From the NCBI RefSeq assembly GCF_000737195.2, contig NZ_JALM01000030.1:1-64000 (forward strand): a DNA stretch of 64,000 bases, read 5' to 3'. Both the position numbers and the translations under genes were made by a program. This document shows positions 1 through 64,000 of the stretch, in pieces (within the stretch, counting starts at the first letter, position 1; each line of letters begins with the position of its first letter). The notes beneath the pieces are model-generated. The model was not told the DNA's origin and did no database searches. It saw nothing but the letters and a program-made list of their open reading frames with translations. Source of the DNA: Sciscionella sediminilitoris (GTDB lineage: Bacteria; Actinomycetota; Actinomycetes; Mycobacteriales; Pseudonocardiaceae).

Positions 1-336
1 CATTCACTGGCCGCGGTCAGCAGAAGAACTGCGACATGCGAGCGCCCAGGTATGGGCTTTGCCTCCTCGCTTGTGATCGAAGAACCATCACCTGAGCCCC
101 ACCGGCACATATTGCGGAGGTTTTAGTCACTGCAGCGGGATAAAATGTACCGCACCTCAGGCTGTTCAAAGATGCACCTTCGATGCGCTCAGGAACAGAG
201 CATCCATACCCCATGGGCCAGGTCAATCCATATACAGTACCGACATGGAAACGAAAGTTTGGTGGCTCCACAAACCCCGAGGGCCACCTTATTCAGTGAA
301 GCCTTAGGAACAATTCCACCACTGAAAGGATCTGTT
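1..336. other. Gene-free stretch, edge of an integrated element
   Basis: No frame here has a convincing start, ribosome site or family resemblance. The bases are visibly richer in A and T than the chromosome to the right, which agrees with acquired DNA. The stretch must carry the promoter of the integrase that follows, but I cannot assign clear -35 and -10 hexamers. No copy of the tRNA-Arg 3' end is visible in it, so the far attachment site lies outside the window to the left. Confidence 0.5.
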
Positions 337-1842
337 TTGATCAAGCGCGGCACCATACTTGTTCGCTGTCATTGTCGTGACGAAGACGGCTCGTTACTGG
401 GTGGAAAATGCCCACAGAAGACAAAGCGAAATCATGGAACTTACTATATTCAGCAGGAGTTATTCCCGGTAGATGGCCAACGGAAGGTATTTCGGCGCTC
501 AGGATTCAGCAAGAAAGGAGAAGCCAGTGAAACCTTGAACGCCGTATACGAGTTGCTGTCGCTACCTGAGACTGATGCCGAGAAGTATCGATTGACCGAG
601 CTATTGCTTGAGGTCAGCACGAATCGGGATTCCGTTCCGGAACCTGACCGTGTCCGGGCTTACCTTCATCAGGATCAGGTCGTGTTCGGGGTAGCCCCGA
701 CGGTGCGAGAGTGGCTGGAGTATTGGCTGCCTCAGCAGAAGCATCTTTCCCGAGCAACGTTCCGCAGTTATTCGGATCATGTGCGTATGTATTTGATCCC
801 GTACCTGGGTGACGTGCCGTTGCACCGGCTCAACGTCAGCCATGTCGGTAAGATGTTCGAGGAGATAATCGCCGAGAACGAGCGTGTCACCGCAGCGAAC
901 GAAGACCGGCGCGCCATGCTGAGCCGCATCGACCGAGCCCCGACTAAGCCTCGGACGATCCGACGCGAACTGCGCGCTGAGCTGGCCCAGATGGCTCCGT
1001 TTCGTCGCCCCGTTGGGCCTAGCAGTCGGGATCGTGTCCGGGCGACGTTGCGCAAGGCGCTCAACGACGCAGTCCCGTTGGAGTTGGTGTCGATCAACGT
1101 CGCCCATCACTTCAAGATCAGCTACGACAGGCCCCGGCCGATGGTCTGGACTGCCGAGCGCGTCGCGGCGTGGCGCCGCACCGGCGTTCGCCCCTCGCCA
1201 GTGATGGTGTGGACGCCAGAACAGGCCGGGCAGTTCCTCGACGGAGTCGCCGAGGACCCGCTGTACGCGCTTTGGCATCTCGCGGTGATACGCGGTCCTC
1301 GCCGCGGTGAACTCTGCGGAGTGAGCTGGACCGAAGCTGCCGAAGACTACCGGTCTCTTGAGGTACTGACGCAGCTCACCGAGGTGGACTACGAAGTCGC
1401 AGAGGAATCACCGAAATCCGAAGCCGGGTTCCGCACGATCGCACTCGATGCTGAGTCCGGAGAAGTACTGCGCGCACACCGACTTCGCCAGAACAAGCAC
1501 CGCCTGGAGGTCGGAGAACTGTGGACCGACACCGGATACATCTTCACTCGCGACGACGGCCAACCCCTACGACCGTCGTACGTCAGCGACCGCTTCGAAC
1601 GGATCGTCCGCAACCTCGATCTGCCACCGGTCCGATTCCATGACCTGCGGCACACCGCGGCGACGATCGGCCTGAAAGCCGGGACCGACATGAAAGTCGT
1701 CCAGGTACTCCTCGGCCACTCGTCACTATCAGTGACCAGCGACATCTACACGTCGGTGCTCCCCGAGCTCGCCACAGCGGCGGCCGAAGCTAGCGCCGCA
1801 GTAGTCGCGAACACGCGTCGCCGGGCGATGGGCACGCAATGA
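337..1842 (+). CDS. Tyrosine-type site-specific integrase
   Basis: A 501-residue tyrosine recombinase that would integrate and excise a mobile element at the adjacent tRNA gene. The N-terminal third holds an arm-binding-like region and a SAM-like core-binding domain (around TVREWLEYWL). The C-terminal catalytic domain shows the full set: Arg in RGPRRGEL, Lys in SPKSEAGFR, HDLRH, LLGHSS and the Tyr nucleophile in SDIYTS. I chose the TTG at 337 because a GAAAGGA site lies six bases upstream; the frame stays open further upstream without such a site. The gene ends 111 bases before the 3' end of tRNA-Arg and reads towards it, the usual layout for tRNA-directed elements. Which element it belongs to (phage, ICE or plasmid) cannot be told from this side. 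Confidence 0.9.
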   Translation: MIKRGTILVRCHCRDEDGSLLGGKCPQKTKRNHGTYYIQQELFPVDGQRKVFRRSGFSKKGEASETLNAVYELLSLPETDAEKYRLTELLLEVSTNRDSVPEPDRVRAYLHQDQVVFGVAPTVREWLEYWLPQQKHLSRATFRSYSDHVRMYLIPYLGDVPLHRLNVSHVGKMFEEIIAENERVTAANEDRRAMLSRIDRAPTKPRTIRRELRAELAQMAPFRRPVGPSSRDRVRATLRKALNDAVPLELVSINVAHHFKISYDRPRPMVWTAERVAAWRRTGVRPSPVMVWTPEQAGQFLDGVAEDPLYALWHLAVIRGPRRGELCGVSWTEAAEDYRSLEVLTQLTEVDYEVAEESPKSEAGFRTIALDAESGEVLRAHRLRQNKHRLEVGELWTDTGYIFTRDDGQPLRPSYVSDRFERIVRNLDLPPVRFHDLRHTAATIGLKAGTDMKVVQVLLGHSSLSVTSDIYTSVLPELATAAAEASAAVVANTRRRAMGTQ

Positions 1843-1910
1843 GCACGCAGACCGACTAATCGGACAGCCCAACACTGGGGATCACGATCTTGCTCGACCA
1901 TGGACATGAA

Positions 1911-1936
1911 GAAACCCCCTGCGTAGAGGGGGTTTC
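1911..1936 (-). terminator. Hairpin downstream of tRNA-Arg
   Basis: A perfect 10-bp stem (GAAACCCCCT paired with AGGGGGTTTC) around a 6-nt loop. It lies 17 bases past the 3' end of tRNA-Arg on the minus strand and also 68 bases past the integrase stop, so it could end transcripts from both directions. Confidence 0.7.
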
Positions 1937-1953
1937 GGGTGATGCCTTCACTG

Positions 1954-2026
1954 CGCGCCCGTAGGGATTCGAACCCCAAACCTTCTGATCCGTAGTCAGA
2001 TGCTCTATCCGTTGAGCTACGGGCGC
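1954..2026 (-). tRNA. tRNA-Arg (anticodon ACG)
   Basis: A 73-nt cloverleaf on the minus strand. The acceptor stem pairs GCGCCCG with CGGGCGC, the T-loop GGTTCGAATCC is canonical, and the anticodon loop is CTACGGA, giving ACG. CCA is not encoded; the next bases read CAG. The 3' half is the probable attachment site of the neighbouring integrase, and the gene has been left intact, as expected if the element supplies or preserves the 3' end. Confidence 0.95.
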
Positions 2027-2074
2027 ATGGCCTGTCGGCCGTTTTCAGTTGTGTCGCCGGCGGACCGGCGAGCG

Positions 2075-2163
2075 CGGAGGCTCCGGGATTTGAACCCGGG
2101 ATGGGCGTAAACCCAAACCGCATTAGCAGTGCGGCGCCATAGACCAGACTAGGCGAAGCCTCC
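2075..2163 (-). tRNA. tRNA-Ser (anticodon GCT)
   Basis: An 89-nt class II tRNA on the minus strand with a long variable arm. Acceptor GGAGGCT pairs with AGCCTCC, the anticodon loop is CTGCTAA (GCT), and the T-arm reads GGGTTCAAATCCC. CCA is not encoded. It lies 48 bases upstream of tRNA-Arg and is probably co-transcribed with it. Confidence 0.95.
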
Positions 2164-2220
2164 TGGAGCCTTCGGCTATGTGCAGGAGATAGCTTACACA
2201 ACCGTTCGCGGGCTCCGCAC

Positions 2221-2249
2221 GCGGGTTCCGGTTCACCCTCGGAACCCGC
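2221..2249 (-). terminator. Hairpin downstream of acetoacetyl-CoA synthetase
   Basis: A perfect 10-bp stem (GCGGGTTCCG and its complement) with a 9-nt loop, 33 bases past the stop codon of the synthetase gene. There is no U-run, which is common for actinobacterial hairpin terminators. Confidence 0.5.
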
Positions 2250-2282
2250 GCTGCGCTGGGCTGATCACGCCAAGCACCCGGA

Positions 2283-4235
2283 TCACCCGGATCGCTGGGC
2301 GGCGAGCTCGATGAAGGGCTGCAGCGCTTCGGGGCTGGCGAGCGCGTCGAGGGAGACGGCTTTCTCGACGGGGGTGCCCGCGAAGATGCGCTTGACGGGC
2401 ACCTCGCATTTCTTGCCGTTGAGGGTGCGCGGGATGGCCTGGACGAGGTGGAATTCGTCGGGCACGTGGCGCGGGGACAGTTCGCTGCGCAGGGCTTTGC
2501 GCAGTTCGGCCTCGACGTCGGCGAGCTGGGCCCCGGGCGCGAGCACGAGGAAGCACAGGAGTTTGCCTTCGGCCCCACCGGCGGAGGTGTCGATCACCAG
2601 TGAGTCGGCGATGGCCTCGAAACCTTCCACGACGCGGTAGAACTCGGCGGTCCCCATCCGCACCCCGCCGCGGTTGAGGGTGGAGTCGGAGCGACCGTGG
2701 ATGACGGCGGAACCGCGTTCGGTGATGGTGATCCAGTCGCCGTGGCGCCAGATCCCGGGGTACATCTCGTAGTAGGCCTCGCGTTCCTTACTGCCGTCGG
2801 CATCACCCCAGAGCCGCAGTGGCATGGAGGGCATGGGTTCGGTGATCACGAGTTCGCCGACCTCGCCGAGCACGGGCCGGCCTTCGGGATCGTAGGCGGC
2901 GACGGCGGAACCGAGCGCGGCGCAGGAGAGTTCACCGCGCCAGACGGGAACATCCGGGGCGGAGCACACCATGGCGGTGCACAGATCGGTGCCACCGGAG
3001 ACGGAACAGATCTGCACGCGTTCCCCGATGTGCTCGCCGATCCAGCTGAACCCTTCCGGGGAGAGCGGTGCCCCGGTGGAGCCGAGGGCACGCACCCCGC
3101 TGAGGTCGTGCTCGGCGCGCGGATCGATCCCGGCCTTGAGGCAGGCCTGGATGAACGGGGCCGAGGTGCCGAAGTAGGTGACGCCTTCCTCGGCGGCGAG
3201 CTGCCAGAGCGCGGACATGTCGGGATACCCAGGGGAACCGTCGTAGAGCACGATCGCCGAGCCGACGAGCAGCCCGGAAACGAGCAGGTTCCACATCATC
3301 CAGCCGGTCGTGGTGAACCAGAAGAACCGGTCGGACTCGCCGAGATCCATCTGCAGGCGCAGGGACTTGAGGTGTTCCACGACAATGCCGCCGTGCCCGT
3401 GCACGATTCCCTTGGGCAGTCCGGTGGTCCCGGAGGAGTAGAGCACCCACAGCGGGTGGTCGAAGGGCACCGGTTCGAAGTCGAGCTCGCCGCGCTTCGC
3501 GGTGAACTCGCTCCACGCCACGGTGCCCTCGAGGGAACCGGTACCGGTGTAGTCGATCAGCACGCACTCCGCGCCGATGGTCTCGCGCACCTGGGTGACG
3601 GTGTCCAGCACCGAACGGACTTTCCCGCCGTAGCAGTACCCGTCCACGGCGATGAGCACCTTCGGCTCGATCTGGGCGAACCGGTCGATCACCGCGTGCG
3701 CCCCGAAGTCCGGGGAACACGAGGACCACACGGCGCCGAGGCTCGCGGTGGCCAGGAAGGCGACGAGGGTCTGCACGCAGTTGGGGGCGAACGCGGCCAC
3801 CCGGTCACCGCGGCCGACCCCGAGCGCGCGCAGTCCCTCGCGCGCCTCGGCGACCTGTGCGCGCAGCTGTCCGTAGGTCACCCGGTCGCGCAGCCCGTCC
3901 TCGCGGGCGAACACCACGGCGAGCGCATCATCGGCCCAGCCGGTGAGCGCGTGTTCGGCGTAGTTCAGCGTGGCTCCGGGGAACCACTGCGCACCGGGCA
4001 TGGTGCGGGTACCGAGCGCCGAACTCGGCTGCTGGTGGAACCGCACACCGGCGTATTCGGCGAAGGCGGACCAGAAGGCCTCGAGTTCGGCGACCGACCA
4101 CTCGTGCAGCTCGGCGTAGTCGGCCAGTTCCAGGCCGTGCCGCTCCCGCAGCCAGTCGCGGAACCGCGCGGTCGCGGTCTGCTCGGGTTTTTCCGGACGC
4201 CACAAGACTTCTGGCTCAGCATTCACGGTTCGCAC
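2283..4235 (-). CDS. aacS: Acetoacetyl-CoA synthetase
   Basis: An acetoacetate-CoA ligase of 650 residues, the usual length for this ANL-superfamily enzyme. It activates acetoacetate with ATP and CoA in the cytosol, feeding ketone bodies or leucine-derived acetoacetate into central metabolism. The N-terminal ACAS_N region (residues 20-95) contains the PGATLNYAEH motif. The AMP-binding signature YSSGTTGLPKG is at 266-276, and the C-terminal lid carries RTLNGKKCEVPVKRI with the catalytic Lys. The start is GTG at 4235; a second GTG nine bases later is also possible. Leucine catabolism is represented 40 kb away by the accD/accA operon, whose pathway ends in acetoacetate. No regulator adjoins it. 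Confidence 0.93.
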   Translation of the reverse strand: MRTVNAEPEVLWRPEKPEQTATARFRDWLRERHGLELADYAELHEWSVAELEAFWSAFAEYAGVRFHQQPSSALGTRTMPGAQWFPGATLNYAEHALTGWADDALAVVFAREDGLRDRVTYGQLRAQVAEAREGLRALGVGRGDRVAAFAPNCVQTLVAFLATASLGAVWSSCSPDFGAHAVIDRFAQIEPKVLIAVDGYCYGGKVRSVLDTVTQVRETIGAECVLIDYTGTGSLEGTVAWSEFTAKRGELDFEPVPFDHPLWVLYSSGTTGLPKGIVHGHGGIVVEHLKSLRLQMDLGESDRFFWFTTTGWMMWNLLVSGLLVGSAIVLYDGSPGYPDMSALWQLAAEEGVTYFGTSAPFIQACLKAGIDPRAEHDLSGVRALGSTGAPLSPEGFSWIGEHIGERVQICSVSGGTDLCTAMVCSAPDVPVWRGELSCAALGSAVAAYDPEGRPVLGEVGELVITEPMPSMPLRLWGDADGSKEREAYYEMYPGIWRHGDWITITERGSAVIHGRSDSTLNRGGVRMGTAEFYRVVEGFEAIADSLVIDTSAGGAEGKLLCFLVLAPGAQLADVEAELRKALRSELSPRHVPDEFHLVQAIPRTLNGKKCEVPVKRIFAGTPVEKAVSLDALASPEALQPFIELAAQRSG

Positions 4236-4389
4236 AGTACCTAAGCGCGCTCGCGAACGGGAGCACTACGGACTGTGGATGTAATGGGCCTCCGCGCTCG
4301 ACCGTTGGGGGGATGGACGGGAACGCGGAGGCGGCCCCAGCGTAATACACCCACCCGTGCATGGCACAACCTAGGGGCAGATGTCCCAC

Positions 4390-5004
4390 TCAGCGCAGAT
4401 GCGCGTCGAACCAGTTGACGACGCGGTGCAGCACACCGGCCGCGACCTCCTGATCACGGTCGAATCGGTGCTCCTCGGCGGGCACGGTGAGCACGTCGTG
4501 GGCGACCTCCGAACCGGCGACCGCGCGCTTGAGCACCTCGATCGCCTCGGCGGTGGCGAACCCGTCCGCTTCCCCGTAGACACCGAGCCAGGGACAGGAC
4601 AGTTCGCCTGCGATATCGCGCAGCGCGGGAAGGCTCGCCGAGCCCGGTTCGAGGATCCCGGGCGCGGCGATGCTCACCGCGGCCCCGATGGACCGCTTGG
4701 CCGCGATCTCGAGCGCGTATCCGCCACCGAGATCGAACCCGAGCACGCCGAGCCGGTCGGAGGAGATGTCCCGTTCGGACAACCACACCCCGGCCGCGTC
4801 GAAGTCTTCGATGATCTGCCCCTCGCCGGATTCGGGGACGACCGTGAGCCAGCCCTCGCGCGCGAGGGTCGCGGGGACATCGGCCGCCGCATCCCCGTGG
4901 AGCACGATCAGCCCGCCGCGAACCGCGTGCTCGGGTTCGGCGATGGCCATCCGCAGTGCGCGCCCATCGGTGAGCCGCACCGTTTCGGTGAAGGTTTGGG
5001 TCAT
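4390..5004 (-). CDS. Dienelactone hydrolase family protein, atypical nucleophile
   Basis: A 204-residue alpha/beta hydrolase of the dienelactone hydrolase family. The nucleophile elbow reads GFDLGG: residue 91 is Asp (codon GAT) where the family has Cys or Ser. The other two triad positions look intact, Asp147 in YGEADG and His179 in PAEEHRFD. It may be a non-catalytic relative or use Asp as nucleophile as haloalkane dehalogenases do; the sequence cannot decide. I chose the ATG at 5004 because homology starts at TVRLTDGR and a longer frame would run into the divergent aminotransferase. The substrate is unknown. Confidence 0.8.
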   Translation of the reverse strand: MTQTFTETVRLTDGRALRMAIAEPEHAVRGGLIVLHGDAAADVPATLAREGWLTVVPESGEGQIIEDFDAAGVWLSERDISSDRLGVLGFDLGGGYALEIAAKRSIGAAVSIAAPGILEPGSASLPALRDIAGELSCPWLGVYGEADGFATAEAIEVLKRAVAGSEVAHDVLTVPAEEHRFDRDQEVAAGVLHRVVNWFDAHLR

Positions 5005-5108
5005 CGGGCAAGCCAACCGGTCGGTGCGAGCACGAGTCAACAGTTCACCGACGGTTACCGACCTCCTCCCGCTTCCGCCTCCGGAGCCGATCCTGATTAG
5101 CTGTGTCC

Positions 5109-6176
5109 ATGACCTCCTTGCCACGCGCCGACCTCGCCACGCTGCCCGCCTACGTTCCCGGGAAGACCATTCAGGGGGCGATCAAACTCGCGAGCAATGA
5201 GGTTTCCGCTGGTCCACTGCCGAGCGTCCGCGCGGCGATCGCCGAGGCGGCCGCGGGGGTGAACCGCTACCCGGACACGGGTTCCCAGGCGCTGGTCTCC
5301 CGCCTGGCGGAACGGTTCGATCTCGAGCCCGAGCGCGTGGTCGTCGGCTGCGGTTCGGTGAGCCTGTGCCAGATGGTGATTCAGGCCACATGCACCTCGG
5401 CGGACGCGGTGCTGTTCGGCTGGCGCTCCTTCGAGGCGTACCCGATCCTGAGCCAGGTCGTCGGCGCCACCCAGATCACGGTCCCGACCACCCCGGAGCA
5501 CGCGCTCGACGTGGACGCGATGCTCGCCGCGATCACCCCGGAAACCCGGGTGGTTTTCCTGTGCTCACCGAACAATCCGACCGGGACCACACTGACCGGG
5601 GCCGAGCTCACCCGGTTCGTGGAGTCGGCCCCGGAGCACGTGCTGATCGTGCTCGACGAGGCCTACCGGGAGTTCGTGGACGATCCGGAGGTCCCGGACG
5701 GCATCGAGTTCGCCAAGCGCTGCTGGGCCGAGGGCAAGGAGAACGTCGCGGTACTGCGCACCTTCTCCAAGGCCTACGGGCTGGCCGGGATCCGCGTCGG
5801 CTACTGCGCCGCGCCGGTCCCGGTGGCGGAGGCGCTGCGCAAGGTCGCCGTGCCGTTCGCGGTGAACATGCTCGCCCAGACCGCCGCGATCGCCTCGCTG
5901 GACGCCGAGGACGAACTCATGACGCGCTGCCGGGAGATCATCGCCGAGCGCGCGCGGGTGCGCTCGGTACTGCAGGAGTACGGCTACGAGGTGCCGCCGA
6001 GCCAGGCCAACTTCGTCTGGCTGCCACTCGGCGCGCGCACCGCGGCCTTCGACGAGCACTGCCTCGGGCACAAGGTGATCGTGCGCGCCTTCGCCGACTC
6101 CGGGGCGCGGGTCACCATCGGGACGCGCGAGGAGAACGACGCCCTGCTCGAGGCGGCGCGCACCTTCAGCGGGTAG
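5109..6176 (+). CDS. Aromatic amino acid / histidinol-phosphate aminotransferase
   Basis: A 355-residue fold-type I PLP aminotransferase. It resembles actinobacterial Pat and HisC2 proteins, which transaminate phenylpyruvate-type substrates or imidazole-acetol phosphate. Visible family features are PGKTIQGAIKLASNE near the N-terminus, SPNNPTG, LDEAYREF, and FSKAYGLAGIRVGY, whose Lys forms the Schiff base. I chose the ATG at 5109 because homologues begin a few residues before LPAYVPGK; a GTG two codons earlier is also open. No ribosome site is evident, so a short-leader or leaderless transcript is possible. It stands apart from other his genes, which favours the aromatic aminotransferase role over histidine synthesis. 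Confidence 0.85.
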   Translation: MTSLPRADLATLPAYVPGKTIQGAIKLASNEVSAGPLPSVRAAIAEAAAGVNRYPDTGSQALVSRLAERFDLEPERVVVGCGSVSLCQMVIQATCTSADAVLFGWRSFEAYPILSQVVGATQITVPTTPEHALDVDAMLAAITPETRVVFLCSPNNPTGTTLTGAELTRFVESAPEHVLIVLDEAYREFVDDPEVPDGIEFAKRCWAEGKENVAVLRTFSKAYGLAGIRVGYCAAPVPVAEALRKVAVPFAVNMLAQTAAIASLDAEDELMTRCREIIAERARVRSVLQEYGYEVPPSQANFVWLPLGARTAAFDEHCLGHKVIVRAFADSGARVTIGTREENDALLEAARTFSG

Positions 6177-6245
6177 CCGTTCGGTCACCGAGGATTACCC
6201 GCCTGGCGGTACCCCCTCAGGGGGAGCGGTACTTACCGTCAAAAT

Positions 6246-7211
6246 ATGAGGCGGATCACAATGGCGTGCCGCGTCGCGCTGACAGCACTGCTCATCGTCC
6301 TGCTCGCCGCGCCGGGTACCGCATCGGCGGTCACCCCGCGCAGCGCGAACGGGGCCCATGTCGTGACCCAGAAATGGCTCGGCGACCGAACCATGGACCT
6401 CACGATCTCCTCCACCGCGCTCGGCAGGGATGCCATGGTGCGGCTGATCGTGCCACCTGGCTGGTCACCGGAATCCGGGCGCAGCTGGCCGGTCGTGTAC
6501 CTGCTGCACGGCGCCAATGACGACGCCGACTACACCGCTTGGACCAAGTACACCGACATCCAGCGGTTCGCCAGGGACAAGAACGTCATCATCGCGATGC
6601 CGACCGCGGACACCTTCGGCTTCTATTCCGATTGGCTGCACGGCAAGCCCGCGTGGCAGACCTTCCATCTCGACGAGCTCCCGCAGATCCTGGAGCGCGG
6701 CTATCACGCGAGCGATCAGCGCGCGATCGCCGGACTGTCCATGGGCGGGTTCGGCGCGATGCGCTATGCCGAGCTGCGCCCCGGAATGTTCAGTGCCGCG
6801 GCCTCCTACAGCGGGTTGCTGGACACCACGTTCCCCGCGGTGCCCCAGGCGCTGCAGTTGCTGATGTTCGCCCGCGGTCTCGATCCGAACGCGCTGTGGG
6901 GTGACCCGAACCGGGAATCCGCGATCTGGCAGCGGAACAACCCGATCGCGCACCTCGGCGAACTGCGCGGCACCCGGTTGTTCTTCTCCTCGGGCAACGG
7001 GAAACCGGGAAAGCTCGACCGGCCGGGCAAGGGGTTCGATCTCGTCGAGGCCGTGATGGGCACCGTCACGAAGATGTTCACCGATTCGCTGCACAAGGCA
7101 GGAATCCCCGCGACGACCGAGCTCTACGGCAACGGCACGCACGATTGGCCCTACTGGCAACGGGAACTGCATCGCTCCTGGCCGCTGCTGACCGAGGGGT
7201 TCACGCGATAG
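6246..7211 (+). CDS. Secreted alpha/beta hydrolase, antigen 85/esterase D-like
   Basis: A 321-residue secreted esterase with a Sec signal peptide (residues 1-28, hydrophobic ALTALLIVLLAAP then TASA). The mature protein has the esterase D/antigen 85 fold: VVYLLHG oxyanion segment, nucleophile Ser165 in GLSMGG, and His299 in GTHDWPYW. Antigen 85 proteins transfer mycolates, but relatives outside mycolate producers act as carboxylesterases or acyltransferases on unknown cell-surface lipids. A paralogue lies at 13838-14830 with the same GTHxWPYW ending. It is followed two bases later by the nucleoside hydrolase frame, so the two are probably co-transcribed. Substrate is not predictable. Confidence 0.85.
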   Translation: MRRITMACRVALTALLIVLLAAPGTASAVTPRSANGAHVVTQKWLGDRTMDLTISSTALGRDAMVRLIVPPGWSPESGRSWPVVYLLHGANDDADYTAWTKYTDIQRFARDKNVIIAMPTADTFGFYSDWLHGKPAWQTFHLDELPQILERGYHASDQRAIAGLSMGGFGAMRYAELRPGMFSAAASYSGLLDTTFPAVPQALQLLMFARGLDPNALWGDPNRESAIWQRNNPIAHLGELRGTRLFFSSGNGKPGKLDRPGKGFDLVEAVMGTVTKMFTDSLHKAGIPATTELYGNGTHDWPYWQRELHRSWPLLTEGFTR

Positions 7212-7221
7212 CGTGCTGCGC

Positions 7222-8166
7222 ATGACCCGCAAGCTCGTGCTCGACGTGGACACCGGAACCGACGACGCGGTCGCGATCATGTTCGCGGCACTGCATCCCG
7301 AACTCGAACTGCTCGGGGTGACAACGGTGAACGGGAATGTGCCGGTCACCAATACGACCGACAACACGCTGCGGGTGCTCGACTGGATCGGGCGCTCCGA
7401 GATTCCGGTGTACCGCGGCCTTTCCCGCCCGCTCGCCCGCAACGGTTCGCCGGGGCCGCGGCACTACGAACGGGACGGGAAGGCCGATCCGCACGGACTG
7501 GCCCTGGACATTCCGGAACCGCGCAGCAGCGCCGCGGACACCGGGGCGGTCGAATTCCTCGTCGAAACCCTGCGCGCGGTCACCGATCCGCTCACCCTGG
7601 TCGCGGTCGGCCCGCTGAGCAATATCGCCACCGCGCTCGCCATCGATCCGGGACTGACCGAGTCCGTCGAGGAACTCGTGATCATGGGCGGTGGGCATGC
7701 GGTGACCAATGTGACCGCCTCGGCGGAGTTCAACATCTGGGGTGATCCGGAAGCGGCCGCGGTCGTGTTCTCCGCCGGATTCGGCCGTCTCACCCTCGTT
7801 CCACTGGACGCCACCCATCGCGCGCTGATCACCAGGGAGAGCGTGAACGCACTCGGATCGCTCGGCACCCCGGCCGGTACCGCCTGCGCGCGGTTCATCG
7901 GGAAACGAATCGAGGCCTATACGGCGATGCTGCCGGGTACCGATGCCGCGCCGGTGCACGACGTGGTGTGCACCGCTTCCCTGGTGCGCCCGGAGCTGAT
8001 CACCACCGAGCACATCCCGGTCCAGGTCGAGACCGCGAGCCCGCTCACCATCGGCCGCACGGTGATGGATCGGCGCCCGCACACCCCGGACGAGCCCAAT
8101 GCGCATGTCGCCTTCGACGCGGACGCGGCACTGCTCACCGAGCTGCTGCTGGAGACCTTCGGCTAG
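7222..8166 (+). CDS. Nucleoside hydrolase (inosine-uridine preferring family)
   Basis: A nucleoside N-ribohydrolase of 314 residues that splits ribonucleosides into base and ribose for salvage. The calcium-binding signature DVDTGTDDA is at the N-terminus, VGPLSNIATAL and MGGG follow in the middle, and EFNIWGDPEAA holds the second part of the active site. I start at ATG 7222; GTG 7213, just after the preceding stop, is an alternative. It is the likely second gene of a two-gene operon with the secreted esterase. Its stop overlaps the end of the convergent membrane gene by four bases. Base specificity cannot be read from the sequence. Confidence 0.88.
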   Translation: MTRKLVLDVDTGTDDAVAIMFAALHPELELLGVTTVNGNVPVTNTTDNTLRVLDWIGRSEIPVYRGLSRPLARNGSPGPRHYERDGKADPHGLALDIPEPRSSAADTGAVEFLVETLRAVTDPLTLVAVGPLSNIATALAIDPGLTESVEELVIMGGGHAVTNVTASAEFNIWGDPEAAAVVFSAGFGRLTLVPLDATHRALITRESVNALGSLGTPAGTACARFIGKRIEAYTAMLPGTDAAPVHDVVCTASLVRPELITTEHIPVQVETASPLTIGRTVMDRRPHTPDEPNAHVAFDADAALLTELLLETFG

Positions 8167-8570
8167 GCGGTTTTCCGGCTCAGCGCCCCGGTCAGCAGCG
8201 AGGCGCCGTGCCCGAGCAGGCAGATCCCGGCTCCGAGCCCGGTGACGGTGCTCGGGAGCACCGGGCTCAGCAGTCCGGTGATCAGGGCCGCGATCGCCAC
8301 CGCGGTCACCGCGCCGGAGAGCGCGAGCATGCCGATCCCCGGGAACACCCGGTTCAGCGGCGTGAAGTGGATGCCCACCACGAAGCAGATCAGCGCGGCG
8401 ATGAACTCCGCATGACCGGTGACGCCGAGGATCGCGGCGCCGACACCGCATACCCCGAACTCCGCCCCGACGGTGATGCCGTACCGCCGGGCGGCCGCGC
8501 GGTCCCGCAGCGGCGAGGAATCCCGTGGTGCCCGGAGCATCGCCAGCACCCCACCGAGCAGGAGCAGCAC
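8163..8570 (-). CDS. Small four-helix membrane protein, probably frameshifted at its start
   Basis: The open frame gives 135 residues, mostly hydrophobic, with about four membrane helices (GGVLAML, FIAALICFVVGIHF, GAVTAVAIAALITGLL, GLGAGICLLGHGASLL). I do not recognise a characterised family. The frame starts abruptly at GTG 8570 within a hydrophobic helix. An ATG at 8610 overlaps the stop of the upstream AraC gene as ATGA, and reads M-I-G-K-I-L-G before leaving this frame. Removing one base from the C4 run at 8590-8593 joins the two parts into an unbroken N-terminus. So the true gene is probably 8163-8610 with a one-base insertion or a sequence error. Confidence 0.6.
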   Translation of the reverse strand: MLLLLGGVLAMLRAPRDSSPLRDRAAARRYGITVGAEFGVCGVGAAILGVTGHAEFIAALICFVVGIHFTPLNRVFPGIGMLALSGAVTAVAIAALITGLLSPVLPSTVTGLGAGICLLGHGASLLTGALSRKTA

Positions 8571-8606
8571 GGCGAGAATCTGACCAGTGCCCCAGGATCT
8601 TTCCGA

Positions 8607-9377
8607 TCATGGCGCGGGTTCGCCGGGTTCGAGCACCGTGATGCGCACCCGCCCGGCCAACAGGGTATTCGCGGGAAGGCCGAACATGGCCCGGAAACTG
8701 TCGCTGAAGTGACCGGGTGAGGCGAACCCGGCCGCGGCGCCCGCCCGGGTCAGATCGTGCCCGGCCTCGATCGCCGCGGCCGCGCAGAGCATCCGGTTCC
8801 ACAACCGGTAGCGGCGAAAGCTCGTCCCGGTGTGCGCGGAGAACAGGTGCAGGAACCGCGAACGTGACAGGCTCACCTGGCCGGCGAGCCGATCCGCGCT
8901 CGGGGTGTTCGCCGGATCGGCCCGCATGATGCGCAGCGCCACCCGGATCCGCTCATCGAGCCGCGCGGAATCCGGGGCCGTGCACAGTTCGCGTGGTCCC
9001 GTGGACCGGACCCGCCGGATCAGCTCGCGTTCCCCGGTGATCCCGAACCACGCCGCGCTCGTGTGCTCGCTCATCCGTTCCCGGATCCGCGCCGCGGCGG
9101 CCGATCCGGGATCCAGGTAGCAGAACAGCATGCGGCCTTGCGCGGACAGCAGATGCCGTTGTCGCGCGGGAATGAGCGCACTGCGCGCCCGCCGCTCCCC
9201 GATGCCCTCGGCGCACAGCGTGAACTCCGCGTCCATGCCGAGCGCGAAACAGTCCACCGAGCCGGAATGCGCGCCGAGGCGCAGCGCCGGTCCCAGATAC
9301 GCGGCCTGCCCCGGTCCGATCCAGATCCGGGACTCATCCGCGGGACAGCACGTTTCCGGAAGCGCGGGATCGTCCAC
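8607..9377 (-). CDS. AraC family transcriptional regulator
   Basis: A 256-residue DNA-binding regulator. The C-terminal hundred residues form two helix-turn-helix units typical of AraC/XylS: LAGQVSLSRSRFLHLFSAHTG and AGAAAGFASPGHFSDSFRAM. The N-terminal part, with a VDCFALGMDAEF region, would be the effector or dimerisation domain; it matches no family I can name. It starts at GTG 9377 and its stop overlaps the ATG at 8610, so it is probably co-transcribed with the downstream membrane gene and may regulate it. The DUF4345 gene is divergent, 50 bases away, and is another candidate target. Confidence 0.87.
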   Translation of the reverse strand: MDDPALPETCCPADESRIWIGPGQAAYLGPALRLGAHSGSVDCFALGMDAEFTLCAEGIGERRARSALIPARQRHLLSAQGRMLFCYLDPGSAAAARIRERMSEHTSAAWFGITGERELIRRVRSTGPRELCTAPDSARLDERIRVALRIMRADPANTPSADRLAGQVSLSRSRFLHLFSAHTGTSFRRYRLWNRMLCAAAAIEAGHDLTRAGAAAGFASPGHFSDSFRAMFGLPANTLLAGRVRITVLEPGEPAP

Positions 9378-9427
9378 ATCCCCGATGCTCGCACGGAAAC
9401 CGATCCGCCGGAGGGAACCACGCTGCC

Positions 9428-9793
9428 ATGAGTACCGTTCTGATCCTCATCGTCTGCGCGTTCTTTCTCGGCATGGGCTGCTATGCGCTCATCGCGCCCG
9501 CGGCACTGGCCCGGCCGTTCCGGCTCAGCGTGGACAGCTCCGAAGCGCGCGCCGAGGTCCGCGCGGTCTACGGCGGATTCGGCCTCGCCATCGCCGCCGT
9601 GCTGCTGCTCGCCGCGTTGGACCTCGGCGGTATCCGCGCGGGCGTGGTGTGCACGGTCGTCGCCGCGCTCGGTGGCATGGCCCTCGGCAGGCTGCTCTCC
9701 GCCCTGTTCGACCGACCGGGGGCCTTCTACCCCGTCTGGTGCTATTTCCTCGTCGAACTGCTCGGCACCGCGCTGCTGCTCGCCGCGTGGTGA
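9428..9793 (+). CDS. DUF4345 family membrane protein
   Basis: A 121-residue protein with four predicted membrane helices: ILIVCAFFLGMGCYAL, GFGLAIAAVLLLAAL, AGVVCTVVAALGGMAL and FLVELLGTALLLAA. The spacing and the RAVYGG and RLLSALFDRPG segments fit the DUF4345 family, whose function is unknown. The start ATG at 9428 has a GGAGGGAA ribosome site. It is divergent from the AraC regulator, an arrangement that suggests control by it, though no operator is obvious. Confidence 0.8.
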   Translation: MSTVLILIVCAFFLGMGCYALIAPAALARPFRLSVDSSEARAEVRAVYGGFGLAIAAVLLLAALDLGGIRAGVVCTVVAALGGMALGRLLSALFDRPGAFYPVWCYFLVELLGTALLLAAW

Positions 9794-9800
9794 ACGGCCG

Positions 9801-10955
9801 TCAGGGCACCAGTTCGGCGAGGTGCTTGGCGAAGCGTTCCCCGATGCGCCGGTGCGTCGCCGCGTCCGGGTGCAACTCGTCGGGTAGCGGCAGGTCGGCG
9901 AAGTCGGCCTCGCCGTAGAGCTCGCGGCCGTCGAGGTAGTGCAGATTCGGGTCCCCGGCCGCGCGCTCGCGCACGATCCGGTCCAGTTCCTCGCGGATCA
10001 CGGTCAGCGTCAGCTTTCCCGCGGCGCGATCCTCGGGGTCGCCGGTCGCCTTGAACCGCAGCCGCCCGCTGCTGAGCGCCCCGAAATCGAAGGCTCCCGG
10101 GCCGGGGGTGTCCTCGTGGATCGGGCAGTACAGCGGCGAGATCACCAGCAGCGGCGCGTCCGGATGCCCTTCCCGGATAGTGTCCAGGAATCCGTGCACG
10201 GCGGGGCGGAAGGCGCGCAACCGCATCAGGTCGCCGTTGACCACGTTGATGCCGAGCTTGACGCTGAGCAGATCCGCGGGGGTGTCACGCAGCGTGCGGG
10301 CGGTGAACGGGTCGATCATCGCGCTGCCCGCGAGCCCCAGGTTGACCAGTTCGGCGCCCGCGAGCGAGGCGGCGAGCGCGGGCCAGGTCGCGGTGGGGCT
10401 GGCCGCATCCGAGCCATGGCTGATCGAGCTGCCGTGATGCAGCCACACCGGCCGGGTGTGTTCGGTGATCGCTTCGATCGGGGCATCGGCGCGCAGCGCG
10501 ACGAGCTCGGTGGTTTCGTTGTGCGGCAACCAGATCTCGAGTTCCTTGGCGTGCCCGGGCAGACGAGCGAACCGGACGGTGCCGACCGGTCCGGGTTCGC
10601 GCGTCGCCGATCCGGTGCGCAGATCGACGGTCAGTACGTTGCCGCCCGGCACCCCCGACTGCGCGGTGAGCTGCCCGTCCACGAGCAGGTCGTAGACGCC
10701 GTCCGGGCGCGGCGGGGCACCAGTATAGGCGCGCTTGGTGCGCAGCGTGTCCAGTTCCACCACCGTTGCCGTGGTGCGGAACGCGAGCCGAACACCGGAA
10801 GGCTGTGCCTCCGCCATCGTCAGTTGTGGGTCGGCGGCCTGGGCGCGGGCCCATGCCGGAAGCCGGTGCGGCAGCAGGCCGTTCTCGGTGCGCTCCAGTT
10901 CGAGCGCGCCACGCAGCAGCTCCGCGGTGATGGGTGTGCTGATCATCGTTCTCAT
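9801..10955 (-). CDS. SGNH/GDSL hydrolase with N-terminal beta domain
   Basis: A 384-residue cytosolic esterase-like protein. An N-terminal beta-sandwich-like half (residues 1-165) precedes an SGNH hydrolase domain. HHGSSISHG holds the catalytic Ser block, NLGLAGSAM the Gly block and KLGINVVNGD the Asn block; the acid-His pair is DELHPDAATH near the C-terminus. This two-domain layout resembles SsfX3-type acyltransferase/esterases and carbohydrate esterases. It overlaps the upstream TetR gene as ATGA, so the regulator and the enzyme are translated from one message. The substrate is unknown. No signal peptide is present. Confidence 0.85.
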   Translation of the reverse strand: MRTMISTPITAELLRGALELERTENGLLPHRLPAWARAQAADPQLTMAEAQPSGVRLAFRTTATVVELDTLRTKRAYTGAPPRPDGVYDLLVDGQLTAQSGVPGGNVLTVDLRTGSATREPGPVGTVRFARLPGHAKELEIWLPHNETTELVALRADAPIEAITEHTRPVWLHHGSSISHGSDAASPTATWPALAASLAGAELVNLGLAGSAMIDPFTARTLRDTPADLLSVKLGINVVNGDLMRLRAFRPAVHGFLDTIREGHPDAPLLVISPLYCPIHEDTPGPGAFDFGALSSGRLRFKATGDPEDRAAGKLTLTVIREELDRIVRERAAGDPNLHYLDGRELYGEADFADLPLPDELHPDAATHRRIGERFAKHLAELVP

Positions 10956-11530
10956 TCCCCGTCGGTTTTCGCGTGGTTGCGCAGCAACGCGTCCAGGGCA
11001 CCGATGGACCAGTCCCAGCTCTGCTGCGCATCGGGAGAGCTGTGCGCGAATCCGCCCGCCAGTTCCAGGGTCACGAAGCCCTGGAAAACGCCGCCGAGCA
11101 ACCGGACGGCGTGCGTCTGATCCGGCTCGTCCAGGTCGTAGGCGCGCAGGAGCGCCCTGGTCAGTTGCGCATGCCTGGGCCCAGCGCTGGCGGCTGCGGT
11201 TTCCGCGTCGAGCGGGTGCTTGGCAGCCGCGAACCGGCCGGGGTGTTCCCTGGCGTAGTCGCGGTAGGCGTTCGCGAACGCGAACAGTGCGTCCTTGCCC
11301 GCCCGCCCGGCCAGCGCCTCGGTCACCCGGTCAGCGAGCTCGGCCAGCGCGAACAGCGCGATCCCCGTCTTGAGCTCAGCCGAGCTCTTGACGTGCGAAT
11401 ACAGGCTCGCGACCTGCACATCGAACCTTCTGGCCAGCGCCGAGACCGTCACCTGCGCGAAGCCGACCTCATCGGCCAGCTCCGCACCGGCGTGGATCAG
11501 CCGCTCCGCGGTCAGTCCGGCTCGTGCCAT
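10952..11530 (-). CDS. TetR family regulator with WHG-type C-terminal domain
   Basis: A 192-residue repressor-like protein. The N-terminal helix-turn-helix is FAQVTVSALARRFDVQVASLYSHV, and the remainder resembles the WHG (TetR_C_33) ligand-binding domain. ATG 11530 has an AGAAGGA ribosome site. It is the first gene of a two-gene operon with the SGNH hydrolase. A perfect 14-bp palindrome 14 bases upstream of the start is the probable autoregulatory operator, so the hydrolase substrate or a related compound may be the inducer. That last step is inference. Confidence 0.88.
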   Translation of the reverse strand: MARAGLTAERLIHAGAELADEVGFAQVTVSALARRFDVQVASLYSHVKSSAELKTGIALFALAELADRVTEALAGRAGKDALFAFANAYRDYAREHPGRFAAAKHPLDAETAAASAGPRHAQLTRALLRAYDLDEPDQTHAVRLLGGVFQGFVTLELAGGFAHSSPDAQQSWDWSIGALDALLRNHAKTDGE

Positions 11531-11544
11531 AATCCTTCTCCCGT

Positions 11545-11558
11545 CTAGCTATAGCTAG
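11545..11558. promoter_or_regulatory. Candidate TetR operator palindrome
   Basis: CTAGCTATAGCTAG is a perfect 14-bp palindrome in the AT-rich leader of the TetR/SGNH operon. TATATG-like -10 sequence lies beside it on the minus strand. Its position just upstream of a TetR gene is typical of an autoregulatory site. Confidence 0.55.
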
Positions 11559-11628
11559 CATATATCTACCTAAAGACATTAGGCAAATAAGATCAGGCTT
11601 AGGCACAGCACGGAGCCGACGGGGGCGC

Positions 11629-12819
11629 TCAGAGCGGGGCGCGGTCCAGCGGACAGGACATGCAGCGCGGTCCGCCACGCCCGGAACCCAGCTCCGAACC
11701 CGAGATGGGCAGCACCTCGACCCCGGCGTCGCGCAGCCGCGCGTTCGTCTCGGTGTTGCGCTCGTAGGCGACGACCACACCAGGGGCCAGCGCGAGGGTG
11801 TTGTTGCCGTCGTCCCACTGTTCGCGTTCGGCGGTGACCGGATCCAGCCCGGTGTCGATGACCCGCAGCCGCCCGATCCCCATGGCCTCGGCGGCAGCGT
11901 CGAGGAAGGGCACCGGCCCTTCGACGGTGACCCCGTCTCCGTTGGGGCGCACCGGATACGCGTCGAGACTGTCCCGGATCGCCGGGTACATCACCACGGC
12001 ATCGGTGTCCACCATGGTGCACACGGTGTCCAGGTGCATCGAGGCGCGCTGCTGTTCGATGGGCACGGCGAGCACGGTGTGCGCGAGCTCGTCGCGGAAG
12101 GCGCTGCGCGCGAAGGATTCCGCACCGGCCGGGGTGGTGCGCTCACCGACGCCGATGGCGAGCACTCCCGGAGCGAGCGCGAGCACATCCCCGCCCTCGA
12201 TGGGCGCGGAGTGCGCACCGTAGGCGCGGGCGGTCCCGGCGAACCGCGGGTGGTAGGCGTACACGATGTCGGTGATGGCGGATTCCCTGATCCGGGCGGG
12301 AAGCACGAGCGAGGCGATCGCCACCCTGTCCCCGACCCAGGCCGAGGAATCCCTGGTGAACAACAGGTTCGGCAGCGGGTCGATGACGAAATCGGCCGGC
12401 TGGTGCATCCGGCGCACCAGTGAGGCCCCTTCGGCGGCGGGCAGTTCCTCGAAGGTGAGCCCGGCCATCAGCACCCCGGCAAGGTCCTCGGGTTTGAGCC
12501 CGCTCAGGTGCGAGCGCAGCGCGTCGGCGAGGTCGAGCCCGATCCGCCGTTCGACCACGGCGGAACCGATCCCCGCGGCCCGCGCGCGCTCGTCCTCGAG
12601 TGCGGTCGCCAGCAGCTCACCGAGCAGCAGCACCTCGATGTCCCGGGAGCGGAGCAGCTCGGCGAACGCGTCGTGTTCCTCCTGCGCCCGCCCGACCCAG
12701 GGCAGGCCGTCGAACAGCAGCTGGTCGTTGTTGCGCGGGGTGAGTCGCTTGAGTTCCTTGCCCGGACGGTGCAGCAGCACGCTGCGCAGCGTGCCGACCT
12801 CGCTTTCCACGCTTCCCAT
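11629..12819 (-). CDS. arcA: Arginine deiminase
   Basis: Converts arginine to citrulline and ammonia, the first step of the arginine deiminase pathway. The 396 residues match the family length. Guanidino-binding and catalytic segments are visible: [26 protein letters not shown] with the catalytic His, and the C-terminal [10 protein letters not shown] with the nucleophilic Cys. Neither ornithine carbamoyltransferase, carbamate kinase nor an arginine/ornithine antiporter is next to it, so here it is a lone gene as in many actinobacteria. The start is ATG 12819 ([11 protein letters not shown]). The stretch from 12820 to 12940 upstream holds its promoter region. Confidence 0.95.
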
Positions 12820-12940
12820 GGTTTCGGAGCGTACTCGCAGCCGAGTCCCGAACCGAGAGCTGACGGCGTATTCGATCGTGATTCGCCGCAGGACCTACAG
12901 ATTATTGTGCAAATTCACGATCTGACCGATGGATCGTTGC

Positions 12941-13738
12941 TCAGCGCAGGAACGGCAGCAGTGGCGCGAGCAGCGCATAGCCGACGAACGCGATCAGGTC
13001 GATCAGGCTGTGCGCGAGCACCAGTGGCCAGAGCCGGTTGGTCCGCTGCCACACCCGCCCGAACACCAGTCCCATGAGCAGATTGCCCACGAATCCGCCG
13101 AATCCCTGGTACAGGTGATAAGAGCCGCGCAGCACGGCGGCGATGAGCAGCGCGCTGTTCTCCCTGGCCCCGAACCGGCGCAGCCGGGTGAGCAGGAACC
13201 CGACCACCAGCACCTCCTCGGCGACCGCGTTCGCGACCGCGGAGATCACCAGCACCGGCACCCGCCACCAGGTCCCATCCAATGTGGACGGTGCGACGTT
13301 GAGGTTCGCCCCGATCGCGCGGGCGGCGAAGTACAGACCGAGCCCCGGAATGCCGATCAGCGCGGTGAGCCCGATCCCGCCGAGCCAGTCCCGCCCGGTC
13401 ACCCGGCGGGCGAACCCGATCGCCCGCGCGCCGATCCCACTGCGGTGCAACAGGTACAGCCCGAGCGCGGCCCAGGCGAACAACTGCAGGATCCCGGCGA
13501 GCTGGGCGAGCAGGTCGAGCCAGCCCGCGCGTGCCTGCGGGGCATTGATCGCCACGGTCTGCTTGTCCAGCGGGGTGGTACGCAGCAGCGAATCGAGCAG
13601 CGAGAGCAGGCTGCGCAGCCCGGAGAGCCCGAGCGTGATCGCGAAGACGATGACGAGCTCGACGACGATGAGCCGCCGCTCACCGCGATCGGCCCGGGAC
13701 TCGAACGGATTCGCGGGGTTCAGCCAGTCACGCAACAC
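12941..13738 (-). CDS. CPBP family intramembrane metalloprotease-like protein
   Basis: A polytopic membrane protein of the CPBP/Abi family. The conserved motifs of the glutamic-type intramembrane protease are present: NAVAEEVLVVGFLLTRL with the Glu-Glu pair, RGSYHLYQGFGGFVGN with the His, and LAHSLIDL with the second His. About seven hydrophobic helices follow LIVVELVIVFAITLG. I use GTG 13738, which begins just before the conserved RDWLNPANPF; the frame is open to GTG 13819. The longer start would overlap the promoter of the divergent esterase and a 12-bp palindrome at 13748-13759. No ribosome site separates the choices. Function in the cell (peptide processing or bacteriocin immunity in other taxa) is not indicated by context. 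Confidence 0.8.
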   Translation of the reverse strand: MLRDWLNPANPFESRADRGERRLIVVELVIVFAITLGLSGLRSLLSLLDSLLRTTPLDKQTVAINAPQARAGWLDLLAQLAGILQLFAWAALGLYLLHRSGIGARAIGFARRVTGRDWLGGIGLTALIGIPGLGLYFAARAIGANLNVAPSTLDGTWWRVPVLVISAVANAVAEEVLVVGFLLTRLRRFGARENSALLIAAVLRGSYHLYQGFGGFVGNLLMGLVFGRVWQRTNRLWPLVLAHSLIDLIAFVGYALLAPLLPFLR

Positions 13739-13747
13739 AACGGGAAA

Positions 13748-13759
13748 GTTACCGGTAAC
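13748..13759. promoter_or_regulatory. 12-bp palindrome between CPBP gene and esterase
   Basis: GTTACCGGTAAC is a perfect palindrome about 80 bases upstream of the secreted esterase and 10 bases upstream of the preferred CPBP start. It may be a shared operator. If the CPBP gene really starts at 13819 the palindrome would be coding, which weakens the case. Confidence 0.3.
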
Positions 13760-13837
13760 CAATACCGGGGATACGCGCACTCCCCGCGAGGGGTTGTTTT
13801 TTCCGAATGATCGATTCACCGCGGATAAAGTCCGCGT

Positions 13838-14830
13838 ATGCGTACCGGAAACAAAACGGTGCGCGCAGCGTTTTCGCTGTTGGCGGCCGTACTACTCACA
13901 CTGAGTGGCACCGGGATCACCGGCGCGGCCCCGACACAGCGCCAGGCGGACGACGGTGCGCGCGTCTACCAGGAACAGTGGATCGGCCCGCGGGAACTGG
14001 ATGTGCGGATGCACTCGCCCGCGCTGGGCAAGAACGCGAGCATGCGATTACTGCTGCCGCCCGGCTGGTCGAAGAACTCCCCGCGGAACTGGCCGGTCGT
14101 GTACCTGCTCGCCGGTTGCTGCGAACCGGTCCACGACTACCGGTCCTGGACGGATTTCACCGATATCGAACAATTCGCGAAAGACAAGAACGTCATCATC
14201 GCCATGCCGAGCGGCGGCATCAACGGCAATTACTCCGACTGGTGGAACTTCGGCAGGTACGGTCCGCCGAATTGGGAGAAATTCCATCTGGACGAGATGC
14301 GCCAGATCCTCGAACGCGATTACCGCGCGGGCACGAAACGGGCGATCGCCGGGCTCTCCGCGGGCGCGTACGGCGCGATGGAGTACGCGAGCCGCCGCCC
14401 GGGCATGTTCGGCGCCGCCGCGTCGTTCAGCGGGATCCTGAACACCCGCGCGCCCACCGGTCAGGTCTCCGTGCTGTTCGGCACCCTGCGCAACGACCAG
14501 GTCCCGTTCGCGCTCTGGGGAAACCCGGTCACCCAGTCCGATACCTGGCGGGCGCACAATCCCTTCGACAATGCGGACAAGCTGCGCGGCACCCGGCTGT
14601 TCGTCTCCGCGGGCAACGGCGTGTCGACCGATCTCGACCCGCCGAACCAGACGCCGGCCGCGAACCTGCTCGAACCGCCGACCCTGGCGAACTCGCTCGG
14701 TTTCGTGGCCAAGCTGAAGCTGCTCGGGATCCCGGTGACCACCGACTTCTACGGCGCGGGCACGCACGCCTGGCCGTACTGGTTCCGCGAGCTACAGCGC
14801 GCGTGGCCGCTGCTGACCAGGGACTTCTAG
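13838..14830 (+). CDS. Secreted alpha/beta hydrolase, paralogue of the 6246 gene
   Basis: A 330-residue secreted esterase with a Sec signal peptide (FSLLAAVLLTLSGTG, cleavage near GAAP). Core motifs parallel the protein at 6246-7211: NWPVVYLLAG, a DKNVIIAMPSGG segment, nucleophile elbow GLSAGAYG, and GTHAWPYW with the catalytic His. A double Cys in LAGCCEP replaces the HG of the paralogue. The fold is that of antigen 85/esterase D; the natural substrate is not known. A short dyad (CGCGGA-N5-TCCGCG, 13820-13836) lies directly before the ATG and could mask or control translation. The end overlaps the convergent YhgE gene by four bases. Confidence 0.85.
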   Translation: MRTGNKTVRAAFSLLAAVLLTLSGTGITGAAPTQRQADDGARVYQEQWIGPRELDVRMHSPALGKNASMRLLLPPGWSKNSPRNWPVVYLLAGCCEPVHDYRSWTDFTDIEQFAKDKNVIIAMPSGGINGNYSDWWNFGRYGPPNWEKFHLDEMRQILERDYRAGTKRAIAGLSAGAYGAMEYASRRPGMFGAAASFSGILNTRAPTGQVSVLFGTLRNDQVPFALWGNPVTQSDTWRAHNPFDNADKLRGTRLFVSAGNGVSTDLDPPNQTPAANLLEPPTLANSLGFVAKLKLLGIPVTTDFYGAGTHAWPYWFRELQRAWPLLTRDF

Positions 14831-16908
14831 GACCCCAGCCGCAGCTGCCGCGCGGGAAGCGAACGGCGGCGATCGGTGACCACGATGCTGGCCAGCCCAC
14901 CGACGATCAGCCAGGCGAGCAGCTGGATCAGCCCGCTGGCCAGCCCGTCGGATCCGGTGGTCACCGAACGCACGGCCTCGATCGCGCCATTGGTCGGGAG
15001 TAGCCCGCCGATGGTGTCGAAGAAACCGGGCACGGTGCTGACCACCCCGCTGGCGATGGTGAGCACGAGCACCGCGAAGGACAGGAATCTCCCCGGCCGC
15101 TTGAAGATCGCGATCACGGCCTGGTTGAGCGCGACGAAGGAGTTCGCGGCGAGCACGAGCACCCCGAGCAGTTCGAACCAGTGCCCCGCACCGAGCCCGA
15201 GGAAGGGCATCAGGATCAGGCTGATCACCACGGCTGCCGCGGTCGCGATGCCCGCACCGGGCAGTGCGGCGCGGAACACGATCTTCCAGGTCGGTTCCCG
15301 GGAGGTGAGCACCTCGGGCGGCACCGCGCGGGTGAGCATGTAGAGCGCGAGCGCGAGCGCCCACAGCGCGACGGCGAGGATCAGCGCGATCGCGAACGGT
15401 CCGAAGTCCTGCTGGTCGAGGTAATTCGCCAGCGCGGGATTCGCCGCGACCGACTTCAGGTGGTCCCTGCCGTCCTCGGAGTAACTGGGCACCTGCTGCT
15501 TGCCCTTGTCCAGCCCACCGGCGAGCTGCCCGGCACCGTCGCCGAGCTTCGAGGCGCCGTCCTGCAGTCCGCCGACCCCCTTGACGAGTTGGGGTGCCTT
15601 GTCGGCGAGCTGTTTGGTCCCGTTCGCGAGCTGCCCGGTTCCGCCCTGCAGCTTGTGGATCCCGCCGTCCAGCTGGCTCGCGCCATCGGCCGCTTTCCCG
15701 ATCATGCCGATCATCTGCGGCGCCTTGTCGGCCAGCTGCTGGTTACCGTCGGCGACCTGCCGCGCGCCCTTGGCGAGCGCGGCGGTTCCGTTCTTCGTGT
15801 CCACCGCGGCCTTGCGGATCTTGGCGAGCTGGCCCTTGGTGTTGTCGGCCTGCCCGGCGAAGTTGTCCGCGGCCTGCTTGAGCCCGGCACAGAACTGCGG
15901 GGCCGCACCGGATGCCTCGCACTGCGCGGCGATCTGCTGGAACTTCTTGGCCACTCCGTCGGTGGAGGGGAGGGAATCGATGAACTTGATGATCCCGTCC
16001 GCCATCGGGCCGATCTGGTCGGCCATCTTCTGGTTGCCGTCCGCGACCTGTTTGGCGCCGTCCGCGAGTTTGCGCATCAGCGCGGGCATCTGCTTGGTCT
16101 GCTCGGCACCCTGCTGCAGCCCGTTCGCCAGCGCACCCGATCCCTGGGCCAGCTGGCCGATCCCGCCGTTGAGCGTCTGTGCCCCGTCGTTGAGCTGATT
16201 TGCCGCGCTGCTGAGCAGTTTCGTGCCGTCGGCGAGCTGACCGGTGCCACTGGTGAGCTGGCTCAGCCCGTCCTTGACCTTGCCCGCACCCTGCGCGGCT
16301 TTGCCGATCATGTCGTGCATGCCGTTGAAGCCGACGTAGATCTGGTCCAGATAGGTCTCCACGACCTGCTGGTTGAGCGTGGCGACGGTGGCCTTGGCGA
16401 TATCGCTGCTCATCATCGGGTCGACGACTTTGCCATTGCTCGAGGTCTTGATGTCCACATTGGCCTGGCGGGCCGTTTTCGGATCGCCTTTCATCGTGAC
16501 GCTCGCCGCGGAGGTCGCGGATTTGGAGAAATTCTTCGGGATGGTGACGACGGTGGCGTATTTTCCGCTCGCCAGACCGTCCTTGGCATCGCTTTCGTTG
16601 GTGAGGCTCCAGTCGAAGCTGGAGTCCTTGTTGTCGATGATCTTCCCGGCGAGCTCGCGGCCGAGCGGGAGCAGTTGCCCCTGGATCTTCACCGGCTCGT
16701 CGTTGTTCACCACGGCGGCCTGCGCGGTGCCGCGGTTGGTTCCCGGGGCCCAGAACGCCCAGGCGAGCACACCGACGATGAGCGAGGGCACGATGATCAG
16801 CCCGAGCCAGGTGCGCCAGGTGACCGGTCCGGTACCGGTCGAACCGGCCGCGTTCGCGAACGGCCGGAAAAGCGAGCCGAACCGGGATTTGCGCTGCGGG
16901 TCGAACAT
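14827..16908 (-). CDS. YhgE/Pip family membrane protein
   Basis: A 693-residue envelope protein of the YhgE/Pip (phage infection protein) family, related to ABC-2 permeases. One membrane helix lies near the N-terminus (LGLIIVPSLIVGVLAWAF). A 400-residue extracytoplasmic region follows, dominated by short repeats of the type GxxQLADG and GAxQLxxG (residues 190-470), predicted to form a long helical stalk. About five helices sit at the C-terminus (FAIALILAVALWALAL onward). Relatives are linked to phage adsorption and, in other taxa, type VII toxin or peptide export. It starts one base after the stop of the MMPL-ABC gene and is surely co-transcribed with it, so the two probably form one envelope transport module. 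Confidence 0.87.
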   Translation of the reverse strand: MFDPQRKSRFGSLFRPFANAAGSTGTGPVTWRTWLGLIIVPSLIVGVLAWAFWAPGTNRGTAQAAVVNNDEPVKIQGQLLPLGRELAGKIIDNKDSSFDWSLTNESDAKDGLASGKYATVVTIPKNFSKSATSAASVTMKGDPKTARQANVDIKTSSNGKVVDPMMSSDIAKATVATLNQQVVETYLDQIYVGFNGMHDMIGKAAQGAGKVKDGLSQLTSGTGQLADGTKLLSSAANQLNDGAQTLNGGIGQLAQGSGALANGLQQGAEQTKQMPALMRKLADGAKQVADGNQKMADQIGPMADGIIKFIDSLPSTDGVAKKFQQIAAQCEASGAAPQFCAGLKQAADNFAGQADNTKGQLAKIRKAAVDTKNGTAALAKGARQVADGNQQLADKAPQMIGMIGKAADGASQLDGGIHKLQGGTGQLANGTKQLADKAPQLVKGVGGLQDGASKLGDGAGQLAGGLDKGKQQVPSYSEDGRDHLKSVAANPALANYLDQQDFGPFAIALILAVALWALALALYMLTRAVPPEVLTSREPTWKIVFRAALPGAGIATAAAVVISLILMPFLGLGAGHWFELLGVLVLAANSFVALNQAVIAIFKRPGRFLSFAVLVLTIASGVVSTVPGFFDTIGGLLPTNGAIEAVRSVTTGSDGLASGLIQLLAWLIVGGLASIVVTDRRRSLPARQLRLGS

Positions 16909-16909
16909 T

Positions 16910-19678
16910 TCAGTTGACCTCCGCGTCCTGAATCGTGAGGGTGTGTTCCATCGTCGGGTCGTCGTTCGCGGGTTGGTTACCCAGATCCACCGAAATGGTT
17001 CCCGCGGGTAACAGGTCGAAAAGCAAGGTGGGGGACTGACACGTTAGCGCCACGCTCGCCGGTGTTCCATCCCCGCTGATGGGGGCGGAGAGCACATCCC
17101 GGAGGATCGCGCGCTCCTCGGTGTTCACCACCAGATCGGCGTCGTCGAGCAGGATCAGCTGGATCCCGTCGCGCAGCGCGGCGCGCACTTCCTCGCCGGG
17201 ATGGTTGGTGGTGCGGCAGGGAATCAGCGCCACCTGACGACGGACCGCGTGCGCCCGCTGCGGAAGCACCTTGCCGAGCACCTTCAGGTCCCCGTCGATA
17301 CGCCGCACCCGCCCGGCGAGCGTGTACAGCAGCGCGGATTTGCCGGACGGGGCCGGTCCGCTGATCGCCAGCACGCCGCCGCGCGGCAGGTGCACCGCGA
17401 AGTCCGAGAACACGGTGTGGTTGCGGTCATCGCCGAGCCGCAGCCCGGCCGCGTTGATCGCGTCATCGGCCTCCGGGCTCGGCCAGTCCTGCAGCCGCAG
17501 CTCGTTCATCAGGCCGTCGCCCTCGGCGTCGAAGACCGGCAGGCGGCGCTCCAGCCAGCGCGGCAGCCACCAGGCATGCTTACCGAGCAGCGCGAGTACC
17601 GCGGGGACCAGGATCATCCGCACGATGAACGCGTCCACGAACACCCCGATCGCCAGGGAGAACGCCATCGGTTTGATGGGCCCGTTCCCCTCCGGGACGA
17701 AGGCGGCGAACACCGCGAACATGATGATCGCCGCGGAGGTCACCACGCGGGAGGCGGAGATGAACCCGGTCTCGATCGCCTTGCGCGGATCGCCCTTGTG
17801 CACGAATTCCTCGCGGATCCGGGTCACGAGGAACACCTCGTAGTCCATCGCGAGCCCGAAGAGCACACCCATCAGCAGGATCGGTAAGAAGCTGATCACG
17901 CTACCGGTCTTCGGGATGTTGAACAGATCGGCGAAATGCCCCTGTACGAACACGAAGGAGGTCGCCCCGAACGCGACGAGTACCGAGAGCAGATATCCCG
18001 CGGCCGCCTTGATCGGCACCCAGATCGAGCGGAACACCATCGCGAGCAGGATCAGCGAGAGCCCGACGACGAGGATCCCGAACGGCAGCAGCGATCCGGC
18101 GAGCTGGTCGGAAACGTCGAGCGCGACCGCGGTGATCCCGGTGACCGCCGTGGAAACCCCGTACTTGTCCTGGAAATGTCCTTGCAGCGAACGGATCTTG
18201 GTGACCAGCTGCTTGGTCTGCTCGGAGAACCCGTCCCCGTCCGGGACCACCTGCATGATGCCGGTGTCCGCGGTCGCGTTCGGGGTGGAGATCGGCACCG
18301 CGGCAACCCCGGGCAGATCCCGGACCTCGTCGGCGACCCCGTTCATCACGCCGATCGGGTCGTGGCTGCCCACGATGTTCGCGGTCACCATCAGCGGGGC
18401 GTTGAATCCGGGGCCGAAATGCTCGGAGATGGTGTCCCAGGAATCGCGCGGCGCGGTGCCCACCGGTTCCTGGCCGTTGTTCGGCAGGCTGAGCGTGAGA
18501 TCGCTCGCGGGCAGGGCACACACCCCGAGCCCGGCGATCACCAGCACCACGGTCAGCGCGGGAACCTTGGTCACCGCACGCACCCAGCCGCGCGCGATGC
18601 GGTGCTTGGGCTGACGGCGCGGTTTGTCGTCGCCGTGTTTGCGCGGGCGGGCCGAACGCGGGCGCAGCTTCTCCCCGGCGAAGGCCAGCAGCGCGGGAAT
18701 GAGCGTCACCGCGACCAGTACCGCCACCGCGACCGAGAAGGCCGCGACCATGCCCATCACGGTCAGGAACGGGATTCCGGCCACGAACAGCCCGATGAGC
18801 GCGATCATCACCGTGGTGCCCGCGAAGATCACCGCGGACCCTGCGGTCGCGGTCGCCCGCCCGATCGACTCGCGCACTTCCAGTCCCTCACCGAGCTGAT
18901 CTCGATGCCGGGAGAGGATGAACAGGGCATAGTCGATCCCGACCGCGAGCCCGAGCATGATGCCCAGCAGCGGGGCGGTGGAGTTGATCTCGATCACCGC
19001 GGTCGCGGCATAAGTCAGCCCGACCCCGATCCCCACCCCGATCAGCGCGGTGAGCAACGGCATCCCCGCCGCGATGAACGAGCGGAACATCAGCAGCAGC
19101 ACGATCAGCGCGACGATGACACCGAACACCTCGGTGATGCCCAGCTGGGGAAGCGGGTTGTTGAAGGCGTTCCCGCCGAGCTGCACGCTCGCCCCGTGCC
19201 CGACCTGCCGGGCCAGGTCCTGGGAGATGCTGCTGAGCTGGTCCTTGGTCTGCTGGTGAAGATTCTGTGGCTGCGCGTCGATCTGAATGTTGATCAGCGC
19301 GGCCTGGTTATCCTTGGCGATCTGTCCCTTGGCGTTCTTGTCGAACGGGTCGGAGGCCATGCTGACCTGGTCGACCTTGGCCATCCGCTTGACCGCGGTG
19401 GATACCGCGGTCTTGACCCCGGGGTCGTGGATGTTCATACCCTTGGGCACGACCAGGATCGCCTGCCCCTGCGAACCGCTCACCTGCGGGAACACCCGGT
19501 TCAGGTGGTCGAGCGCGTCCTGGGCGGCGGAGCCCGGAATGGTGAACTTGTCTTCGGTTCCCTTGTTGAACAGCGCATACGCCCCGCCCACCAGGATCAG
19601 CACCACGAGCCAGGCGACGAGCACGAACCAGCGAGCGCGCGCGGCGGCACGACCAAGGCGGTACAGGAACGAAGACAA
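16910..19678 (-). CDS. MMPL/RND transporter fused to a miniature ABC ATPase domain
   Basis: A 922-residue protein. Residues 1-700 are a complete MMPL transporter with two 6-helix bundles and the proton-relay Asp-Tyr pairs at 249-250 (VGIDYALF) and 612-613 (LAMDYEVF). Residues 740-905 add an ABC-like nucleotide-binding domain: Walker A GPAPSGKSA at 774-782, a Q-loop-like RRQVALIP, and Walker B IQLILLDDAD at 839-848. The helical subdomain and LSGGQ signature are missing; only about 20 residues separate the Q-loop from Walker B, and the switch His is absent. The start is TTG 19678 with GGAG upstream. MMPL proteins export lipids or siderophores with proton motive force, so a fused ATPase is unusual; it may serve the YhgE partner one base downstream. 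Confidence 0.88.
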   Translation of the reverse strand: MSSFLYRLGRAAARARWFVLVAWLVVLILVGGAYALFNKGTEDKFTIPGSAAQDALDHLNRVFPQVSGSQGQAILVVPKGMNIHDPGVKTAVSTAVKRMAKVDQVSMASDPFDKNAKGQIAKDNQAALINIQIDAQPQNLHQQTKDQLSSISQDLARQVGHGASVQLGGNAFNNPLPQLGITEVFGVIVALIVLLLMFRSFIAAGMPLLTALIGVGIGVGLTYAATAVIEINSTAPLLGIMLGLAVGIDYALFILSRHRDQLGEGLEVRESIGRATATAGSAVIFAGTTVMIALIGLFVAGIPFLTVMGMVAAFSVAVAVLVAVTLIPALLAFAGEKLRPRSARPRKHGDDKPRRQPKHRIARGWVRAVTKVPALTVVLVIAGLGVCALPASDLTLSLPNNGQEPVGTAPRDSWDTISEHFGPGFNAPLMVTANIVGSHDPIGVMNGVADEVRDLPGVAAVPISTPNATADTGIMQVVPDGDGFSEQTKQLVTKIRSLQGHFQDKYGVSTAVTGITAVALDVSDQLAGSLLPFGILVVGLSLILLAMVFRSIWVPIKAAAGYLLSVLVAFGATSFVFVQGHFADLFNIPKTGSVISFLPILLMGVLFGLAMDYEVFLVTRIREEFVHKGDPRKAIETGFISASRVVTSAAIIMFAVFAAFVPEGNGPIKPMAFSLAIGVFVDAFIVRMILVPAVLALLGKHAWWLPRWLERRLPVFDAEGDGLMNELRLQDWPSPEADDAINAAGLRLGDDRNHTVFSDFAVHLPRGGVLAISGPAPSGKSALLYTLAGRVRRIDGDLKVLGKVLPQRAHAVRRQVALIPCRTTNHPGEEVRAALRDGIQLILLDDADLVVNTEERAILRDVLSAPISGDGTPASVALTCQSPTLLFDLLPAGTISVDLGNQPANDDPTMEHTLTIQDAEVN

Positions 19679-19767
19679 TGTTTTGGCTCCCGGCTGTGCT
19701 CGAAGCTGTTCACCACGATGAACGGTGCGCAGTCTCTACTGTGTCAACTCAGGCCGCGACACCACTC

Positions 19768-19782
19768 GATACATGACGTATC
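19768..19782. promoter_or_regulatory. Short dyad between MMPL and TetR genes
   Basis: GATAC-N5-GTATC lies in the 177-base divergent intergenic region, about 90 bases from the MMPL start. It is the neatest dyad there and could be the TetR binding site, but five-base arms are weak evidence. Confidence 0.3.
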
Positions 19783-19855
19783 CTAGATGCACAGTGTATT
19801 GAACGCTGTATGTGTTGAGTCACGTGGGCATGACGGGCCGGGAGGCGCTGGAGTT

Positions 19856-20560
19856 ATGACAGTTCGAGGTGCTAGCGACCAGCTTGCCGATCCCGGGGCC
19901 CCGCGGGCGAAGACCTCACCCGGTGGGGGTACCCGCAGACGCGCGGAAACCCGGCGGCGGCTGATGGACGCCGCCTATGAGGTGTTCACCGAACACAGTA
20001 TCCGGGATGCCCCCATCGAGCTGATCTGCGAACGTGCCGGGTTCACCAGGGGCGCTTTCTACTCCAACTTCGGCAGCAAGGAAGACCTGTTCCTCGCCGT
20101 GTTCGAGGAGCACATGCGCACCCAGGTGGACAATCTGCGCAGCACTCTCTCCGAGGTGCTCGGAGACGCCGAACTGCGCGATCTGACCTCACTGCGCGAG
20201 GCGATCGGCCGGGTCAGCGCGGTCTATCTGGAACCGCTCGTCACCGACAAGAGCTGGCATCTGATGACCATCGAGTTCAAGGCGATCGCGCTGCGTGATC
20301 CACAGCTGCGCGCCGGGTTCCGGGACATGATGAACCAGCTGGACAGCCAGCTCTCCGAGGTGCTGGCCACCCTGTTCACCAAGGTCGGGGTGGAACTGGC
20401 CATGCCGGTGGAGGACGTGGCCTCGGTGCTCGCGACGCTGTACGAGACGGCCGCGGAGCGGGTGATGTTCGAGGGCGAGCTCACCCCGATGGAGAGCCCG
20501 TTCATCACCCAGGTGCTCCCCCGGCTGCTCACCGCGGCACTGATCACGCCGCCGCAATGA
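19856..20560 (+). CDS. TetR family regulator, divergent from MMPL-YhgE operon
   Basis: A 234-residue TetR-type repressor. A 27-residue charged leader precedes the helix-turn-helix (residues 40-80: APIELICERAGFTRGAFYSNFGSKEDL), followed by an all-helical ligand domain. I chose ATG 19856 for its GGAG ribosome site; the frame is open to 19787. It is divergent from the MMPL-ABC/YhgE operon, the common layout for a local repressor of an exporter, so that operon is its likely target. A strong hairpin ends both this gene and the convergent hsp20 gene. Confidence 0.88.
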   Translation: MTVRGASDQLADPGAPRAKTSPGGGTRRRAETRRRLMDAAYEVFTEHSIRDAPIELICERAGFTRGAFYSNFGSKEDLFLAVFEEHMRTQVDNLRSTLSEVLGDAELRDLTSLREAIGRVSAVYLEPLVTDKSWHLMTIEFKAIALRDPQLRAGFRDMMNQLDSQLSEVLATLFTKVGVELAMPVEDVASVLATLYETAAERVMFEGELTPMESPFITQVLPRLLTAALITPPQ

Positions 20561-20575
20561 GCTGCAACCAACAAA

Positions 20576-20607
20576 AAGAGTGCCTCCCGTTACCGGGAGG
20601 CACTCTT
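20576..20607. terminator. Bidirectional terminator between tetR and hsp20
   Basis: A perfect 14-bp stem (AAGAGTGCCTCCCG and its complement) with a TTAC loop. It is flanked by an A-run on the left, which gives a U-run for transcripts from the hsp20 side. Confidence 0.85.
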
Positions 20608-20627
20608 CGTACGGACCTCTACTCGCT

Positions 20628-21062
20628 TCAGTTGGCGAGTTCTTTCCCGCCGTTGACCGCGATCGTGCGCGCCTTCGCCTGTTCCACGATCGGAATGCGC
20701 AGGGTGAGCACACCGGCCTGGTAGTCGGCGGTGATGTTGTCGGTGTCCAGGGTCTCGCCGAGGAACACCTGACGGGACTGGGTGCCGCGGCGGCGCTCGG
20801 CGATCTGCACCTTGGCGTCCTCGCCGTACTCGGGAGTGCGCTCGGCCTTCACGGTGAGCACATTGCGCTCCACCTTCACCTCGATCGCGTCCTCGGCGAC
20901 CCCGGGAAGGTCGAAGCTGAGCACGTACTCGCCGTCCTTGGCGTAGGCGTCCATGGCGAGGCCTCCGGTGCGGCCGGTCCAGCCGGTGTTCCGTCCGGGG
21001 CCGCCCTGCCCATTGAAGAACAGGCGGTCGAGCTCGCGGAAGGGTTCGGTACGCAGCAACAT
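20628..21062 (-). CDS. Hsp20/alpha-crystallin small heat-shock protein
   Basis: A 144-residue ATP-independent chaperone that holds unfolding proteins in solution. The N-terminal segment FRELDRLF resembles Hsp18 of streptomycetes. The alpha-crystallin domain spans residues 38-130 (YVLSFDLPGV, VLTVKAERT, GVLTLRIPI with the typical GVL motif and the IPI tail that docks subunits). The start is ATG 21062 with a GAGGAGA ribosome site. A HAIR-like inverted repeat 48 bases upstream suggests repression by HspR in the absence of stress. Confidence 0.95.
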   Translation of the reverse strand: MLLRTEPFRELDRLFFNGQGGPGRNTGWTGRTGGLAMDAYAKDGEYVLSFDLPGVAEDAIEVKVERNVLTVKAERTPEYGEDAKVQIAERRRGTQSRQVFLGETLDTDNITADYQAGVLTLRIPIVEQAKARTIAVNGGKELAN

Positions 21063-21109
21063 GGTCTTCTCCTCTCGCTGACCAGCGGCTCCTGCCGACT
21101 GGGTTCACC

Positions 21110-21130
21110 CTTGACAACGCTCGACTCAAG
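21110..21130 (-). promoter_or_regulatory. HAIR-like element (HspR operator) of hsp20
   Basis: CTTGACA-N7-ACTCAAG matches the HAIR consensus CTTGAGT-N7-ACTCAAG in spacing and in 12 of 14 arm bases. It lies 48 bases upstream of the hsp20 start. HspR-controlled hsp18 genes in streptomycetes use such sites; whether this genome has HspR is not visible here. Confidence 0.75.
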
Positions 21131-21262
21131 TTTCTTGTTTCCGCGACGATCTATGAACTGGATCACACCGGAGAGGATTCGGGTGCGACTCTTCGGACAA
21201 GAGTCGAGGCGCGGTCGCCGGGACGTCATGAGCTGGTCACCGAACGCGGCTGTACTCGAACC

Positions 21263-21880
21263 ATGGACACCCGGCTGGCGGTCTCGGTCTCCGACATCAC
21301 GCACCAGGGACTGCGCTGGTGCGCGAACTTCCTCGACGCACTGCACGCTCGCGGGGTGCCCGCCTCACTGCTCGTGGACCCGTTGCGGGTGCGCAAGGTG
21401 CGGGACTGGCTCGCGGAGCGCGCGGAACTCGGCGACGCCATCGTGACCCGCCCGGAGGTCCGGTTCGCGGCCCTTCCCGCGCACGAGGCGGGGCTGCGGC
21501 TGCTGGCCGCGCGGCGGGCGATGGACGCGGCCGGGCTGCGCAGCCATGCCTTCGCCGCGCCGGGCTGGCACGCCTCGATGGGAACCCTGGTCGCCTTGCG
21601 GCGCAACGAATATCTGGTGTGCGCACGGCGCGCCGATCTGATCGACCTGAACAGCGCCGCGGTCACTCGTGGCCGGGTGCGCGAACCCGGCATCGCACTG
21701 CACGCGCACATCGACCGGACCGCGCGGCGCGGCGGACTGGTGCGCCTCGATGTGCCCGCGGGCACCGAGATCACCCCGGTGCTGCGGGCCGTGGACAGCG
21801 CGCTCGCCAGGGGTGCGAGCGCGCTGACCTACGCGGGATTCGCTAAAGAGCGGTTGACTGTCCCTGCTCGAGCACGGTGA
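21263..21880 (+). CDS. DUF2334 polysaccharide-deacetylase-like protein
   Basis: A 205-residue protein of the DUF2334 group, a branch of the polysaccharide deacetylase (NodB) superfamily. The N-terminal SVSDITHQGLRWCANFL corresponds to the metal-binding Asp region of the family, and GIALHAHID to a later His motif. It has no signal peptide, so a cytosolic role is likely. Neither the substrate nor true deacetylase activity is established for the family. The start is ATG 21263. The 3' end overlaps the convergent MBL-fold gene by 38 bases. Confidence 0.7.
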   Translation: MDTRLAVSVSDITHQGLRWCANFLDALHARGVPASLLVDPLRVRKVRDWLAERAELGDAIVTRPEVRFAALPAHEAGLRLLAARRAMDAAGLRSHAFAAPGWHASMGTLVALRRNEYLVCARRADLIDLNSAAVTRGRVREPGIALHAHIDRTARRGGLVRLDVPAGTEITPVLRAVDSALARGASALTYAGFAKERLTVPARAR

Positions 21881-22472
21881 AGGTGGTCTTCTCCGGGAGC
21901 AGATTGCCGATCATGCCGTGGAACATCGCGGGATTCGCGTGCACCGCCTCGTGGATCGGCACCGCAACCCGCGGCTTGGCCACCCGCGCGAATCCGATCG
22001 CCTCGGAGGTCTTGAGCCACGGCCCGGAGATCGGCACCCCGAGCACGTCGATGTCCTGCGGCGGCACGAAAAGCGAGTCGCCGGGGTGATAGAAGCCGCC
22101 GTCCTCGACCAGGAAACCGGTGTTCGAGATGACCGGGATGTCCTCGTGGATGATCGCGTGCTGCCCGCCGATGGCCCGCACCTGCGCACCGCCGAGGGTG
22201 AGCTCGGCCCCCGGGCGCGCCACCGTGAACTCCAGCCCTTCCACGAGCTTCGCCGCCCCGGCATCCACCACCAGCTGCGCCCGCGGATTCGCCTCGAGCA
22301 GCGCCGGAAGCGCCTCCGTGTCCAGGTGGTCGAAGTGCTCGTGGGTGATCAGGACCGCGTCCAGATCGGTGAGCCCGGCATAGCCCGTCGAGAACGCGCC
22401 CGGATCGAAAAGCAGCCTGGCCTTCTCCGTCTCCACCAGAACACAAGCATGTCCATAATGGACAAATCGCAT
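21843..22472 (-). CDS. MBL-fold metal-dependent hydrolase
   Basis: A 209-residue metallo-beta-lactamase superfamily hydrolase of the UlaG/YhfI-like small type. It opens directly with the beta strand MRFVHYGHACVLVE, and the metal site THEHFDHLD follows near residue 60; further ligands are GGQHAIIH and HEAVHANP. The start ATG 22472 has an AAGGAGA ribosome site. No signal peptide. Such proteins hydrolyse diverse phosphodiester, lactone or thioester bonds, so a specific reaction cannot be assigned. It is divergent from purS with 254 bases between. Confidence 0.85.
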   Translation of the reverse strand: MRFVHYGHACVLVETEKARLLFDPGAFSTGYAGLTDLDAVLITHEHFDHLDTEALPALLEANPRAQLVVDAGAAKLVEGLEFTVARPGAELTLGGAQVRAIGGQHAIIHEDIPVISNTGFLVEDGGFYHPGDSLFVPPQDIDVLGVPISGPWLKTSEAIGFARVAKPRVAVPIHEAVHANPAMFHGMIGNLLPEKTTFTVLEQGQSTAL

Positions 22473-22660
22473 CGATTTTCTCCTTGTCTGGCAAGCATTA
22501 CCGCCACGCACTGTGCTGGATCGAATCCCTGAGCGGTTCGCCAAGTGCGCCCCGCGGACAGCCTACTCGCGCCCGCACCTCCCGCGGTGGGCAAACCGGC
22601 GCCACCGAGCCGCCCGGTGAGCCGCGCCACGCGGTCCTACCTCCCTGGACAGCGGCCCGT

Positions 22661-22677
22661 GTTCGCCGGAAGCGAAC
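22661..22677 (+). promoter_or_regulatory. ClgR-like palindrome at the purSQL promoter
   Basis: GTTCGC-N5-GCGAAC is a perfect 6-5-6 dyad ending four bases before a TACGAT hexamer (22681-22686) that could be the -10 of purSQL. The arms and spacing equal the motif described for the Clp regulator ClgR in actinobacteria. Its use at a purine operon would be unexpected. Confidence 0.45.
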
Positions 22678-22726
22678 GGCTACGATGAAGCCGTCACGCC
22701 AACCCCACACCATCTGGAGCACGCAC

Positions 22727-22966
22727 GTGGCACGAGTCGTCGTCGAGGTCATGCCGAAGCCGGAGATCCTCGACCCGCAAGGGCAGGCCGTCGCCAAGGC
22801 GCTGCCTCGCCTCGGGTTCACCGGTATCGGCGAGGTACGTCAGGGCAAGCGTTTCGAACTGGATGTCGACGACTCCGTCGACGACGAGGCGCTGCACCGG
22901 ATCGCCGGGGAGTTCCTGGCGAACACGGTGATCGAGGAGTTCACGGTACGCAGGGTCGAGTCATGA
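22727..22966 (+). CDS. purS: Phosphoribosylformylglycinamidine synthase subunit PurS
   Basis: A 79-residue structural subunit that bridges PurQ and PurL in the three-part FGAM synthase of purine synthesis. It shows the family beginning [18 protein letters not shown] and the end EEFTVRRV. I chose GTG 22727 because homologues begin there and TGGAGC lies seven bases upstream; the longer open frame has no such support. It overlaps purQ by four bases (ATGA). Confidence 0.95.
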
Positions 22967-23643
22967 GGATCGGGGTCATCACCTTCCCCGGCTCGCTCGA
23001 CGACGGGGACGTGGTGCGCGCGGTGCGCCGCTGCGAAGCCGAGGCGGTCCCGCTCTGGCACGGGGACGCCGAGCTGCACGGGGTGGACGCGGTCGTGGTC
23101 CCCGGTGGGTTCTCCTACGGCGACTATCTGCGCTGCGGTGCCATCGCCCGGTTCGCCCCGGTGATGGGCCCGGTACTGGAGGCGGCCGCGGGCGGGATGC
23201 CGGTGCTCGGCATCTGCAACGGTTTCCAGATCCTGTGCGAGGCCGGGCTGCTGCCCGGGGCGCTCACCCGCAACGCGGGGCTGCACTATGTGTGCCGGGA
23301 CCAGTGGCTGCGCGTGGAGAACACCCGCACCGCGTGGAGCACCCGCTACGAGCCGGGCGCGGAGATCCTGGTTCCGATCAAACACGGCGAGGGCAATTAC
23401 CAGGCGGACAAGGAAACGATCGCCGAACTGGAAGCCGAGAACCGAATCGTTTTCCGTTATATCGAGGAGAACCCGAACGGTTCGCGTGCCGATATCGCCG
23501 GGATCTGCTCGGCGAACGGACGCGTTCTCGGCCTGATGCCCCATCCGGAACACGCGATCGATCCGCTGACCGGCCCGAGCGACGACGGACTCGGCATGTT
23601 CTATTCCGCACTCGACTCTTTGGTGAAGGTGACGAACGAGTGA
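22963..23643 (+). CDS. purQ: Phosphoribosylformylglycinamidine synthase, glutaminase subunit
   Basis: The class I glutamine amidotransferase subunit (226 residues) that supplies ammonia to PurL for converting FGAR to FGAM. The triad is visible: nucleophile Cys in [11 protein letters not shown], and the His-Glu pair in [24 protein letters not shown] forms the oxyanion region. It starts at ATG 22963 inside the purS stop and is followed by purL after a short repetitive spacer. In archaea and most actinobacteria these three genes work as one complex. Confidence 0.97.
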
Positions 23644-23693
23644 GCATCGACCGAGGAACGAGGGAGGAGCGGAACGAGCGAGGAGCCGAACAG

Positions 23694-25973
23694 TTGACGC
23701 GTGAACGCATGATCGACACGACGGCCGAGGCCGCGAAAACCCCGGAACTCGACCAGCCGTACGCCGAGCTCGGGCTCAAGGACGACGAGTACGCCCGCAT
23801 CCGGGAAATACTCGGCCGCCGCCCGACCGACGCCGAACTGGCGATGTACTCGGTGATGTGGTCCGAGCACTGCTCCTACAAATCCTCCAAGGTGCACCTG
23901 AAGTATTTCGGGGAGACCACGACCGAGGAAATGCGCTCCCGCCTGCTCGCCGGAATCGGGGAGAACGCGGGCGTCGTCGACATCGGCGACGGCTGGGCGG
24001 TCACGTTCAAGGTCGAATCGCACAACCATCCCTCGTACGTCGAACCGCATCAGGGCGCGGCGACCGGGGTCGGCGGGATCGTGCGGGACATCATGGCCAT
24101 GGGCGCGCGCCCGATCGCGGTCGCGGACCCGCTGCGGTTCGGTGCCGCGGAGGCCGAGGACACCAGGCGCGTGGTGCGCGGGGTGGTCGACGGCATCGGG
24201 CACTACGGCAACTGCCTCGGCCTGCCGAACGTGGGCGGTGAGCTCGTCTTCGACTCGTCCTACAACGGGAACCCGCTGGTCAACGCCCTGTGTGTGGGCG
24301 CGATGCGCAGCGAGGACCTGCACACCGCGCATGCCAGCGGCACCGGGAACAAGGTGATCCTGTTCGGCGCGCGCACCGGCCTGGACGGGATCGGCGGGGT
24401 CTCGGTGCTCGCCTCGGAGACCTTCGACGGGGACGAGACCTCGGGCGGGCGCAAGAAGCTGCCGAGCGTGCAGGTCGGCGACCCGTTCACGGAGAAGGTG
24501 CTCATCGAGTGCTGCCTCGAGGTGATCCACGCGGGCCTCGTGGTCGGGATCCAGGACCTCGGCGGGGCCGGGCTCTCCTGCGCGACCAGTGAACTCGCCT
24601 CAGCCGGGGACGGCGGGATGCGCGTGGAACTCGACCGGGTTCCGTTGCGCGCCAAGGACATGACCCCGGCCGAGGTGCTCTCCAGCGAGTCCCAGGAACG
24701 GATGTGCGCGGTCGTCGCCCCGGAGAACGTGGACGCGTTCCTCGCGGTGTGCGCGAAATGGGATGTCACCGCGACCGAGATCGGCGAGGTCACCGACGGC
24801 GACAACCTGGTGATCACCTGGCACGGAGAGACCGTGGTGGATGTGCCACCGCGCACCGTGGCGCACGACGGGCCGGTCTACCAGCGGCCGGTGCAGCGCC
24901 CGGAAAGCCAGGATGCCTTGCAGGCCAACACATCCGCGAGCCTCACCCGGCCGGACGACCTGCGCAGGACGGTGCTGGAGATGCTCGCCGCGCCGAACCT
25001 CGCGGCCAAGCGCTGGGTCACCGACCAGTACGACCGCTATGTGCGCGGCGGCACCGTGCTCGCTCAGCCCGCGGATTCGGGCATGGTGCGGGTGGACGAG
25101 CAGACCGGACGCGGCGTCTCGGTGGCCACCGACTGCAATTCCCGGTTCGTGGCGCTCGATCCGTACGAGGGCGCGCGGCTCGCGCTCGCCGAGGCCTACC
25201 GCAATGTGGCCGCAGGCGGGGCCACCCCGCTCGCGGTCTCCGACTGCCTCAACTTCGGTTCCCCGGAGGATCCGGGTGTCATGTGGCAGTTCCGCGAGGC
25301 GGTGCGCGGGATCGCCGACGGGTGCGCCGAACTCGGCATCCCGGTCACCGGCGGCAATGTCAGCTTCTACAACCAGACCGGCTCGACCGCGATCCTGCCC
25401 ACTCCGGTGGTCGCGGTGCTCGGCGTAATCGAAGATGTGGACCGGCGCATCCCGACCGGGATCGGCACCGAGACCGGGGAAACCCTGCTGCTGCTCGGCG
25501 AGACCCGCGACGAGTTCGACGGTTCGGAATGGGCCAGGGTCGCGCACGGCCACCTGGGCGGGCGCCCGCCCAAGGCCGACCTCGCGCGGGAGAAGCTGCT
25601 CGGCGAGATCCTGGTCGCCGGTTCCCGGGACGGGATGATCTCCGCGGCACACGATGTGGCCGACGGCGGGCTGATCCAGACCGTGATCGAGATGGCCCTG
25701 GTCGGCCAGACCGGGGCACGGGTGCTGCTGGACCCGGACCAGGACCCGTTCGTGCAGCTGTTCGCCGAGTCGGCGGGCCGGGTCGTGGTCGCCGTACCGC
25801 GTTCCGAGGAGCTGCGGTTCACCGAGATGTGCACCGCGCGCGGGCTGCCCTGGCGCAAGACCGGGGTGGTCGACGCGGAGTCCGGAAGCCTGGAGATCCA
25901 GGGCATCGCCGAGTTCAGCCTCACCGAGCTCGCCGAGACCTGGAACGCCACCCTGCCGCGGCTGTTCGACTAG
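23694..25973 (+). CDS. purL: Phosphoribosylformylglycinamidine synthase, synthetase subunit
   Basis: The ATP-dependent synthetase subunit of FGAM synthase (small PurL, 759 residues). Family landmarks run in order: [50 protein letters not shown] and [10 protein letters not shown] prefer TTG 23694, eight bases after AGGAG; ATG 23709 and a GTG at 23640 that overlaps the purQ stop are alternatives. The spacer before it (23650-23690) is a run of near-repeats of GAGGAACGAG type, resembling spacer DNA rather than conserved protein. The glycosyltransferase 10 bases downstream is in the same operon. Confidence 0.95.
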
Positions 25974-25983
25974 AGGAGCACGC

Positions 25984-27084
25984 ATGCGGGTGCTGTTCAC
26001 CGCGGTTCCCGGCCACGGTCACGTGCGCCCGCTGCTTCCGCTCGCCGCGGCGGCCCGCTCGGCCGGGCATGAGGTGCTGTTCGCCACCGATACGGACTTC
26101 CTGGCCGCACCGGAGCAGGCCGGACTGCGCACGGTGTCCGCGGGCGGGAGCGTCCGCGAGGCCTTCGCCGCCGCGACCGGTTCGGTGCCCGAGCGGCCGC
26201 CGAGCGGGGACGGGATGCGGCACGTGCTCGGCACCGTGTTCGGGGACGCCATGCCACGCCGGTTCCTCGCCGACCTCGGCCCGATCCTGGAGCGCGAGCG
26301 TCCTGATCTCGTGGTGTACGAGCAGGGCAATCTGGGTGGCGGTCTCGCCGCGAAGCTCGCCGGAATTCCCGGTATGCAGCACGGATTCGGCCGCGTCGCG
26401 CCGTCCGGTATCGGCACCGAGATCCGGCAGGTGTTCCAGGCCCTCGGTACCGAACTCGGTATCGGGGAACCTCCGCAGGCCGGTGATCCGTTCATCGATA
26501 TCTGCCCGGAATCCGCGCAGGCACCCGAAACTCTCGCCATCGCCAACCGGATTCCGCTGCGCCCCGGCGAAGGACACGAGCCGGTCACCAGGACCGGGCG
26601 GCCGCTGCTCTATCTCACGCTCGGCACCGCGTTCGGCGATGCCGAGATATTGCGCACCGCCATCGCCGGACTGTCCACTCTGGACGCCGAGGTCCTCGTC
26701 GCCACCGGGCCCACGATCGACCCCGCGGCGCTCGGCGCCGTCCCGGACAACGTTCGCCTGGAAGCGTGGGTCTCCCAGGACACCGTGCTGCGGGCCAGTT
26801 CGCTCGCCGTGCACCACGGCGGAAGCGGAACCATGCTCGGGGCCTTCGCCGCGGGCGTCCCGCAACTGATACTCCCGCAGGGTGCCGACCAGTTCACCAA
26901 TGCCGAAACCGTGCAAGCGCTCGGCCTCGGCGCGGTGCTCACCGAACCGGGCACGATCACCGAGGCCGCACGGCAGCTGCTCACCGCGCCGGAGGTGGCA
27001 GCGGCGGTCCGGCGCATGGCCGCGGAGGTCGCGGCCATGCCCGCACCTGCTGAACTGGCTGCTCGCCTTCCCGAGTTCGCCTAG
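25984..27084 (+). CDS. GT1-type glycosyltransferase (MGT/EryCIII-like)
   Basis: A 366-residue GT-B fold glycosyltransferase of the kind that decorates macrolides, sterols or other hydrophobic acceptors with nucleotide sugars. The N-terminal acceptor domain begins RVLFTAVPGHGHVRPLLPL. The C-terminal donor domain shows SLAVHHGGSGTMLGAFAAGVPQ and LPQGADQFTNAE. It begins 10 bases after purL with a GAGGAG ribosome site, so it is probably expressed with the purine operon, which is not functionally obvious. Two further members of the family lie at 58635 and 59899. No aglycone-making genes are nearby. Confidence 0.85.
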   Translation: MRVLFTAVPGHGHVRPLLPLAAAARSAGHEVLFATDTDFLAAPEQAGLRTVSAGGSVREAFAAATGSVPERPPSGDGMRHVLGTVFGDAMPRRFLADLGPILERERPDLVVYEQGNLGGGLAAKLAGIPGMQHGFGRVAPSGIGTEIRQVFQALGTELGIGEPPQAGDPFIDICPESAQAPETLAIANRIPLRPGEGHEPVTRTGRPLLYLTLGTAFGDAEILRTAIAGLSTLDAEVLVATGPTIDPAALGAVPDNVRLEAWVSQDTVLRASSLAVHHGGSGTMLGAFAAGVPQLILPQGADQFTNAETVQALGLGAVLTEPGTITEAARQLLTAPEVAAAVRRMAAEVAAMPAPAELAARLPEFA

Positions 27085-27908
27085 TCGGCGGCGGTGGCGA
27101 ACTTGGTGAGCTGATCCATGGACCCGTTGAACACGTTCTGATCGATCGGCGAATCGCTGTACTGCCACACCGAGTAGCCGCCCCAGGTCCCGGGCAGCTG
27201 GCCGGGGTCGGCGGCGTAGCGCGCGACCCACAGCGGGTTGGTCTTCGCGAAGTCCCCGTCCACGCACTGGCTCCACCAGTTCGCGGAGGTGTAGATGGCG
27301 GGGTATTTCTTCGTCTTGGCGTGATAAGTGTCGGAGAAGTCCTTGATCCAGGCGCCCATCGCGGACTTGCTCAGCCCATAGCAGGCCGGCTTGCCCTGCA
27401 CGCTTTCCATGTCGAGCGCGCCGGGAAGGGTCTTGCCGTCCCCGGTCCATCCGCCGCCGTGCGCGATGAAGTAGTTGGCCTGCTCCGCGCCGGAGGTGGA
27501 GTCCGGATGCGCGAAGTGGTAGGCGCCGCGGATGAAGCCCTTGTCATAGGAGCCGTTGTACTGCTGTCCGAAGTAGGGGTTCGTGTACCCGGTGCCCTCG
27601 GTCGCCTTCACCCAGGTGAACCGCTTACCGGCGTTCCACTGGCCGGCCCAGTCCACATTGCCCTGGTGGCTGGCCACGTCGACACCGCGCACCGTATCGG
27701 CCAGGCGTGCGGCGCGTTTGTCGATCGCGGAGAAGGCCTTCGGTGCCTTGCCCTGCTCGGCGCGAATGGAATCGCCCATCGAGTGGTTCTGCACCGATTC
27801 GGTTTCCGCGCTCGCCGGAAGCGTGCCACCGAGGCACAAGGCCGCGGCCACTACTCCGACCGTCGCACTCGCCGCCCGGATCTGCTTTCCATGTTTCCCC
27901 GACTTCAT
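27081..27908 (-). CDS. Secreted GH25 lysozyme (first of tandem pair)
   Basis: A secreted muramidase of 275 residues that cleaves N-acetylmuramoyl bonds in peptidoglycan. A signal peptide (hydrophobic ASATVGVVAAALCLGG, cleavage near ASAE) and a 45-residue linker precede the GH25 domain. The active-site strands are VRGVDVASHQGNVDW, WVKATEGTGY and LPGALDMES, with the acidic pair at DVAS and ALDME. I chose ATG 27908, where a signal peptide begins; a frame upstream is open but adds no leader. Its closest relative is the next gene upstream, so the pair is a tandem duplication. It overlaps the convergent glycosyltransferase by four bases. Confidence 0.93.
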   Translation of the reverse strand: MKSGKHGKQIRAASATVGVVAAALCLGGTLPASAETESVQNHSMGDSIRAEQGKAPKAFSAIDKRAARLADTVRGVDVASHQGNVDWAGQWNAGKRFTWVKATEGTGYTNPYFGQQYNGSYDKGFIRGAYHFAHPDSTSGAEQANYFIAHGGGWTGDGKTLPGALDMESVQGKPACYGLSKSAMGAWIKDFSDTYHAKTKKYPAIYTSANWWSQCVDGDFAKTNPLWVARYAADPGQLPGTWGGYSVWQYSDSPIDQNVFNGSMDQLTKFATAAD

Positions 27909-27936
27909 GATTCTGCTGGCCCCTTCTTGAGAGTTT

Positions 27937-27957
27937 ACAGTTTCACAGTTGACAGTT
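27937..27957. repeat. Triple AACTGT repeat upstream of lysozyme gene
   Basis: ACAGTT occurs three times (27937, 27945, 27952) at 7-8 base spacing, reading AACTGT on the gene strand, about 30 bases before the start. Such a run may be a binding array for an activator or simple sequence drift; there is no further support. Confidence 0.35.
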
Positions 27958-27978
27958 TTGCTGTCCTCACTGAAAGCT

Positions 27979-28017
27979 GAATTCCCCGCCACGAAGACGA
28001 CTCATGACGGGGAATTC
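27979..28017 (-). terminator. Hairpin between the two lysozyme genes
   Basis: A perfect 10-bp stem (GAATTCCCCG and its complement) with a 19-nt loop, 21 bases past the stop of the upstream lysozyme gene. It probably ends that transcript, which implies that the second lysozyme gene has its own promoter. Confidence 0.55.
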
Positions 28018-28037
28018 GGCACTATGCGGCTCCGGCT

Positions 28038-28880
28038 TCAGTCGTGATTCGTGGCGAATACCTTCAACCTATCATAGGAGCCGTTGAATACGTCCTGATC
28101 GATCGGCGATGAGGAATACTGCCATACGGTGTAGTTGGTCCAGTTCGGCGGCAGCGCGCCGACGCTCGAGCTGTATCGAGCCACCCACAGTGGATTCGTC
28201 TTCGAGAAGTCTCCGGAGACGCACTGGTTCCACCAGCTCGTCGAGGTGTAGATCGCCGGATACTTGTTCGTCTTGGCCTTGTAGGTGTCGGAGAAGTCCT
28301 TGATCCAGTTGGTCATCGCGGACTTGCTCAACCCGTAACAGGTGGAGCCGTACGGGTTGTACTCCATGTCGAGCGCGCCGGGCAGCGTCTTCCCGTCGCC
28401 GCTCCATCCGCCGCCGTGCGCAAGGAAGTAGTTCGCCTGCGTGGCGCCGGAGGACTTGTTCGGCAGTGCGAAGTGATACGCGCCCCTGATGAATCCCTTG
28501 TTGTACGAACCGTTGTACTGCTGGGCGAAGTACGGACTGGTGTAACCGGTGCCCTCGGTCGCCTTCACCCAGGCGAACCGTTTACCCGCATTCCACTGCG
28601 CGTTCCAGTCCACATTGCCCTGATGCCCGGAGACATCGATACCCTGCACGCCCGCCTGCAGATTCGACGCGGCCTTGTCGAGCGCGGAGAACGTGCGCGC
28701 GGCGGGCTGGCCCTCGTGCTTCCGGATCTGCGAACCCATCGAATGATCATCCGGGTTCTGCATACCGTTGGCCGGGAGTGTGTTCGCCGGTTCGGCACTA
28801 GCCTGGGAAATAGGAAGTGCCAAGGCCGCGGCGCACACTCCTGCCGCACCCGCCGCGATGAGTCTTGGTCTGATCTTCAT
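28038..28880 (-). CDS. Secreted GH25 lysozyme (second of tandem pair)
   Basis: A 280-residue secreted muramidase and close paralogue of the neighbouring gene. The signal peptide (LIAAGAAGVCAAALALP, cleavage near ASAE) is followed by a variable linker and a GH25 domain with QGIDVSGHQGNVDW, WVKATEGTGYTSPYF and LPGALDMEY. I chose ATG 28880, seven bases after an AAAGG site; ATG 28886 is too close to it. The two genes are separated by a hairpin, so they may be expressed independently. Secreted GH25 enzymes of actinobacteria act on their own wall during growth or on competitors. Confidence 0.93.
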   Translation of the reverse strand: MKIRPRLIAAGAAGVCAAALALPISQASAEPANTLPANGMQNPDDHSMGSQIRKHEGQPAARTFSALDKAASNLQAGVQGIDVSGHQGNVDWNAQWNAGKRFAWVKATEGTGYTSPYFAQQYNGSYNKGFIRGAYHFALPNKSSGATQANYFLAHGGGWSGDGKTLPGALDMEYNPYGSTCYGLSKSAMTNWIKDFSDTYKAKTNKYPAIYTSTSWWNQCVSGDFSKTNPLWVARYSSSVGALPPNWTNYTVWQYSSSPIDQDVFNGSYDRLKVFATNHD

Positions 28881-29328
28881 GATCATGCCTTTCTGTGCCC
28901 TCGCTTTTCAGATTTGCCCCGGTCACCGCCAGTAGGCGGATGCAAGGCACTCACCACAAACCGTAATTTTCCGTTAATTCATGGCGAGAGCCGTATGATA
29001 TGCGCGCCCGACCCATGGGGCAATAATCTTCGGAACGGTTTGCCTGTTCGCGAAAACGGAGACCGAAGTGAACAATTCCGCACGCCTAATTGCGCGAAAA
29101 TCCACGGTTCCGATCGCGAATCCCCACGCCCCCGTCGATACACGGAGCCGTCGAAGCTTTCACGCAAACCGGTCACGCGGCAAGTGTGCGTGACTGATGT
29201 GGCGGTTGTAAACAGTTGTGGTCAAAGTTGCGCATGGTACTACGCAGAGTTCATCTGATCGGGCGGCGACACGCGGTACTTCGCAGGAAACTCATACAGT
29301 GAGTACTAGCGCGACGCAGCGCACAGAG
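28881..29328. other. 448-base gene-free stretch
   Basis: It separates the lysozyme gene from the end of the GH15 gene. Both neighbours lie on the minus strand, so the stretch contains the GH15 terminator region and the lysozyme promoter and leader. It is locally AT-richer than its surroundings (for example 28960-29110). A small hairpin (TCCGCC-TACT-GGCGG on the gene strand) lies 45 bases before the lysozyme start, and a dyad ACTCA-N5-TGAGT is at 29290. I looked for a ydaO-type riboswitch, often found before such wall hydrolases, and did not find one I could defend. Confidence 0.5.
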
Positions 29329-31185
29329 CTATTTCGCCCGGGTACGGTCCCGATGATGCCTGCGGTGCACGCCGTCTCCCCACAGCGTGGCCGCGCTGTT
29401 CACCAGTGCGAGGTGGGAGAACGCCTGCGGGAAGTTCCCGATGAACCGCTGCTGCTCCGCGTCGTATTCCTCGGCGAGCAGGCCGACATCGTTGGCCAGC
29501 CCGAGTAACCGCTCGAACATCGCCTCGGCCTGTTCCCGGCGCCCGGCGAGCGCCAGCGCGTCCACGTACCAGAAGGAGCACATCAAAAAAGCGCCCTCCT
29601 TTCCGGAGAGCCCGTCCAGTCCCTGCTGGTCACCGGTGGTGTACCGATCCACGAGGTCGCCGTGCGCGAGTTCCCTGCCGACCGCGTCGATGGTGCCGAG
29701 CATGCGCTCGTCGTCGCCGGGAAGGAACCCGACCGAGGACAGCCGCAGCGTGGCCGCGTCCACCGTCGTTCCCCCGTAGTACTGGGTGAACGTGCCGAGC
29801 TCGGCGTTGTACCCGTGCTCGAGCACCTCGGCGTGCATCGCCTCGCGCCTCTCCCGCCAGCGCTGCACCGGCCCGGGAAGGCCCGATTCGCAGGCGCGCA
29901 CCGCCCGGTCGAAGGCCACCCAGATCATCACCCGCGAGTAGACGAAGTACCGGTCCTCGCCGCGCACCTCCCACAGTGACTTGTCCGGCTGCTGCCAGAT
30001 CGTCTCCAGGTGGCGCATCAGCCCGCGCTGCATCGCCCAGGACTCCGGGGTCTCCTCCAGCCCGCGCTCGCGCGCCAGCTGCAACGCGTCCATGACCTCG
30101 CCGAACACATCCAGCTGCCGCTGCCGGAACGCCCCGTTGCCCACCCGTACCGGGGCCGAACCGTGATAGCCGGGCAACCAGTCCAGCTCCTGTTCGAACA
30201 GGTGCCTCGACCCGTCGATGCCATACATGATCTGCAGATCGCTCGCATCCCCCGCCAGTGCCCTGTGCAGCCAGCGCCGCCAGGCGAGCGCCTCTCCCGA
30301 ACGGCCGAAGTTGTCCAGCGCGAGCAGGGTCAGCGTGGCATCGCGCAGCCAGCAGTACCGGTAGTCCCAGTTGCGCTCTCCGCCGATGGTCTCTGGCAGC
30401 GAGGTGGTGGGCGCGGCCACGATGCCCCCGGTCGGCGCGTAGGTCAGCGCCTTGAGCGTGAGCAGCGAACGGCGCACGGTCTCCCGGTGCGGCCCCTCGT
30501 AGCGCAGCCCGCTCGCCCAGTCCCGCCACCAGCGCTCGGTGTTCTCCACCTCGGTCGCCGGATCGATCACCGGCTGGTGCACCTCGGGATCCGGGCAGTA
30601 GGACAGCGCCCAGGACAGCTGCTCGCCCTCGTCGAGGGTGAACTCCGCCCCGTGCACGCGCTCCGAGTCGACCCGATAGGGGAGCAGGTCCCCGTGCAGG
30701 GTGACCGCGCTCGGACCGGCGACCGCGAGGATGTACTCCCCGTCCTCCGCGCGCACCCGGCGCACCCAGGGGATCGAGTCCCCGTAGGCGAACCGCAGCA
30801 CCCAGCGCATCTCGAGGGTGACTTCACCGGAGATCCCGATCACGGTGCGCACCACGGCCGGCGCGTCATCGGTGTCGGTCTGCTGCGGCTGCATCGCGTC
30901 GACCAGCCGCACCACGCCCTCCTCGGTGTGGAAGTCGGTCTCGAGCACCATGGTGGTGTCCCGGTACCGCCGTTCCACCTTGGTGACCTGCGCGGCCGGC
31001 GCGATCCGCCAGTGCCCGTGCGATTCGTCGCCGAGCAGCCTGGAGAACACCGAGGGGGAATCGAAGCGGGGAAGACACAGCCAGTCGATGGAGCCGTCCT
31101 TGCCGACGAGCGCGGCGGTGCGCATATCGGAGAGCAGCGCGTAGTCCTCGATCGGCCCGGGGGCGCTTCGCTGGTCAGCAGTCAC
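29329..31185 (-). CDS. GH15 family hydrolase (trehalase/glucoamylase-like)
   Basis: A 618-residue cytosolic glycoside hydrolase. The N-terminal beta-sandwich domain opens with IEDYALLSDMRTAALVGKDG and SIDWLCLPRFDSPSVFSRLL, and the alpha/alpha toroid includes NWDYRYCWLRDATLTL. In mycobacteria a protein of this architecture is a trehalase, while other GH15 enzymes are glucoamylases or isomaltose-releasing enzymes, so the substrate is probably an alpha-glucoside such as trehalose. The start is GTG 31185. No signal peptide. The neighbouring wall hydrolases read in the same direction but are separated by the long gap, so they are not an operon. Confidence 0.88.
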   Translation of the reverse strand: MTADQRSAPGPIEDYALLSDMRTAALVGKDGSIDWLCLPRFDSPSVFSRLLGDESHGHWRIAPAAQVTKVERRYRDTTMVLETDFHTEEGVVRLVDAMQPQQTDTDDAPAVVRTVIGISGEVTLEMRWVLRFAYGDSIPWVRRVRAEDGEYILAVAGPSAVTLHGDLLPYRVDSERVHGAEFTLDEGEQLSWALSYCPDPEVHQPVIDPATEVENTERWWRDWASGLRYEGPHRETVRRSLLTLKALTYAPTGGIVAAPTTSLPETIGGERNWDYRYCWLRDATLTLLALDNFGRSGEALAWRRWLHRALAGDASDLQIMYGIDGSRHLFEQELDWLPGYHGSAPVRVGNGAFRQRQLDVFGEVMDALQLARERGLEETPESWAMQRGLMRHLETIWQQPDKSLWEVRGEDRYFVYSRVMIWVAFDRAVRACESGLPGPVQRWRERREAMHAEVLEHGYNAELGTFTQYYGGTTVDAATLRLSSVGFLPGDDERMLGTIDAVGRELAHGDLVDRYTTGDQQGLDGLSGKEGAFLMCSFWYVDALALAGRREQAEAMFERLLGLANDVGLLAEEYDAEQQRFIGNFPQAFSHLALVNSAATLWGDGVHRRHHRDRTRAK

Positions 31186-31415
31186 ATCCGGACCCTATCC
31201 CCGGGGCCGGGGCACCCCGGGGCGCCCGGTAATAACGTTTCGCCCGGCCCCTCGCACGCGCGCGCGGAGATTTTTCGACGGCTCCGCTGTGTACCTGTGC
31301 GTGATTTTGTATGGTGAAGTGGCTCAAATGGGGCGATCGGATCTCCGGGAACCGGACCACCGCGTCATACGTCGCAGCTACGATCGTCGCATCGATACGC
31401 GAGCAGGGAGGCGCA

Positions 31416-31808
31416 GTGTCTACACCAGGTGGGAACACCGGGCAGCCGGACGTACCGGCGCCGGGTGGGTCGCAGCGGCTGCACGTCGATCCGGCTTCGA
31501 TCGGGGCGGCCAAGCAGGCATTCAGTGAGGCGCTCGATGGCGTGCAGCAGCAATTGCGCCGCATCCAGTCCGCCCACCAGCAGCCCTGGGCGGGGGACCC
31601 GGTGAGCGCCGAGACCGCGCAGGCGATCAACAACCGCACCAAGGGCGGCGCCGAGGAGTTCAACGCGGAGAACGTGCTGCTCAACTACGCGCGCCAGCTC
31701 AGCAATGTGGTCGAGGGGCTGCAGCGCACCGAGCGCACCTACCGCGATTCCGAGGACGACAACGCGGCGATGTGGCACAAGCACGCACGCGAAGGGGGTG
31801 GCCAGTAA
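31416..31808 (+). CDS. PE/WXG100-like type VII secretion substrate
   Basis: A 130-residue helical-hairpin protein. Two helices flank a turn with Trp58-Ala-Gly60 (QPWAGDP), and the C-terminal part carries Tyr109-x-x-x-Glu113 (TYRDSED), the YxxxD/E signal of ESX substrates. I chose GTG 31416 because GGAGG lies four bases upstream; the frame is open to 31311. The stop and the next ATG overlap (TAATG), so it is translated with the PPE-type partner and they probably fold as a heterodimer for export. No ESX core gene (EccC, EccD, EspG) is in the window, so the secretion machine lies elsewhere. Confidence 0.78.
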   Translation: MSTPGGNTGQPDVPAPGGSQRLHVDPASIGAAKQAFSEALDGVQQQLRRIQSAHQQPWAGDPVSAETAQAINNRTKGGAEEFNAENVLLNYARQLSNVVEGLQRTERTYRDSEDDNAAMWHKHAREGGGQ

Positions 31809-33289
31809 TGACGGACATGCGCTGGCGCGGACAGAACCACGAGACGCTGTACAACTGGATCAACAGCGGCGAGGGCGCCCGCGCGGCCACCCCGCAGCTG
31901 GAGTACTGGGAGGGCCTCAAGCGCTCGCTGGTGGACATCAGCGGCCGGCTCAACGACTCGCTGAACAAGATCGGTGCCAACTGGGAGGGCAGCGCGGGAG
32001 AGGCCGCACACAAGGGCATGACCCCGCTGCGGCAGTGGGCGGACGCCGCGCAGGCCGCGGCCGATGTCATGCGCCAGACCGCGCAGGACCAGGCCGATCA
32101 CGTCTCGACCGCGCGCGCCAAGATGCCCGAGCCGGTACCCAAGACCGACGGCGGCGCCATGTCCTGGCCCGCCGAGGGCGCAGCGCCTCCCGGACAGGGC
32201 AAACCGGCCAACCCGGCGGCCGCGATCGCACTGCACGGCAAGGACCTGGAGACGGTCGAGCGCGCGGCGGGGGACGCCTCGGAGCGCGCCGTGCAGGTGA
32301 TGAACGAGTACCAGACGGCCAGCGAGCACAACGCGGGCACCATGGCGAACTTCTACAACCCGCCGAACATCGTGCTGGAGGTCGGTAACCAGCTCATCTC
32401 CGGTGGCGCCGCGTTCTCCGGCGGGCACAACCGGGCGGGTTTCCAGCACACCGGGAACCAGGACCCGACGCCGCGGTTCAACACCGAGACCGCGGGCTAC
32501 GGCTCCGCGCCGACCGGGATGTCCGGAACCGGTGCGCAGCCGCACCTGCCGAGCTCGGCCCCGGCGCCCGCCGCCGCGGCCAGCTACAACGAAAGCGCGG
32601 CGGGAACCCTGGGCGCGAGCGCGGCACTCGGCGCGCTCGGCGGCCAGCTCGCCCCGAAACTCGCCCCCGGCGGGTTCACCGGCGCGGCCTTCGGCGGTCG
32701 CGGCGGCAAGGACGAGGAGCGCTCCTCCGGTTCCCGGCCGGGTGCCACGACCGGAGCGACCAACGCGGCCGCGGCGAACACCACGCCGTCCTCGGCCCCG
32801 CAGAACAACACCCCGGCCGGTGCCCCGATGTCCCCCGGCATGGGCGCGGGGGGCGCGGGCATGAGCGGTGGGGACACCACCAAGGGCGGTAACCCCTACC
32901 TCGCCAACCGCGGTCTCACCGGGAACTCCCCGAATTCGGAGGGCTTCGACCCGCTCGGCCAGGACAAGCCGAGCGCGGGCGGGCACACCGGAGCGACCGT
33001 GCAGGCGGGCAACCAGCAGCACGGCGGCGGTGGGGCCGCCGGCGGCGCGCCGGTGCAGCACCAGCAGCAGCCGGGCGGGTACGGCTCCTACGGCGCGGAC
33101 ATGCAGCACCCGGCGGGGATGCCACCCGCTGGCGCGGGCGGTGCCGGCGGGGCCGGTGGCGCGGGCGGCTTCGGCGGCAGCGGCGGCGACCAGGTGCACG
33201 AGCAGAACTCCTTCCTGGTCTCGGCGGACAACGTGTTCGGCGACGACGAGATCAAGGTCGCCCCGCCGGTCATCGGTGAGGACTACTGA
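31808..33289 (+). CDS. PPE-domain type VII secretion substrate with Gly/Ala-rich tail
   Basis: A 493-residue protein. Residues 1-180 form the helical PPE-like domain with Trp59-Glu-Gly61 (NWEGSAG) at the helix turn and a following helix of [17 protein letters not shown] type. From about residue 190 the chain becomes Gly, Ala, Pro, Asn and Gln rich, with runs such as [19 protein letters not shown], and ends with an acidic tail ([17 protein letters not shown]). The layout recalls EspB and PPE proteins: a folded export module plus a low-complexity surface region. The partner is the preceding gene. Function outside the cell is unknown. Confidence 0.82.
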
Positions 33290-33663
33290 GCAGGAAACGC
33301 ATCGACCCGGCGCAGGCCCGTGCGGCGGTCGGCGAGGTCCTTCCGTGGCTTCGCGGAGAGGCCGAGCCTCCCGCCCGCACGGTCCTCGCGCCCGCGGTCC
33401 GGCTCAGCCTGCGGCTGCTCGAACAGCTCGCGCCCGGGCACACCGTCGAGGTGCGGGTGCCGCCGTTCGCCGCGGTGCAGTGCATCGAGGGGCCAAGGCA
33501 CACCCGCGGAACGCCCCCGAACACCGTGGAAACCGATCCGCGCAGCTGGCTGCTGCTCGCCTGTGGCCTGCTGGGCTGGGCGGAGGCCGTGGACCAGGGC
33601 GCGGTGCAGGCCTCCGGGCACCGCGCGGATCTGTCCGCCGAGCTACCCCTGCTGCGGTTCTGA
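33286..33663 (+). CDS. Sterol carrier (SCP2-like) family protein, apparent CTG start
   Basis: A 125-residue protein of a conserved actinobacterial sterol-carrier-like family. The conserved stretch [20 protein letters not shown] is followed by [16 protein letters not shown] and [14 protein letters not shown]. Family members begin with a short basic leader followed by DPAQARAA. In this frame that leader begins at codon 33286, which is CTG and overlaps the PPE stop as CTGA; an in-frame TGA lies nine bases further upstream, and the first ATG/GTG/TTG is 33451, far inside the conserved region. So the gene seems to use CTG, one base from ATG. The biochemical role (lipid binding by analogy) is unproven. 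Confidence 0.72.
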
Positions 33664-34257
33664 GGTTCGCGCGGTCACCTCGAGCACCCGGAATCCCCGG
33701 TGCGAGGCGAGCCGTTCGGTCGGGTACCCCTGCGCGATGAGCCAGGCGGCCAGCGAATCCGAGCCGAGGTTGCGCTGCACCACCAGGTAGGCGCGCCCGT
33801 CCTCGGTGAGCCGGGAAAGCCAGCGCAGCAGCAGCTCGTGCAGCGCGGCCTTGCCGATGCGCACCGGCGGATTCGAGTACAGATAGTCGAAGCGCAGCGC
33901 ATCGGGCACCTCGTCCGGGGCGCAGGCGGTCAGGTTCGCCGCTCCGAGCCGTTCGGCGTTCGCCCTGGTCAGCTCGATGGCGCGCTCGTTCGTGTCGATG
34001 CCGTACACCCGCGAACCGGGCCGGTGCAGCGCGAGCGCGCAGGCGATGGGCCCGTATCCGCAGCCGAGATCGAGCACCGTGCCATCGGTGTCCGGCCAGG
34101 GCATCTCGTCCAGCAGCACCGCGGTGCCCTTGTCGAGGTGGTCCTTGGCGAACACCCCGGCATCGGTGCCGAGCTCGAAGTCCAGCTCACCCGCGCGCAC
34201 CGGGACCACGCCCGGACGGGACCGCGCCTCCGGTCGCTGACTGAAGTAATGCCCCAC
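33643..34257 (-). CDS. RsmC/RlmG-like class I methyltransferase
   Basis: A 204-residue SAM-dependent methyltransferase resembling the C-terminal catalytic domain of 16S rRNA guanine-N2 methyltransferase RsmC. Motif I is [15 protein letters not shown], motif [19 protein letters not shown], and the base-flipping site is YSNPPVRIG, an NPP variant typical of N2-guanine methyltransferases. The start is GTG 34257. Its neighbour in divergent orientation is another RNA methyltransferase, 25 bases away, so the pair may share a promoter region. The 3' end overlaps the sterol carrier gene by 21 bases. Confidence 0.85.
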
Positions 34258-34281
34258 GCGGCGAGAGGTTACCTTGCACGA

Positions 34282-35328
34282 ATGGCGATCATCAGCTCGG
34301 TGAAGGATCCCCGCATCGCCGCCGTGCGGGAGCTGAGCACCGCGACGGCCCGGCGCGCGGCGAACAAGTGCGTACTCGAGGGCGAACTGCTCATCGAACA
34401 GGCCATCGAGGCGGGTGCCGCGCTGGAGTTCGTGCTGCTCGCCGAGCGCGCACTGGACCGTGCACCGGACTGCCCGGTGCACGAGGTCACCCCCGGCGTG
34501 CTCAAACAGGCGCTGCGCAGCCAGAAACCGGTGACCGCGCTCGCCGTCGCCGAGCTCGGCGCGCAGTCCGGGGAGTTCGGCGAGCTCGCCCTCGTCGCCG
34601 AGGACATCGCCGATCCGGGCAACCTCGGCACCATCGTGCGCACCGCATGCGGGCTCGGTGCCACCGATATCGTGCTCACCGAGGAGCGCGCCGATCCGAC
34701 GAGCAGGCGGGCCCTCGAGGCCTCCCGCGCGGCAGTGCTGCGGGCCAGCCTGCACCGCTACCCGGATCCCGCCACCGCGCTGGATTCCTTGCACGCCTTG
34801 GGTTTCGAGATCGCGGTGACCGCACCTGCCGGGCGCACCGTTCCCGCGCTCACCCCGCTTTCCGGCGGCCCGCTGGCCGTGGTGCTCGGCAACGAGACCA
34901 CGGGGGTCAGCGAGGCCGTGCTGGAGCGCGCGGATCACGTGGTGCGCATTCCGATGGCCACCGAGGTGGAATCGCTGAACGTCGGGGTCGCCACCGGGGT
35001 GGCCCTTGCCGCGCTGCGCGAGCGGATGCTGGCCGTCTCGCTACCGCGGCGCTGCGCGGCAGCGGTGTTCCCGGAACCGGTGCGGGCCGCGCTCGCTGCC
35101 CGGCTCGGTTCCCTCGGGCACGCCGCACCGGCCGAGTTCGAGGCGCTGACCGCGGCGGGCGCCGGGCGGGAAACCCCGCTGGACGAGACCCTGCGCGCCA
35201 AGGGCTGGCTCGACGACCGGGGCCTGAGCACCGAGGGCAGGGCCCAGCTGCTCGCGCTGTGGCCGGAGTACACGGCGGCACTGCGAGCCTGCCCACGTGG
35301 GACGGACAAACCGGGGAACCCGACCTAG
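34282..35328 (+). CDS. TrmH-family RNA 2'-O-methyltransferase with C-terminal extension
   Basis: A SpoU/TrmH (SPOUT) RNA methyltransferase. Residues 1-90 are the substrate-binding domain (NKCVLEGELLIEQAIEAG). The knotted catalytic domain carries motif 1 DPGNLGTIVRTACGLGA, motif 2 VVLGNETTGVS and motif 3 IPMATEVESLNVGVATGVAL. Those end near residue 255, the usual family length, but the chain goes on to 348. The extension ends in ETPLDETLRAKGWLDDRGLS followed by TEGRAQLL, which resembles a small winged-helix. The natural RNA target is unknown. The stop lies 10 bases before the thioesterase gene. Confidence 0.85.
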   Translation: MAIISSVKDPRIAAVRELSTATARRAANKCVLEGELLIEQAIEAGAALEFVLLAERALDRAPDCPVHEVTPGVLKQALRSQKPVTALAVAELGAQSGEFGELALVAEDIADPGNLGTIVRTACGLGATDIVLTEERADPTSRRALEASRAAVLRASLHRYPDPATALDSLHALGFEIAVTAPAGRTVPALTPLSGGPLAVVLGNETTGVSEAVLERADHVVRIPMATEVESLNVGVATGVALAALRERMLAVSLPRRCAAAVFPEPVRAALAARLGSLGHAAPAEFEALTAAGAGRETPLDETLRAKGWLDDRGLSTEGRAQLLALWPEYTAALRACPRGTDKPGNPT

Positions 35329-35338
35329 GCTCAATGAG

Positions 35339-35875
35339 ATGAGCATGGCTAAGTGGCCGCCCGTGGAGGTCGAACAGGCCACACGACACCCGAAGGCGCC
35401 CGCACCCGGGCAGCTGCTCGGCGAGCACTACCGGGACTGTTTCGGCTGCGGCAGCGGCACACCGGGCGGGCTGCACCTGCGCACCACCGCGGGTGAGGGC
35501 GCGACGGTGCGCGCCGAGTTCAAGGTCAGCGAGGCACATCAGGGTGCGCCGGGGCTCGCGCACGGCGGGGTGCTCACGGCCGCGTTCGACGAAACACTCG
35601 GCGCGGTGTGCGGACTGGTCAGCTATCCCGCGGTCACCGGGAAACTGGAGACCGACTTTCTCCATCCGGTCCCGGTCGGCAGTGTGCTGCACATCGACGC
35701 CCGGGTGGACGGGATCGCCGGGCGCAAGCTCTACACCAGCGCGCTCGGCAGGCTGGACGCTCCGGACGGCAGACTCGCCCTGCGCGCGCGGGCGCTGTTC
35801 ATCCGGGTCGGCATCGAGCACTTCCGCGAACACGGCACGCCGCCGCAGGATTGGGGCAGCGAGGTCAACCCCTGA
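35339..35875 (+). CDS. Hotdog-fold thioesterase (PaaI/THEM4-like)
   Basis: A 178-residue acyl-CoA thioesterase. CFGCGSGTPGGLHLR is the marker of the THEM4/PaaI branch, and the hotdog core shows GLAHGGVLTAAFDETLGAVC followed by TGKLETDFLHPVPVG. I chose ATG 35339 at the beginning of MSMAKWPP, which starts right after the TrmH gene; the longer frame overlaps that gene without a ribosome site. It is probably co-transcribed with TrmH. The end overlaps the convergent SDR gene by 11 bases. Acyl chain specificity is not evident. Confidence 0.87.
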   Translation: MSMAKWPPVEVEQATRHPKAPAPGQLLGEHYRDCFGCGSGTPGGLHLRTTAGEGATVRAEFKVSEAHQGAPGLAHGGVLTAAFDETLGAVCGLVSYPAVTGKLETDFLHPVPVGSVLHIDARVDGIAGRKLYTSALGRLDAPDGRLALRARALFIRVGIEHFREHGTPPQDWGSEVNP

Positions 35876-36701
35876 CCCGCTGCTCGTAGGCGGTGCGCTC
35901 GGCCGAATGCGCGCCGCTGGCCAGCAGCTGGTCCGCCTTGAGGGTGCGGGCCATCCAGTCGGTGAACCCGCGCGGCAGCGCCCGCGGCAGTTTCAGCAGC
36001 GCACCGGCGAATCCGGGAACGAAGACGTCGAACCGGGGGAACTGCAGCACCCGCACGATCGCGGCGGCCACATCCTCGGGCGCCACGGATTTCACCAGCT
36101 TGGCCTCGCCGAGCCCGCTGGCCAGTTCGGTGCGCACGATGCCGGGCAGCACCACCGAGATGTCCACCCCGGTACCGCGCAGTTCCCTGGCCACGGCATC
36201 GGAGAAGCCGACGACCCCGTGCTTGGTCGCGCAGTAGGTCGCCCCGCCGGGGAACCCGCCGACTCCCGCGATCGAGGCGATGTTCACGATGTGGCCTCGG
36301 CGGCGCGCCTTCATCCGGCGCATCGCCTCCTTGGTGCCGTGGATGACCGCGAACAGGTTGATCTCCAGCTGCTTGCGCGCGGTTCCGGTCGGTTCCTCGT
36401 CCGCGGGGCCGAGCGGCATGATGCCCGCGTTGTTGATCAGCACATCGATCGGCCCGGCCCGCCGCTGCGCCTCGTCCAGGAAAGCGGTGAACGCCTCCGG
36501 ATCGGTCACGTCGACCTGCAGCGCGATCGGCTCCTTGTCCAGGCGCTGGGCGGTCTCCTCGGCGGTGGCCAGGTCGATGTCCCCGATGACCACCTTGGCA
36601 CCATGCGCGACAAGGGCACTCACCGTCGCGGCGCCGATTCCGCGCCCGCCGCCGGTGATGACGACGACTTTCCCGCTCAGACTCCTCGGCTGCTTCGCCA
36701 T
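35865..36701 (-). CDS. Short-chain dehydrogenase/reductase
   Basis: A 278-residue NAD(P)-dependent oxidoreductase of the classical SDR family. The cofactor motif TGGGRGIG is at residues 16-23, LINNAGIMPLG follows, and catalytic Ser, Tyr and Lys lie in NIASIAG and YCATKHG. The extended C-terminal tail (residues 225-278, FPRFDVFVPGFAGALLK) is typical of mycobacterial SDRs acting on lipids or sterols. ATG 36701 has an AGGAGG ribosome site. Substrate unknown. Confidence 0.9.
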   Translation of the reverse strand: MAKQPRSLSGKVVVITGGGRGIGAATVSALVAHGAKVVIGDIDLATAEETAQRLDKEPIALQVDVTDPEAFTAFLDEAQRRAGPIDVLINNAGIMPLGPADEEPTGTARKQLEINLFAVIHGTKEAMRRMKARRRGHIVNIASIAGVGGFPGGATYCATKHGVVGFSDAVARELRGTGVDISVVLPGIVRTELASGLGEAKLVKSVAPEDVAAAIVRVLQFPRFDVFVPGFAGALLKLPRALPRGFTDWMARTLKADQLLASGAHSAERTAYEQRVRG

Positions 36702-36790
36702 CGGGCCTCCTCGCCTCGAACCTGCGAACGAACCTACAAGCAATCCATCCTGCATGTAAATATCGTTCGGTCATCGGGCAGTATGGTTCC

Positions 36791-37600
36791 GTGACCGAAG
36801 ACCAGTCCTGGGCGCCCGCCGATGTGGATCCCGAGCGGCCGAACGCGGCCCGGATGTACGACTACTTCCTCGGTGGCGGGGCCAATTTCGCCGCCGATCG
36901 CGAATACGCGCGCAAGATCATCGAACTCGCCCCTGAGGTGCGCACCGCGGCCCGGCTGAACCGGGCCTTCCTGCGCCGCTCGGTGGAGTACTGCCTCGAC
37001 AACGGGGTGCGCCAGTTCCTCGACATCGGTTCGGGCATCCCCACCGCGGGCAATGTGCACGAGATCGCCGCACAGCGCACCGGAGAGGCGCACGTGGTCT
37101 ACGTGGATCACGAGGCCGTCGCGGTGACCACCGCCGAGCGGCTGCTCGCCGCGGAGCCGAACGCCCGTGTGGTGCGCGCGGACCTGCGCGATCCCGAGAC
37201 GATCCTGCGCTCCGATGCCACGCGCGCGCTACTCGACCTGGACCGGCCGGTCGCGCTGCTGATGGTCGCGGTACTGCACTTCATCCCGGACTCCCCGGAG
37301 CTGGACCGGGCGATCCGCCATTATCTGGACGCCCTCGCGCCGGGCAGTGTCGTCGTGGTCTCGCACGCGACCACCGAGGGCGATCCCGACCGGCTGGACA
37401 AGGCCGCCGAGCTCTACCGGAACAGTTCCACCCCGTTCATCCAGCGCAGCGCCGCGGAGATCACCGCTTTCCTGGACGGGACCGAAATCGTCGACCCCGG
37501 GCTGGTGTGGACCCCGCAGTGGCGCCCGTACGCACCGGCGGATGTGCCCGAACACCCCGAGGAATCCCGCTTCTACGCCTGCGTCGGCCGCAAACCCTGA
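36791..37600 (+). CDS. SAM-dependent methyltransferase, DUF574/Methyltransf_19 family
   Basis: A 269-residue member of the actinobacterial family once called DUF574. The signature N-terminus RPNAARMYDYFLGGGANFAADR precedes a Rossmann fold with FLDIGSGIPTAGNVHE (motif I) and VVYVDHEAV (motif II), ending in FYACVGR. Members occur in many copies in actinomycete genomes; none has a well established general substrate. The start is GTG 36791. It is divergent from the SDR gene with 89 bases between, and its end overlaps the convergent alpha/beta hydrolase by 28 bases. Confidence 0.9.
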   Translation: MTEDQSWAPADVDPERPNAARMYDYFLGGGANFAADREYARKIIELAPEVRTAARLNRAFLRRSVEYCLDNGVRQFLDIGSGIPTAGNVHEIAAQRTGEAHVVYVDHEAVAVTTAERLLAAEPNARVVRADLRDPETILRSDATRALLDLDRPVALLMVAVLHFIPDSPELDRAIRHYLDALAPGSVVVVSHATTEGDPDRLDKAAELYRNSSTPFIQRSAAEITAFLDGTEIVDPGLVWTPQWRPYAPADVPEHPEESRFYACVGRKP

Positions 37601-38478
37601 AGCGGCCGCCATTCCCGGAGCGCGGCGACGAACTCCCCCGGCGCATCGGATTCCACATAGAGGCCCGCACCCTCGACGATCACGGTCTCGCGCTCGGGGA
37701 AACTCGCTTCCAGGCGTTCCCGTTCCCGGGGTCGGAAACCGATCTGGGCGTCGCTCCACACGATCAGCGTCGGCAGCCGGCCCAGCTCCGCGAGTCCGGC
37801 CTGGACCTCGGTGAAGAACGCCCGGCTCGCGGTCATCCTGCGCGGGAGCACGGCGGAGGCCTGGCGAGGCGCGGGAGTGTCCAGCGCCCGGCGATAGTGG
37901 GTCAGCTCGGCAGCGGTGACCTTCCGCCTGCGGTGCCCCATCGGGACGAACGCCTTGGCGACCAGGTTGAAGTGCCGGGACAGGAACCGGATCGGGGCTC
38001 CGCCCGCGAGGAGCGCGAAGGCCTCGAAGTAGGGATCGCCGTTGACCGGCCAGGCCCAGGCATTGGCGAGCACCAGCCGATCGAAGGCGCCCGGCCGCCG
38101 GGAAGCGGCGGCCAGCCCGATCGGCCCGCCCCAGTCCTGCCCGACCAGGGTGGCCCCCTCGAGACCGAGCGCGTCGAGAAACCCGGTGACCACCTCCGCG
38201 TGTTCCTCGGGCAGGAAACGGTAGCCCGGCTTCGGCGTGGACAGGCCGAACCCCGGGTAGTCCAGCGCGATGCACCGGAAGTCCGCACGCAGCGCGCGGA
38301 TCACCTCCCGCCAGAGGAACGACCAGGTCGGATTGCCGTGCAGGAGCAGCAGCGTCGGCCCGGCGCCCTCGTCGACGTAGTGCACGGTATGCCCGTCGAT
38401 AGCGATGAACCGGCTCTCGAACGGGAACAGCTCCGCATCGACCCAGGCGGGCCGCACCCCCGCCACGCCACCGGACAT
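37573..38478 (-). CDS. Haloalkane-dehalogenase-like alpha/beta hydrolase lacking the catalytic His
   Basis: A 301-residue homologue of haloalkane dehalogenases. The halide-stabilising Asn49 is in HGNPTW, and nucleophile Asp115 with Trp116 in VGQDWGG. An acid candidate Asp243 is in VWSDAQ. At the place of the catalytic His, family members read GHxxxxED, but here EGAGLYVESDAP has Leu273 (codon CTC). So the enzyme should form, but not hydrolyse, an ester intermediate, or has another role. ATG 38478 has a GAGAGGGGG ribosome site. A long perfect palindrome 40 bases upstream suggests tight control of the gene. Confidence 0.85.
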   Translation of the reverse strand: MSGGVAGVRPAWVDAELFPFESRFIAIDGHTVHYVDEGAGPTLLLLHGNPTWSFLWREVIRALRADFRCIALDYPGFGLSTPKPGYRFLPEEHAEVVTGFLDALGLEGATLVGQDWGGPIGLAAASRRPGAFDRLVLANAWAWPVNGDPYFEAFALLAGGAPIRFLSRHFNLVAKAFVPMGHRRRKVTAAELTHYRRALDTPAPRQASAVLPRRMTASRAFFTEVQAGLAELGRLPTLIVWSDAQIGFRPRERERLEASFPERETVIVEGAGLYVESDAPGEFVAALREWRPLQGLRPTQA

Positions 38479-38517
38479 GGTGACCCCCTCTCGGCCGCAC
38501 AACGGCCTTGAGATTGT

Positions 38518-38548
38518 CACTTGCACTTGAAATAGTCAAGTGCAAGTG
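38518..38548. promoter_or_regulatory. 31-base operator-like palindrome
   Basis: A perfect 13-bp inverted repeat (CACTTGCACTTGA and its complement) around AATAG. Each arm itself contains CACTTG twice, so the site could bind two repressor dimers, as TetR or MarR proteins often do. It lies 40 bases upstream of the dehalogenase-like gene. No regulator gene is beside it in this window. Confidence 0.7.
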
Positions 38549-38564
38549 GGTGGAGTGCACGAAA

Positions 38565-38595
38565 AACCGCCCCCGGCACGCGGCCGGGGGCGGTT
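38565..38595 (-). terminator. Terminator of the L,D-transpeptidase gene
   Basis: A perfect 13-bp GC-rich stem (AACCGCCCCCGGC and its complement) with a 5-nt loop, then a T-run on the minus strand. It lies 15 bases past the transpeptidase stop, a classical intrinsic terminator. Confidence 0.85.
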
Positions 38596-38609
38596 CTCGG
38601 TTCGGGGGC

Positions 38610-39800
38610 TCAGTTCTTGTGCAGTGCACTGCCCTTGAGCCACTGGTCCCAGGAGAGCGACCAGTCACCGTAGAGGTCGTAGACCGGAAGCTTCCCGCCC
38701 CCGTTGGCCACCTCGACCACATCACCGACGCCGAAGTTCTCGAAGAACCAGGAAGCGTTCGCCTCGTTCAGGTTGATGCAGCCGTGCGAGACGTTGGAAC
38801 TGCCCTGGGAACCGACCGAGGCCGGATTCTCGTGCACGAACTCGCCGTCGTTGGAGATCCGCTCCGCGTAGTACTCGGTCGTGTTGTAGGCGTGCGGCCC
38901 GCTGCAGACACCGTAGGTACAGGAGTTCATCTGGTAGGAGCGCGACTTCGAGGAGACCACGTGCGTGCCGCTGTGCGTGGGGGTGTCGTCCTTGCCCATC
39001 GAGACCGGCATCGTCTTGACCGCCTTGCCGTTGTGCTCGATCGTCATCTTCTCGGTGTTCGCGTCCGCCTTGGCGATCCACGAGTCGTGCACCGTCAGGT
39101 CGAGATCGCGGTCGGCCTTGCCGTACACCCCGTCGCCGAGGTTCACCCCGTAGATGCCGACGTGCAGGTGGATCTTGGTGCCCGGCTTCCAGAACTCCTT
39201 GGGCCGGTAGTCGACCTGCTTGTCGTCGATCCAGTGCCAGGCGCCCTCCTGGTTGGGTGTGGAGGTCACCTGCAGCGCCTTCTCGGCCGCGGCCTTGTCG
39301 GTGATCTTGTGGTCGAACTGCACGACGAGCGGGAGCCCGACGCCGATGCTGTTGTTCGAACCGGGCGGCGGGATCAACGCGGGATAGGCGGTCGTCTTCG
39401 GATCGATCGTGTGCACGGTCGATTTCTTGTCGGTGTTCTTACCGTCTCCGTTGGCCTTCGCGTCCACGTTGTACGTCGCCCCGTAACCGAGGTCTTCCGT
39501 GGTGTGCCACGAGGTCTTGTCCGGAGAAAATTCCCCTTTGACCGCTTTGCCCTTTTCATTGGTCACGGCGACATTCGTCAGTTTGCCGTTCGCGACCTTC
39601 ACATTGATCGGTGCATTCGGGCTCAGCTGCGCACTGGCCGCCGGCGTGATCGCGATCGTGGCGTCCTGCGCATCGTCGCCACCGCCGCCACTGCCTCCGT
39701 TACCCGAACCACCACTGCATGCGGCGAGCAGCAGTGTGGCCGCACCAGCGAGCGCGACCACACCGAGTCGCGCACGATTCTGCCGTCGGTTCTTCGTCAT
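38610..39800 (-). CDS. L,D-transpeptidase lipoprotein
   Basis: A 396-residue LdtMt2-type enzyme that makes 3-3 crosslinks in peptidoglycan. The signal peptide ends in the lipobox LLAAC, so the mature protein is lipid-anchored outside the membrane. A Gly/Ser-rich linker leads to two Ig-like domains (residues 50-250), then the YkuD catalytic domain with HSGTHVV and SHGCINL, whose Cys is the nucleophile. A C-terminal tail with DLYGDWSLSWDQWLKGSA is typical of this subclass. I chose ATG 39800, where the basic leader MTKNRRQNR begins; GTG 39827 is also open. This enzyme class resists most beta-lactams except carbapenems. Confidence 0.93.
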   Translation of the reverse strand: MTKNRRQNRARLGVVALAGAATLLLAACSGGSGNGGSGGGGDDAQDATIAITPAASAQLSPNAPINVKVANGKLTNVAVTNEKGKAVKGEFSPDKTSWHTTEDLGYGATYNVDAKANGDGKNTDKKSTVHTIDPKTTAYPALIPPPGSNNSIGVGLPLVVQFDHKITDKAAAEKALQVTSTPNQEGAWHWIDDKQVDYRPKEFWKPGTKIHLHVGIYGVNLGDGVYGKADRDLDLTVHDSWIAKADANTEKMTIEHNGKAVKTMPVSMGKDDTPTHSGTHVVSSKSRSYQMNSCTYGVCSGPHAYNTTEYYAERISNDGEFVHENPASVGSQGSSNVSHGCINLNEANASWFFENFGVGDVVEVANGGGKLPVYDLYGDWSLSWDQWLKGSALHKN

Positions 39801-39902
39801 CGACCGATTCAATCCCTTCGCCCTCACTCCCCTGTTATTGGTGACGCATCGGGGCGGCCCACGTTGCTGCGGACCGCCCTAATCGCGGGGATTAAGCCGT
39901 GA

Positions 39903-39914
39903 GCGTGATCACGC
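39903..39914. promoter_or_regulatory. 12-bp palindrome upstream of tmsA
   Basis: GCGTGATCACGC is a perfect palindrome 16 bases before the tmsA start. A hairpin at 39852-39879 and a short dyad TAATC-N5-GATTA (39880-39894) also lie in this 130-base divergent region. Its position suits an operator, but no known regulator recognises this exact sequence to my knowledge. Confidence 0.35.
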
Positions 39915-39930
39915 AGTTAACATCGACCTC

Positions 39931-41301
39931 ATGTCCGACTCCGGCCGCCTGCCAGACTACTCCTCCGCCGTACGCGATCTGCGTGCCCAGTACACCGCCT
40001 TTCCCCCGGGTACCCCCGTCCGGCTGGGCAAGGCCACCTCGAACCTGTTCCGCTTCCGGGACAACGGCGGACCGCGCCTGGATGTCGCCGCGTTCGACCA
40101 GGTATTCAGCGTCGACCCGGTCACGAGGACCGCGGAGGTCGGCGGGATGACCACCTACGAACACCTGGTCGACGCGACACTGCAGCACGGGCTGATGCCG
40201 CTCGTCGTCCCGCAACTGAAAACGATCACCCTCGGCGGGGCGGTAGCGGGGCTCGGTATCGAATCGACATCGTTTCAGCACGGTTTGCCGCACGAATCCG
40301 TACTGGAAATGGACATTCTCTGCACGGACGGTGAAATCGTCACCGCATCCGCCGAGCAGAACCCCGATTTGTTCACTACCTTCCCGAATTCCTACGGAAC
40401 GCTCGGTTACGCATTGCGATTGCGCATCGAACTGCAGCCGGTTTCCCCGTACGTCCGGCTGCGCCACGAGCGATTCGGTTCGGCGAGCGAGGCGGTGGCC
40501 GCGATCGAGCAGATCTGCGCCGAGCGGAGCTGGCGCGGGATCGGAGTGGACTTCATCGACGGCACCGTGTTCAGCCGCGAGGAGTGCTACCTGACCCTGG
40601 GCAGCTTCGTGTCCGAGGCGCCCGGCGGCACCAGTGACTACGCGGGCCAGCGGGTGTACTACAAATCGCTGCGCGAGCGCCCGGTGGACAACCTGACGGT
40701 GCGCGACTACCTGTGGCGCTGGGATGTGGACTGGTTCTGGTGCTCGAGGGCACTCGGCGCGCAGCACCCGCTGGTGCGCCGCTTCTGGCCACGCGCGAAA
40801 CGGCGTTCGGATGTCTACCGGAAGGCCGTCGCGCTCGATCGCAAATACGGCTTCAGTTCCAAGGGTGCGAAACTGGTCGGCAAACCACAGCGCGAGCCGG
40901 TGATCCAGGATGTGGAGATCCCGGTCGAACGGCTCGCCGAATTCCTCGATTTCTTCCACACCGAGATCGGCATTTCCCCGGTCTGGCTGTGCCCGCTGAA
41001 ACTGCGCGGGGAACGCACCTGGCCGCTGTATCCGATGGAAGCGGAAAAGCTGTACGTCAACGTGGGTTTCTGGGCGACCGTCCCGCTCGCAGGCTGGGAA
41101 CAGGAGGGGCACTTCAACCGGCTGATCGAGCACAAGGTCACCGAGCTCGGCGGGCACAAATCGCTCTACTCGGAATCGTTCTACACCGAAGAGGAATTCT
41201 GGAAACTCTACAACGGCGCCGCCTACGAAAAGGCGAAGAAGAAGTACGACCCTCAGTCGAGGGCCAAAGATCTGTACACGAAATGTGTTCTCGGAGGATA
41301 G
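39931..41301 (+). CDS. tmsA: FAD-dependent 10-methylene fatty acyl reductase (TmsA/BfaA-like)
   Basis: A 456-residue FAD-linked oxidoreductase of the vanillyl-alcohol-oxidase fold, related to DHCR24-type sterol reductases and to mycobacterial Rv0449c. With TmsB it would make 10-methyl branched fatty acids such as tuberculostearic acid: this protein reduces the 10-methylene intermediate. FAD-binding features are VGGMTTYEHLVDATLQHGLM and ITLGGAVAGLGIES. It ends six bases before the methyltransferase gene, the order seen in known tms/bfa operons. The start is ATG 39931. Function is assigned from the pair rather than from a single motif, and the symbol follows that pairing. Confidence 0.85.
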   Translation: MSDSGRLPDYSSAVRDLRAQYTAFPPGTPVRLGKATSNLFRFRDNGGPRLDVAAFDQVFSVDPVTRTAEVGGMTTYEHLVDATLQHGLMPLVVPQLKTITLGGAVAGLGIESTSFQHGLPHESVLEMDILCTDGEIVTASAEQNPDLFTTFPNSYGTLGYALRLRIELQPVSPYVRLRHERFGSASEAVAAIEQICAERSWRGIGVDFIDGTVFSREECYLTLGSFVSEAPGGTSDYAGQRVYYKSLRERPVDNLTVRDYLWRWDVDWFWCSRALGAQHPLVRRFWPRAKRRSDVYRKAVALDRKYGFSSKGAKLVGKPQREPVIQDVEIPVERLAEFLDFFHTEIGISPVWLCPLKLRGERTWPLYPMEAEKLYVNVGFWATVPLAGWEQEGHFNRLIEHKVTELGGHKSLYSESFYTEEEFWKLYNGAAYEKAKKKYDPQSRAKDLYTKCVLGG

Positions 41302-41307
41302 TACGCA

Positions 41308-42540
41308 ATGCGGATCGCTGATGTTTTCTCGCGTATCGCCGGATCGGAATTTCCCGTCGAAGTGCGCGCCTATGACGGAAGTAGCACCGGAGACCGGAAC
41401 GCGCCGGTGCGGCTGGAGATCAACTCTCCGCTCGCGCTGTCCTACTTCGCCTCGGCACCCGGGCAGCTCGGTGTGGCCCGTGCGTACGTGGCGGGCACCA
41501 TCGACGTGGTCGGGGACATGCACACCGGCCTTTCCCTGATGCCGAAGCTGAGCATGGCCGATATTCCGCGGGATCTGCGGCTCAAGGTGTTCGCCAAGCT
41601 GGCCGCCGCGCGGTTCTGGTGGCCGGTACAGCCGCCGCCGCAGGAGTCGAATGTGCGCGGGCGGCGGCATTCGAAAAACCGGGACGCGAACGCCATCCAC
41701 CACCACTACGACGTCTCGAACACCTTCTACCGCTACGTGCTCGGTCCCTCCATGGCCTACACCTGCGCGGTCTACGGCGCGGAGAAGGACAGCCTCGAAC
41801 AGGCCCAGTTCAACAAGCACGACCTGATCGCGAAGAAGATCGGGCTGCGCGAGGGCATGCGGCTGCTCGATGTCGGCTGTGGCTGGGGCGGCATGGTGCT
41901 GCACGCGGCGCGCGAATACGGCGTGCGGGCCATCGGGGTCACCCTGTCCAAGCAACAGGCCGAATGGGGCCAGCGCGCCATCAAGGAGGCCGGGCTCGAC
42001 CACCTCGCCGAGATCCGGCACTCGGACTACCGCGACATCCCGGAGACCGAGTTCGACGCCATCTCCTCCATCGGGCTCACCGAGCACATCGGGATGGCCG
42101 AGATCCCCGGCTACTTCCGGTCCCTGTACGCCAAACTCGTGCCCGGCGGGCGGATGCTCAACCACTGCATCACCCGCCCCGACGACTCCATGGCGGCCGA
42201 GACCGGGCCGTTCATCAACGGGTACGTCTTCCCGGACGGCGAACTCGAAGGCCCCGGCTGGCTCGCCTCCACCATGAACGCGGCGGGCTTCGAGATCCGG
42301 CACTCCGAGAACCTGCGCGAGCACTACGCGCTGACCCTGCGCGACTGGTGCGCCAACCTCGAGGAGAACTGGCAGGCCGCCGTGGCCGAGGTCGGCATCG
42401 CGACCGCGCGGGTGTGGCGGCTCTACATGGCGGCCTCCCGGATGGGCTTCGACCGCAACATGATCCAGCTGCACCAGATCCTCGGGGTGAAGCTGGACGG
42501 GGAGAACTCGCACATGCCGCTGCGCCCCTCGTTCACCTGA
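41308..42540 (+). CDS. tmsB: 10-methylene fatty acyl methyltransferase (TmsB/BfaB/UfaA1-like)
   Basis: A 410-residue SAM-dependent methyltransferase of the cyclopropane fatty acid synthase family. It would methylate oleoyl chains in phospholipids to a 10-methylene product. Motifs are HHHYDVSNTFY at 131-141, the SAM loop VGCGWGG at 189-195, SIGLTEHIG and an N-terminal lipid-binding region. Members of the tms branch differ from true cyclopropane synthases mainly in sequence, so the pairing with the reductase gene decides the call. ATG 41308 has a GGAGG ribosome site, and a hairpin ends the operon. Confidence 0.87.
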   Translation: MRIADVFSRIAGSEFPVEVRAYDGSSTGDRNAPVRLEINSPLALSYFASAPGQLGVARAYVAGTIDVVGDMHTGLSLMPKLSMADIPRDLRLKVFAKLAAARFWWPVQPPPQESNVRGRRHSKNRDANAIHHHYDVSNTFYRYVLGPSMAYTCAVYGAEKDSLEQAQFNKHDLIAKKIGLREGMRLLDVGCGWGGMVLHAAREYGVRAIGVTLSKQQAEWGQRAIKEAGLDHLAEIRHSDYRDIPETEFDAISSIGLTEHIGMAEIPGYFRSLYAKLVPGGRMLNHCITRPDDSMAAETGPFINGYVFPDGELEGPGWLASTMNAAGFEIRHSENLREHYALTLRDWCANLEENWQAAVAEVGIATARVWRLYMAASRMGFDRNMIQLHQILGVKLDGENSHMPLRPSFT

Positions 42541-42557
42541 TCTCCACGGCATAGCGC

Positions 42558-42592
42558 AACGGCGCCCGCGATCGGCTGTCGCGGGCGCCGTT
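42558..42592 (+). terminator. Terminator of the tmsA-tmsB operon
   Basis: A perfect 14-bp stem (AACGGCGCCCGCGA and its complement) with a 7-nt loop and TTTCGT after it, 17 bases past the tmsB stop. Confidence 0.8.
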
Positions 42593-42710
42593 TCGTGCTC
42601 CCGGCGCCGCCGAAACTGTGCGGCGGATCACCGCGTGTCGACTTCCTTACCGCGGTTTCCCGGTACGGCACTGTGTTCGGCGAACGTATTGCCGAGAGTC
42701 GAGGAGAACG

Positions 42711-44096
42711 GTGATAACCGATGAAAATGCCGGGACGTGGCGGCAGCTGCGGTCGTACGGCGCGACGGTGGTCGTGTTGGCCGGCGGGGTGTTCGTCGGT
42801 GCGGTGAGCATCTATCTGGCGGCGAGCCTGCTGCCGACGGCGGTGGAACAGATCGGCGGCCGGGAGCTCTACGCCTGGAACATGACGGTTTTCCTGGCCG
42901 GTCAGGTCATCGCGGCGATGCTGACGGCCACCGTGCTGCGCCGGATCGGTGCCCGGCCGGCCTATGCCACGGGATTCGGGGTGTTCGCGGCGGGCTCGGT
43001 GGTGTGCGCGCTCGCCCCGGCGATGCCGCTCATGCTGGCCGGGCGCGGACTGCAGGGACTCGGCGCCGGTCTGCTCAGCGGGCTGGGGTTCGCGTTGATC
43101 CAGGCGAGCCTGCCGTCCGCGCTGTGGTCCCGGGGCACCGCGGTGATCTCGGCGATGTTCGGGGCAGGGAACTTCGTCGGTCCCGCGGTCGGTGGCGCCA
43201 TGGCCCAGGCGGGGGCCTGGCGCTGGGCGTTCGCCGCGCTCGCGAGCTGCGCGGTGCTGCTCGGCGGCGTCGCCGTGCGGGTACTCCGTCCGGACGGGGT
43301 TCCCGCGCAAGGCGAACTCCGGATACCGGTGTGGTCACTGGTGTCCGTGGTGGCGGCGACCGGCGCACTGAGCGTGGCCGGACTGAGCGAGTCCTGGACG
43401 GTCCGGCTCGCCCTCGTGTGCGCGGCCGCGCTCCTGCTGATCGGCTTCGTGCTGGTGGAGAGCAGGCACCCGGTCCGCGTGCTTCCGGTGTCCACCTACC
43501 GGGGTGGCTCGGCCATGCGGTGGGTGTATCTGACGATCGCGGCGCTGGCCTCGGCAGTCGCGGTGGAGACCTTCCTGCCGCTGTTCGGGCAGCGGCTGGG
43601 GCAGCTTCCTCCGGTGGTCGCCGGGTTCTACGGCGCCGCGCTTTCGCTCGGCTGGGCGCTCACCCAGATCGGCAGCGCCTCCGCGCGGGGCCGTGCGGTG
43701 TCCGTGCTGATCCCGGCCGGTCCGGCGGTGCTGACGGTCGGCCTCGCGGCGCTGACGCTGCTGTTCGTCCCGAACGCCTCCACCGTGCTCGTCCTCGTAT
43801 GGCTGATCGCGCTTCTGGTGGCGGGCGCCGGAATCGGCATGGCGATGCCCCACCTGACCGCGCGGGCCATGTCGCTCGCGGAGGATCCGGCCGAGGCGCA
43901 GCAGGCGGCGGCAGCCGTGGCCACCGTGCTCACGATGGCCACCGCGACCGGTGCCGCGATCGCCGGGCTGCTGGTCAACATCGGTCAGCCGGAACTGACC
44001 GCCGCGGCCCGCTACCTGTTCGCCGGGTTCACGATCATCGCCCTGCTCGGGACAGGTACCGCCCGGCTCAGCGCAGGCCGAGTTCCCGGGCGATGA
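42711..44096 (+). CDS. MFS transporter
   Basis: A 461-residue major facilitator with about twelve to fourteen hydrophobic helices. The first helix is ATVVVLAGGVFVGAVSIYLA, a loop 2-3 motif-A variant is VLRRIGARPAYATG, and motif C-like GAGNFVGPAVGGAMAQ in helix 5 indicates a drug/H+ antiporter. The substrate is unknown. I chose GTG 42711 with a GAGGAG ribosome site; the frame is open to 42618. No regulator is adjacent. The 3' end overlaps the convergent acyl-CoA dehydrogenase by 29 bases. Confidence 0.87.
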   Translation: MITDENAGTWRQLRSYGATVVVLAGGVFVGAVSIYLAASLLPTAVEQIGGRELYAWNMTVFLAGQVIAAMLTATVLRRIGARPAYATGFGVFAAGSVVCALAPAMPLMLAGRGLQGLGAGLLSGLGFALIQASLPSALWSRGTAVISAMFGAGNFVGPAVGGAMAQAGAWRWAFAALASCAVLLGGVAVRVLRPDGVPAQGELRIPVWSLVSVVAATGALSVAGLSESWTVRLALVCAAALLLIGFVLVESRHPVRVLPVSTYRGGSAMRWVYLTIAALASAVAVETFLPLFGQRLGQLPPVVAGFYGAALSLGWALTQIGSASARGRAVSVLIPAGPAVLTVGLAALTLLFVPNASTVLVLVWLIALLVAGAGIGMAMPHLTARAMSLAEDPAEAQQAAAAVATVLTMATATGAAIAGLLVNIGQPELTAAARYLFAGFTIIALLGTGTARLSAGRVPGR

Positions 44097-45222
44097 GCAT
44101 CCGCTGCACCTCGGAGGTTCCCTCGCCGATCTCCAGGATCTTCGCGTCCCGGTAGAACCGGCCGACCGGGAACTCGTTCATGAAGCCGTAACCGCCGAAG
44201 ATCTGGGTGGCATCCCGGGCGTTGTCCATGGCGGCGTTGGAGGCGGTGAGCTTGGCGATCGCCGCCTCCTTCTTGAACGGCTTGCCGCGCAACATCTTCC
44301 CGGCCGCGGCGTAGTAGGCCAGCCGCGCGTTGTGGGTGCGCAGTTCCATATCGGCGAGCTTGAACTGGATCGCCTGATACCCGCCGATGGGCTTGCCGAA
44401 GGTGCTGCGTTCGCGCGCATAACGCAGGCATTCGTCCACACAGCCCTGCGCGAGACCGGCGGAGAGCGCGGCGATCGCGATCCGGCCCTCGTCCAGAATG
44501 GACAGGAACTGGGCGTACCCGCGGCCGCGCTCGCCGACCAGGTTCTCGGCGGGAATCCGGCAGTCGTCGAAGGAGAGCGGGTGGGTGTCCGAGGCGTTCC
44601 AGCCGACCTTCGAGTATTTCTTCTCGACGGTGAACCCCGGGGTTCCGCTCGGCACCAGGATGGCGGAGATTTCCTTGCTGCCATCGGGTTTCTTTCCGGT
44701 GACCGCGGTCGCGGTGACCAGCGCGGTGATATCGGTTCCGGAGTTGGTGATGAACGCCTTGGACCCGTTGAGCACCCATTCCCCGTTGTCCAGCACGGCG
44801 GTGGTGCGGGTGGCCCCGGCATCGGAGCCGCCGTCCGGTTCGGTGAGCCCGAACGCGCCGAGCTTCGTTCCGGCGGTCAGTTCGGGCAGCCAGCGGCGTT
44901 TCTGCTCCTCGGTGCCGAATCGGTAGAGCGGCATGATCCCGAGCGAGACCCCGGCTTCCACGGTGACCGCCACCGAGGAGTCCACCCGCGCGAGTTCCTC
45001 GAGCGCGAGGCACAGCGCGAAGTAATCCCCGCCCATGCCACCGTATTCCTCGCTAACCGGGAGCCCGAACAGGCCCATCCGGCCCATCTTCCCGACGATC
45101 TCGTACGGGAACTCGTCGCGTTCGTAGAAGTCCCCGATCACCGGGGCCACCTCGGCCTGCGCGAACTCCTCGACGGTCTTGCGCAGGGCCTCGTGCTCTT
45201 CACCAAGCTCGAAGTCGATCAT
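44068..45222 (-). CDS. Acyl-CoA dehydrogenase (isovaleryl-CoA dehydrogenase type)
   Basis: A 384-residue FAD flavoprotein that introduces a double bond into short branched acyl-CoA. The catalytic Glu is in EIGEGTSEVQ; FAD-contact motifs are AFGLTEPDGGSDAG and ITNSGTD. It directly follows the carboxylase alpha subunit with no gap, third in the operon accD-accA-acd. This is the order of mycobacterial Rv2502c-Rv2501c-Rv2500c, assigned to leucine degradation, where isovaleryl-CoA is oxidised to 3-methylcrotonyl-CoA. The likely regulator is the TetR gene at 49862, which shares operators. Confidence 0.9.
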   Translation of the reverse strand: MIDFELGEEHEALRKTVEEFAQAEVAPVIGDFYERDEFPYEIVGKMGRMGLFGLPVSEEYGGMGGDYFALCLALEELARVDSSVAVTVEAGVSLGIMPLYRFGTEEQKRRWLPELTAGTKLGAFGLTEPDGGSDAGATRTTAVLDNGEWVLNGSKAFITNSGTDITALVTATAVTGKKPDGSKEISAILVPSGTPGFTVEKKYSKVGWNASDTHPLSFDDCRIPAENLVGERGRGYAQFLSILDEGRIAIAALSAGLAQGCVDECLRYARERSTFGKPIGGYQAIQFKLADMELRTHNARLAYYAAAGKMLRGKPFKKEAAIAKLTASNAAMDNARDATQIFGGYGFMNEFPVGRFYRDAKILEIGEGTSEVQRMLIARELGLR

Positions 45223-47187
45223 TCAACTCACCTCGATTACCGCGAGAACTTCGCCGAGTGCCACGGATTTCCCGACCTCGGCAGGCAGTTCGGTCACCAC
45301 TCCGTCCGCCGGGGCGGTGATGGTGTGCTCCATCTTCATCGCCTCGACGACCGCGATGGGGGCGCCGGCGCGCACCGTTTCCCCGAGTGCGGCCTTGACC
45401 AGCAGCACGGTGCCGGGCATCGGGGAGACCACCGGCCCACCACGCGCCCCGGCCTCTTTCCGGTTCGCCGCGAGCCGCTCGATCTCGGTGAGCTGCCAGC
45501 AGGCGCCCTCGTGTGCGAGCCACAGCGAATCCTCGGTGCGCGCCTCGGCGTAGACCCGGCGCACCCCGGCGAATTCCACGACCAGCGCACCATCGGCCCG
45601 GTGCGCGCTCGCGGTGACCGGTTCGGCCTCCCCGATCGCGACCTCGGCCCGTTCGGCGCGTCCGCGCAACGCGATCGCGAACGGGTCCCCGCCGGGAACC
45701 GCCAGCTGCCACCGGGTCCAGGCGTGTTCCCCGATCCGCCAGCCACCGGGCGTACGCCACGGATCGGTGCCCGCGTTGGCCTCCTGCCACAGTGCGCGTT
45801 CCATGGCCGCGGCGACGAGCACGTGCTCCGGCGGCTCGGTTTCCAGGTAGCTCTCGAGATTCCGCTCGACCAGTCCGGTGTCGAGTTCGCCTGCGCGCAC
45901 CTGCGGATCGGCGAGCAGGGCGCGCAGGAAGGCGATGTTGTTCGGCACCCCGAGCAGCACGGTCTCGCCGAGCGCGGTGCGCAGTTTCCCGATCGCCTCG
46001 TCCCGGCTCGGTGCGTGCGCGATGTACTTGGCGAGCATCGGGTCGTAGTGACTGGTGACGCTGTCCCCGCGCTCGATCCCGGAATCCACCCTGACCTGTG
46101 CGGGTTCGGCGAGCGCGTGCACGGTTCCTCCGGAGGGCAGGAAACCCAGCTCCGACACGGTTTCCGCGTACACCCGCACCTCGATCGCGTGCCCGTCGAA
46201 GGCCGGTTCGGTGACCGAGAGCGGGAGCCCGGCCGCGGCACGCAGCTGCTGTTCCACCAGATCCACCCCGGTGACCAGTTCGGTGACCGGATGCTCGACC
46301 TGCAGCCGGGTGTTCATCTCCATGAAGAAGAACTCCTCCGGCCGGTCCCCGGAAACGATGAATTCCACCGTGCCCGCGCCGACATAGCCCACCGCGGCGG
46401 CCGCATCGACCGCGGCGGCGCCCATCCGTTCCCGCGTCGCCGCATCGAGCAGCACCGAGGGGCACTCCTCCACGATCTTCTGGTGACGGCGCTGTAGCGA
46501 GCATTCCCGTTCACCGAGGTGGATCGTGTTGCCGAGGGAGTCGGCGAGCACCTGGATCTCGATGTGCCGCGGATTGCGCACGAACCGCTCGATCAGCAGC
46601 GTGTCGTCCCCGAAGGCGGCGGCCGCTTCCCGGCGCGCGGAGGCGATCGCCTCGGGCAGTTCCCCTGCCTCGGTGACCTGGCGCATGCCTTTGCCCCCGC
46701 CACCCGCGGATGGTTTGAGCAGCACCGGAAATCCGACCTCCGCGGCGGCCTCGATCAGCTCCGCGTCGCTCATCCCCGCTTCGGTTCGCCCCGGAACGAC
46801 CGGAACCCCGGCCGCGGTCACCGTCTGCTTGGCGCGGATCTTGTCCCCCATCGCCTCGATCGCGCTCGACGGCGGGCCGATGAACACGATCCCCTCGCGC
46901 GCGCAGGCCGCGGCGAATTCGGTGTTCTCACTGAGGAACCCGTATCCCGGATGGATCGCCTGCGCACCGCTGACCCGGGCGGCCCGGAGAATGTCCGGAA
47001 TGGACAGATAACTGCGCGCGGCCTCGGCCGGTCCGATGCGCACCGCGCTGTCCGCCGCGCGCACGTGCCGCGCGTCCGCGTCCGCATCGGAGTACACCGC
47101 GACCGAGCGAATTCCCATCCGTCGCAGGGTTTTCGCGATCCGGACCGCGATCTCACCGCGGTTGGCGATCAGTACCGTTTCGAACAT
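45223..47187 (-). CDS. accA1: Acyl-CoA carboxylase alpha subunit (methylcrotonyl-CoA type)
   Basis: The biotin-containing subunit, 654 residues, that carboxylates biotin and carries it to the beta subunit. The biotin carboxylase domain opens with VLIANRGEIAVRI and has the ATP-grasp loop KPSAGGGGKGMR. A BT-like middle region follows (residues 490-570), and the C-terminal carrier domain holds the biotinylated Lys in EAMKMEH. Paired with the beta subunit next to it and an acyl-CoA dehydrogenase, it most likely acts as 3-methylcrotonyl-CoA carboxylase in leucine catabolism. Propionyl or acetyl-CoA activity cannot be excluded. Start ATG 47187, three bases after the beta subunit. Confidence 0.92.
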   Translation of the reverse strand: MFETVLIANRGEIAVRIAKTLRRMGIRSVAVYSDADADARHVRAADSAVRIGPAEAARSYLSIPDILRAARVSGAQAIHPGYGFLSENTEFAAACAREGIVFIGPPSSAIEAMGDKIRAKQTVTAAGVPVVPGRTEAGMSDAELIEAAAEVGFPVLLKPSAGGGGKGMRQVTEAGELPEAIASARREAAAAFGDDTLLIERFVRNPRHIEIQVLADSLGNTIHLGERECSLQRRHQKIVEECPSVLLDAATRERMGAAAVDAAAAVGYVGAGTVEFIVSGDRPEEFFFMEMNTRLQVEHPVTELVTGVDLVEQQLRAAAGLPLSVTEPAFDGHAIEVRVYAETVSELGFLPSGGTVHALAEPAQVRVDSGIERGDSVTSHYDPMLAKYIAHAPSRDEAIGKLRTALGETVLLGVPNNIAFLRALLADPQVRAGELDTGLVERNLESYLETEPPEHVLVAAAMERALWQEANAGTDPWRTPGGWRIGEHAWTRWQLAVPGGDPFAIALRGRAERAEVAIGEAEPVTASAHRADGALVVEFAGVRRVYAEARTEDSLWLAHEGACWQLTEIERLAANRKEAGARGGPVVSPMPGTVLLVKAALGETVRAGAPIAVVEAMKMEHTITAPADGVVTELPAEVGKSVALGEVLAVIEVS

Positions 47188-47190
47188 CGC

Positions 47191-48795
47191 TCACATCCGG
47201 AAGACGCCGTTGGAAATGGGTTCGAGCTCGGCATTGGCCGCCGAGGCGAGCCCCAGTCCGAGCACCATGCGGGTGTCGGCGGGATCGATGACCCCGTCGT
47301 CCCAGATCCGCGCGGTGGAGTAATAGGGATTCCCCTGTTCCTCGTACTGCTCGCGGATCGGGTCCTTGAATTCCTCCTCCGCTTCCGCGCTCCAGTCGTC
47401 GCCGAGCTGTTCCCGGCGCACCGTGGCGAGCACCGAAGCGGCCTGTTCCCCGCCCATGACCGAGATCCGCGCGTTCGGCCACATCCACAGGAACCGCGGT
47501 GAATAGGCGCGCCCGCACATGGAATAGTTCCCCGCGCCGAAGGAACCGCCGATGATCACGGTGAACTTCGGCACCCGCGCGCAGGCGACCGCGGTTACCA
47601 TTTTCGCGCCGTGCTTGGCGATTCCGCCCGACTCGTACTGCTTGCCGACCATGAACCCGGTGATGTTCTGCAGGAACACCAGGGGAATCTTGCGCTGATC
47701 GCACAGTTCGATGAAATGCGCGCCCTTCATCGCGGACTCGGAGAACAGCACCCCGTTGTTCGCCACGATCCCCACCGGATGACCGTGGATCCGCGCGAAA
47801 CCGGTCACCAGGGTGGTGCCGTAGTTCTGCTTGAACTCCGCGAACCGGGAACCGTCCACGACCCTGGCGATCACCTCGCGCACATCGTAGGGAGTGCGCG
47901 AATCCGTCGGCACCACACCGTAGAGCTCATCGGCCGGGTAGGCGGGCGGCTCCGGCTCGGCACGCTCCCATGGCGGGGCGGCCCGCGGGCCGAGCGTGGA
48001 CACGATCTGGCGCACCAGCTGCAGCGCGTGCGCATCGTCCTCGGCGAGGTGATCGGTGACCCCGGAGGTGCCCGAGTGCAGTTCCCCGCCGCCCAGTTCC
48101 TCCGCGGTGACCACTTCCCCGGTCGCCGCCTTCACCAGGGGCGGGCCGCCGAGGAAGATCGTGCCCTGCTCGCGCACGATCACCGCCTCGTCGCTCATCG
48201 CGGGCACATAGGCGCCACCGGCCGTGCAGGATCCGAGCACCGCGGCGATCTGCGGGATGCGGCGCGCGGACATGGTCGCCTGGTTGTAGAAGATCCGCCC
48301 GAAATGCTCCCGGTCGGGGAACACCTCGTCCTGGCGCGGCAGGAAGGCCCCGCCGGAGTCGACCAGGTAGATGCACGGCAGGTTGTTGTGCAGCGCCACC
48401 TCCTGGGCGCGCAGGTGCTTCTTCACCGTCATCGGGTAGTAGGTACCGCCCTTGACCGTGGCGTCGTTGGCCACGATCACGCACTCCCGGCCGTTCACCC
48501 TGCCGATCCCGGTGATGATCCCCGCCGCGGGTGCCTCGTCGGAGTACATGCCGTTGGCCGCGAGCGTGGACAGCTCGAGGAACGGGGAACCGGGATCGAC
48601 CAGCGCGTCGACCCGGTCGCGGGGCAGCAGCTTCCCGCGCGCCACGTGCCGTTCACGGGATTTGGCCGAGCCCCCGAACCGCGCGGTCGCCAGCCGGTCT
48701 TCGAGTTCGGTACGCAGCGCGGCATGTGCCTCGGCATTGCTCGTGAACGCCGCCGATGCCGGATCGGCCTTGCTCTGCAGCACGGGCGCGTCCAT
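47191..48795 (-). CDS. accD1: Acyl-CoA carboxylase beta subunit (methylcrotonyl-CoA type)
   Basis: The carboxyltransferase subunit, 534 residues, first gene of the operon. The N-terminal crotonase-like half has [19 protein letters not shown], a signature of methylcrotonyl-CoA carboxylase beta subunits, and [14 protein letters not shown]. The C-terminal half has [19 protein letters not shown] and [16 protein letters not shown], which form oxyanion sites. The [10 protein letters not shown] motif separates it from propionyl-CoA carboxylases. Start ATG 48795 with AGGA in the leader. Two inverted GTTAG-N5-GTTAAC sites lie just upstream. Confidence 0.93.
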
Positions 48796-48805
48796 CCTGC
48801 TCCTC

Positions 48806-48848
48806 GTTAGTCGCCGTTAACCCTGCCTAGAGGTTAACGCTTACTAAC
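48806..48848. promoter_or_regulatory. Paired inverted GTTAG-N5-GTTAAC operator of the accD1 operon
   Basis: Two copies of the unit face each other. The inner arms CGTTAACC and GGTTAACG are perfectly paired around nine bases (48815-48839), and the outer GTTAG/CTAAC bases extend the pairing to 14 of 17 positions per arm. The site begins 11 bases upstream of the accD1 start codon, so a bound repressor would block transcription or its start. The same unit occurs before the TetR gene at 49862. Confidence 0.75.
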
Positions 48849-48870
48849 AGGCGCGTCCAGTGCACGTGTC

Positions 48871-49683
48871 CTAGACCGCGGCGGCCGCCTTGCTCGCCGC
48901 GCTGAAGGCGGGCAGATAACCCTCGGACTGTCCCTTCTTGTTCGGGTGATAGGACTCGTCGACCGGCCAGGTGGTGCTGTGCAGCCACGGATCGGAGGTG
49001 CAGATCAGGTGCGGGGCGAAGGCCGAGCGCACATCGGCGAAGGTGGCACCGGCGGCCTTGGCGCGCGCGGCGATCTCGGTGTCGAGCTCGTCCGCGGCGT
49101 TGTTGATGTAGCCACGCGAGGTGTCCGAGAGGCCGACCGAGCAGGAGCCGCCGATCTTGTACAGCCGCGAGTAACCGAGCACCACGAGCTTGGCGTTCGG
49201 CGCCGCCGCCTTGATCTTCTGGTACGTGGTGTCGAGCTGGCCGGGCAGCGTCTTGTGCACGTAGTCGATCGCCTTGTCGGTCGCCGTCTTGCAGCCCGCG
49301 TCGCCGCCGGTGATGCAGGAGGTCAGGGTCGGGGTGAACCCCGCGTCGTTGCCGCCGATGTTGATCGAGACCAGGCTCGTCGACGAACTGAGCGCGGAGA
49401 GCTGGTCGGAAAGCACATCCCCGGTCTTGGCGCCGAGGCAGGCGACGAAGCTGAACGAGGCCGGTTTGTTCGCGTCCGCCCACAGCTTCGGGTAGGCGTT
49501 CGCGCTGCGCTTGCAGTTCCCCGAATCCGGGTCGTAGTCCCCGGAACCGACCCCGGCCGAGTAGGAGTCGCCGAGCGCGACGTAGTTCGCGGCCTGTGTC
49601 GCGTTCGCCGGAGCCGCGCCGAGTGATCCGAGTATTCCGACGCCGAGCGCGCACGCTCCGGCGAGACCGAGCAGTTTCCGCAT
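48871..49683 (-). CDS. Secreted SGNH/GDSL esterase
   Basis: A 270-residue secreted lipase/esterase. The signal peptide (LLGLAGACALGVGILGSLG, cleavage near NATQ) leads to the SGNH domain: Ser in ALGDSYSAG, Gly region in VACLGAKTGDVL, Asn in NIGGNDAGF, and His in DESYHPNKKGQ. Six Cys residues probably form disulphides, as in the Streptomyces scabies esterase and related actinomycete lipases. The substrate may be short-chain lipids or acylated polymers. The gene lies between the leucine operon and its probable regulator. It has its own start at ATG 49683, but no operator of the GTTAG type faces it alone. Confidence 0.92.
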   Translation of the reverse strand: MRKLLGLAGACALGVGILGSLGAAPANATQAANYVALGDSYSAGVGSGDYDPDSGNCKRSANAYPKLWADANKPASFSFVACLGAKTGDVLSDQLSALSSSTSLVSINIGGNDAGFTPTLTSCITGGDAGCKTATDKAIDYVHKTLPGQLDTTYQKIKAAAPNAKLVVLGYSRLYKIGGSCSVGLSDTSRGYINNAADELDTEIAARAKAAGATFADVRSAFAPHLICTSDPWLHSTTWPVDESYHPNKKGQSEGYLPAFSAASKAAAAV

Positions 49684-49821
49684 GAGAGCCCCCTGGTTCC
49701 GTGCTGTGGACAGCTGTGAACGGTCACAGAACTTGTAGCACTCGCGGCCCCCGGAAGCGAGACCATTGCCACAAAATGCACCGAATGGACGCAGAACCTC
49801 GCGCGACGGCTACCGCGCGTT

Positions 49822-49837
49822 GTTAACAGCAGCTAAC
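49822..49837. promoter_or_regulatory. GTTAG-N5-GTTAAC site upstream of TetR gene
   Basis: On the minus strand it reads GTTAG-N5-GTTAAC, the same unit found twice upstream of accD1. It sits 25 bases before the TetR start, which suits autoregulation. It also lies 140 bases from the divergent esterase. Confidence 0.7.
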
Positions 49838-49861
49838 CTGACTGTGAAGAAAGGAGTTCGT

Positions 49862-50437
49862 GTGACGCTGGCGGAGGATACGGCGAAACCGGCGCGGCGC
49901 GAGCAGATCCTCGACGCCGCGGCCGGGCTGTTCGCCACACACGGCTACCACGGTGTCGGCATCGACGACATCGGCGCGGCCGTCGGCATTTCCGGCCCCG
50001 CGCTGTATCGGCATTTCCGTAGCAAGGATGCGATGCTCTCGGAAATGCTCACCGCGATCAGCGACCGGCTCTGGGCGGGCGGGCAGCAGCGGCGCACGGC
50101 CGAGGACCCGTTGCGCGAACTGATCGCCTTCCACGTGGACTTCGCGCTCGACAATCCCGCGCTGATCGTGGTCCAGGAGCGCAATCTGGCCCATCTGACC
50201 GAATCCGACCGCAAGCGGGTGCGGGCCCAGCAGCGCCGCTACGTGGAACTGTGGGTCGAGGCGATCCGCGCCACGATCCCGGAAACCGGGGAGCTCACCG
50301 CCCGCGCGGCCGCGCACGCGGTGTTCGGGCTGATCAACTCCACCCCGCACAGCAGGCTGCTCGGCCGCGAGCGGATGGCCGAACTGCTCACCGCGATGGC
50401 CCTCGGCGCGATCGAGTCACTCGCCGCGGGCGGCTGA
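49862..50437 (+). CDS. TetR regulator of leucine catabolism (BkaR-like)
   Basis: A 191-residue TetR repressor resembling mycobacterial Rv2506 (BkaR), which lies close to the equivalent accD1 operon. The helix-turn-helix is VGIDDIGAAVGISGPALYRHFRSKDAML; the ligand domain has VQERNLAHLTESDRKRVR. GTG 49862 has an AAGGAG ribosome site. A single operator unit lies in its own promoter and two more before accD1, which support autoregulation and control of the operon. The ligand may be an acyl-CoA of branched chain; that is inference. The end overlaps the convergent nickel permease gene by 21 bases. Confidence 0.85.
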   Translation: MTLAEDTAKPARREQILDAAAGLFATHGYHGVGIDDIGAAVGISGPALYRHFRSKDAMLSEMLTAISDRLWAGGQQRRTAEDPLRELIAFHVDFALDNPALIVVQERNLAHLTESDRKRVRAQQRRYVELWVEAIRATIPETGELTARAAAHAVFGLINSTPHSRLLGRERMAELLTAMALGAIESLAAGG

Positions 50438-51508
50438 ACCGCTCGGGACACTCATCCGCTGTTCGACCTTCCCGATCCGCCACACCGCGAGCGCGATCGC
50501 CCAGGTGAGCACGAAAATCCCGACGATGGCGAAGCCGACGTAATCCAGATCGAGGTTCGCGATCCAGGCGAGCGGGCCGGAATTCACATCCAGTTTCTCG
50601 GCGAGCAGGCCGATCAGTTCGACCAGCCCGATCACCAGTGCCACCGCGACCGACAGCGCGGTGACCGTCATGTTGTAGTACACCTTGCGCACCGGGGTCG
50701 CGAACGCCCAGCCGTAGGCGAAGTTCATGAAACACCCGTCGATGGTGTCCAGCAGGCTCATCCCCGCGGCGAACAACAGCGGGAGGGTGAGAATCGCGTA
50801 CCACGGAAGGGAAAACGCCGCCGCTCCACCCGCGAGCACCAACAGGCTGATCTCGGTCGCGGTATCGAACCCGAGCCCGAACAGCAGCCCGAGCGGGTAC
50901 ATCTGCCACGGTTTGCGGATCGAACGGGCGACCGGGCCGAGCAGCCGGTTCATGAATCCGCGGCTGGCCAGCCGCTGTTCCAGTTCCTGCTCGTCGTATT
51001 TCCCGGAGCGCAGTCCGCGGAACACCCGCACGATATGGCGCAGTGCCACCAGATTGAGCAGCCCGATCAGCATCAGGAAGACACCGGAGACCACCGTGCC
51101 GATCACCCCGGCCACCGCCTGCAGGGTCGAGGCCCCGTTCTCCACCTGCCCGGCGAGCGCCCGGATCCCGAAGCTGAGCAGCACGCACAGCCCGAACACC
51201 ACCGAGGAATGCCCGAGCGAGAACCAGAAACCCACCGAAACAGGGCGTTTCTCCTCGGCCATGAGTTTGCGTGTGGTGTTGTCGATCGCGGCGATGTGAT
51301 CCGCGTCGAACGCGTGCCGCATCCCGAGCAGATAGGCGGTGACCCCGAGCCCGACCCCGAACACCTGACTACCGGCGAGCGTGAAATGCCGCGGTGCCAC
51401 CAGAAACACCAGCGAGCCCCAGCCGAGCGCGTGCAACAGCAGGATGAACGCGCCCATCCCGAGCATCGCGAGCTTGCCTTCCCGGCCCAGCCGCAGCGTG
51501 TCCGTCAC
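50417..51508 (-). CDS. NiCoT family nickel/cobalt permease
   Basis: A 363-residue high-affinity Ni/Co transporter of the HoxN/NixA family. The metal-selectivity signature RHAFDADHIAAIDN in helix 2 is intact, as are LGHSSVV in helix 3 and GLGFDTATE in helix 5, with eight membrane helices in total. I chose GTG 51508, with GAGGAGG eight bases upstream; the frame is open further but lacks a site. A TTGCCA-N5-TGGCAA repeat is directly upstream and resembles a Nur operator, so nickel-dependent repression is likely. No urease or hydrogenase gene is in the window. Confidence 0.93.
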   Translation of the reverse strand: MTDTLRLGREGKLAMLGMGAFILLLHALGWGSLVFLVAPRHFTLAGSQVFGVGLGVTAYLLGMRHAFDADHIAAIDNTTRKLMAEEKRPVSVGFWFSLGHSSVVFGLCVLLSFGIRALAGQVENGASTLQAVAGVIGTVVSGVFLMLIGLLNLVALRHIVRVFRGLRSGKYDEQELEQRLASRGFMNRLLGPVARSIRKPWQMYPLGLLFGLGFDTATEISLLVLAGGAAAFSLPWYAILTLPLLFAAGMSLLDTIDGCFMNFAYGWAFATPVRKVYYNMTVTALSVAVALVIGLVELIGLLAEKLDVNSGPLAWIANLDLDYVGFAIVGIFVLTWAIALAVWRIGKVEQRMSVPSGSAARGE

Positions 51509-51535
51509 CCAATCCTCCTCAGCACTGGCTTGCAG

Positions 51536-51552
51536 TTGCCAGTGTGTGGCAA
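51536..51552 (-). promoter_or_regulatory. Nur-box-like inverted repeat of the nickel permease gene
   Basis: TTGCCA-N5-TGGCAA is a perfect 6-5-6 repeat, 27 bases upstream of the permease start. It matches the Streptomyces Nur consensus TTGCAA-N5-TTGCAA at the outer four bases of each arm and in spacing. A further TTGCAG half-site lies next to it (51530). Its position before a nickel transporter is what one expects of the nickel-responsive Fur homologue. Confidence 0.6.
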
Positions 51553-51616
51553 TAAGGCGGCGGAGGGAAGGGTTCTCACCCTGGGTACGCACGCTTCGCG
51601 CGGTTTGGGCGGTAAT

Positions 51617-52738
51617 TCAACCGCTCAGGAATTCGGCGACCGGCTGGGCGAGTTGTTCGGTCTCGATCAGGAAACCGTCGTGCCCGTGCGGTGAGTCGAG
51701 CACCAGCAGGGGACGCGCTTTCGGCACCGTTTCGGCGATCTGGCGCTGCTGCTCGAGTGGGTAGAGCCGGTCCGAGCTGACCCCGACGGCCAGGGTTTCC
51801 GCGCTGATCGAACCGAGCGCGCGCTCCAGGCCACCGCGTGCGCGGCCGATGTCGTGCCCGTTCATGCTGCGGCTGAGCACGACGTAGCTGCCCGCATCGA
51901 AGCGGTGCATGAGCTTGCCCGCGTGATGGTCCAAATAGGACTCGATCGCGAATCTTCCGCCGTTGTAAGGGTCTTCTCCATCCTGGAACGAGCGGCCGAA
52001 CCGGTCGTCGAATTCCAGGGCGCTGCGGTAGCTCAGCTGCGCCATGCGCCGCGCGGCACCGAGACCCTCGGTCGGCCCCTGCTCGACGTGGTAGTAATCC
52101 CCGCCGTTCCAGCGCGGATCCCCTTCTATCGTCCGGATCTGGGTGCTGCTCCAGGCGATCTGGTCCGCCGATGCGGCCGCGACCGTGGCCAGCGGAATGA
52201 GTTTGGCGACCCGGTCCGGGTACATCACCGCCCATTCCAGCGCGCGCATCCCGCCCATGGAACCGCCGATCACGGCTGCCCAGCGGGTGATGCCGAGGTG
52301 TTCGGTGAGTTCGAGCTCGGCCGCGACCTGATCGCGCACCGTCAGCGCGGGAAACCGGCCACCCCAGGGCCAGCCGTCCGGGCGCGGGGTGGCCGGACCG
52401 GTGGAACCCTGGCAGCCGCCGAGCACGTTCGGTGCCACGACGAAGTACCGCCGGGTGTCGATGGCCTTGCCCTCCCCGACAAGGCCGTCCCACCAGCCCG
52501 GCGAGGGATGCCCTGGGCCCTGCGCACCGGCGACGTGACTGTCCCCGGTGAGCGCGTGCTCGATCAGGATCGCGTTGTCCCGCGCGGGATTCAGCGTTCC
52601 CCAGGTCTCATAGGCGAGGGTGTACTCCGGGAACGCGGCCCCGGACTCGGTGAGCAGACCCCACCGGGCGGTGAAGAACTTCCGCCGCCCGGTGGGGTCT
52701 CCCTCCCGCCAGCCCCCGCTGATGGTTACCTCACTCAC
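51617..52738 (-). CDS. metX: Homoserine O-acetyltransferase
   Basis: A 373-residue alpha/beta-hydrolase-fold acyltransferase that activates homoserine with acetyl-CoA for methionine synthesis. It shows LIEHALTGDSHVAG, the nucleophile elbow GGSMGGMRALEW, SSDRLYPLEQQ with the acid and SPHGHDGFLIE with the His. The start GTG 52738 overlaps the end of metY by eight bases. It is the last gene of the oxygenase-metY-metX operon. Its product O-acetylhomoserine is the substrate of MetY. Confidence 0.95.
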   Translation of the reverse strand: MSEVTISGGWREGDPTGRRKFFTARWGLLTESGAAFPEYTLAYETWGTLNPARDNAILIEHALTGDSHVAGAQGPGHPSPGWWDGLVGEGKAIDTRRYFVVAPNVLGGCQGSTGPATPRPDGWPWGGRFPALTVRDQVAAELELTEHLGITRWAAVIGGSMGGMRALEWAVMYPDRVAKLIPLATVAAASADQIAWSSTQIRTIEGDPRWNGGDYYHVEQGPTEGLGAARRMAQLSYRSALEFDDRFGRSFQDGEDPYNGGRFAIESYLDHHAGKLMHRFDAGSYVVLSRSMNGHDIGRARGGLERALGSISAETLAVGVSSDRLYPLEQQRQIAETVPKARPLLVLDSPHGHDGFLIETEQLAQPVAEFLSG

Positions 52739-54041
52739 TCGTCCCCTTTGCCGCACGGAATCCGGATTCGAGGTCCGCCTTGAGGTCCTCGATTCCCTCC
52801 AACCCTACGGCGAGCCGCACCAGCCCGGGGGTGACCCCGCTGGAGAGCTGCTCGGCCTCGGAGAGCTGGCTGTGCGTGGTGGACGCGGGATGCACGATGA
52901 GGCTGCGCACATCCCCGATGTTCACCAGCTGACTGTGCAGTTCGGTGCCGTCCACGAACTTCCGGCCCGCTTCGACCCCGCCGCGCAGCTCGAAGGAGAG
53001 CACCGCACCCGCTCCGCGGGGCAGGTATTTCTGCGCGGCACCGTGATACGGGCTCGACGGCAGGCCCGCGTAGTACACCCGCTCCACCTCGCTGCGGGAC
53101 TCCAGCCATTCGGCGAGCGCCTGCGCATTGGCCACGTGCCGCTCGAGCCGCAGGGACAGTGTCTCGATCCCTTGCAGGATGAGGAAACTGTTCAACGGGG
53201 AGATCGCGGCACCGGTGTCCCGGAGCAGCTGCACGCGCGCCTTCGCCGCATAGGCGCCCGGTCCGAGCGCCTCCCAGAACTTGAGGCCGTGATAGCTGGG
53301 ATCCGGTTCGGTGAAACCGGGGAACCGCTGCGGATCGGCGCCGAAGTCGAAGGTTCCCGCATCCACCAGCAGCCCGGCCACCGTGGTGCCGTGCCCGCCG
53401 AGGTATTTCGTCGCCGAATGCAGCACCACATCCGCGCCGTGCTCGATCGGGCGGAGCAGATACGGCGTCGGAACCGTGTTGTCCACGATGAGCGGGACTC
53501 CGGAATCGTGCGCGATATCGGCGACCGCACGGATATCGAGCACATTGCTTCCCGGATTGGCCAGCGTTTCGGCGAAGAACAGTTTGGTGTTCTCCCGCGC
53601 CGCGGAACGCCAGGAATCGAGGTCGTCCTGATCGGAGACGAAACTGACCTCGATCCCCAGCTTCGGCAGCGTGTAGTGGAAGAGGTTGTAGGTCCCGCCG
53701 TAGAGCGCCGGGCTGGACACGATGTGGTCACCGGCATTGGCGAGGTTGAGCACCGCAGCGGTGGTGGCCGCCGATCCGGAGGCGAAGGCCAGCGCGGCCA
53801 CCCCGCCCTCGAGCGCGGCGATGCGCTGCTCGAGCACTTCCTGGGTCGGATTGTTGATCCTGGTGTAGATGTTGCCCGGTTCCGCGAGGCTGAACAGGTC
53901 CGCGCCGTGCTGTGAATCGCGGAAGACATAGGAGGTGGTCTGGTAGATCGGGGTCGCTCGCGCACCCGTCGCCGGATCCGGTTCCGCTCCGGAGTGGATC
54001 TGCTTCGTCTCGAACGACCAGTTCGGCGGTGCTTCGGTCAT
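52731..54041 (-). CDS. metY: O-acetylhomoserine sulfhydrylase
   Basis: A 436-residue PLP enzyme of the gamma-family that makes homocysteine from O-acetylhomoserine and sulfide. Features are TTSYVFRDSQHGADLF, YTRINNPTQEVLEQRIAALE, and HSATKYLGGHG with the PLP Lys, all typical of the MetY branch. It is 13 bases downstream of the oxygenase gene, with AGGAGAGA before the ATG at 54041. I saw no SAM or B12 riboswitch in the leader of the operon. Confidence 0.95.
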   Translation of the reverse strand: MTEAPPNWSFETKQIHSGAEPDPATGARATPIYQTTSYVFRDSQHGADLFSLAEPGNIYTRINNPTQEVLEQRIAALEGGVAALAFASGSAATTAAVLNLANAGDHIVSSPALYGGTYNLFHYTLPKLGIEVSFVSDQDDLDSWRSAARENTKLFFAETLANPGSNVLDIRAVADIAHDSGVPLIVDNTVPTPYLLRPIEHGADVVLHSATKYLGGHGTTVAGLLVDAGTFDFGADPQRFPGFTEPDPSYHGLKFWEALGPGAYAAKARVQLLRDTGAAISPLNSFLILQGIETLSLRLERHVANAQALAEWLESRSEVERVYYAGLPSSPYHGAAQKYLPRGAGAVLSFELRGGVEAGRKFVDGTELHSQLVNIGDVRSLIVHPASTTHSQLSEAEQLSSGVTPGLVRLAVGLEGIEDLKADLESGFRAAKGTSE

Positions 54042-54054
54042 GACGGTTTCTCTC

Positions 54055-55032
54055 CTAGGTGCGCTCTACGAGTTCCTTGTGGTGCCGGCTCGCTACCTCG
54101 GGATGGGCGCGCAGCCAGCCTTTCATGGCGTTGTTTCCGTACACGTCGAAAAGAGGGTTGTCCGGATCGGCGATGAATCCCGGTGCGTCCGCGACGAATT
54201 CGGCGGGTAATTGCCGCACCCGGTAATCGAGGCTCGGATTGTAGAAGAACGCCACCGAATACCGTTCCGATTCGGTGGCCACGACCCGGTGCGGGGTGGC
54301 GATCAGCCTGCCACGCGAGGCCACCTCGAGCAGTTCCCCGAGATTCACGATGAAGGCGCCGGGCCGCGGCTCGACGGCGATCTCCTGCCCGGCGCGCGGT
54401 TGCACCCGCAGACCGGGGACCCCGTCGGAGAGCAATAGGGTCAGGAAGCCGTAGTCCTTGTGGGTACCGACGCCCTGTTCGTTCGCCGCGGCACCGAGGC
54501 CCGGATAGCGGATCAGCTTGAGGTGTACGTGCGGGTCCTCGGCGAAGGCATCGGCGAAGAAACCGCGCGGACCACCGAGCGCGACCACGAACTCGTCGAG
54601 CAGGCGATCCGCAACCGGGCGCAGTTTCTCCAGCCAGCCGAGCACGATCGGGCGCAGTTCCGGGAGCGCGGGCGGCCAGAGGTTCGGTCCGCGCAACCAG
54701 TGATAGGCGGGTTCCCCCTCCGCGGGCGGGCGCGCCGGAAGTTCCTCGGCGATATCGAGCTGTTCCCGCGAATCGGCTCGCCCGTTCGTGTGTTCCGTGC
54801 CCAGCCTCGTGTACCCGCGGAAATGCGGCGAGCCCAGATTGCTGATCGCCAGCCGGTCCTGCTCCGGGAGGGCGAAGAATTCCTTGGTCACGGCGAGAAT
54901 CCGGTCGATCTCCGACTGCGCGATCCCGTGCCCGGTCAGCTGGAAGAACCCGATTTCCTTGGCGGCACGCGCCAACTCCGCGCGACGGCTCTCGATCTCC
55001 GCGAGATTGATGACCGGAATGTCGAGCTCCAT
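54055..55032 (-). CDS. Isopenicillin N synthase-like Fe(II) dioxygenase
   Basis: A 325-residue non-haem iron oxygenase of the IPNS/2-oxoglutarate family. The iron ligands are visible as THKDYG (HxD) and ATPHRVV (distal His), and ERYSVAFF gives the Arg and Ser that bind 2-oxoglutarate. The N-terminal DIPVINL and FFQLTGHGI are standard. I chose ATG 55032 because conservation starts at DIPVINL; upstream codons are an untranslated leader in my view. It is the first gene of an operon with metY and metX, an association that hints at a sulfur-related substrate. The reaction is unknown; no beta-lactam genes are nearby. Confidence 0.87.
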   Translation of the reverse strand: MELDIPVINLAEIESRRAELARAAKEIGFFQLTGHGIAQSEIDRILAVTKEFFALPEQDRLAISNLGSPHFRGYTRLGTEHTNGRADSREQLDIAEELPARPPAEGEPAYHWLRGPNLWPPALPELRPIVLGWLEKLRPVADRLLDEFVVALGGPRGFFADAFAEDPHVHLKLIRYPGLGAAANEQGVGTHKDYGFLTLLLSDGVPGLRVQPRAGQEIAVEPRPGAFIVNLGELLEVASRGRLIATPHRVVATESERYSVAFFYNPSLDYRVRQLPAEFVADAPGFIADPDNPLFDVYGNNAMKGWLRAHPEVASRHHKELVERT

Positions 55033-55104
55033 GCCCAGCGAAGCTAATGCCGCCGCCCACGGGCGACAACCGACGTCCAGGCATCGGGAAAGGATCGCGG
55101 TCCG

Positions 55105-55123
55105 CGTCAACTTCCACTTGACG
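55105..55123 (+). promoter_or_regulatory. Dyad 1 overlapping the -35 of the Clp-N regulator gene
   Basis: CGTCAA-N7-TTGACG is a perfect dyad whose right arm is the -35 hexamer TTGACG (55118-55123). It is one of two equal dyads, centre-to-centre 28 bases apart, before the HTH/Clp-N gene. Confidence 0.7.
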
Positions 55124-55132
55124 ATCCGGCGA

Positions 55133-55151
55133 CGTCAACCTACCGTTGACG
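55133..55151 (+). promoter_or_regulatory. Dyad 2 overlapping the -10; leaderless promoter
   Basis: CGTCAAC-N5-GTTGACG encloses the -10 hexamer TACCGT (55141-55146), which lies 17 bases after the -35 of dyad 1. A start of transcription 7-8 bases later coincides with the ATG at 55154, so the message would be leaderless. A bound repressor would cover the whole promoter. Confidence 0.7.
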
Positions 55152-55153
55152 GC

Positions 55154-55852
55154 ATGGCGAACATTCAACTGCACGAACTCATCGACGAACTCGAAGCGCA
55201 GACCCCCAGCGCCACCGAACTCGAACGGGTCGGCGAGGCCCAGCGGCGCGCCCAATCCCTGGCCGACCTCGGTGATCAGCTCGTCGGGCACTTCGTCGCC
55301 AGGGCACGGGACACCGGTGCGTCCTGGTCCCAGATCGGCGAAGCCATCGGCGTCTCCAAACAGGCCGCCCAGCAGCGAGACACCTTCCGGATGTACGAAC
55401 GGTTCACCGATCGCGCCCGCCAGGCACTCGTCCAGTCCCAGGATGTGGCACGCACCCACAACGGCGCGTACATCACCAGCGAACACCTGCTGCACGGCAC
55501 CCTGTCCATCCGGGAAGGAGTCGCCGCACTCGTCGTCGAACAGCTCAGCGGATCCCTGGACACCGTGCTCGAACAGCTCGAACAGCGGTTCCCGCGGGAT
55601 GCCGAAACCCCGCCGCTGCGACTCGTCTACGCCGAAATGGGCCGCCGCGTCATCGACGAGACCATCAAGGTCGCGCTCAAGCTCAACCACAACTACGTCG
55701 GCACCGAGCACCTGCTGCTCGGCGTGCTCGCGGCGGGCGGACCGGCCGCGGCGCTGCTCGGCGAGCACGGCGTGACCAGCGAATCGGCGGAACCCGCGAT
55801 CCTGGCGAAGGTCGAGGAGATCGTGGCGAACCTGAAACGCCAGCAGCAGTAG
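55154..55852 (+). CDS. HTH protein with Clp N-terminal repeats
   Basis: A 232-residue two-part protein. Residues 1-75 hold a helix-turn-helix (GASWSQIGEAIGVSKQAAQQR) of the sort seen in actinobacterial sigma-like regulators. Residues 80-232 carry two Clp_N repeats (YITSEHLLHGTL and NYVGTEHLLLGVL), the substrate-receptor domain of ClpA/ClpC, but there is no AAA+ module. So it is neither a chaperone nor a protease subunit on its own; it may be a transcription factor that senses Clp substrates or adaptors. Two tandem dyads overlap its promoter and probably mediate autoregulation. It lies just upstream of the pucR gene. Confidence 0.85.
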   Translation: MANIQLHELIDELEAQTPSATELERVGEAQRRAQSLADLGDQLVGHFVARARDTGASWSQIGEAIGVSKQAAQQRDTFRMYERFTDRARQALVQSQDVARTHNGAYITSEHLLHGTLSIREGVAALVVEQLSGSLDTVLEQLEQRFPRDAETPPLRLVYAEMGRRVIDETIKVALKLNHNYVGTEHLLLGVLAAGGPAAALLGEHGVTSESAEPAILAKVEEIVANLKRQQQ

Positions 55853-55863
55853 AGTGCGGCCCC

Positions 55864-57402
55864 ATGACCACCGTGCAGGGCGTCGTGGACCGGGTCGGGC
55901 CGACACTGCTGCACGCCGTCGTCGTCCCGGACGAGGCGGTCGCGGTCACCGATGTCGTGATCGCCGAGCCCGGGCGGCACGCGGCGGCGGGTGACCTGCT
56001 GCTCGGGGTGGCCGCGAACACCGCGAAGGAGGCCGCCGCCCTCGTGCAGATGGCCGGTGAGCACAAGGCGGCCGGGGTGGTACTGAAACCGCCGATCGCC
56101 TCGAGTGTGCAGCGGGCGGCGCGTTCGGCTGGGGTCGCGCTGATCGAGGTGCACGGGCAGACCGCGTGGGCCCAGCTGGTGTGGCTGCTGCGCACGGTGC
56201 TCGACGCGGCGGAGTCGGAGAACGACGAGGGGGACGATCCGGCATCGGGCGCGCTCGGTGATCTGTTCCGGCTGGCCGATGCGGTGGCCGCGATGGTGGA
56301 CGCGCCGGTGACGATCGAGGACGCGAACTCCCGGGTACTCGCCTATTCGGCGCGCCAGGACATCACCGACCCGGCGCGGGTTTCCACGATCATGGGGCGG
56401 CGCCAGCCGGACGAGGTGCTCGCGAAGTTCCGCTCGAAGGGCGTGTTCCGCCAGCTCTCCAAGGGCCGCTCGGCGATCTTCGTGCCCGCGCAGGCCGACG
56501 GCACGCTGCCGAGGCTGATCGTGCCCATCCGGATGGGTGGCGAACTGCTCGGTTCGATGTGGGCCGTGGTGCGCGACCGGGTTTCCGATGAGCGCTCCGC
56601 GGCCTTCGCGGACGCGGGCCCGGTCGTCGCGCTGCACCTGCTGCGCCGCCGTGCGCGCACCGATGCGCAGCGCCGCCGGTTCGCCGAGACGCTGCGCGGG
56701 CTGCTCGACGGCACCGGTTCACCCCGGCTCGCGGTCGCCGAGCTTGGCCTGCCCGACGCACCGCACCGGGTGGTCGCGATCGATGCCGCGGGGCGCGCGC
56801 CATCCGGAGAGGTGGACGCGGAAGGGGTGCGGCTGGCGCTGTTCGACCGCATCACGACCGGGTTCTCCCGGCTGCGCGCGGTCGCCGAGCTGGACGGTGT
56901 GCTGTACGCGGTCGTGGGCAAGGACAGCTGGCCGAAGTTCGCGGAAACCCTGACCGCGCACGACATGCCGCCCCTTGTCGCGGCGGGTTCCGCGACCGAG
57001 ATCGGGGCGCTCGCGAGCTCGCGGGCCGAGGCCGACGAGACGTTGCTGCTGTTGCGCGCCGGGCTGCTCGAGGGCCACAGCGCCGCCTATGAGCAGGCGT
57101 GGACGGTGCTCGCGCTGCACCGCGCCGCCGCGGCCGCCGGTTCCGCCGGGGTCGCCGAACTGGGGCCGATCCCGGTGCTGCGCAAGGCCGATGAGGACGG
57201 CACGAGTTGTTATGTGGACACCCTCTATGCCTGGCTGCGCCATCCGGGCGATCCGCGCGCCGCGGCCGAGGAGCTGCGGATCCACCCGAACACCCTGCGG
57301 TACCGGATCCGCAAGATCGTCGAACTGACCGGGGTGAGCCTGGAGGATCCGGATATCCGGATGGCGCTGCTTGTACAGCTAGTGACACTACGCTGGGTAT
57401 AA
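55864..57402 (+). CDS. PucR family transcriptional regulator
   Basis: A 512-residue regulator. The N-terminal part (residues 15-110) resembles the PucR purine-catabolism domain (AAALVQMAGEHKAAGVVLKP), the middle a GAF-like region (LADAVAAMVDAPVTIEDANS), and the C-terminus the CdaR/PucR helix-turn-helix (AAEELRIHPNTLRYRIRKIVELTG). It is 126 bases upstream of alanine dehydrogenase in the same direction. In actinobacteria PucR-type regulators often adjoin amino acid catabolic genes, so it may control ald; the effector is unknown. It begins 11 bases after the Clp-N gene stop, so those two may be co-transcribed. Confidence 0.9.
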   Translation: MTTVQGVVDRVGPTLLHAVVVPDEAVAVTDVVIAEPGRHAAAGDLLLGVAANTAKEAAALVQMAGEHKAAGVVLKPPIASSVQRAARSAGVALIEVHGQTAWAQLVWLLRTVLDAAESENDEGDDPASGALGDLFRLADAVAAMVDAPVTIEDANSRVLAYSARQDITDPARVSTIMGRRQPDEVLAKFRSKGVFRQLSKGRSAIFVPAQADGTLPRLIVPIRMGGELLGSMWAVVRDRVSDERSAAFADAGPVVALHLLRRRARTDAQRRRFAETLRGLLDGTGSPRLAVAELGLPDAPHRVVAIDAAGRAPSGEVDAEGVRLALFDRITTGFSRLRAVAELDGVLYAVVGKDSWPKFAETLTAHDMPPLVAAGSATEIGALASSRAEADETLLLLRAGLLEGHSAAYEQAWTVLALHRAAAAAGSAGVAELGPIPVLRKADEDGTSCYVDTLYAWLRHPGDPRAAAEELRIHPNTLRYRIRKIVELTGVSLEDPDIRMALLVQLVTLRWV

Positions 57403-57528
57403 ATTGTGCTCGCGGGACAAGGCAATCCGCGCGATTTGGTTTCGAGGGCACGATGACATGGGCCAAATGGGGCAGCATTGTGGTACGTGGCACGGGGGAG
57501 CACGTACGCACAGTGAGATGGAGCTGCT

Positions 57529-58638
57529 ATGAAGATCGCGGTCCCCAGGGAGATCAAGAACAACGAGTACCGGGTGGCGCTCACGCCGGCCGGTGCGCAT
57601 GAGCTGACCGAGCACGGCCACGAGGTGTTCGTGGAGGCCGACGCCGGTATCGGCTCGGCCATCGCGGACGAGGACTACCTCGCCGCGGGCGCCAAGATCC
57701 TGCAGACCGCCGAGGACGTGTGGGCCGAGGGCGAGATGGTGCTCAAGGTCAAGGAGCCCATCGCCGAGGAGTACCCGCGGCTGCGTGCCGGGCAGACCCT
57801 GTTCACCTACCTGCACCTGGCCGCGGACAAGGCGCTCACCGAGGCGCTGCTGGCCTCGGGAACCACCGCGATCGCCTACGAGACCGTGCAGCTGCCGAAC
57901 CGCTCGCTTCCGCTGCTCGCCCCGATGTCCGAGGTCGCGGGCCGGCTCGCCCCGCAGGTCGGCGCGTACTCGCTGATGAAGCCCTCCGGCGGGCGCGGTG
58001 TGCTGCCCGGCGGGGTCCCCGGCGTGCTCCCGGCCAAGGTCGTCGTGATCGGCGGCGGCGTCTCCGGGCTGAACGCCGCGCGCATCGCCGCGGGCATGGG
58101 CGCGGACGTGACCGTGCTGGACACCAACGTGGACCGGCTGCGCCAGATCGACGAGACCCACCCGCAGCTCAAGACCCTCAGCTCGAACGCTCTGCACCTC
58201 GCCGAAGCGGTCACCAGCGCGGACATGGTCATCGGCGCGGTGCTCGTCCCCGGCGCGAAGGCCCCGAAGCTGGTCTCGAACGAACTCGTGAGCCGGATGA
58301 AGCCGGGCGCTGTCCTGGTGGACATCGCCATCGACCAGGGCGGCTGCTTCGCCGACTCGCGGGCGACCACGCACGACGACCCGACCTTCGCGGTGCACGA
58401 CACGGTGTTCTACTGCGTGGCCAACATGCCCGGCGCGGTGCCGAACACCTCGACCTACGCGCTGACCAACGTCACGCTGCCGTACGCGGTCTCGATCGCC
58501 GACAAGGGCTGGCACTCCGCGCTGGCCGCGGACCCGGCGCTCGCGCTCGGGCTGAACACCCATGACGGCAAACTGACCAACGGCCCGGTCGCCGAGGCGC
58601 ACGGCCTCGCGCACACCGAGCTGGCCAGCGTCGTCTAA
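57529..58638 (+). CDS. ald: Alanine dehydrogenase
   Basis: A 369-residue NAD-dependent enzyme that interconverts L-alanine and pyruvate plus ammonia. The N-terminal [18 protein letters not shown] and KVKEP carry the substrate-binding Arg and Lys, the Rossmann motif is [19 protein letters not shown], and [15 protein letters not shown] is diagnostic of the family. It lies downstream of a PucR regulator. The leader at 57403-57528 contains its promoter; CAAATGGGGCAGCATTGTGG (57463-57482) may be part of the regulator site. Its stop overlaps the convergent glycosyltransferase by four bases. Confidence 0.96.
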
Positions 58639-59756
58639 AGCGTTTCCAGCAGCGCGGGGAGCTCGCCGAGCGGTCGCAGCCCGGCGAGCTCTTTCGCGAA
58701 ATCGCGCGCCGCACCGCGCAGCGATTCGTCACCGAGCAATTCGCGCACCCGTTGCCCGGTGATCTGCCCGAGCTGGTCCTGTTCGAGCACGGCCCCGGAA
58801 CCGGCCCTGGTCACCAGGTTCGCGTTCACGTGATGGTCCATCCCGTGCGGCAGCACCAGCTGCGGGACCCCGGCGGCCAGCGTGGTGCACGTGGTGCCCG
58901 CCCCGCCGTGGTGGATGGCGAGCGAGCAGCTGTCCAGTACCCGGGAAAGCGGTACCCAGGGCACCTGCCGCACGTTGTCCGGCAGCGGGCCGAGCTCGCC
59001 GAGATCGGCGTCCCCGAGCGCGAACACGAACTCCGCGTCCACCTCGTGCGCGGCCCGCACCACCTGGCCGAGGCCGGAGACCCCGGAAACCGAGGGAACG
59101 ACCGAGCCGAGCGTGACCAGGATCCGCGGGCGGCCCGGATCCTCCTCCAGCCATTCCGGGAGCACCGCCCCGCCGTTGTACGGCAGATACCTGAACTGCC
59201 AGCCGGGATCCGGATCGGCGAGCAGCCGCGGCGGCATCAGATCGATACAGGCCGCGGGCTCTCGCACCTGCGCACCGTATTCGGCATAGCGTTCCGCGAG
59301 CGCCTCGGCGACGGCACGCGGATACGCGCGCCCGGTGGAATCCGCCGAGATCGCGTGAACCACCGAAGGCACCCCGAGACAGGCCGCCGCGAGTGGTCCC
59401 GCACCCTCGGCCGTCTCGTGCACGACCACGTCCGGGCGCCAGTGCTTCGCGAACGCCACGGTCCGTTCCACGGCCGGTTCGCTCACGTGCCCGAACAGCT
59501 TGCCGGGGGCCTCACCGGTATTGCGCTCCATCGGCGCCCGCAGCTCCGGATAGCGCTCGAAGAACGAGTGGAACTGCTGGTACGGCGGGACTCCGGGCGC
59601 GGAGTCCAGGACCGGCAGCCCGGCGGCGGCGAGCTGGTCGGTGATCCCGTACACGGCGAACGTGACCTCGTGCCCGGCCGCGCGGGCAGCCCAGGCCGAG
59701 GACACCAGCGGATAGGCGTGCCCGACGCCGGGCGCGGACGTGAACAGCAGACGCAA
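58635..59756 (-). CDS. GT1-type glycosyltransferase (tandem copy 1)
   Basis: A 373-residue GT-B glycosyltransferase of the EryCIII/MGT type that would add a sugar from a nucleotide donor to a hydrophobic acceptor. The N-terminus RLLFTSAPGVGHAYPLVS and the C-terminal CSLAIHHGGAGTTCTTLAAG then LPHGMDHHVNANLV define the acceptor and donor sites. The start is TTG 59756 with AGGAGAA eight bases upstream. It follows a paralogue by 142 bases on the same strand. No pathway genes for a macrolide or sugar are nearby, so the acceptor may be exogenous, as in self-protecting macrolide glycosyltransferases; this is a guess. Confidence 0.86.
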   Translation of the reverse strand: MRLLFTSAPGVGHAYPLVSSAWAARAAGHEVTFAVYGITDQLAAAGLPVLDSAPGVPPYQQFHSFFERYPELRAPMERNTGEAPGKLFGHVSEPAVERTVAFAKHWRPDVVVHETAEGAGPLAAACLGVPSVVHAISADSTGRAYPRAVAEALAERYAEYGAQVREPAACIDLMPPRLLADPDPGWQFRYLPYNGGAVLPEWLEEDPGRPRILVTLGSVVPSVSGVSGLGQVVRAAHEVDAEFVFALGDADLGELGPLPDNVRQVPWVPLSRVLDSCSLAIHHGGAGTTCTTLAAGVPQLVLPHGMDHHVNANLVTRAGSGAVLEQDQLGQITGQRVRELLGDESLRGAARDFAKELAGLRPLGELPALLETL

Positions 59757-59890
59757 GGGAGTTCTCCTCGTCGGTGGTCTTGCGGTGGATCAGGTCGTTT
59801 CCTCAGCGGCGTAGCCGCTTGTCACCCGGCTGGTAACCGGCACCGCGGCGGGGTTCCGCCACCCGCACCGCCACGCAAGCCCTGCCACGA
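59757..59890 (-). repeat. GC-rich intergenic segment, possible dispersed repeat
   Basis: The 142-base gap between the tandem glycosyltransferases has no open frame of merit but several small inverted repeats (AGCGGCTACGCCGCT, 59806-59820; ACCAGCCGGGTG nearby). It ends in GACGAGGAGAAC, which supplies the ribosome site of the next gene. It looks like an intergenic repeat of the type recurring before genes in related genomes. No second copy is visible in this window. Confidence 0.4.
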
Positions 59891-59898
59891 CAGTTCTC

Positions 59899-60984
59899 TC
59901 AGAGCAGGTTCGCGAACTGGTCGACGAGGGTGCTCGGCGCGGGCTGCGCATGCAGTTCCGCGGCCAGCCGCCCGGCCGAAGCGCGGACGGGTTCGTCGGT
60001 GAGCAGGCGGTTCAGCAGCTCGGCGTCCACCTTGTCCCCGGTCGCCGTCAGCGCGGCACCGCAGCCGTCCAGCAGTTCGGCGTTCTGGAACTGGTCGGCG
60101 CCCTGCGGAATGATCACCGAGGGCAGTCCCGCGTCGAGCACCGCGAGCGTCGTGCCCGAACCACCGTGATGGACCGCGCCCGCGCAACTGGGCAGCAGCT
60201 GGTTGAGCGGCAGCCAGTCGATCGCGCGGGCGTTCGGCGGCAGCTCACCGATCTCCGCACCGTCCAGGGCGAGTACGAACTCGGCGTCCACCGAGCCCAT
60301 CGCGGCGAGCAGCCCGTCGAGCGCGCCGAGCCCGGCCATCGCGGGCAGCACCGAGCCAAGGGTGACGGCGATGCGCGGACGCTCCGGCGGTTCGAGCAGC
60401 CAATCGGGCAACCGCGCGCCGCCGTTGTACGCGACCGGGCGGATCCGCGCGACCTCCCGGGGTTCCGGTTCGAGGCTGGCCGCCGCGATCGCCACGGTCA
60501 GTTCGGGCTCGGCATACCGCACGCCGTAGCGGGAGTAGGCATCCCCCAGTCCCTCCGCGATGCGCTCCCGCAACGCGGCCGGGAGCGCGGCGAAGGAGAA
60601 CTCGTGGTTCACCGCGGGCACCCCGAGCACCGCGGCGAGCAACGGTCCGGCGCCCTGCATCCCGGAGTACACCACCAGATCGGGTCGCCAGCGGCGGCCG
60701 AGTTCCACGGCGCTGTCCACGACCTCGGCGCTCACCTCGGCGAATATTCCGCCCGCGATGTCCAGGGGTGTGGCGTCCGGAGGTGGCACGAACCCGCCGA
60801 ACACCTCCGCGAAGTTCACCCCCGCCGCGGTGTCCACCGCGGGCAGCCCGGCAGCGGCGACCCGGTCCGCGGCCCCGCCGGCGGCGAACAGCACTTCGTG
60901 GCCCGCGGAGCGCAGTGCCCACGCGGTCGGGACGAGCGGAAAATTGTGACCGAGGCCGGGGGAGGTCACGAACAGTGCGCGCAT
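59899..60984 (-). CDS. GT1-type glycosyltransferase (tandem copy 2)
   Basis: A 361-residue paralogue of the preceding gene and of 25984-27084. It opens RALFVTSPGLGHNFPLVPTA and carries SCAGAVHHGGSGTTLAVLDAG and IPQGADQFQNAE in the donor domain. I chose ATG 60984, where homologues begin; an earlier start would add an unrelated leader. It is first in its direction after a long divergent region shared with the ABC exporter genes. Substrate unknown. Confidence 0.86.
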   Translation of the reverse strand: MRALFVTSPGLGHNFPLVPTAWALRSAGHEVLFAAGGAADRVAAAGLPAVDTAAGVNFAEVFGGFVPPPDATPLDIAGGIFAEVSAEVVDSAVELGRRWRPDLVVYSGMQGAGPLLAAVLGVPAVNHEFSFAALPAALRERIAEGLGDAYSRYGVRYAEPELTVAIAAASLEPEPREVARIRPVAYNGGARLPDWLLEPPERPRIAVTLGSVLPAMAGLGALDGLLAAMGSVDAEFVLALDGAEIGELPPNARAIDWLPLNQLLPSCAGAVHHGGSGTTLAVLDAGLPSVIIPQGADQFQNAELLDGCGAALTATGDKVDAELLNRLLTDEPVRASAGRLAAELHAQPAPSTLVDQFANLL

Positions 60985-61031
60985 GCGAACAACGTAGCGC
61001 GCGGGTCGGACGGGAATCACCTGAATATAGG

Positions 61032-61074
61032 GCGACCCGCTCTACCAGCCTGGGGGTCGCCGGGAGCGGGTCGC
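61032..61074. promoter_or_regulatory. 11-bp inverted repeat in divergent region
   Basis: GCGACCCGCTC is repeated inverted 21 bases further on (61064-61074), between the glycosyltransferase and the ABC exporter genes. It could be an operator or an RNA hairpin in the leader of either; the loop is long for a terminator. Confidence 0.4.
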
Positions 61075-61260
61075 ACCACCAATCTTAAGGCAGACCTAAG
61101 CGTTACGCCAACCGGGGGGTGGTGGCTTCCATCACTTGGCTGTTTTCCGGCCCACGGCGCCCCCACACTCGGGCAAGATCGGCGCTGTTGGATGATCGGG
61201 CGCAGGCGCATATATCGGACCGGCGCACAACGAGCAGCACGGAAGAACGGAGTGCTTAGC

Positions 61261-62262
61261 GTGCACGACCGCAGCGGCCGGATCGTGGTCTCCGGCCTCA
61301 GCAAGCAGTTCGGCGCGGTCACGGCTGTCTCGAACCTGAGCTTCACCGTCGAACCCGGTTCGGTGACCGGGTTCCTCGGGCCGAACGGTTCCGGGAAGAC
61401 GACGACCCTGCGCATGATCCTCGGCCTCGTCCGCCCCTCACAGGGCACCTCGACCATCAACGGGGTCGGTTTCGAACAGCTCGAGGAGCCGGGCAGAGTG
61501 GTCGGCGCGGTACTCGACGCGCAGGGCTTCCACCCCAAACGCACCGCGCGCAACCATCTGCTCGTGTACACCGCGGCGATGGGGATCCCCGATCACCGCG
61601 CCGAGGAGGTACTCGCGCTCGTCGGGCTCGGGGTGGCCGCGGACCGGATGGCGGGCACCTTCTCGCTCGGTATGAAGCAGCGGCTCGCCCTGGCCACGGC
61701 CCTGCTCGGTGATCCGCAGGTGCTGGTGCTGGACGAACCGGCGAACGGGCTCGACCCGGAGGGCATCGCCTGGCTGCGGTCCTTCCTGCAGGCGTTCGCG
61801 CGCAGCGGGCGGACCGTGCTGATCTCCAGCCACATCCTCGCCGAGGTCGAACAGCTCATCGACCACGCGGTGATCATCTCCCGCGGCCAGACCATGTTCA
61901 ACGGGCCGCTCGCGCAGTTGCGCGGACAGCAGCGCAGCCGGGTGCTGGTCCGGGCCGCGGACAACGCGCGGCTCGCCGAGGCCCTGCGCGCGGAGGGCTT
62001 CACCGACCTGCAGGCCACCCAGGACGGACGCATCTCGGTGGCCGCGGAGATCCAGCAGGTCGGTGATATCGCGGCCAAGATCGGCGTGGCCACCTACGGC
62101 ATGGAGGAGCAGCGCACCAGCCTGGAGCAACTGTTCTTCCAGCTCACCAGTGGCCAGTTCGCGGCGCCCCCGCCTCCGGGCTGGGGCCCGCAGCAGCCGC
62201 AGCAGGGCTACTACCAGCAGCAACAGCAAGGCTACCCACCGAACCAGGGCGGATACCGCTGA
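61261..62262 (+). CDS. ABC-2 type exporter, ATP-binding protein
   Basis: A 333-residue ATPase of a drug or lipid exporter. Walker A is GPNGSGKTT (around residue 40), the signature is a variant FSLGMKQRL in place of LSGGQ, and Walker B is VLVLDEPANGLDPEG. A CcmA/NatA-type C-terminal domain follows (residues 230-300). The last 30 residues are Pro, Gln, Tyr and Gly only in effect (GYYQQQQQGYPPNQGGYR). I start at GTG 61261 with GGAG eight bases upstream; GTG 61252 is equally possible. Its stop and the permease ATG overlap (TGATG). Confidence 0.88.
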   Translation: MHDRSGRIVVSGLSKQFGAVTAVSNLSFTVEPGSVTGFLGPNGSGKTTTLRMILGLVRPSQGTSTINGVGFEQLEEPGRVVGAVLDAQGFHPKRTARNHLLVYTAAMGIPDHRAEEVLALVGLGVAADRMAGTFSLGMKQRLALATALLGDPQVLVLDEPANGLDPEGIAWLRSFLQAFARSGRTVLISSHILAEVEQLIDHAVIISRGQTMFNGPLAQLRGQQRSRVLVRAADNARLAEALRAEGFTDLQATQDGRISVAAEIQQVGDIAAKIGVATYGMEEQRTSLEQLFFQLTSGQFAAPPPPGWGPQQPQQGYYQQQQQGYPPNQGGYR

Positions 62263-63206
62263 TGACTTACTACCAGCAGCAGGCGTACCCACCGGCAGGC
62301 GCGCCGAAGGTGAAACTGTTCGCGCCGACCCTGCCGAAGGCCGAACTGCGCAAGTTCACCACCACCAGCGTGTGGTGGGGACTGCTCATCCCGACCGTGC
62401 TGCTCGCGCTCGGCTGGTCGTGGATCGCCACCTCGTTCGTCAGCTTCATCACCGATCAGGTCGTCGAGGGCACTCGTTCGCTCGGGGTGAGCGCGAACAT
62501 CCCCGATCTGCCGTTCGCCTCCTTCGCGCTCGCCCGCGCGATCAACATCTCCACGATCTTCCCGATCGTGCTCGGCGGGCTCGCCATGGCGAACGAGGTC
62601 CAGCGGCGCACGATGACCACCTCGTACCTGACCGCGCCCAGCCGGGTCTCCGTGCTGACCGCGAAGTTCGGGTTCTACGCGGTGGTCGGCGCCGCCTACG
62701 GCGTGGTGATCGTCGGGATCTCCAGCCTCGGCATCTGGCTCGGCTCGGTCACCGGCGGGCACACCCAGTTCCTGCCCAGCGCCGGGGTGTGGCTCGGTAT
62801 CGCGGGCGCCGGGATCCTGTCCACGATGCTGTGGACCCTGCTCGGCGTCGGGGTCGGGGCGCTGCTCGGCAACGTCATCGCGACCACGCTCGTGCTGCTG
62901 CTCTACACCTTGCTCGCGGAGAACCTGCTCAACCTGGCGGTCGTGCGGATCGGCGATCACGTGCCCGGGTTCCTGATCAACCAGTCCGGCAGCGGGATCG
63001 TGTCCAGCATCGCGGCGGATGACCTCACCGCGCGGATCACCGATCTGCCACCGCGGCTGTCCGAGGGGATGACCGAAGTGATGCGGTTCGCCGCGGGTGC
63101 CGGAGGTACCTACAGCTGGTGGATCGAGGCGATCATCTTCCTGGTGTGGACACTGATCTTCGCCGGTCTTGGCTGGTTCGTCGCGCAACGCAGGGACGTA
63201 TCGTAA
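62262..63206 (+). CDS. ABC-2 type exporter, permease
   Basis: A 314-residue integral membrane protein with about six helices (LLIPTVLLALGWSWIATSF, ISTIFPIVLGGLAMANEVQR, VVGAAYGVVIVGISSLGIWL and three more). The motif MANEVQRRTMTTSYLTAPSR matches the coupling region of ABC-2 permeases. It starts with MTYYQQQAYPPAG, echoing the tail of the ATPase that ends on the same base. It forms the exporter with that protein. The substrate is unknown. The gap before the next gene is 40 bases, so the three may be one transcript. Confidence 0.85.
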   Translation: MTYYQQQAYPPAGAPKVKLFAPTLPKAELRKFTTTSVWWGLLIPTVLLALGWSWIATSFVSFITDQVVEGTRSLGVSANIPDLPFASFALARAINISTIFPIVLGGLAMANEVQRRTMTTSYLTAPSRVSVLTAKFGFYAVVGAAYGVVIVGISSLGIWLGSVTGGHTQFLPSAGVWLGIAGAGILSTMLWTLLGVGVGALLGNVIATTLVLLLYTLLAENLLNLAVVRIGDHVPGFLINQSGSGIVSSIAADDLTARITDLPPRLSEGMTEVMRFAAGAGGTYSWWIEAIIFLVWTLIFAGLGWFVAQRRDVS

Positions 63207-63246
63207 TTCGGCGGCTTCTGTCGGTGGGCCGACGTAACCTGGTTCG

Positions 63247-64000
63247 GTGCCCGACTCAACCACCACCACAGCGCGCCGCGGCTGGATCCGCAGGCTGGCC
63301 GCGGAATGCTTCGCCAATCGCGGTCTCGCCGTCCTCGTCCTCGTCTCCGCCGTACTCGGCACCGGGCTGGAGGCGGCGGGACCGCTACTGACGAAGGTCG
63401 GCATCGACGACGCCGTCGCCGGGCACACCTCGAACATGCCGGTGCTCGTGCTCGCCCTGCTCGTGCTCGCTGCGATCCGGTTCGTCGCCGCCTTCGTGCG
63501 CCGCTACTTCGCGGGCAAGCTCGCGCTCGACGTCCAGCACTCGCTGCGCCGCTCGGTGTTCACCAGCGTGCAGCGCCTGGACGGGGCCAAGCAGGATCAG
63601 TTGCGCACCGGCCAGGTGGTCTCCAGGGCGAACAGCGATCTGCAGCTGGTGCAGGGCCTGCTGTCGATGGCCCCGCTGTCCATCGGCACCGTGGCGCTCA
63701 CCCTCGCCTCGCTGGTGGCGATGCTCTACCTGTCCCCACTGCTGACGGTGATCGCGCTGGTCATCGTGCCCGCGCTGGCCATCGTGGCCGGGCGCTCGCG
63801 CAAACGGCTCTTCCCCGCCACCTGGTCGGCCCAGCAGCGCGCGGCCGAGATCGCCCAGCACGTCGAGGAGACGGTGACCGGGGTGCGCGTGGTGAAGGGC
63901 TTCGGCCAGGAACGGCGCGAGACCCGGAGCATGCTCGAACGGGCGGGCGTGCTGTTCGCCGAACGCATGCGCGCGGCCAAGCTCCAGTCGGTGCCGACCG
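63247..64000 (+). CDS. ABC exporter half-transporter (membrane domain, truncated by window edge)
   Basis: The first 251 residues of an ABCB/MsbA-type exporter with fused membrane and ATPase domains. The membrane part shows the usual helices (AVLVLVSAVLGTGLEAAGP, VLVLALLVLAAIRFVAAFV, GTVALTLASLVAMLYLSP), coupling segment VQRLDGAKQDQLRTGQVVSR and the signature VTGVRVVKGFGQE. The nucleotide-binding domain lies beyond the window. The start is GTG 63247. In actinobacteria such genes often come in pairs, so a second half-transporter may follow. Confidence 0.88.
   Translation, partial: MPDSTTTTARRGWIRRLAAECFANRGLAVLVLVSAVLGTGLEAAGPLLTKVGIDDAVAGHTSNMPVLVLALLVLAAIRFVAAFVRRYFAGKLALDVQHSLRRSVFTSVQRLDGAKQDQLRTGQVVSRANSDLQLVQGLLSMAPLSIGTVALTLASLVAMLYLSPLLTVIALVIVPALAIVAGRSRKRLFPATWSAQQRAAEIAQHVEETVTGVRVVKGFGQERRETRSMLERAGVLFAERMRAAKLQSVPT

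Follow-up and report, generated by a model that had tools for sequence, protein, structure and literature searches.

The C-terminal domain of an MMPL/RND transporter encoded by Sciscionella sediminilitoris is best explained as a descendant of a dedicated ABC-ATPase-like partner of the actinobacterial YhgE/Pip permease. To judge from sequence comparisons across actinobacteria, it is rather probable that the domain now serves as a pseudo-NBD adaptor, which would join the proton-driven pump to YhgE by docking. The fused domain is probably a connector and not a second engine, since elsewhere it is a separate, mostly dead partner of the neighbouring YhgE. The gene was analysed within a stretch of 64,000 nucleotides, here called the window (positions 1 to 64,000 of the forward strand of contig NZ_JALM01000030.1).

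The fused gene occupies positions 16910..19678 on the minus strand and is a single ORF of 922 aa with a TTG start. Residues 1-715 (17534..19678, minus) constitute the MMPL part. Pfam MMPL (PF03176) matches two stretches of the protein above its cut-off (293 bits), and the MmpL3 structure 7nvh is matched with an E-value of 1e-48. In agreement with the preliminary description, both proton-relay Asp-Tyr pairs are present, D249-Y250 in the TM4 motif GIDYALF (18920..18940, minus) and D612-Y613 in the TM10 motif AMDYEVF (17831..17851, minus). These Asp and Tyr residues occur without exception in fused (71/71) and unfused (20/20) MMPLs, which argues for a live proton relay. A linker of the form FDAEGDGLxxELxLxDWPSP (residues 716-735; 17474..17533, minus) leads into a degenerate ABC nucleotide-binding domain of approximately residues 735-905 (16964..17476, minus). 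The linker Trp is kept in 96% of 70 aligned loci, a set composed of 69 fused loci and L189, where a free domain stands beside yhgE without an MMPL.

The fused-gene stop codon (16910-16912) is separated by 1 nt from the yhgE ATG (16906-16908), as had been described. YhgE/Pip (14827..16908, minus) is a protein of 693 aa with ABC-2-like ends and a long heptad-repeat middle. It exceeds the cut-offs of the N-terminal model TIGR03061 (109 bits, cut-off 96), the heptad-repeat model TIGR03057 (86 bits, cut-off 18.6) and PF12698. The C-terminal model TIGR03062 stays below its cut-off (80.1 against 102.2 bits), although the region still matches with an E-value of 1.7e-22. A PDB search with a YhgE profile returned mostly coiled-coil look-alikes among the matches listed. 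On the other side of the fused gene, a TetR-family regulator is encoded divergently (19787..20560, plus); such a TetR-like ORF is a conserved neighbour, found in 65/70 loci and almost always divergent. The end of yhgE is overlapped convergently by 4 nt by an ORF on the plus strand (13838-14830), which we take to be an Antigen 85-like esterase, and an ORF of equal length is located at this position in Sciscionella marina (L035).

The fused protein resembles MmpL3-type MMPL/RND transporters in its two MMPL repeats, its two invariant Asp-Tyr pairs and the presence of a C-terminal extension past the last repeat. In contrast to these transporters, it has a degenerate ABC domain as its extension, and its gene is tied to yhgE; it also scores far under the NCBIfam cut-off for MmpL3 itself. 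The extension is related to the ATPases of ABC-2/ABCA-type exporters (PF00005), with which it shares the P-loop core and the positions of Walker A and Walker B. Residues 759-834 match Pfam ABC_tran with 29.3 bits (cut-off 25), and the best PDB match is ABCA3, with a profile E-value of 4e-17. Unlike these ATPases, the fused domain has neither helical subdomain, LSGGQ and switch His nor a Glu together with Walker A, and Walker A itself is often lost. In the profile alignment to ABCA3 the helical subdomain and the signature are skipped, and the positions of the Q-loop Gln and the switch His are occupied in the window protein by Cys and Gln. Walker A of the window protein is intact (GPAPSGKS, residues 774-781; 17336..17359, minus), and LSGGQ is absent from its domain. 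The reduced domain reported in the preliminary description is therefore confirmed, with one refinement: in Walker B (LILLDD, residues 841-846; 17141..17158, minus) the conserved Asp is followed by a second Asp in place of the catalytic Glu. Degenerate NBDs are also found in heterodimeric ABC transporters, where the catalytic residues are lost while the fold and the role in the transporter remain. Those domains pair with an active NBD, whereas the fused domain sits on an RND pump and no active NBD partner is encoded beside the fused-system genes.

The same fused protein is present in Sciscionella marina with 94-95% identity, and S. marina was the sole match when genome contigs were searched for related loci. 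A full-protein search of 60 relatives revealed eight more fused homologues in other genera, one of them in another family. Searching 297 genomes of the same family with a domain profile, we identified 59 fused genes; fused genes were also present in 51/199 genomes of a second and 9/61 genomes of a third actinobacterial family. More than 100 genomes, from several actinobacterial families, thus contain the fusion, and its occurrence in many independent genomes rules out a sequencing error joining two genes. In 69/69 fused loci yhgE adjoins the fused gene on the same strand, and in 52/70 loci the distance from the upstream stop to its start is between -8 and +1 nt. Such recurrence and tight spacing place the association of the MMPL-ABC fusion with its YhgE neighbour far beyond chance. 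No yhgE was found near any of the 12 closest unfused MMPL loci (0 of 12). At L037 (7871-9926) yhgE is split into two frames within the heptad-repeat region, indicating a frameshift or an assembly error, and at L168 (7551-8501) a second YhgE-like ORF is located about 1.4 kb downstream of the yhgE of the fused module. In Saccharopolyspora hirsuta, cholesterol is reported to induce a YhgE (3.82-fold) and an MMPL (3.33-fold; of the fused or the unfused type) with adjacent locus tags (PMC9782250, Table 2), and a PspC-domain gene is also induced in the same transcriptome (PMC9782250).

Split versions of the system, the search for which had been proposed earlier, are common among other actinobacterial YhgE loci. 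An ABC-like gene or domain lies immediately upstream on the same strand in 39/40 of them (31 free, 8 MMPL tails), a set picked from search matches, with several loci from one genome, and not a random sample. Only at L234 (G1062) was no ABC-like partner detected upstream. The detection model used for the free partners had been trained on fused domains, and some of these partners fall below the Pfam ABC cut-off and were assigned by position, length and a profile built in this analysis. The genome of the window itself contains three more yhgE loci (L208, L220 and L221, on contigs C160, C38 and C19), and the free ABC-like partner at each of them has lost the Walker A Lys. Named plasmid YhgEs of Arthrobacter, Rhodococcus and Tsukamurella also have an ABC-like partner upstream (3/3), and those of Deinococcus, Listeria, Enterococcus, Roseburia and Allomeiothermus have no such partner there (0/5). 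Actinobacterial YhgEs share with the YhgE/Pip family (Bacillus YhgE, phage infection protein Pip and EsaA relatives) the N-terminal domain, the heptad repeats and the ABC-2-like ends, but differ from the five non-actinobacterial loci in being paired with an ABC-like partner.

Free and fused domains have in common a set of residues that are not catalytic. The Arg following the Walker A helix (R790 in the window, within a GR motif; 17300..17314, minus) is present in 32/32 free and 77/77 fused domains (109/109), and its position is taken by Leu or Val in six ordinary ABC proteins from the same loci. The Arg of a VR motif (R813; 17237..17251, minus) is kept in 75/77 fused and 26/32 free domains (101/109). 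The last Asp of a DxxD motif (D848) is found in 102/109 free and fused sequences and is absent from the six ordinary ABC proteins. Conservation of R790, R813 and D848 at these levels suggests selection on something other than catalysis. We use the presence of the post-Walker-A Arg, VR and DxxD, together with a position directly upstream of yhgE, to define in this analysis a group of YhgE-partner pseudo-NBDs, and the window domain shows all of these features. A generic ABC passenger domain is ruled out, as the non-catalytic residues are common to the free YhgE partners and unlike those of the six ordinary ABC proteins. Structure prediction from two sequences gave a mean pLDDT of 31.5, too low for the model to be used.

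The stepwise loss of the helical subdomain and of Walker A could also be read as the decay of a relic without function. This seems very unlikely, because more than 100 genomes from different families have retained the domain, with its invariant non-catalytic residues. All fused ORFs examined are long and continue through the domain without interruption; only in L186 is the MMPL part broken.

In most members the domain is unlikely to be a functional ATPase. While the free forms retain the helical subdomain, it is deleted in 73/77 fused members, and the distance between the Q region and Walker B is approximately 22 residues in most fused members as compared to 71-107 in free partners. The long form is kept in L190, L191, L219 and L228. 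In L190 (4281-5060) and L191 (3627-4406) the ABC domain on the fused MMPL is still full-length, with both the helical subdomain and Walker A present, and these proteins appear to be intermediates of the reduction. Walker A (GxxxxGK[ST]) is intact in 24/70 loci, namely 23 fused loci and the free L189; among the free partners it is intact in 3/32. The preliminary description had named homologues without Walker motifs as the evidence against its reading, and about two-thirds of the 69-71 fused homologues have indeed lost an intact Walker A, which about one-third (approximately 23) retain. The Walker B Asp is almost always kept across the 70-locus alignment, and in no homologue of this alignment does Walker A occur together with the catalytic Glu. 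Taken with the missing helical subdomain, this pattern points to a dead motor. Eight changes in the state of Walker A map onto the MMPL tree; for example, L144 is devoid of the P-loop in an otherwise intact ORF, and its sister L037 has it.

It had been suggested that the system is a hybrid in which the domain hydrolyses ATP and drives transport along with the proton motive force. The window protein does contain Walker A and Walker B and is detectable as an ABC_tran member, but it has no signature motif or helical subdomain from which an ABC composite site could be formed, its catalytic Glu is replaced by Asp, and its Q-loop and switch His are replaced as well. Moreover, most homologues lack Walker A, whereas the proton relay is never lost. 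We consider such a hybrid quite unlikely. The earlier reading thus holds for the partnership of the ABC-like domain with YhgE, borne out by all 69 fused loci, and finds no support as regards the dual engine.

The main rival to the adaptor applies to the Walker A-bearing subclade, to which the window protein belongs. There the domain might act as a nucleotide sensor, which would bind ATP or ADP, carry out no ABC-type hydrolysis and control the gating of the MMPL pump or of YhgE. Both the Lys of Walker A and the Asp of Walker B are retained by the window protein and by most of its clade. The retention of Walker A in a divergent Pseudonocardiaceae clade speaks against an adaptor-only reading and hints at nucleotide binding in that clade. 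However, the P-loop is shortened or lost in L144 and L151, close kin of Walker A-bearing members, and a P-loop is dispensable for the family at large. A sensor in this subclade is therefore doubtful, while nucleotide binding as such may persist in Sciscionella and its kin.

Evidence on which protein the domain works with comes from its pattern of divergence. Fused-domain distances correlate with those of YhgE after removal of MMPL (partial r 0.48; 0/999 permutations as high) and not with those of MMPL after removal of YhgE (partial r 0.04; 268/999 permutations as high), in an analysis in which unequal rates and short-domain noise are uncorrected and a shared fast rate could also give signal. 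This supports co-evolution of the ABC-like domain with YhgE. In addition, the only two Cys of the window YhgE (C330 and C340) are conserved in 59/61 fused-partner YhgEs as compared to 0 and 4 of 17 free-partner YhgEs, although alignment is difficult in this part of the protein; they may possibly form an extramembrane disulfide specific to the fused system. Both observations favour the pseudo-NBD adaptor. They also bear on the proposal that MMPL and YhgE work separately and that the fusion merely ensures co-expression. The overlapping or abutting genes of a tight operon would suit that proposal, but co-expression does not require a protein fusion, and neither the tracking of YhgE by the fused domain nor the rarity of the two Cys in free-partner YhgEs would be expected from it. 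We regard it as rather unlikely.

The trees place the origin of the fusion in a single event within a free lineage that still possessed the Walker A Lys. Among 32 free forms (including L189) the position of this Lys is held by Arg in 19, by another residue in 10 and by Lys in three. On the YhgE tree, built from the two ends of the protein, the three free loci with Lys (L189, L224 and L235) adjoin the fused clade, and the fused-partner YhgEs cluster together save for one long-branched row. One change suffices for the fusion on the MMPL tree (SH-aLRT 97), a quick tree in which sampling by domain presence favours a single-change result. The simplest order that we infer is a free partner with Lys, followed by fusion to MMPL, loss of the helical subdomain and repeated loss of Walker A.

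Sequence comparison shows that in most sampled actinobacteria the ABC-ATPase-like partner is encoded separately, by the gene immediately upstream of yhgE. In one lineage it became attached, a single time, to the C-terminus of an MMPL pump and then shed its helical subdomain and, in several branches, Walker A. The fused domain would no longer be an ABC motor but a docking piece holding YhgE to the pump. Proton-driven movement of MMPL would then power export through or along YhgE, the substrate being hydrophobic or lipid-like, and the long heptad-repeat region of YhgE is predicted to extend out of the membrane. With its intact Walker A, the window protein may have kept the ability to bind nucleotide and to adjust the contact. 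The divergent TetR is likely to regulate the operon by responding to a membrane-active compound. A further step, which we put forward tentatively as a possibility, is a swap of motors, in which the ATP engine of a YhgE exporter has been retired, its pseudo-NBD has been fused to an RND pump and the proton motive force drives an ABC-2-type permease via the former ATPase docking site.

YhgE/Pip proteins are widespread envelope proteins of Gram-positive bacteria, and we know of no settled function for them. The pair was not described in the literature searched for MMPL, YhgE and ABC, which is weak evidence of novelty as most subscription journals lay outside its coverage. With the present analysis actinobacterial YhgEs gain as partner a largely catalytically dead ABC-like domain, to which a proton-driven pump is attached in one lineage. 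The full, shortened and P-loop-less versions of the domain that occur naturally make the docking reading testable. If that reading is true, two transporter superfamilies with different energy sources would have merged in one machine.
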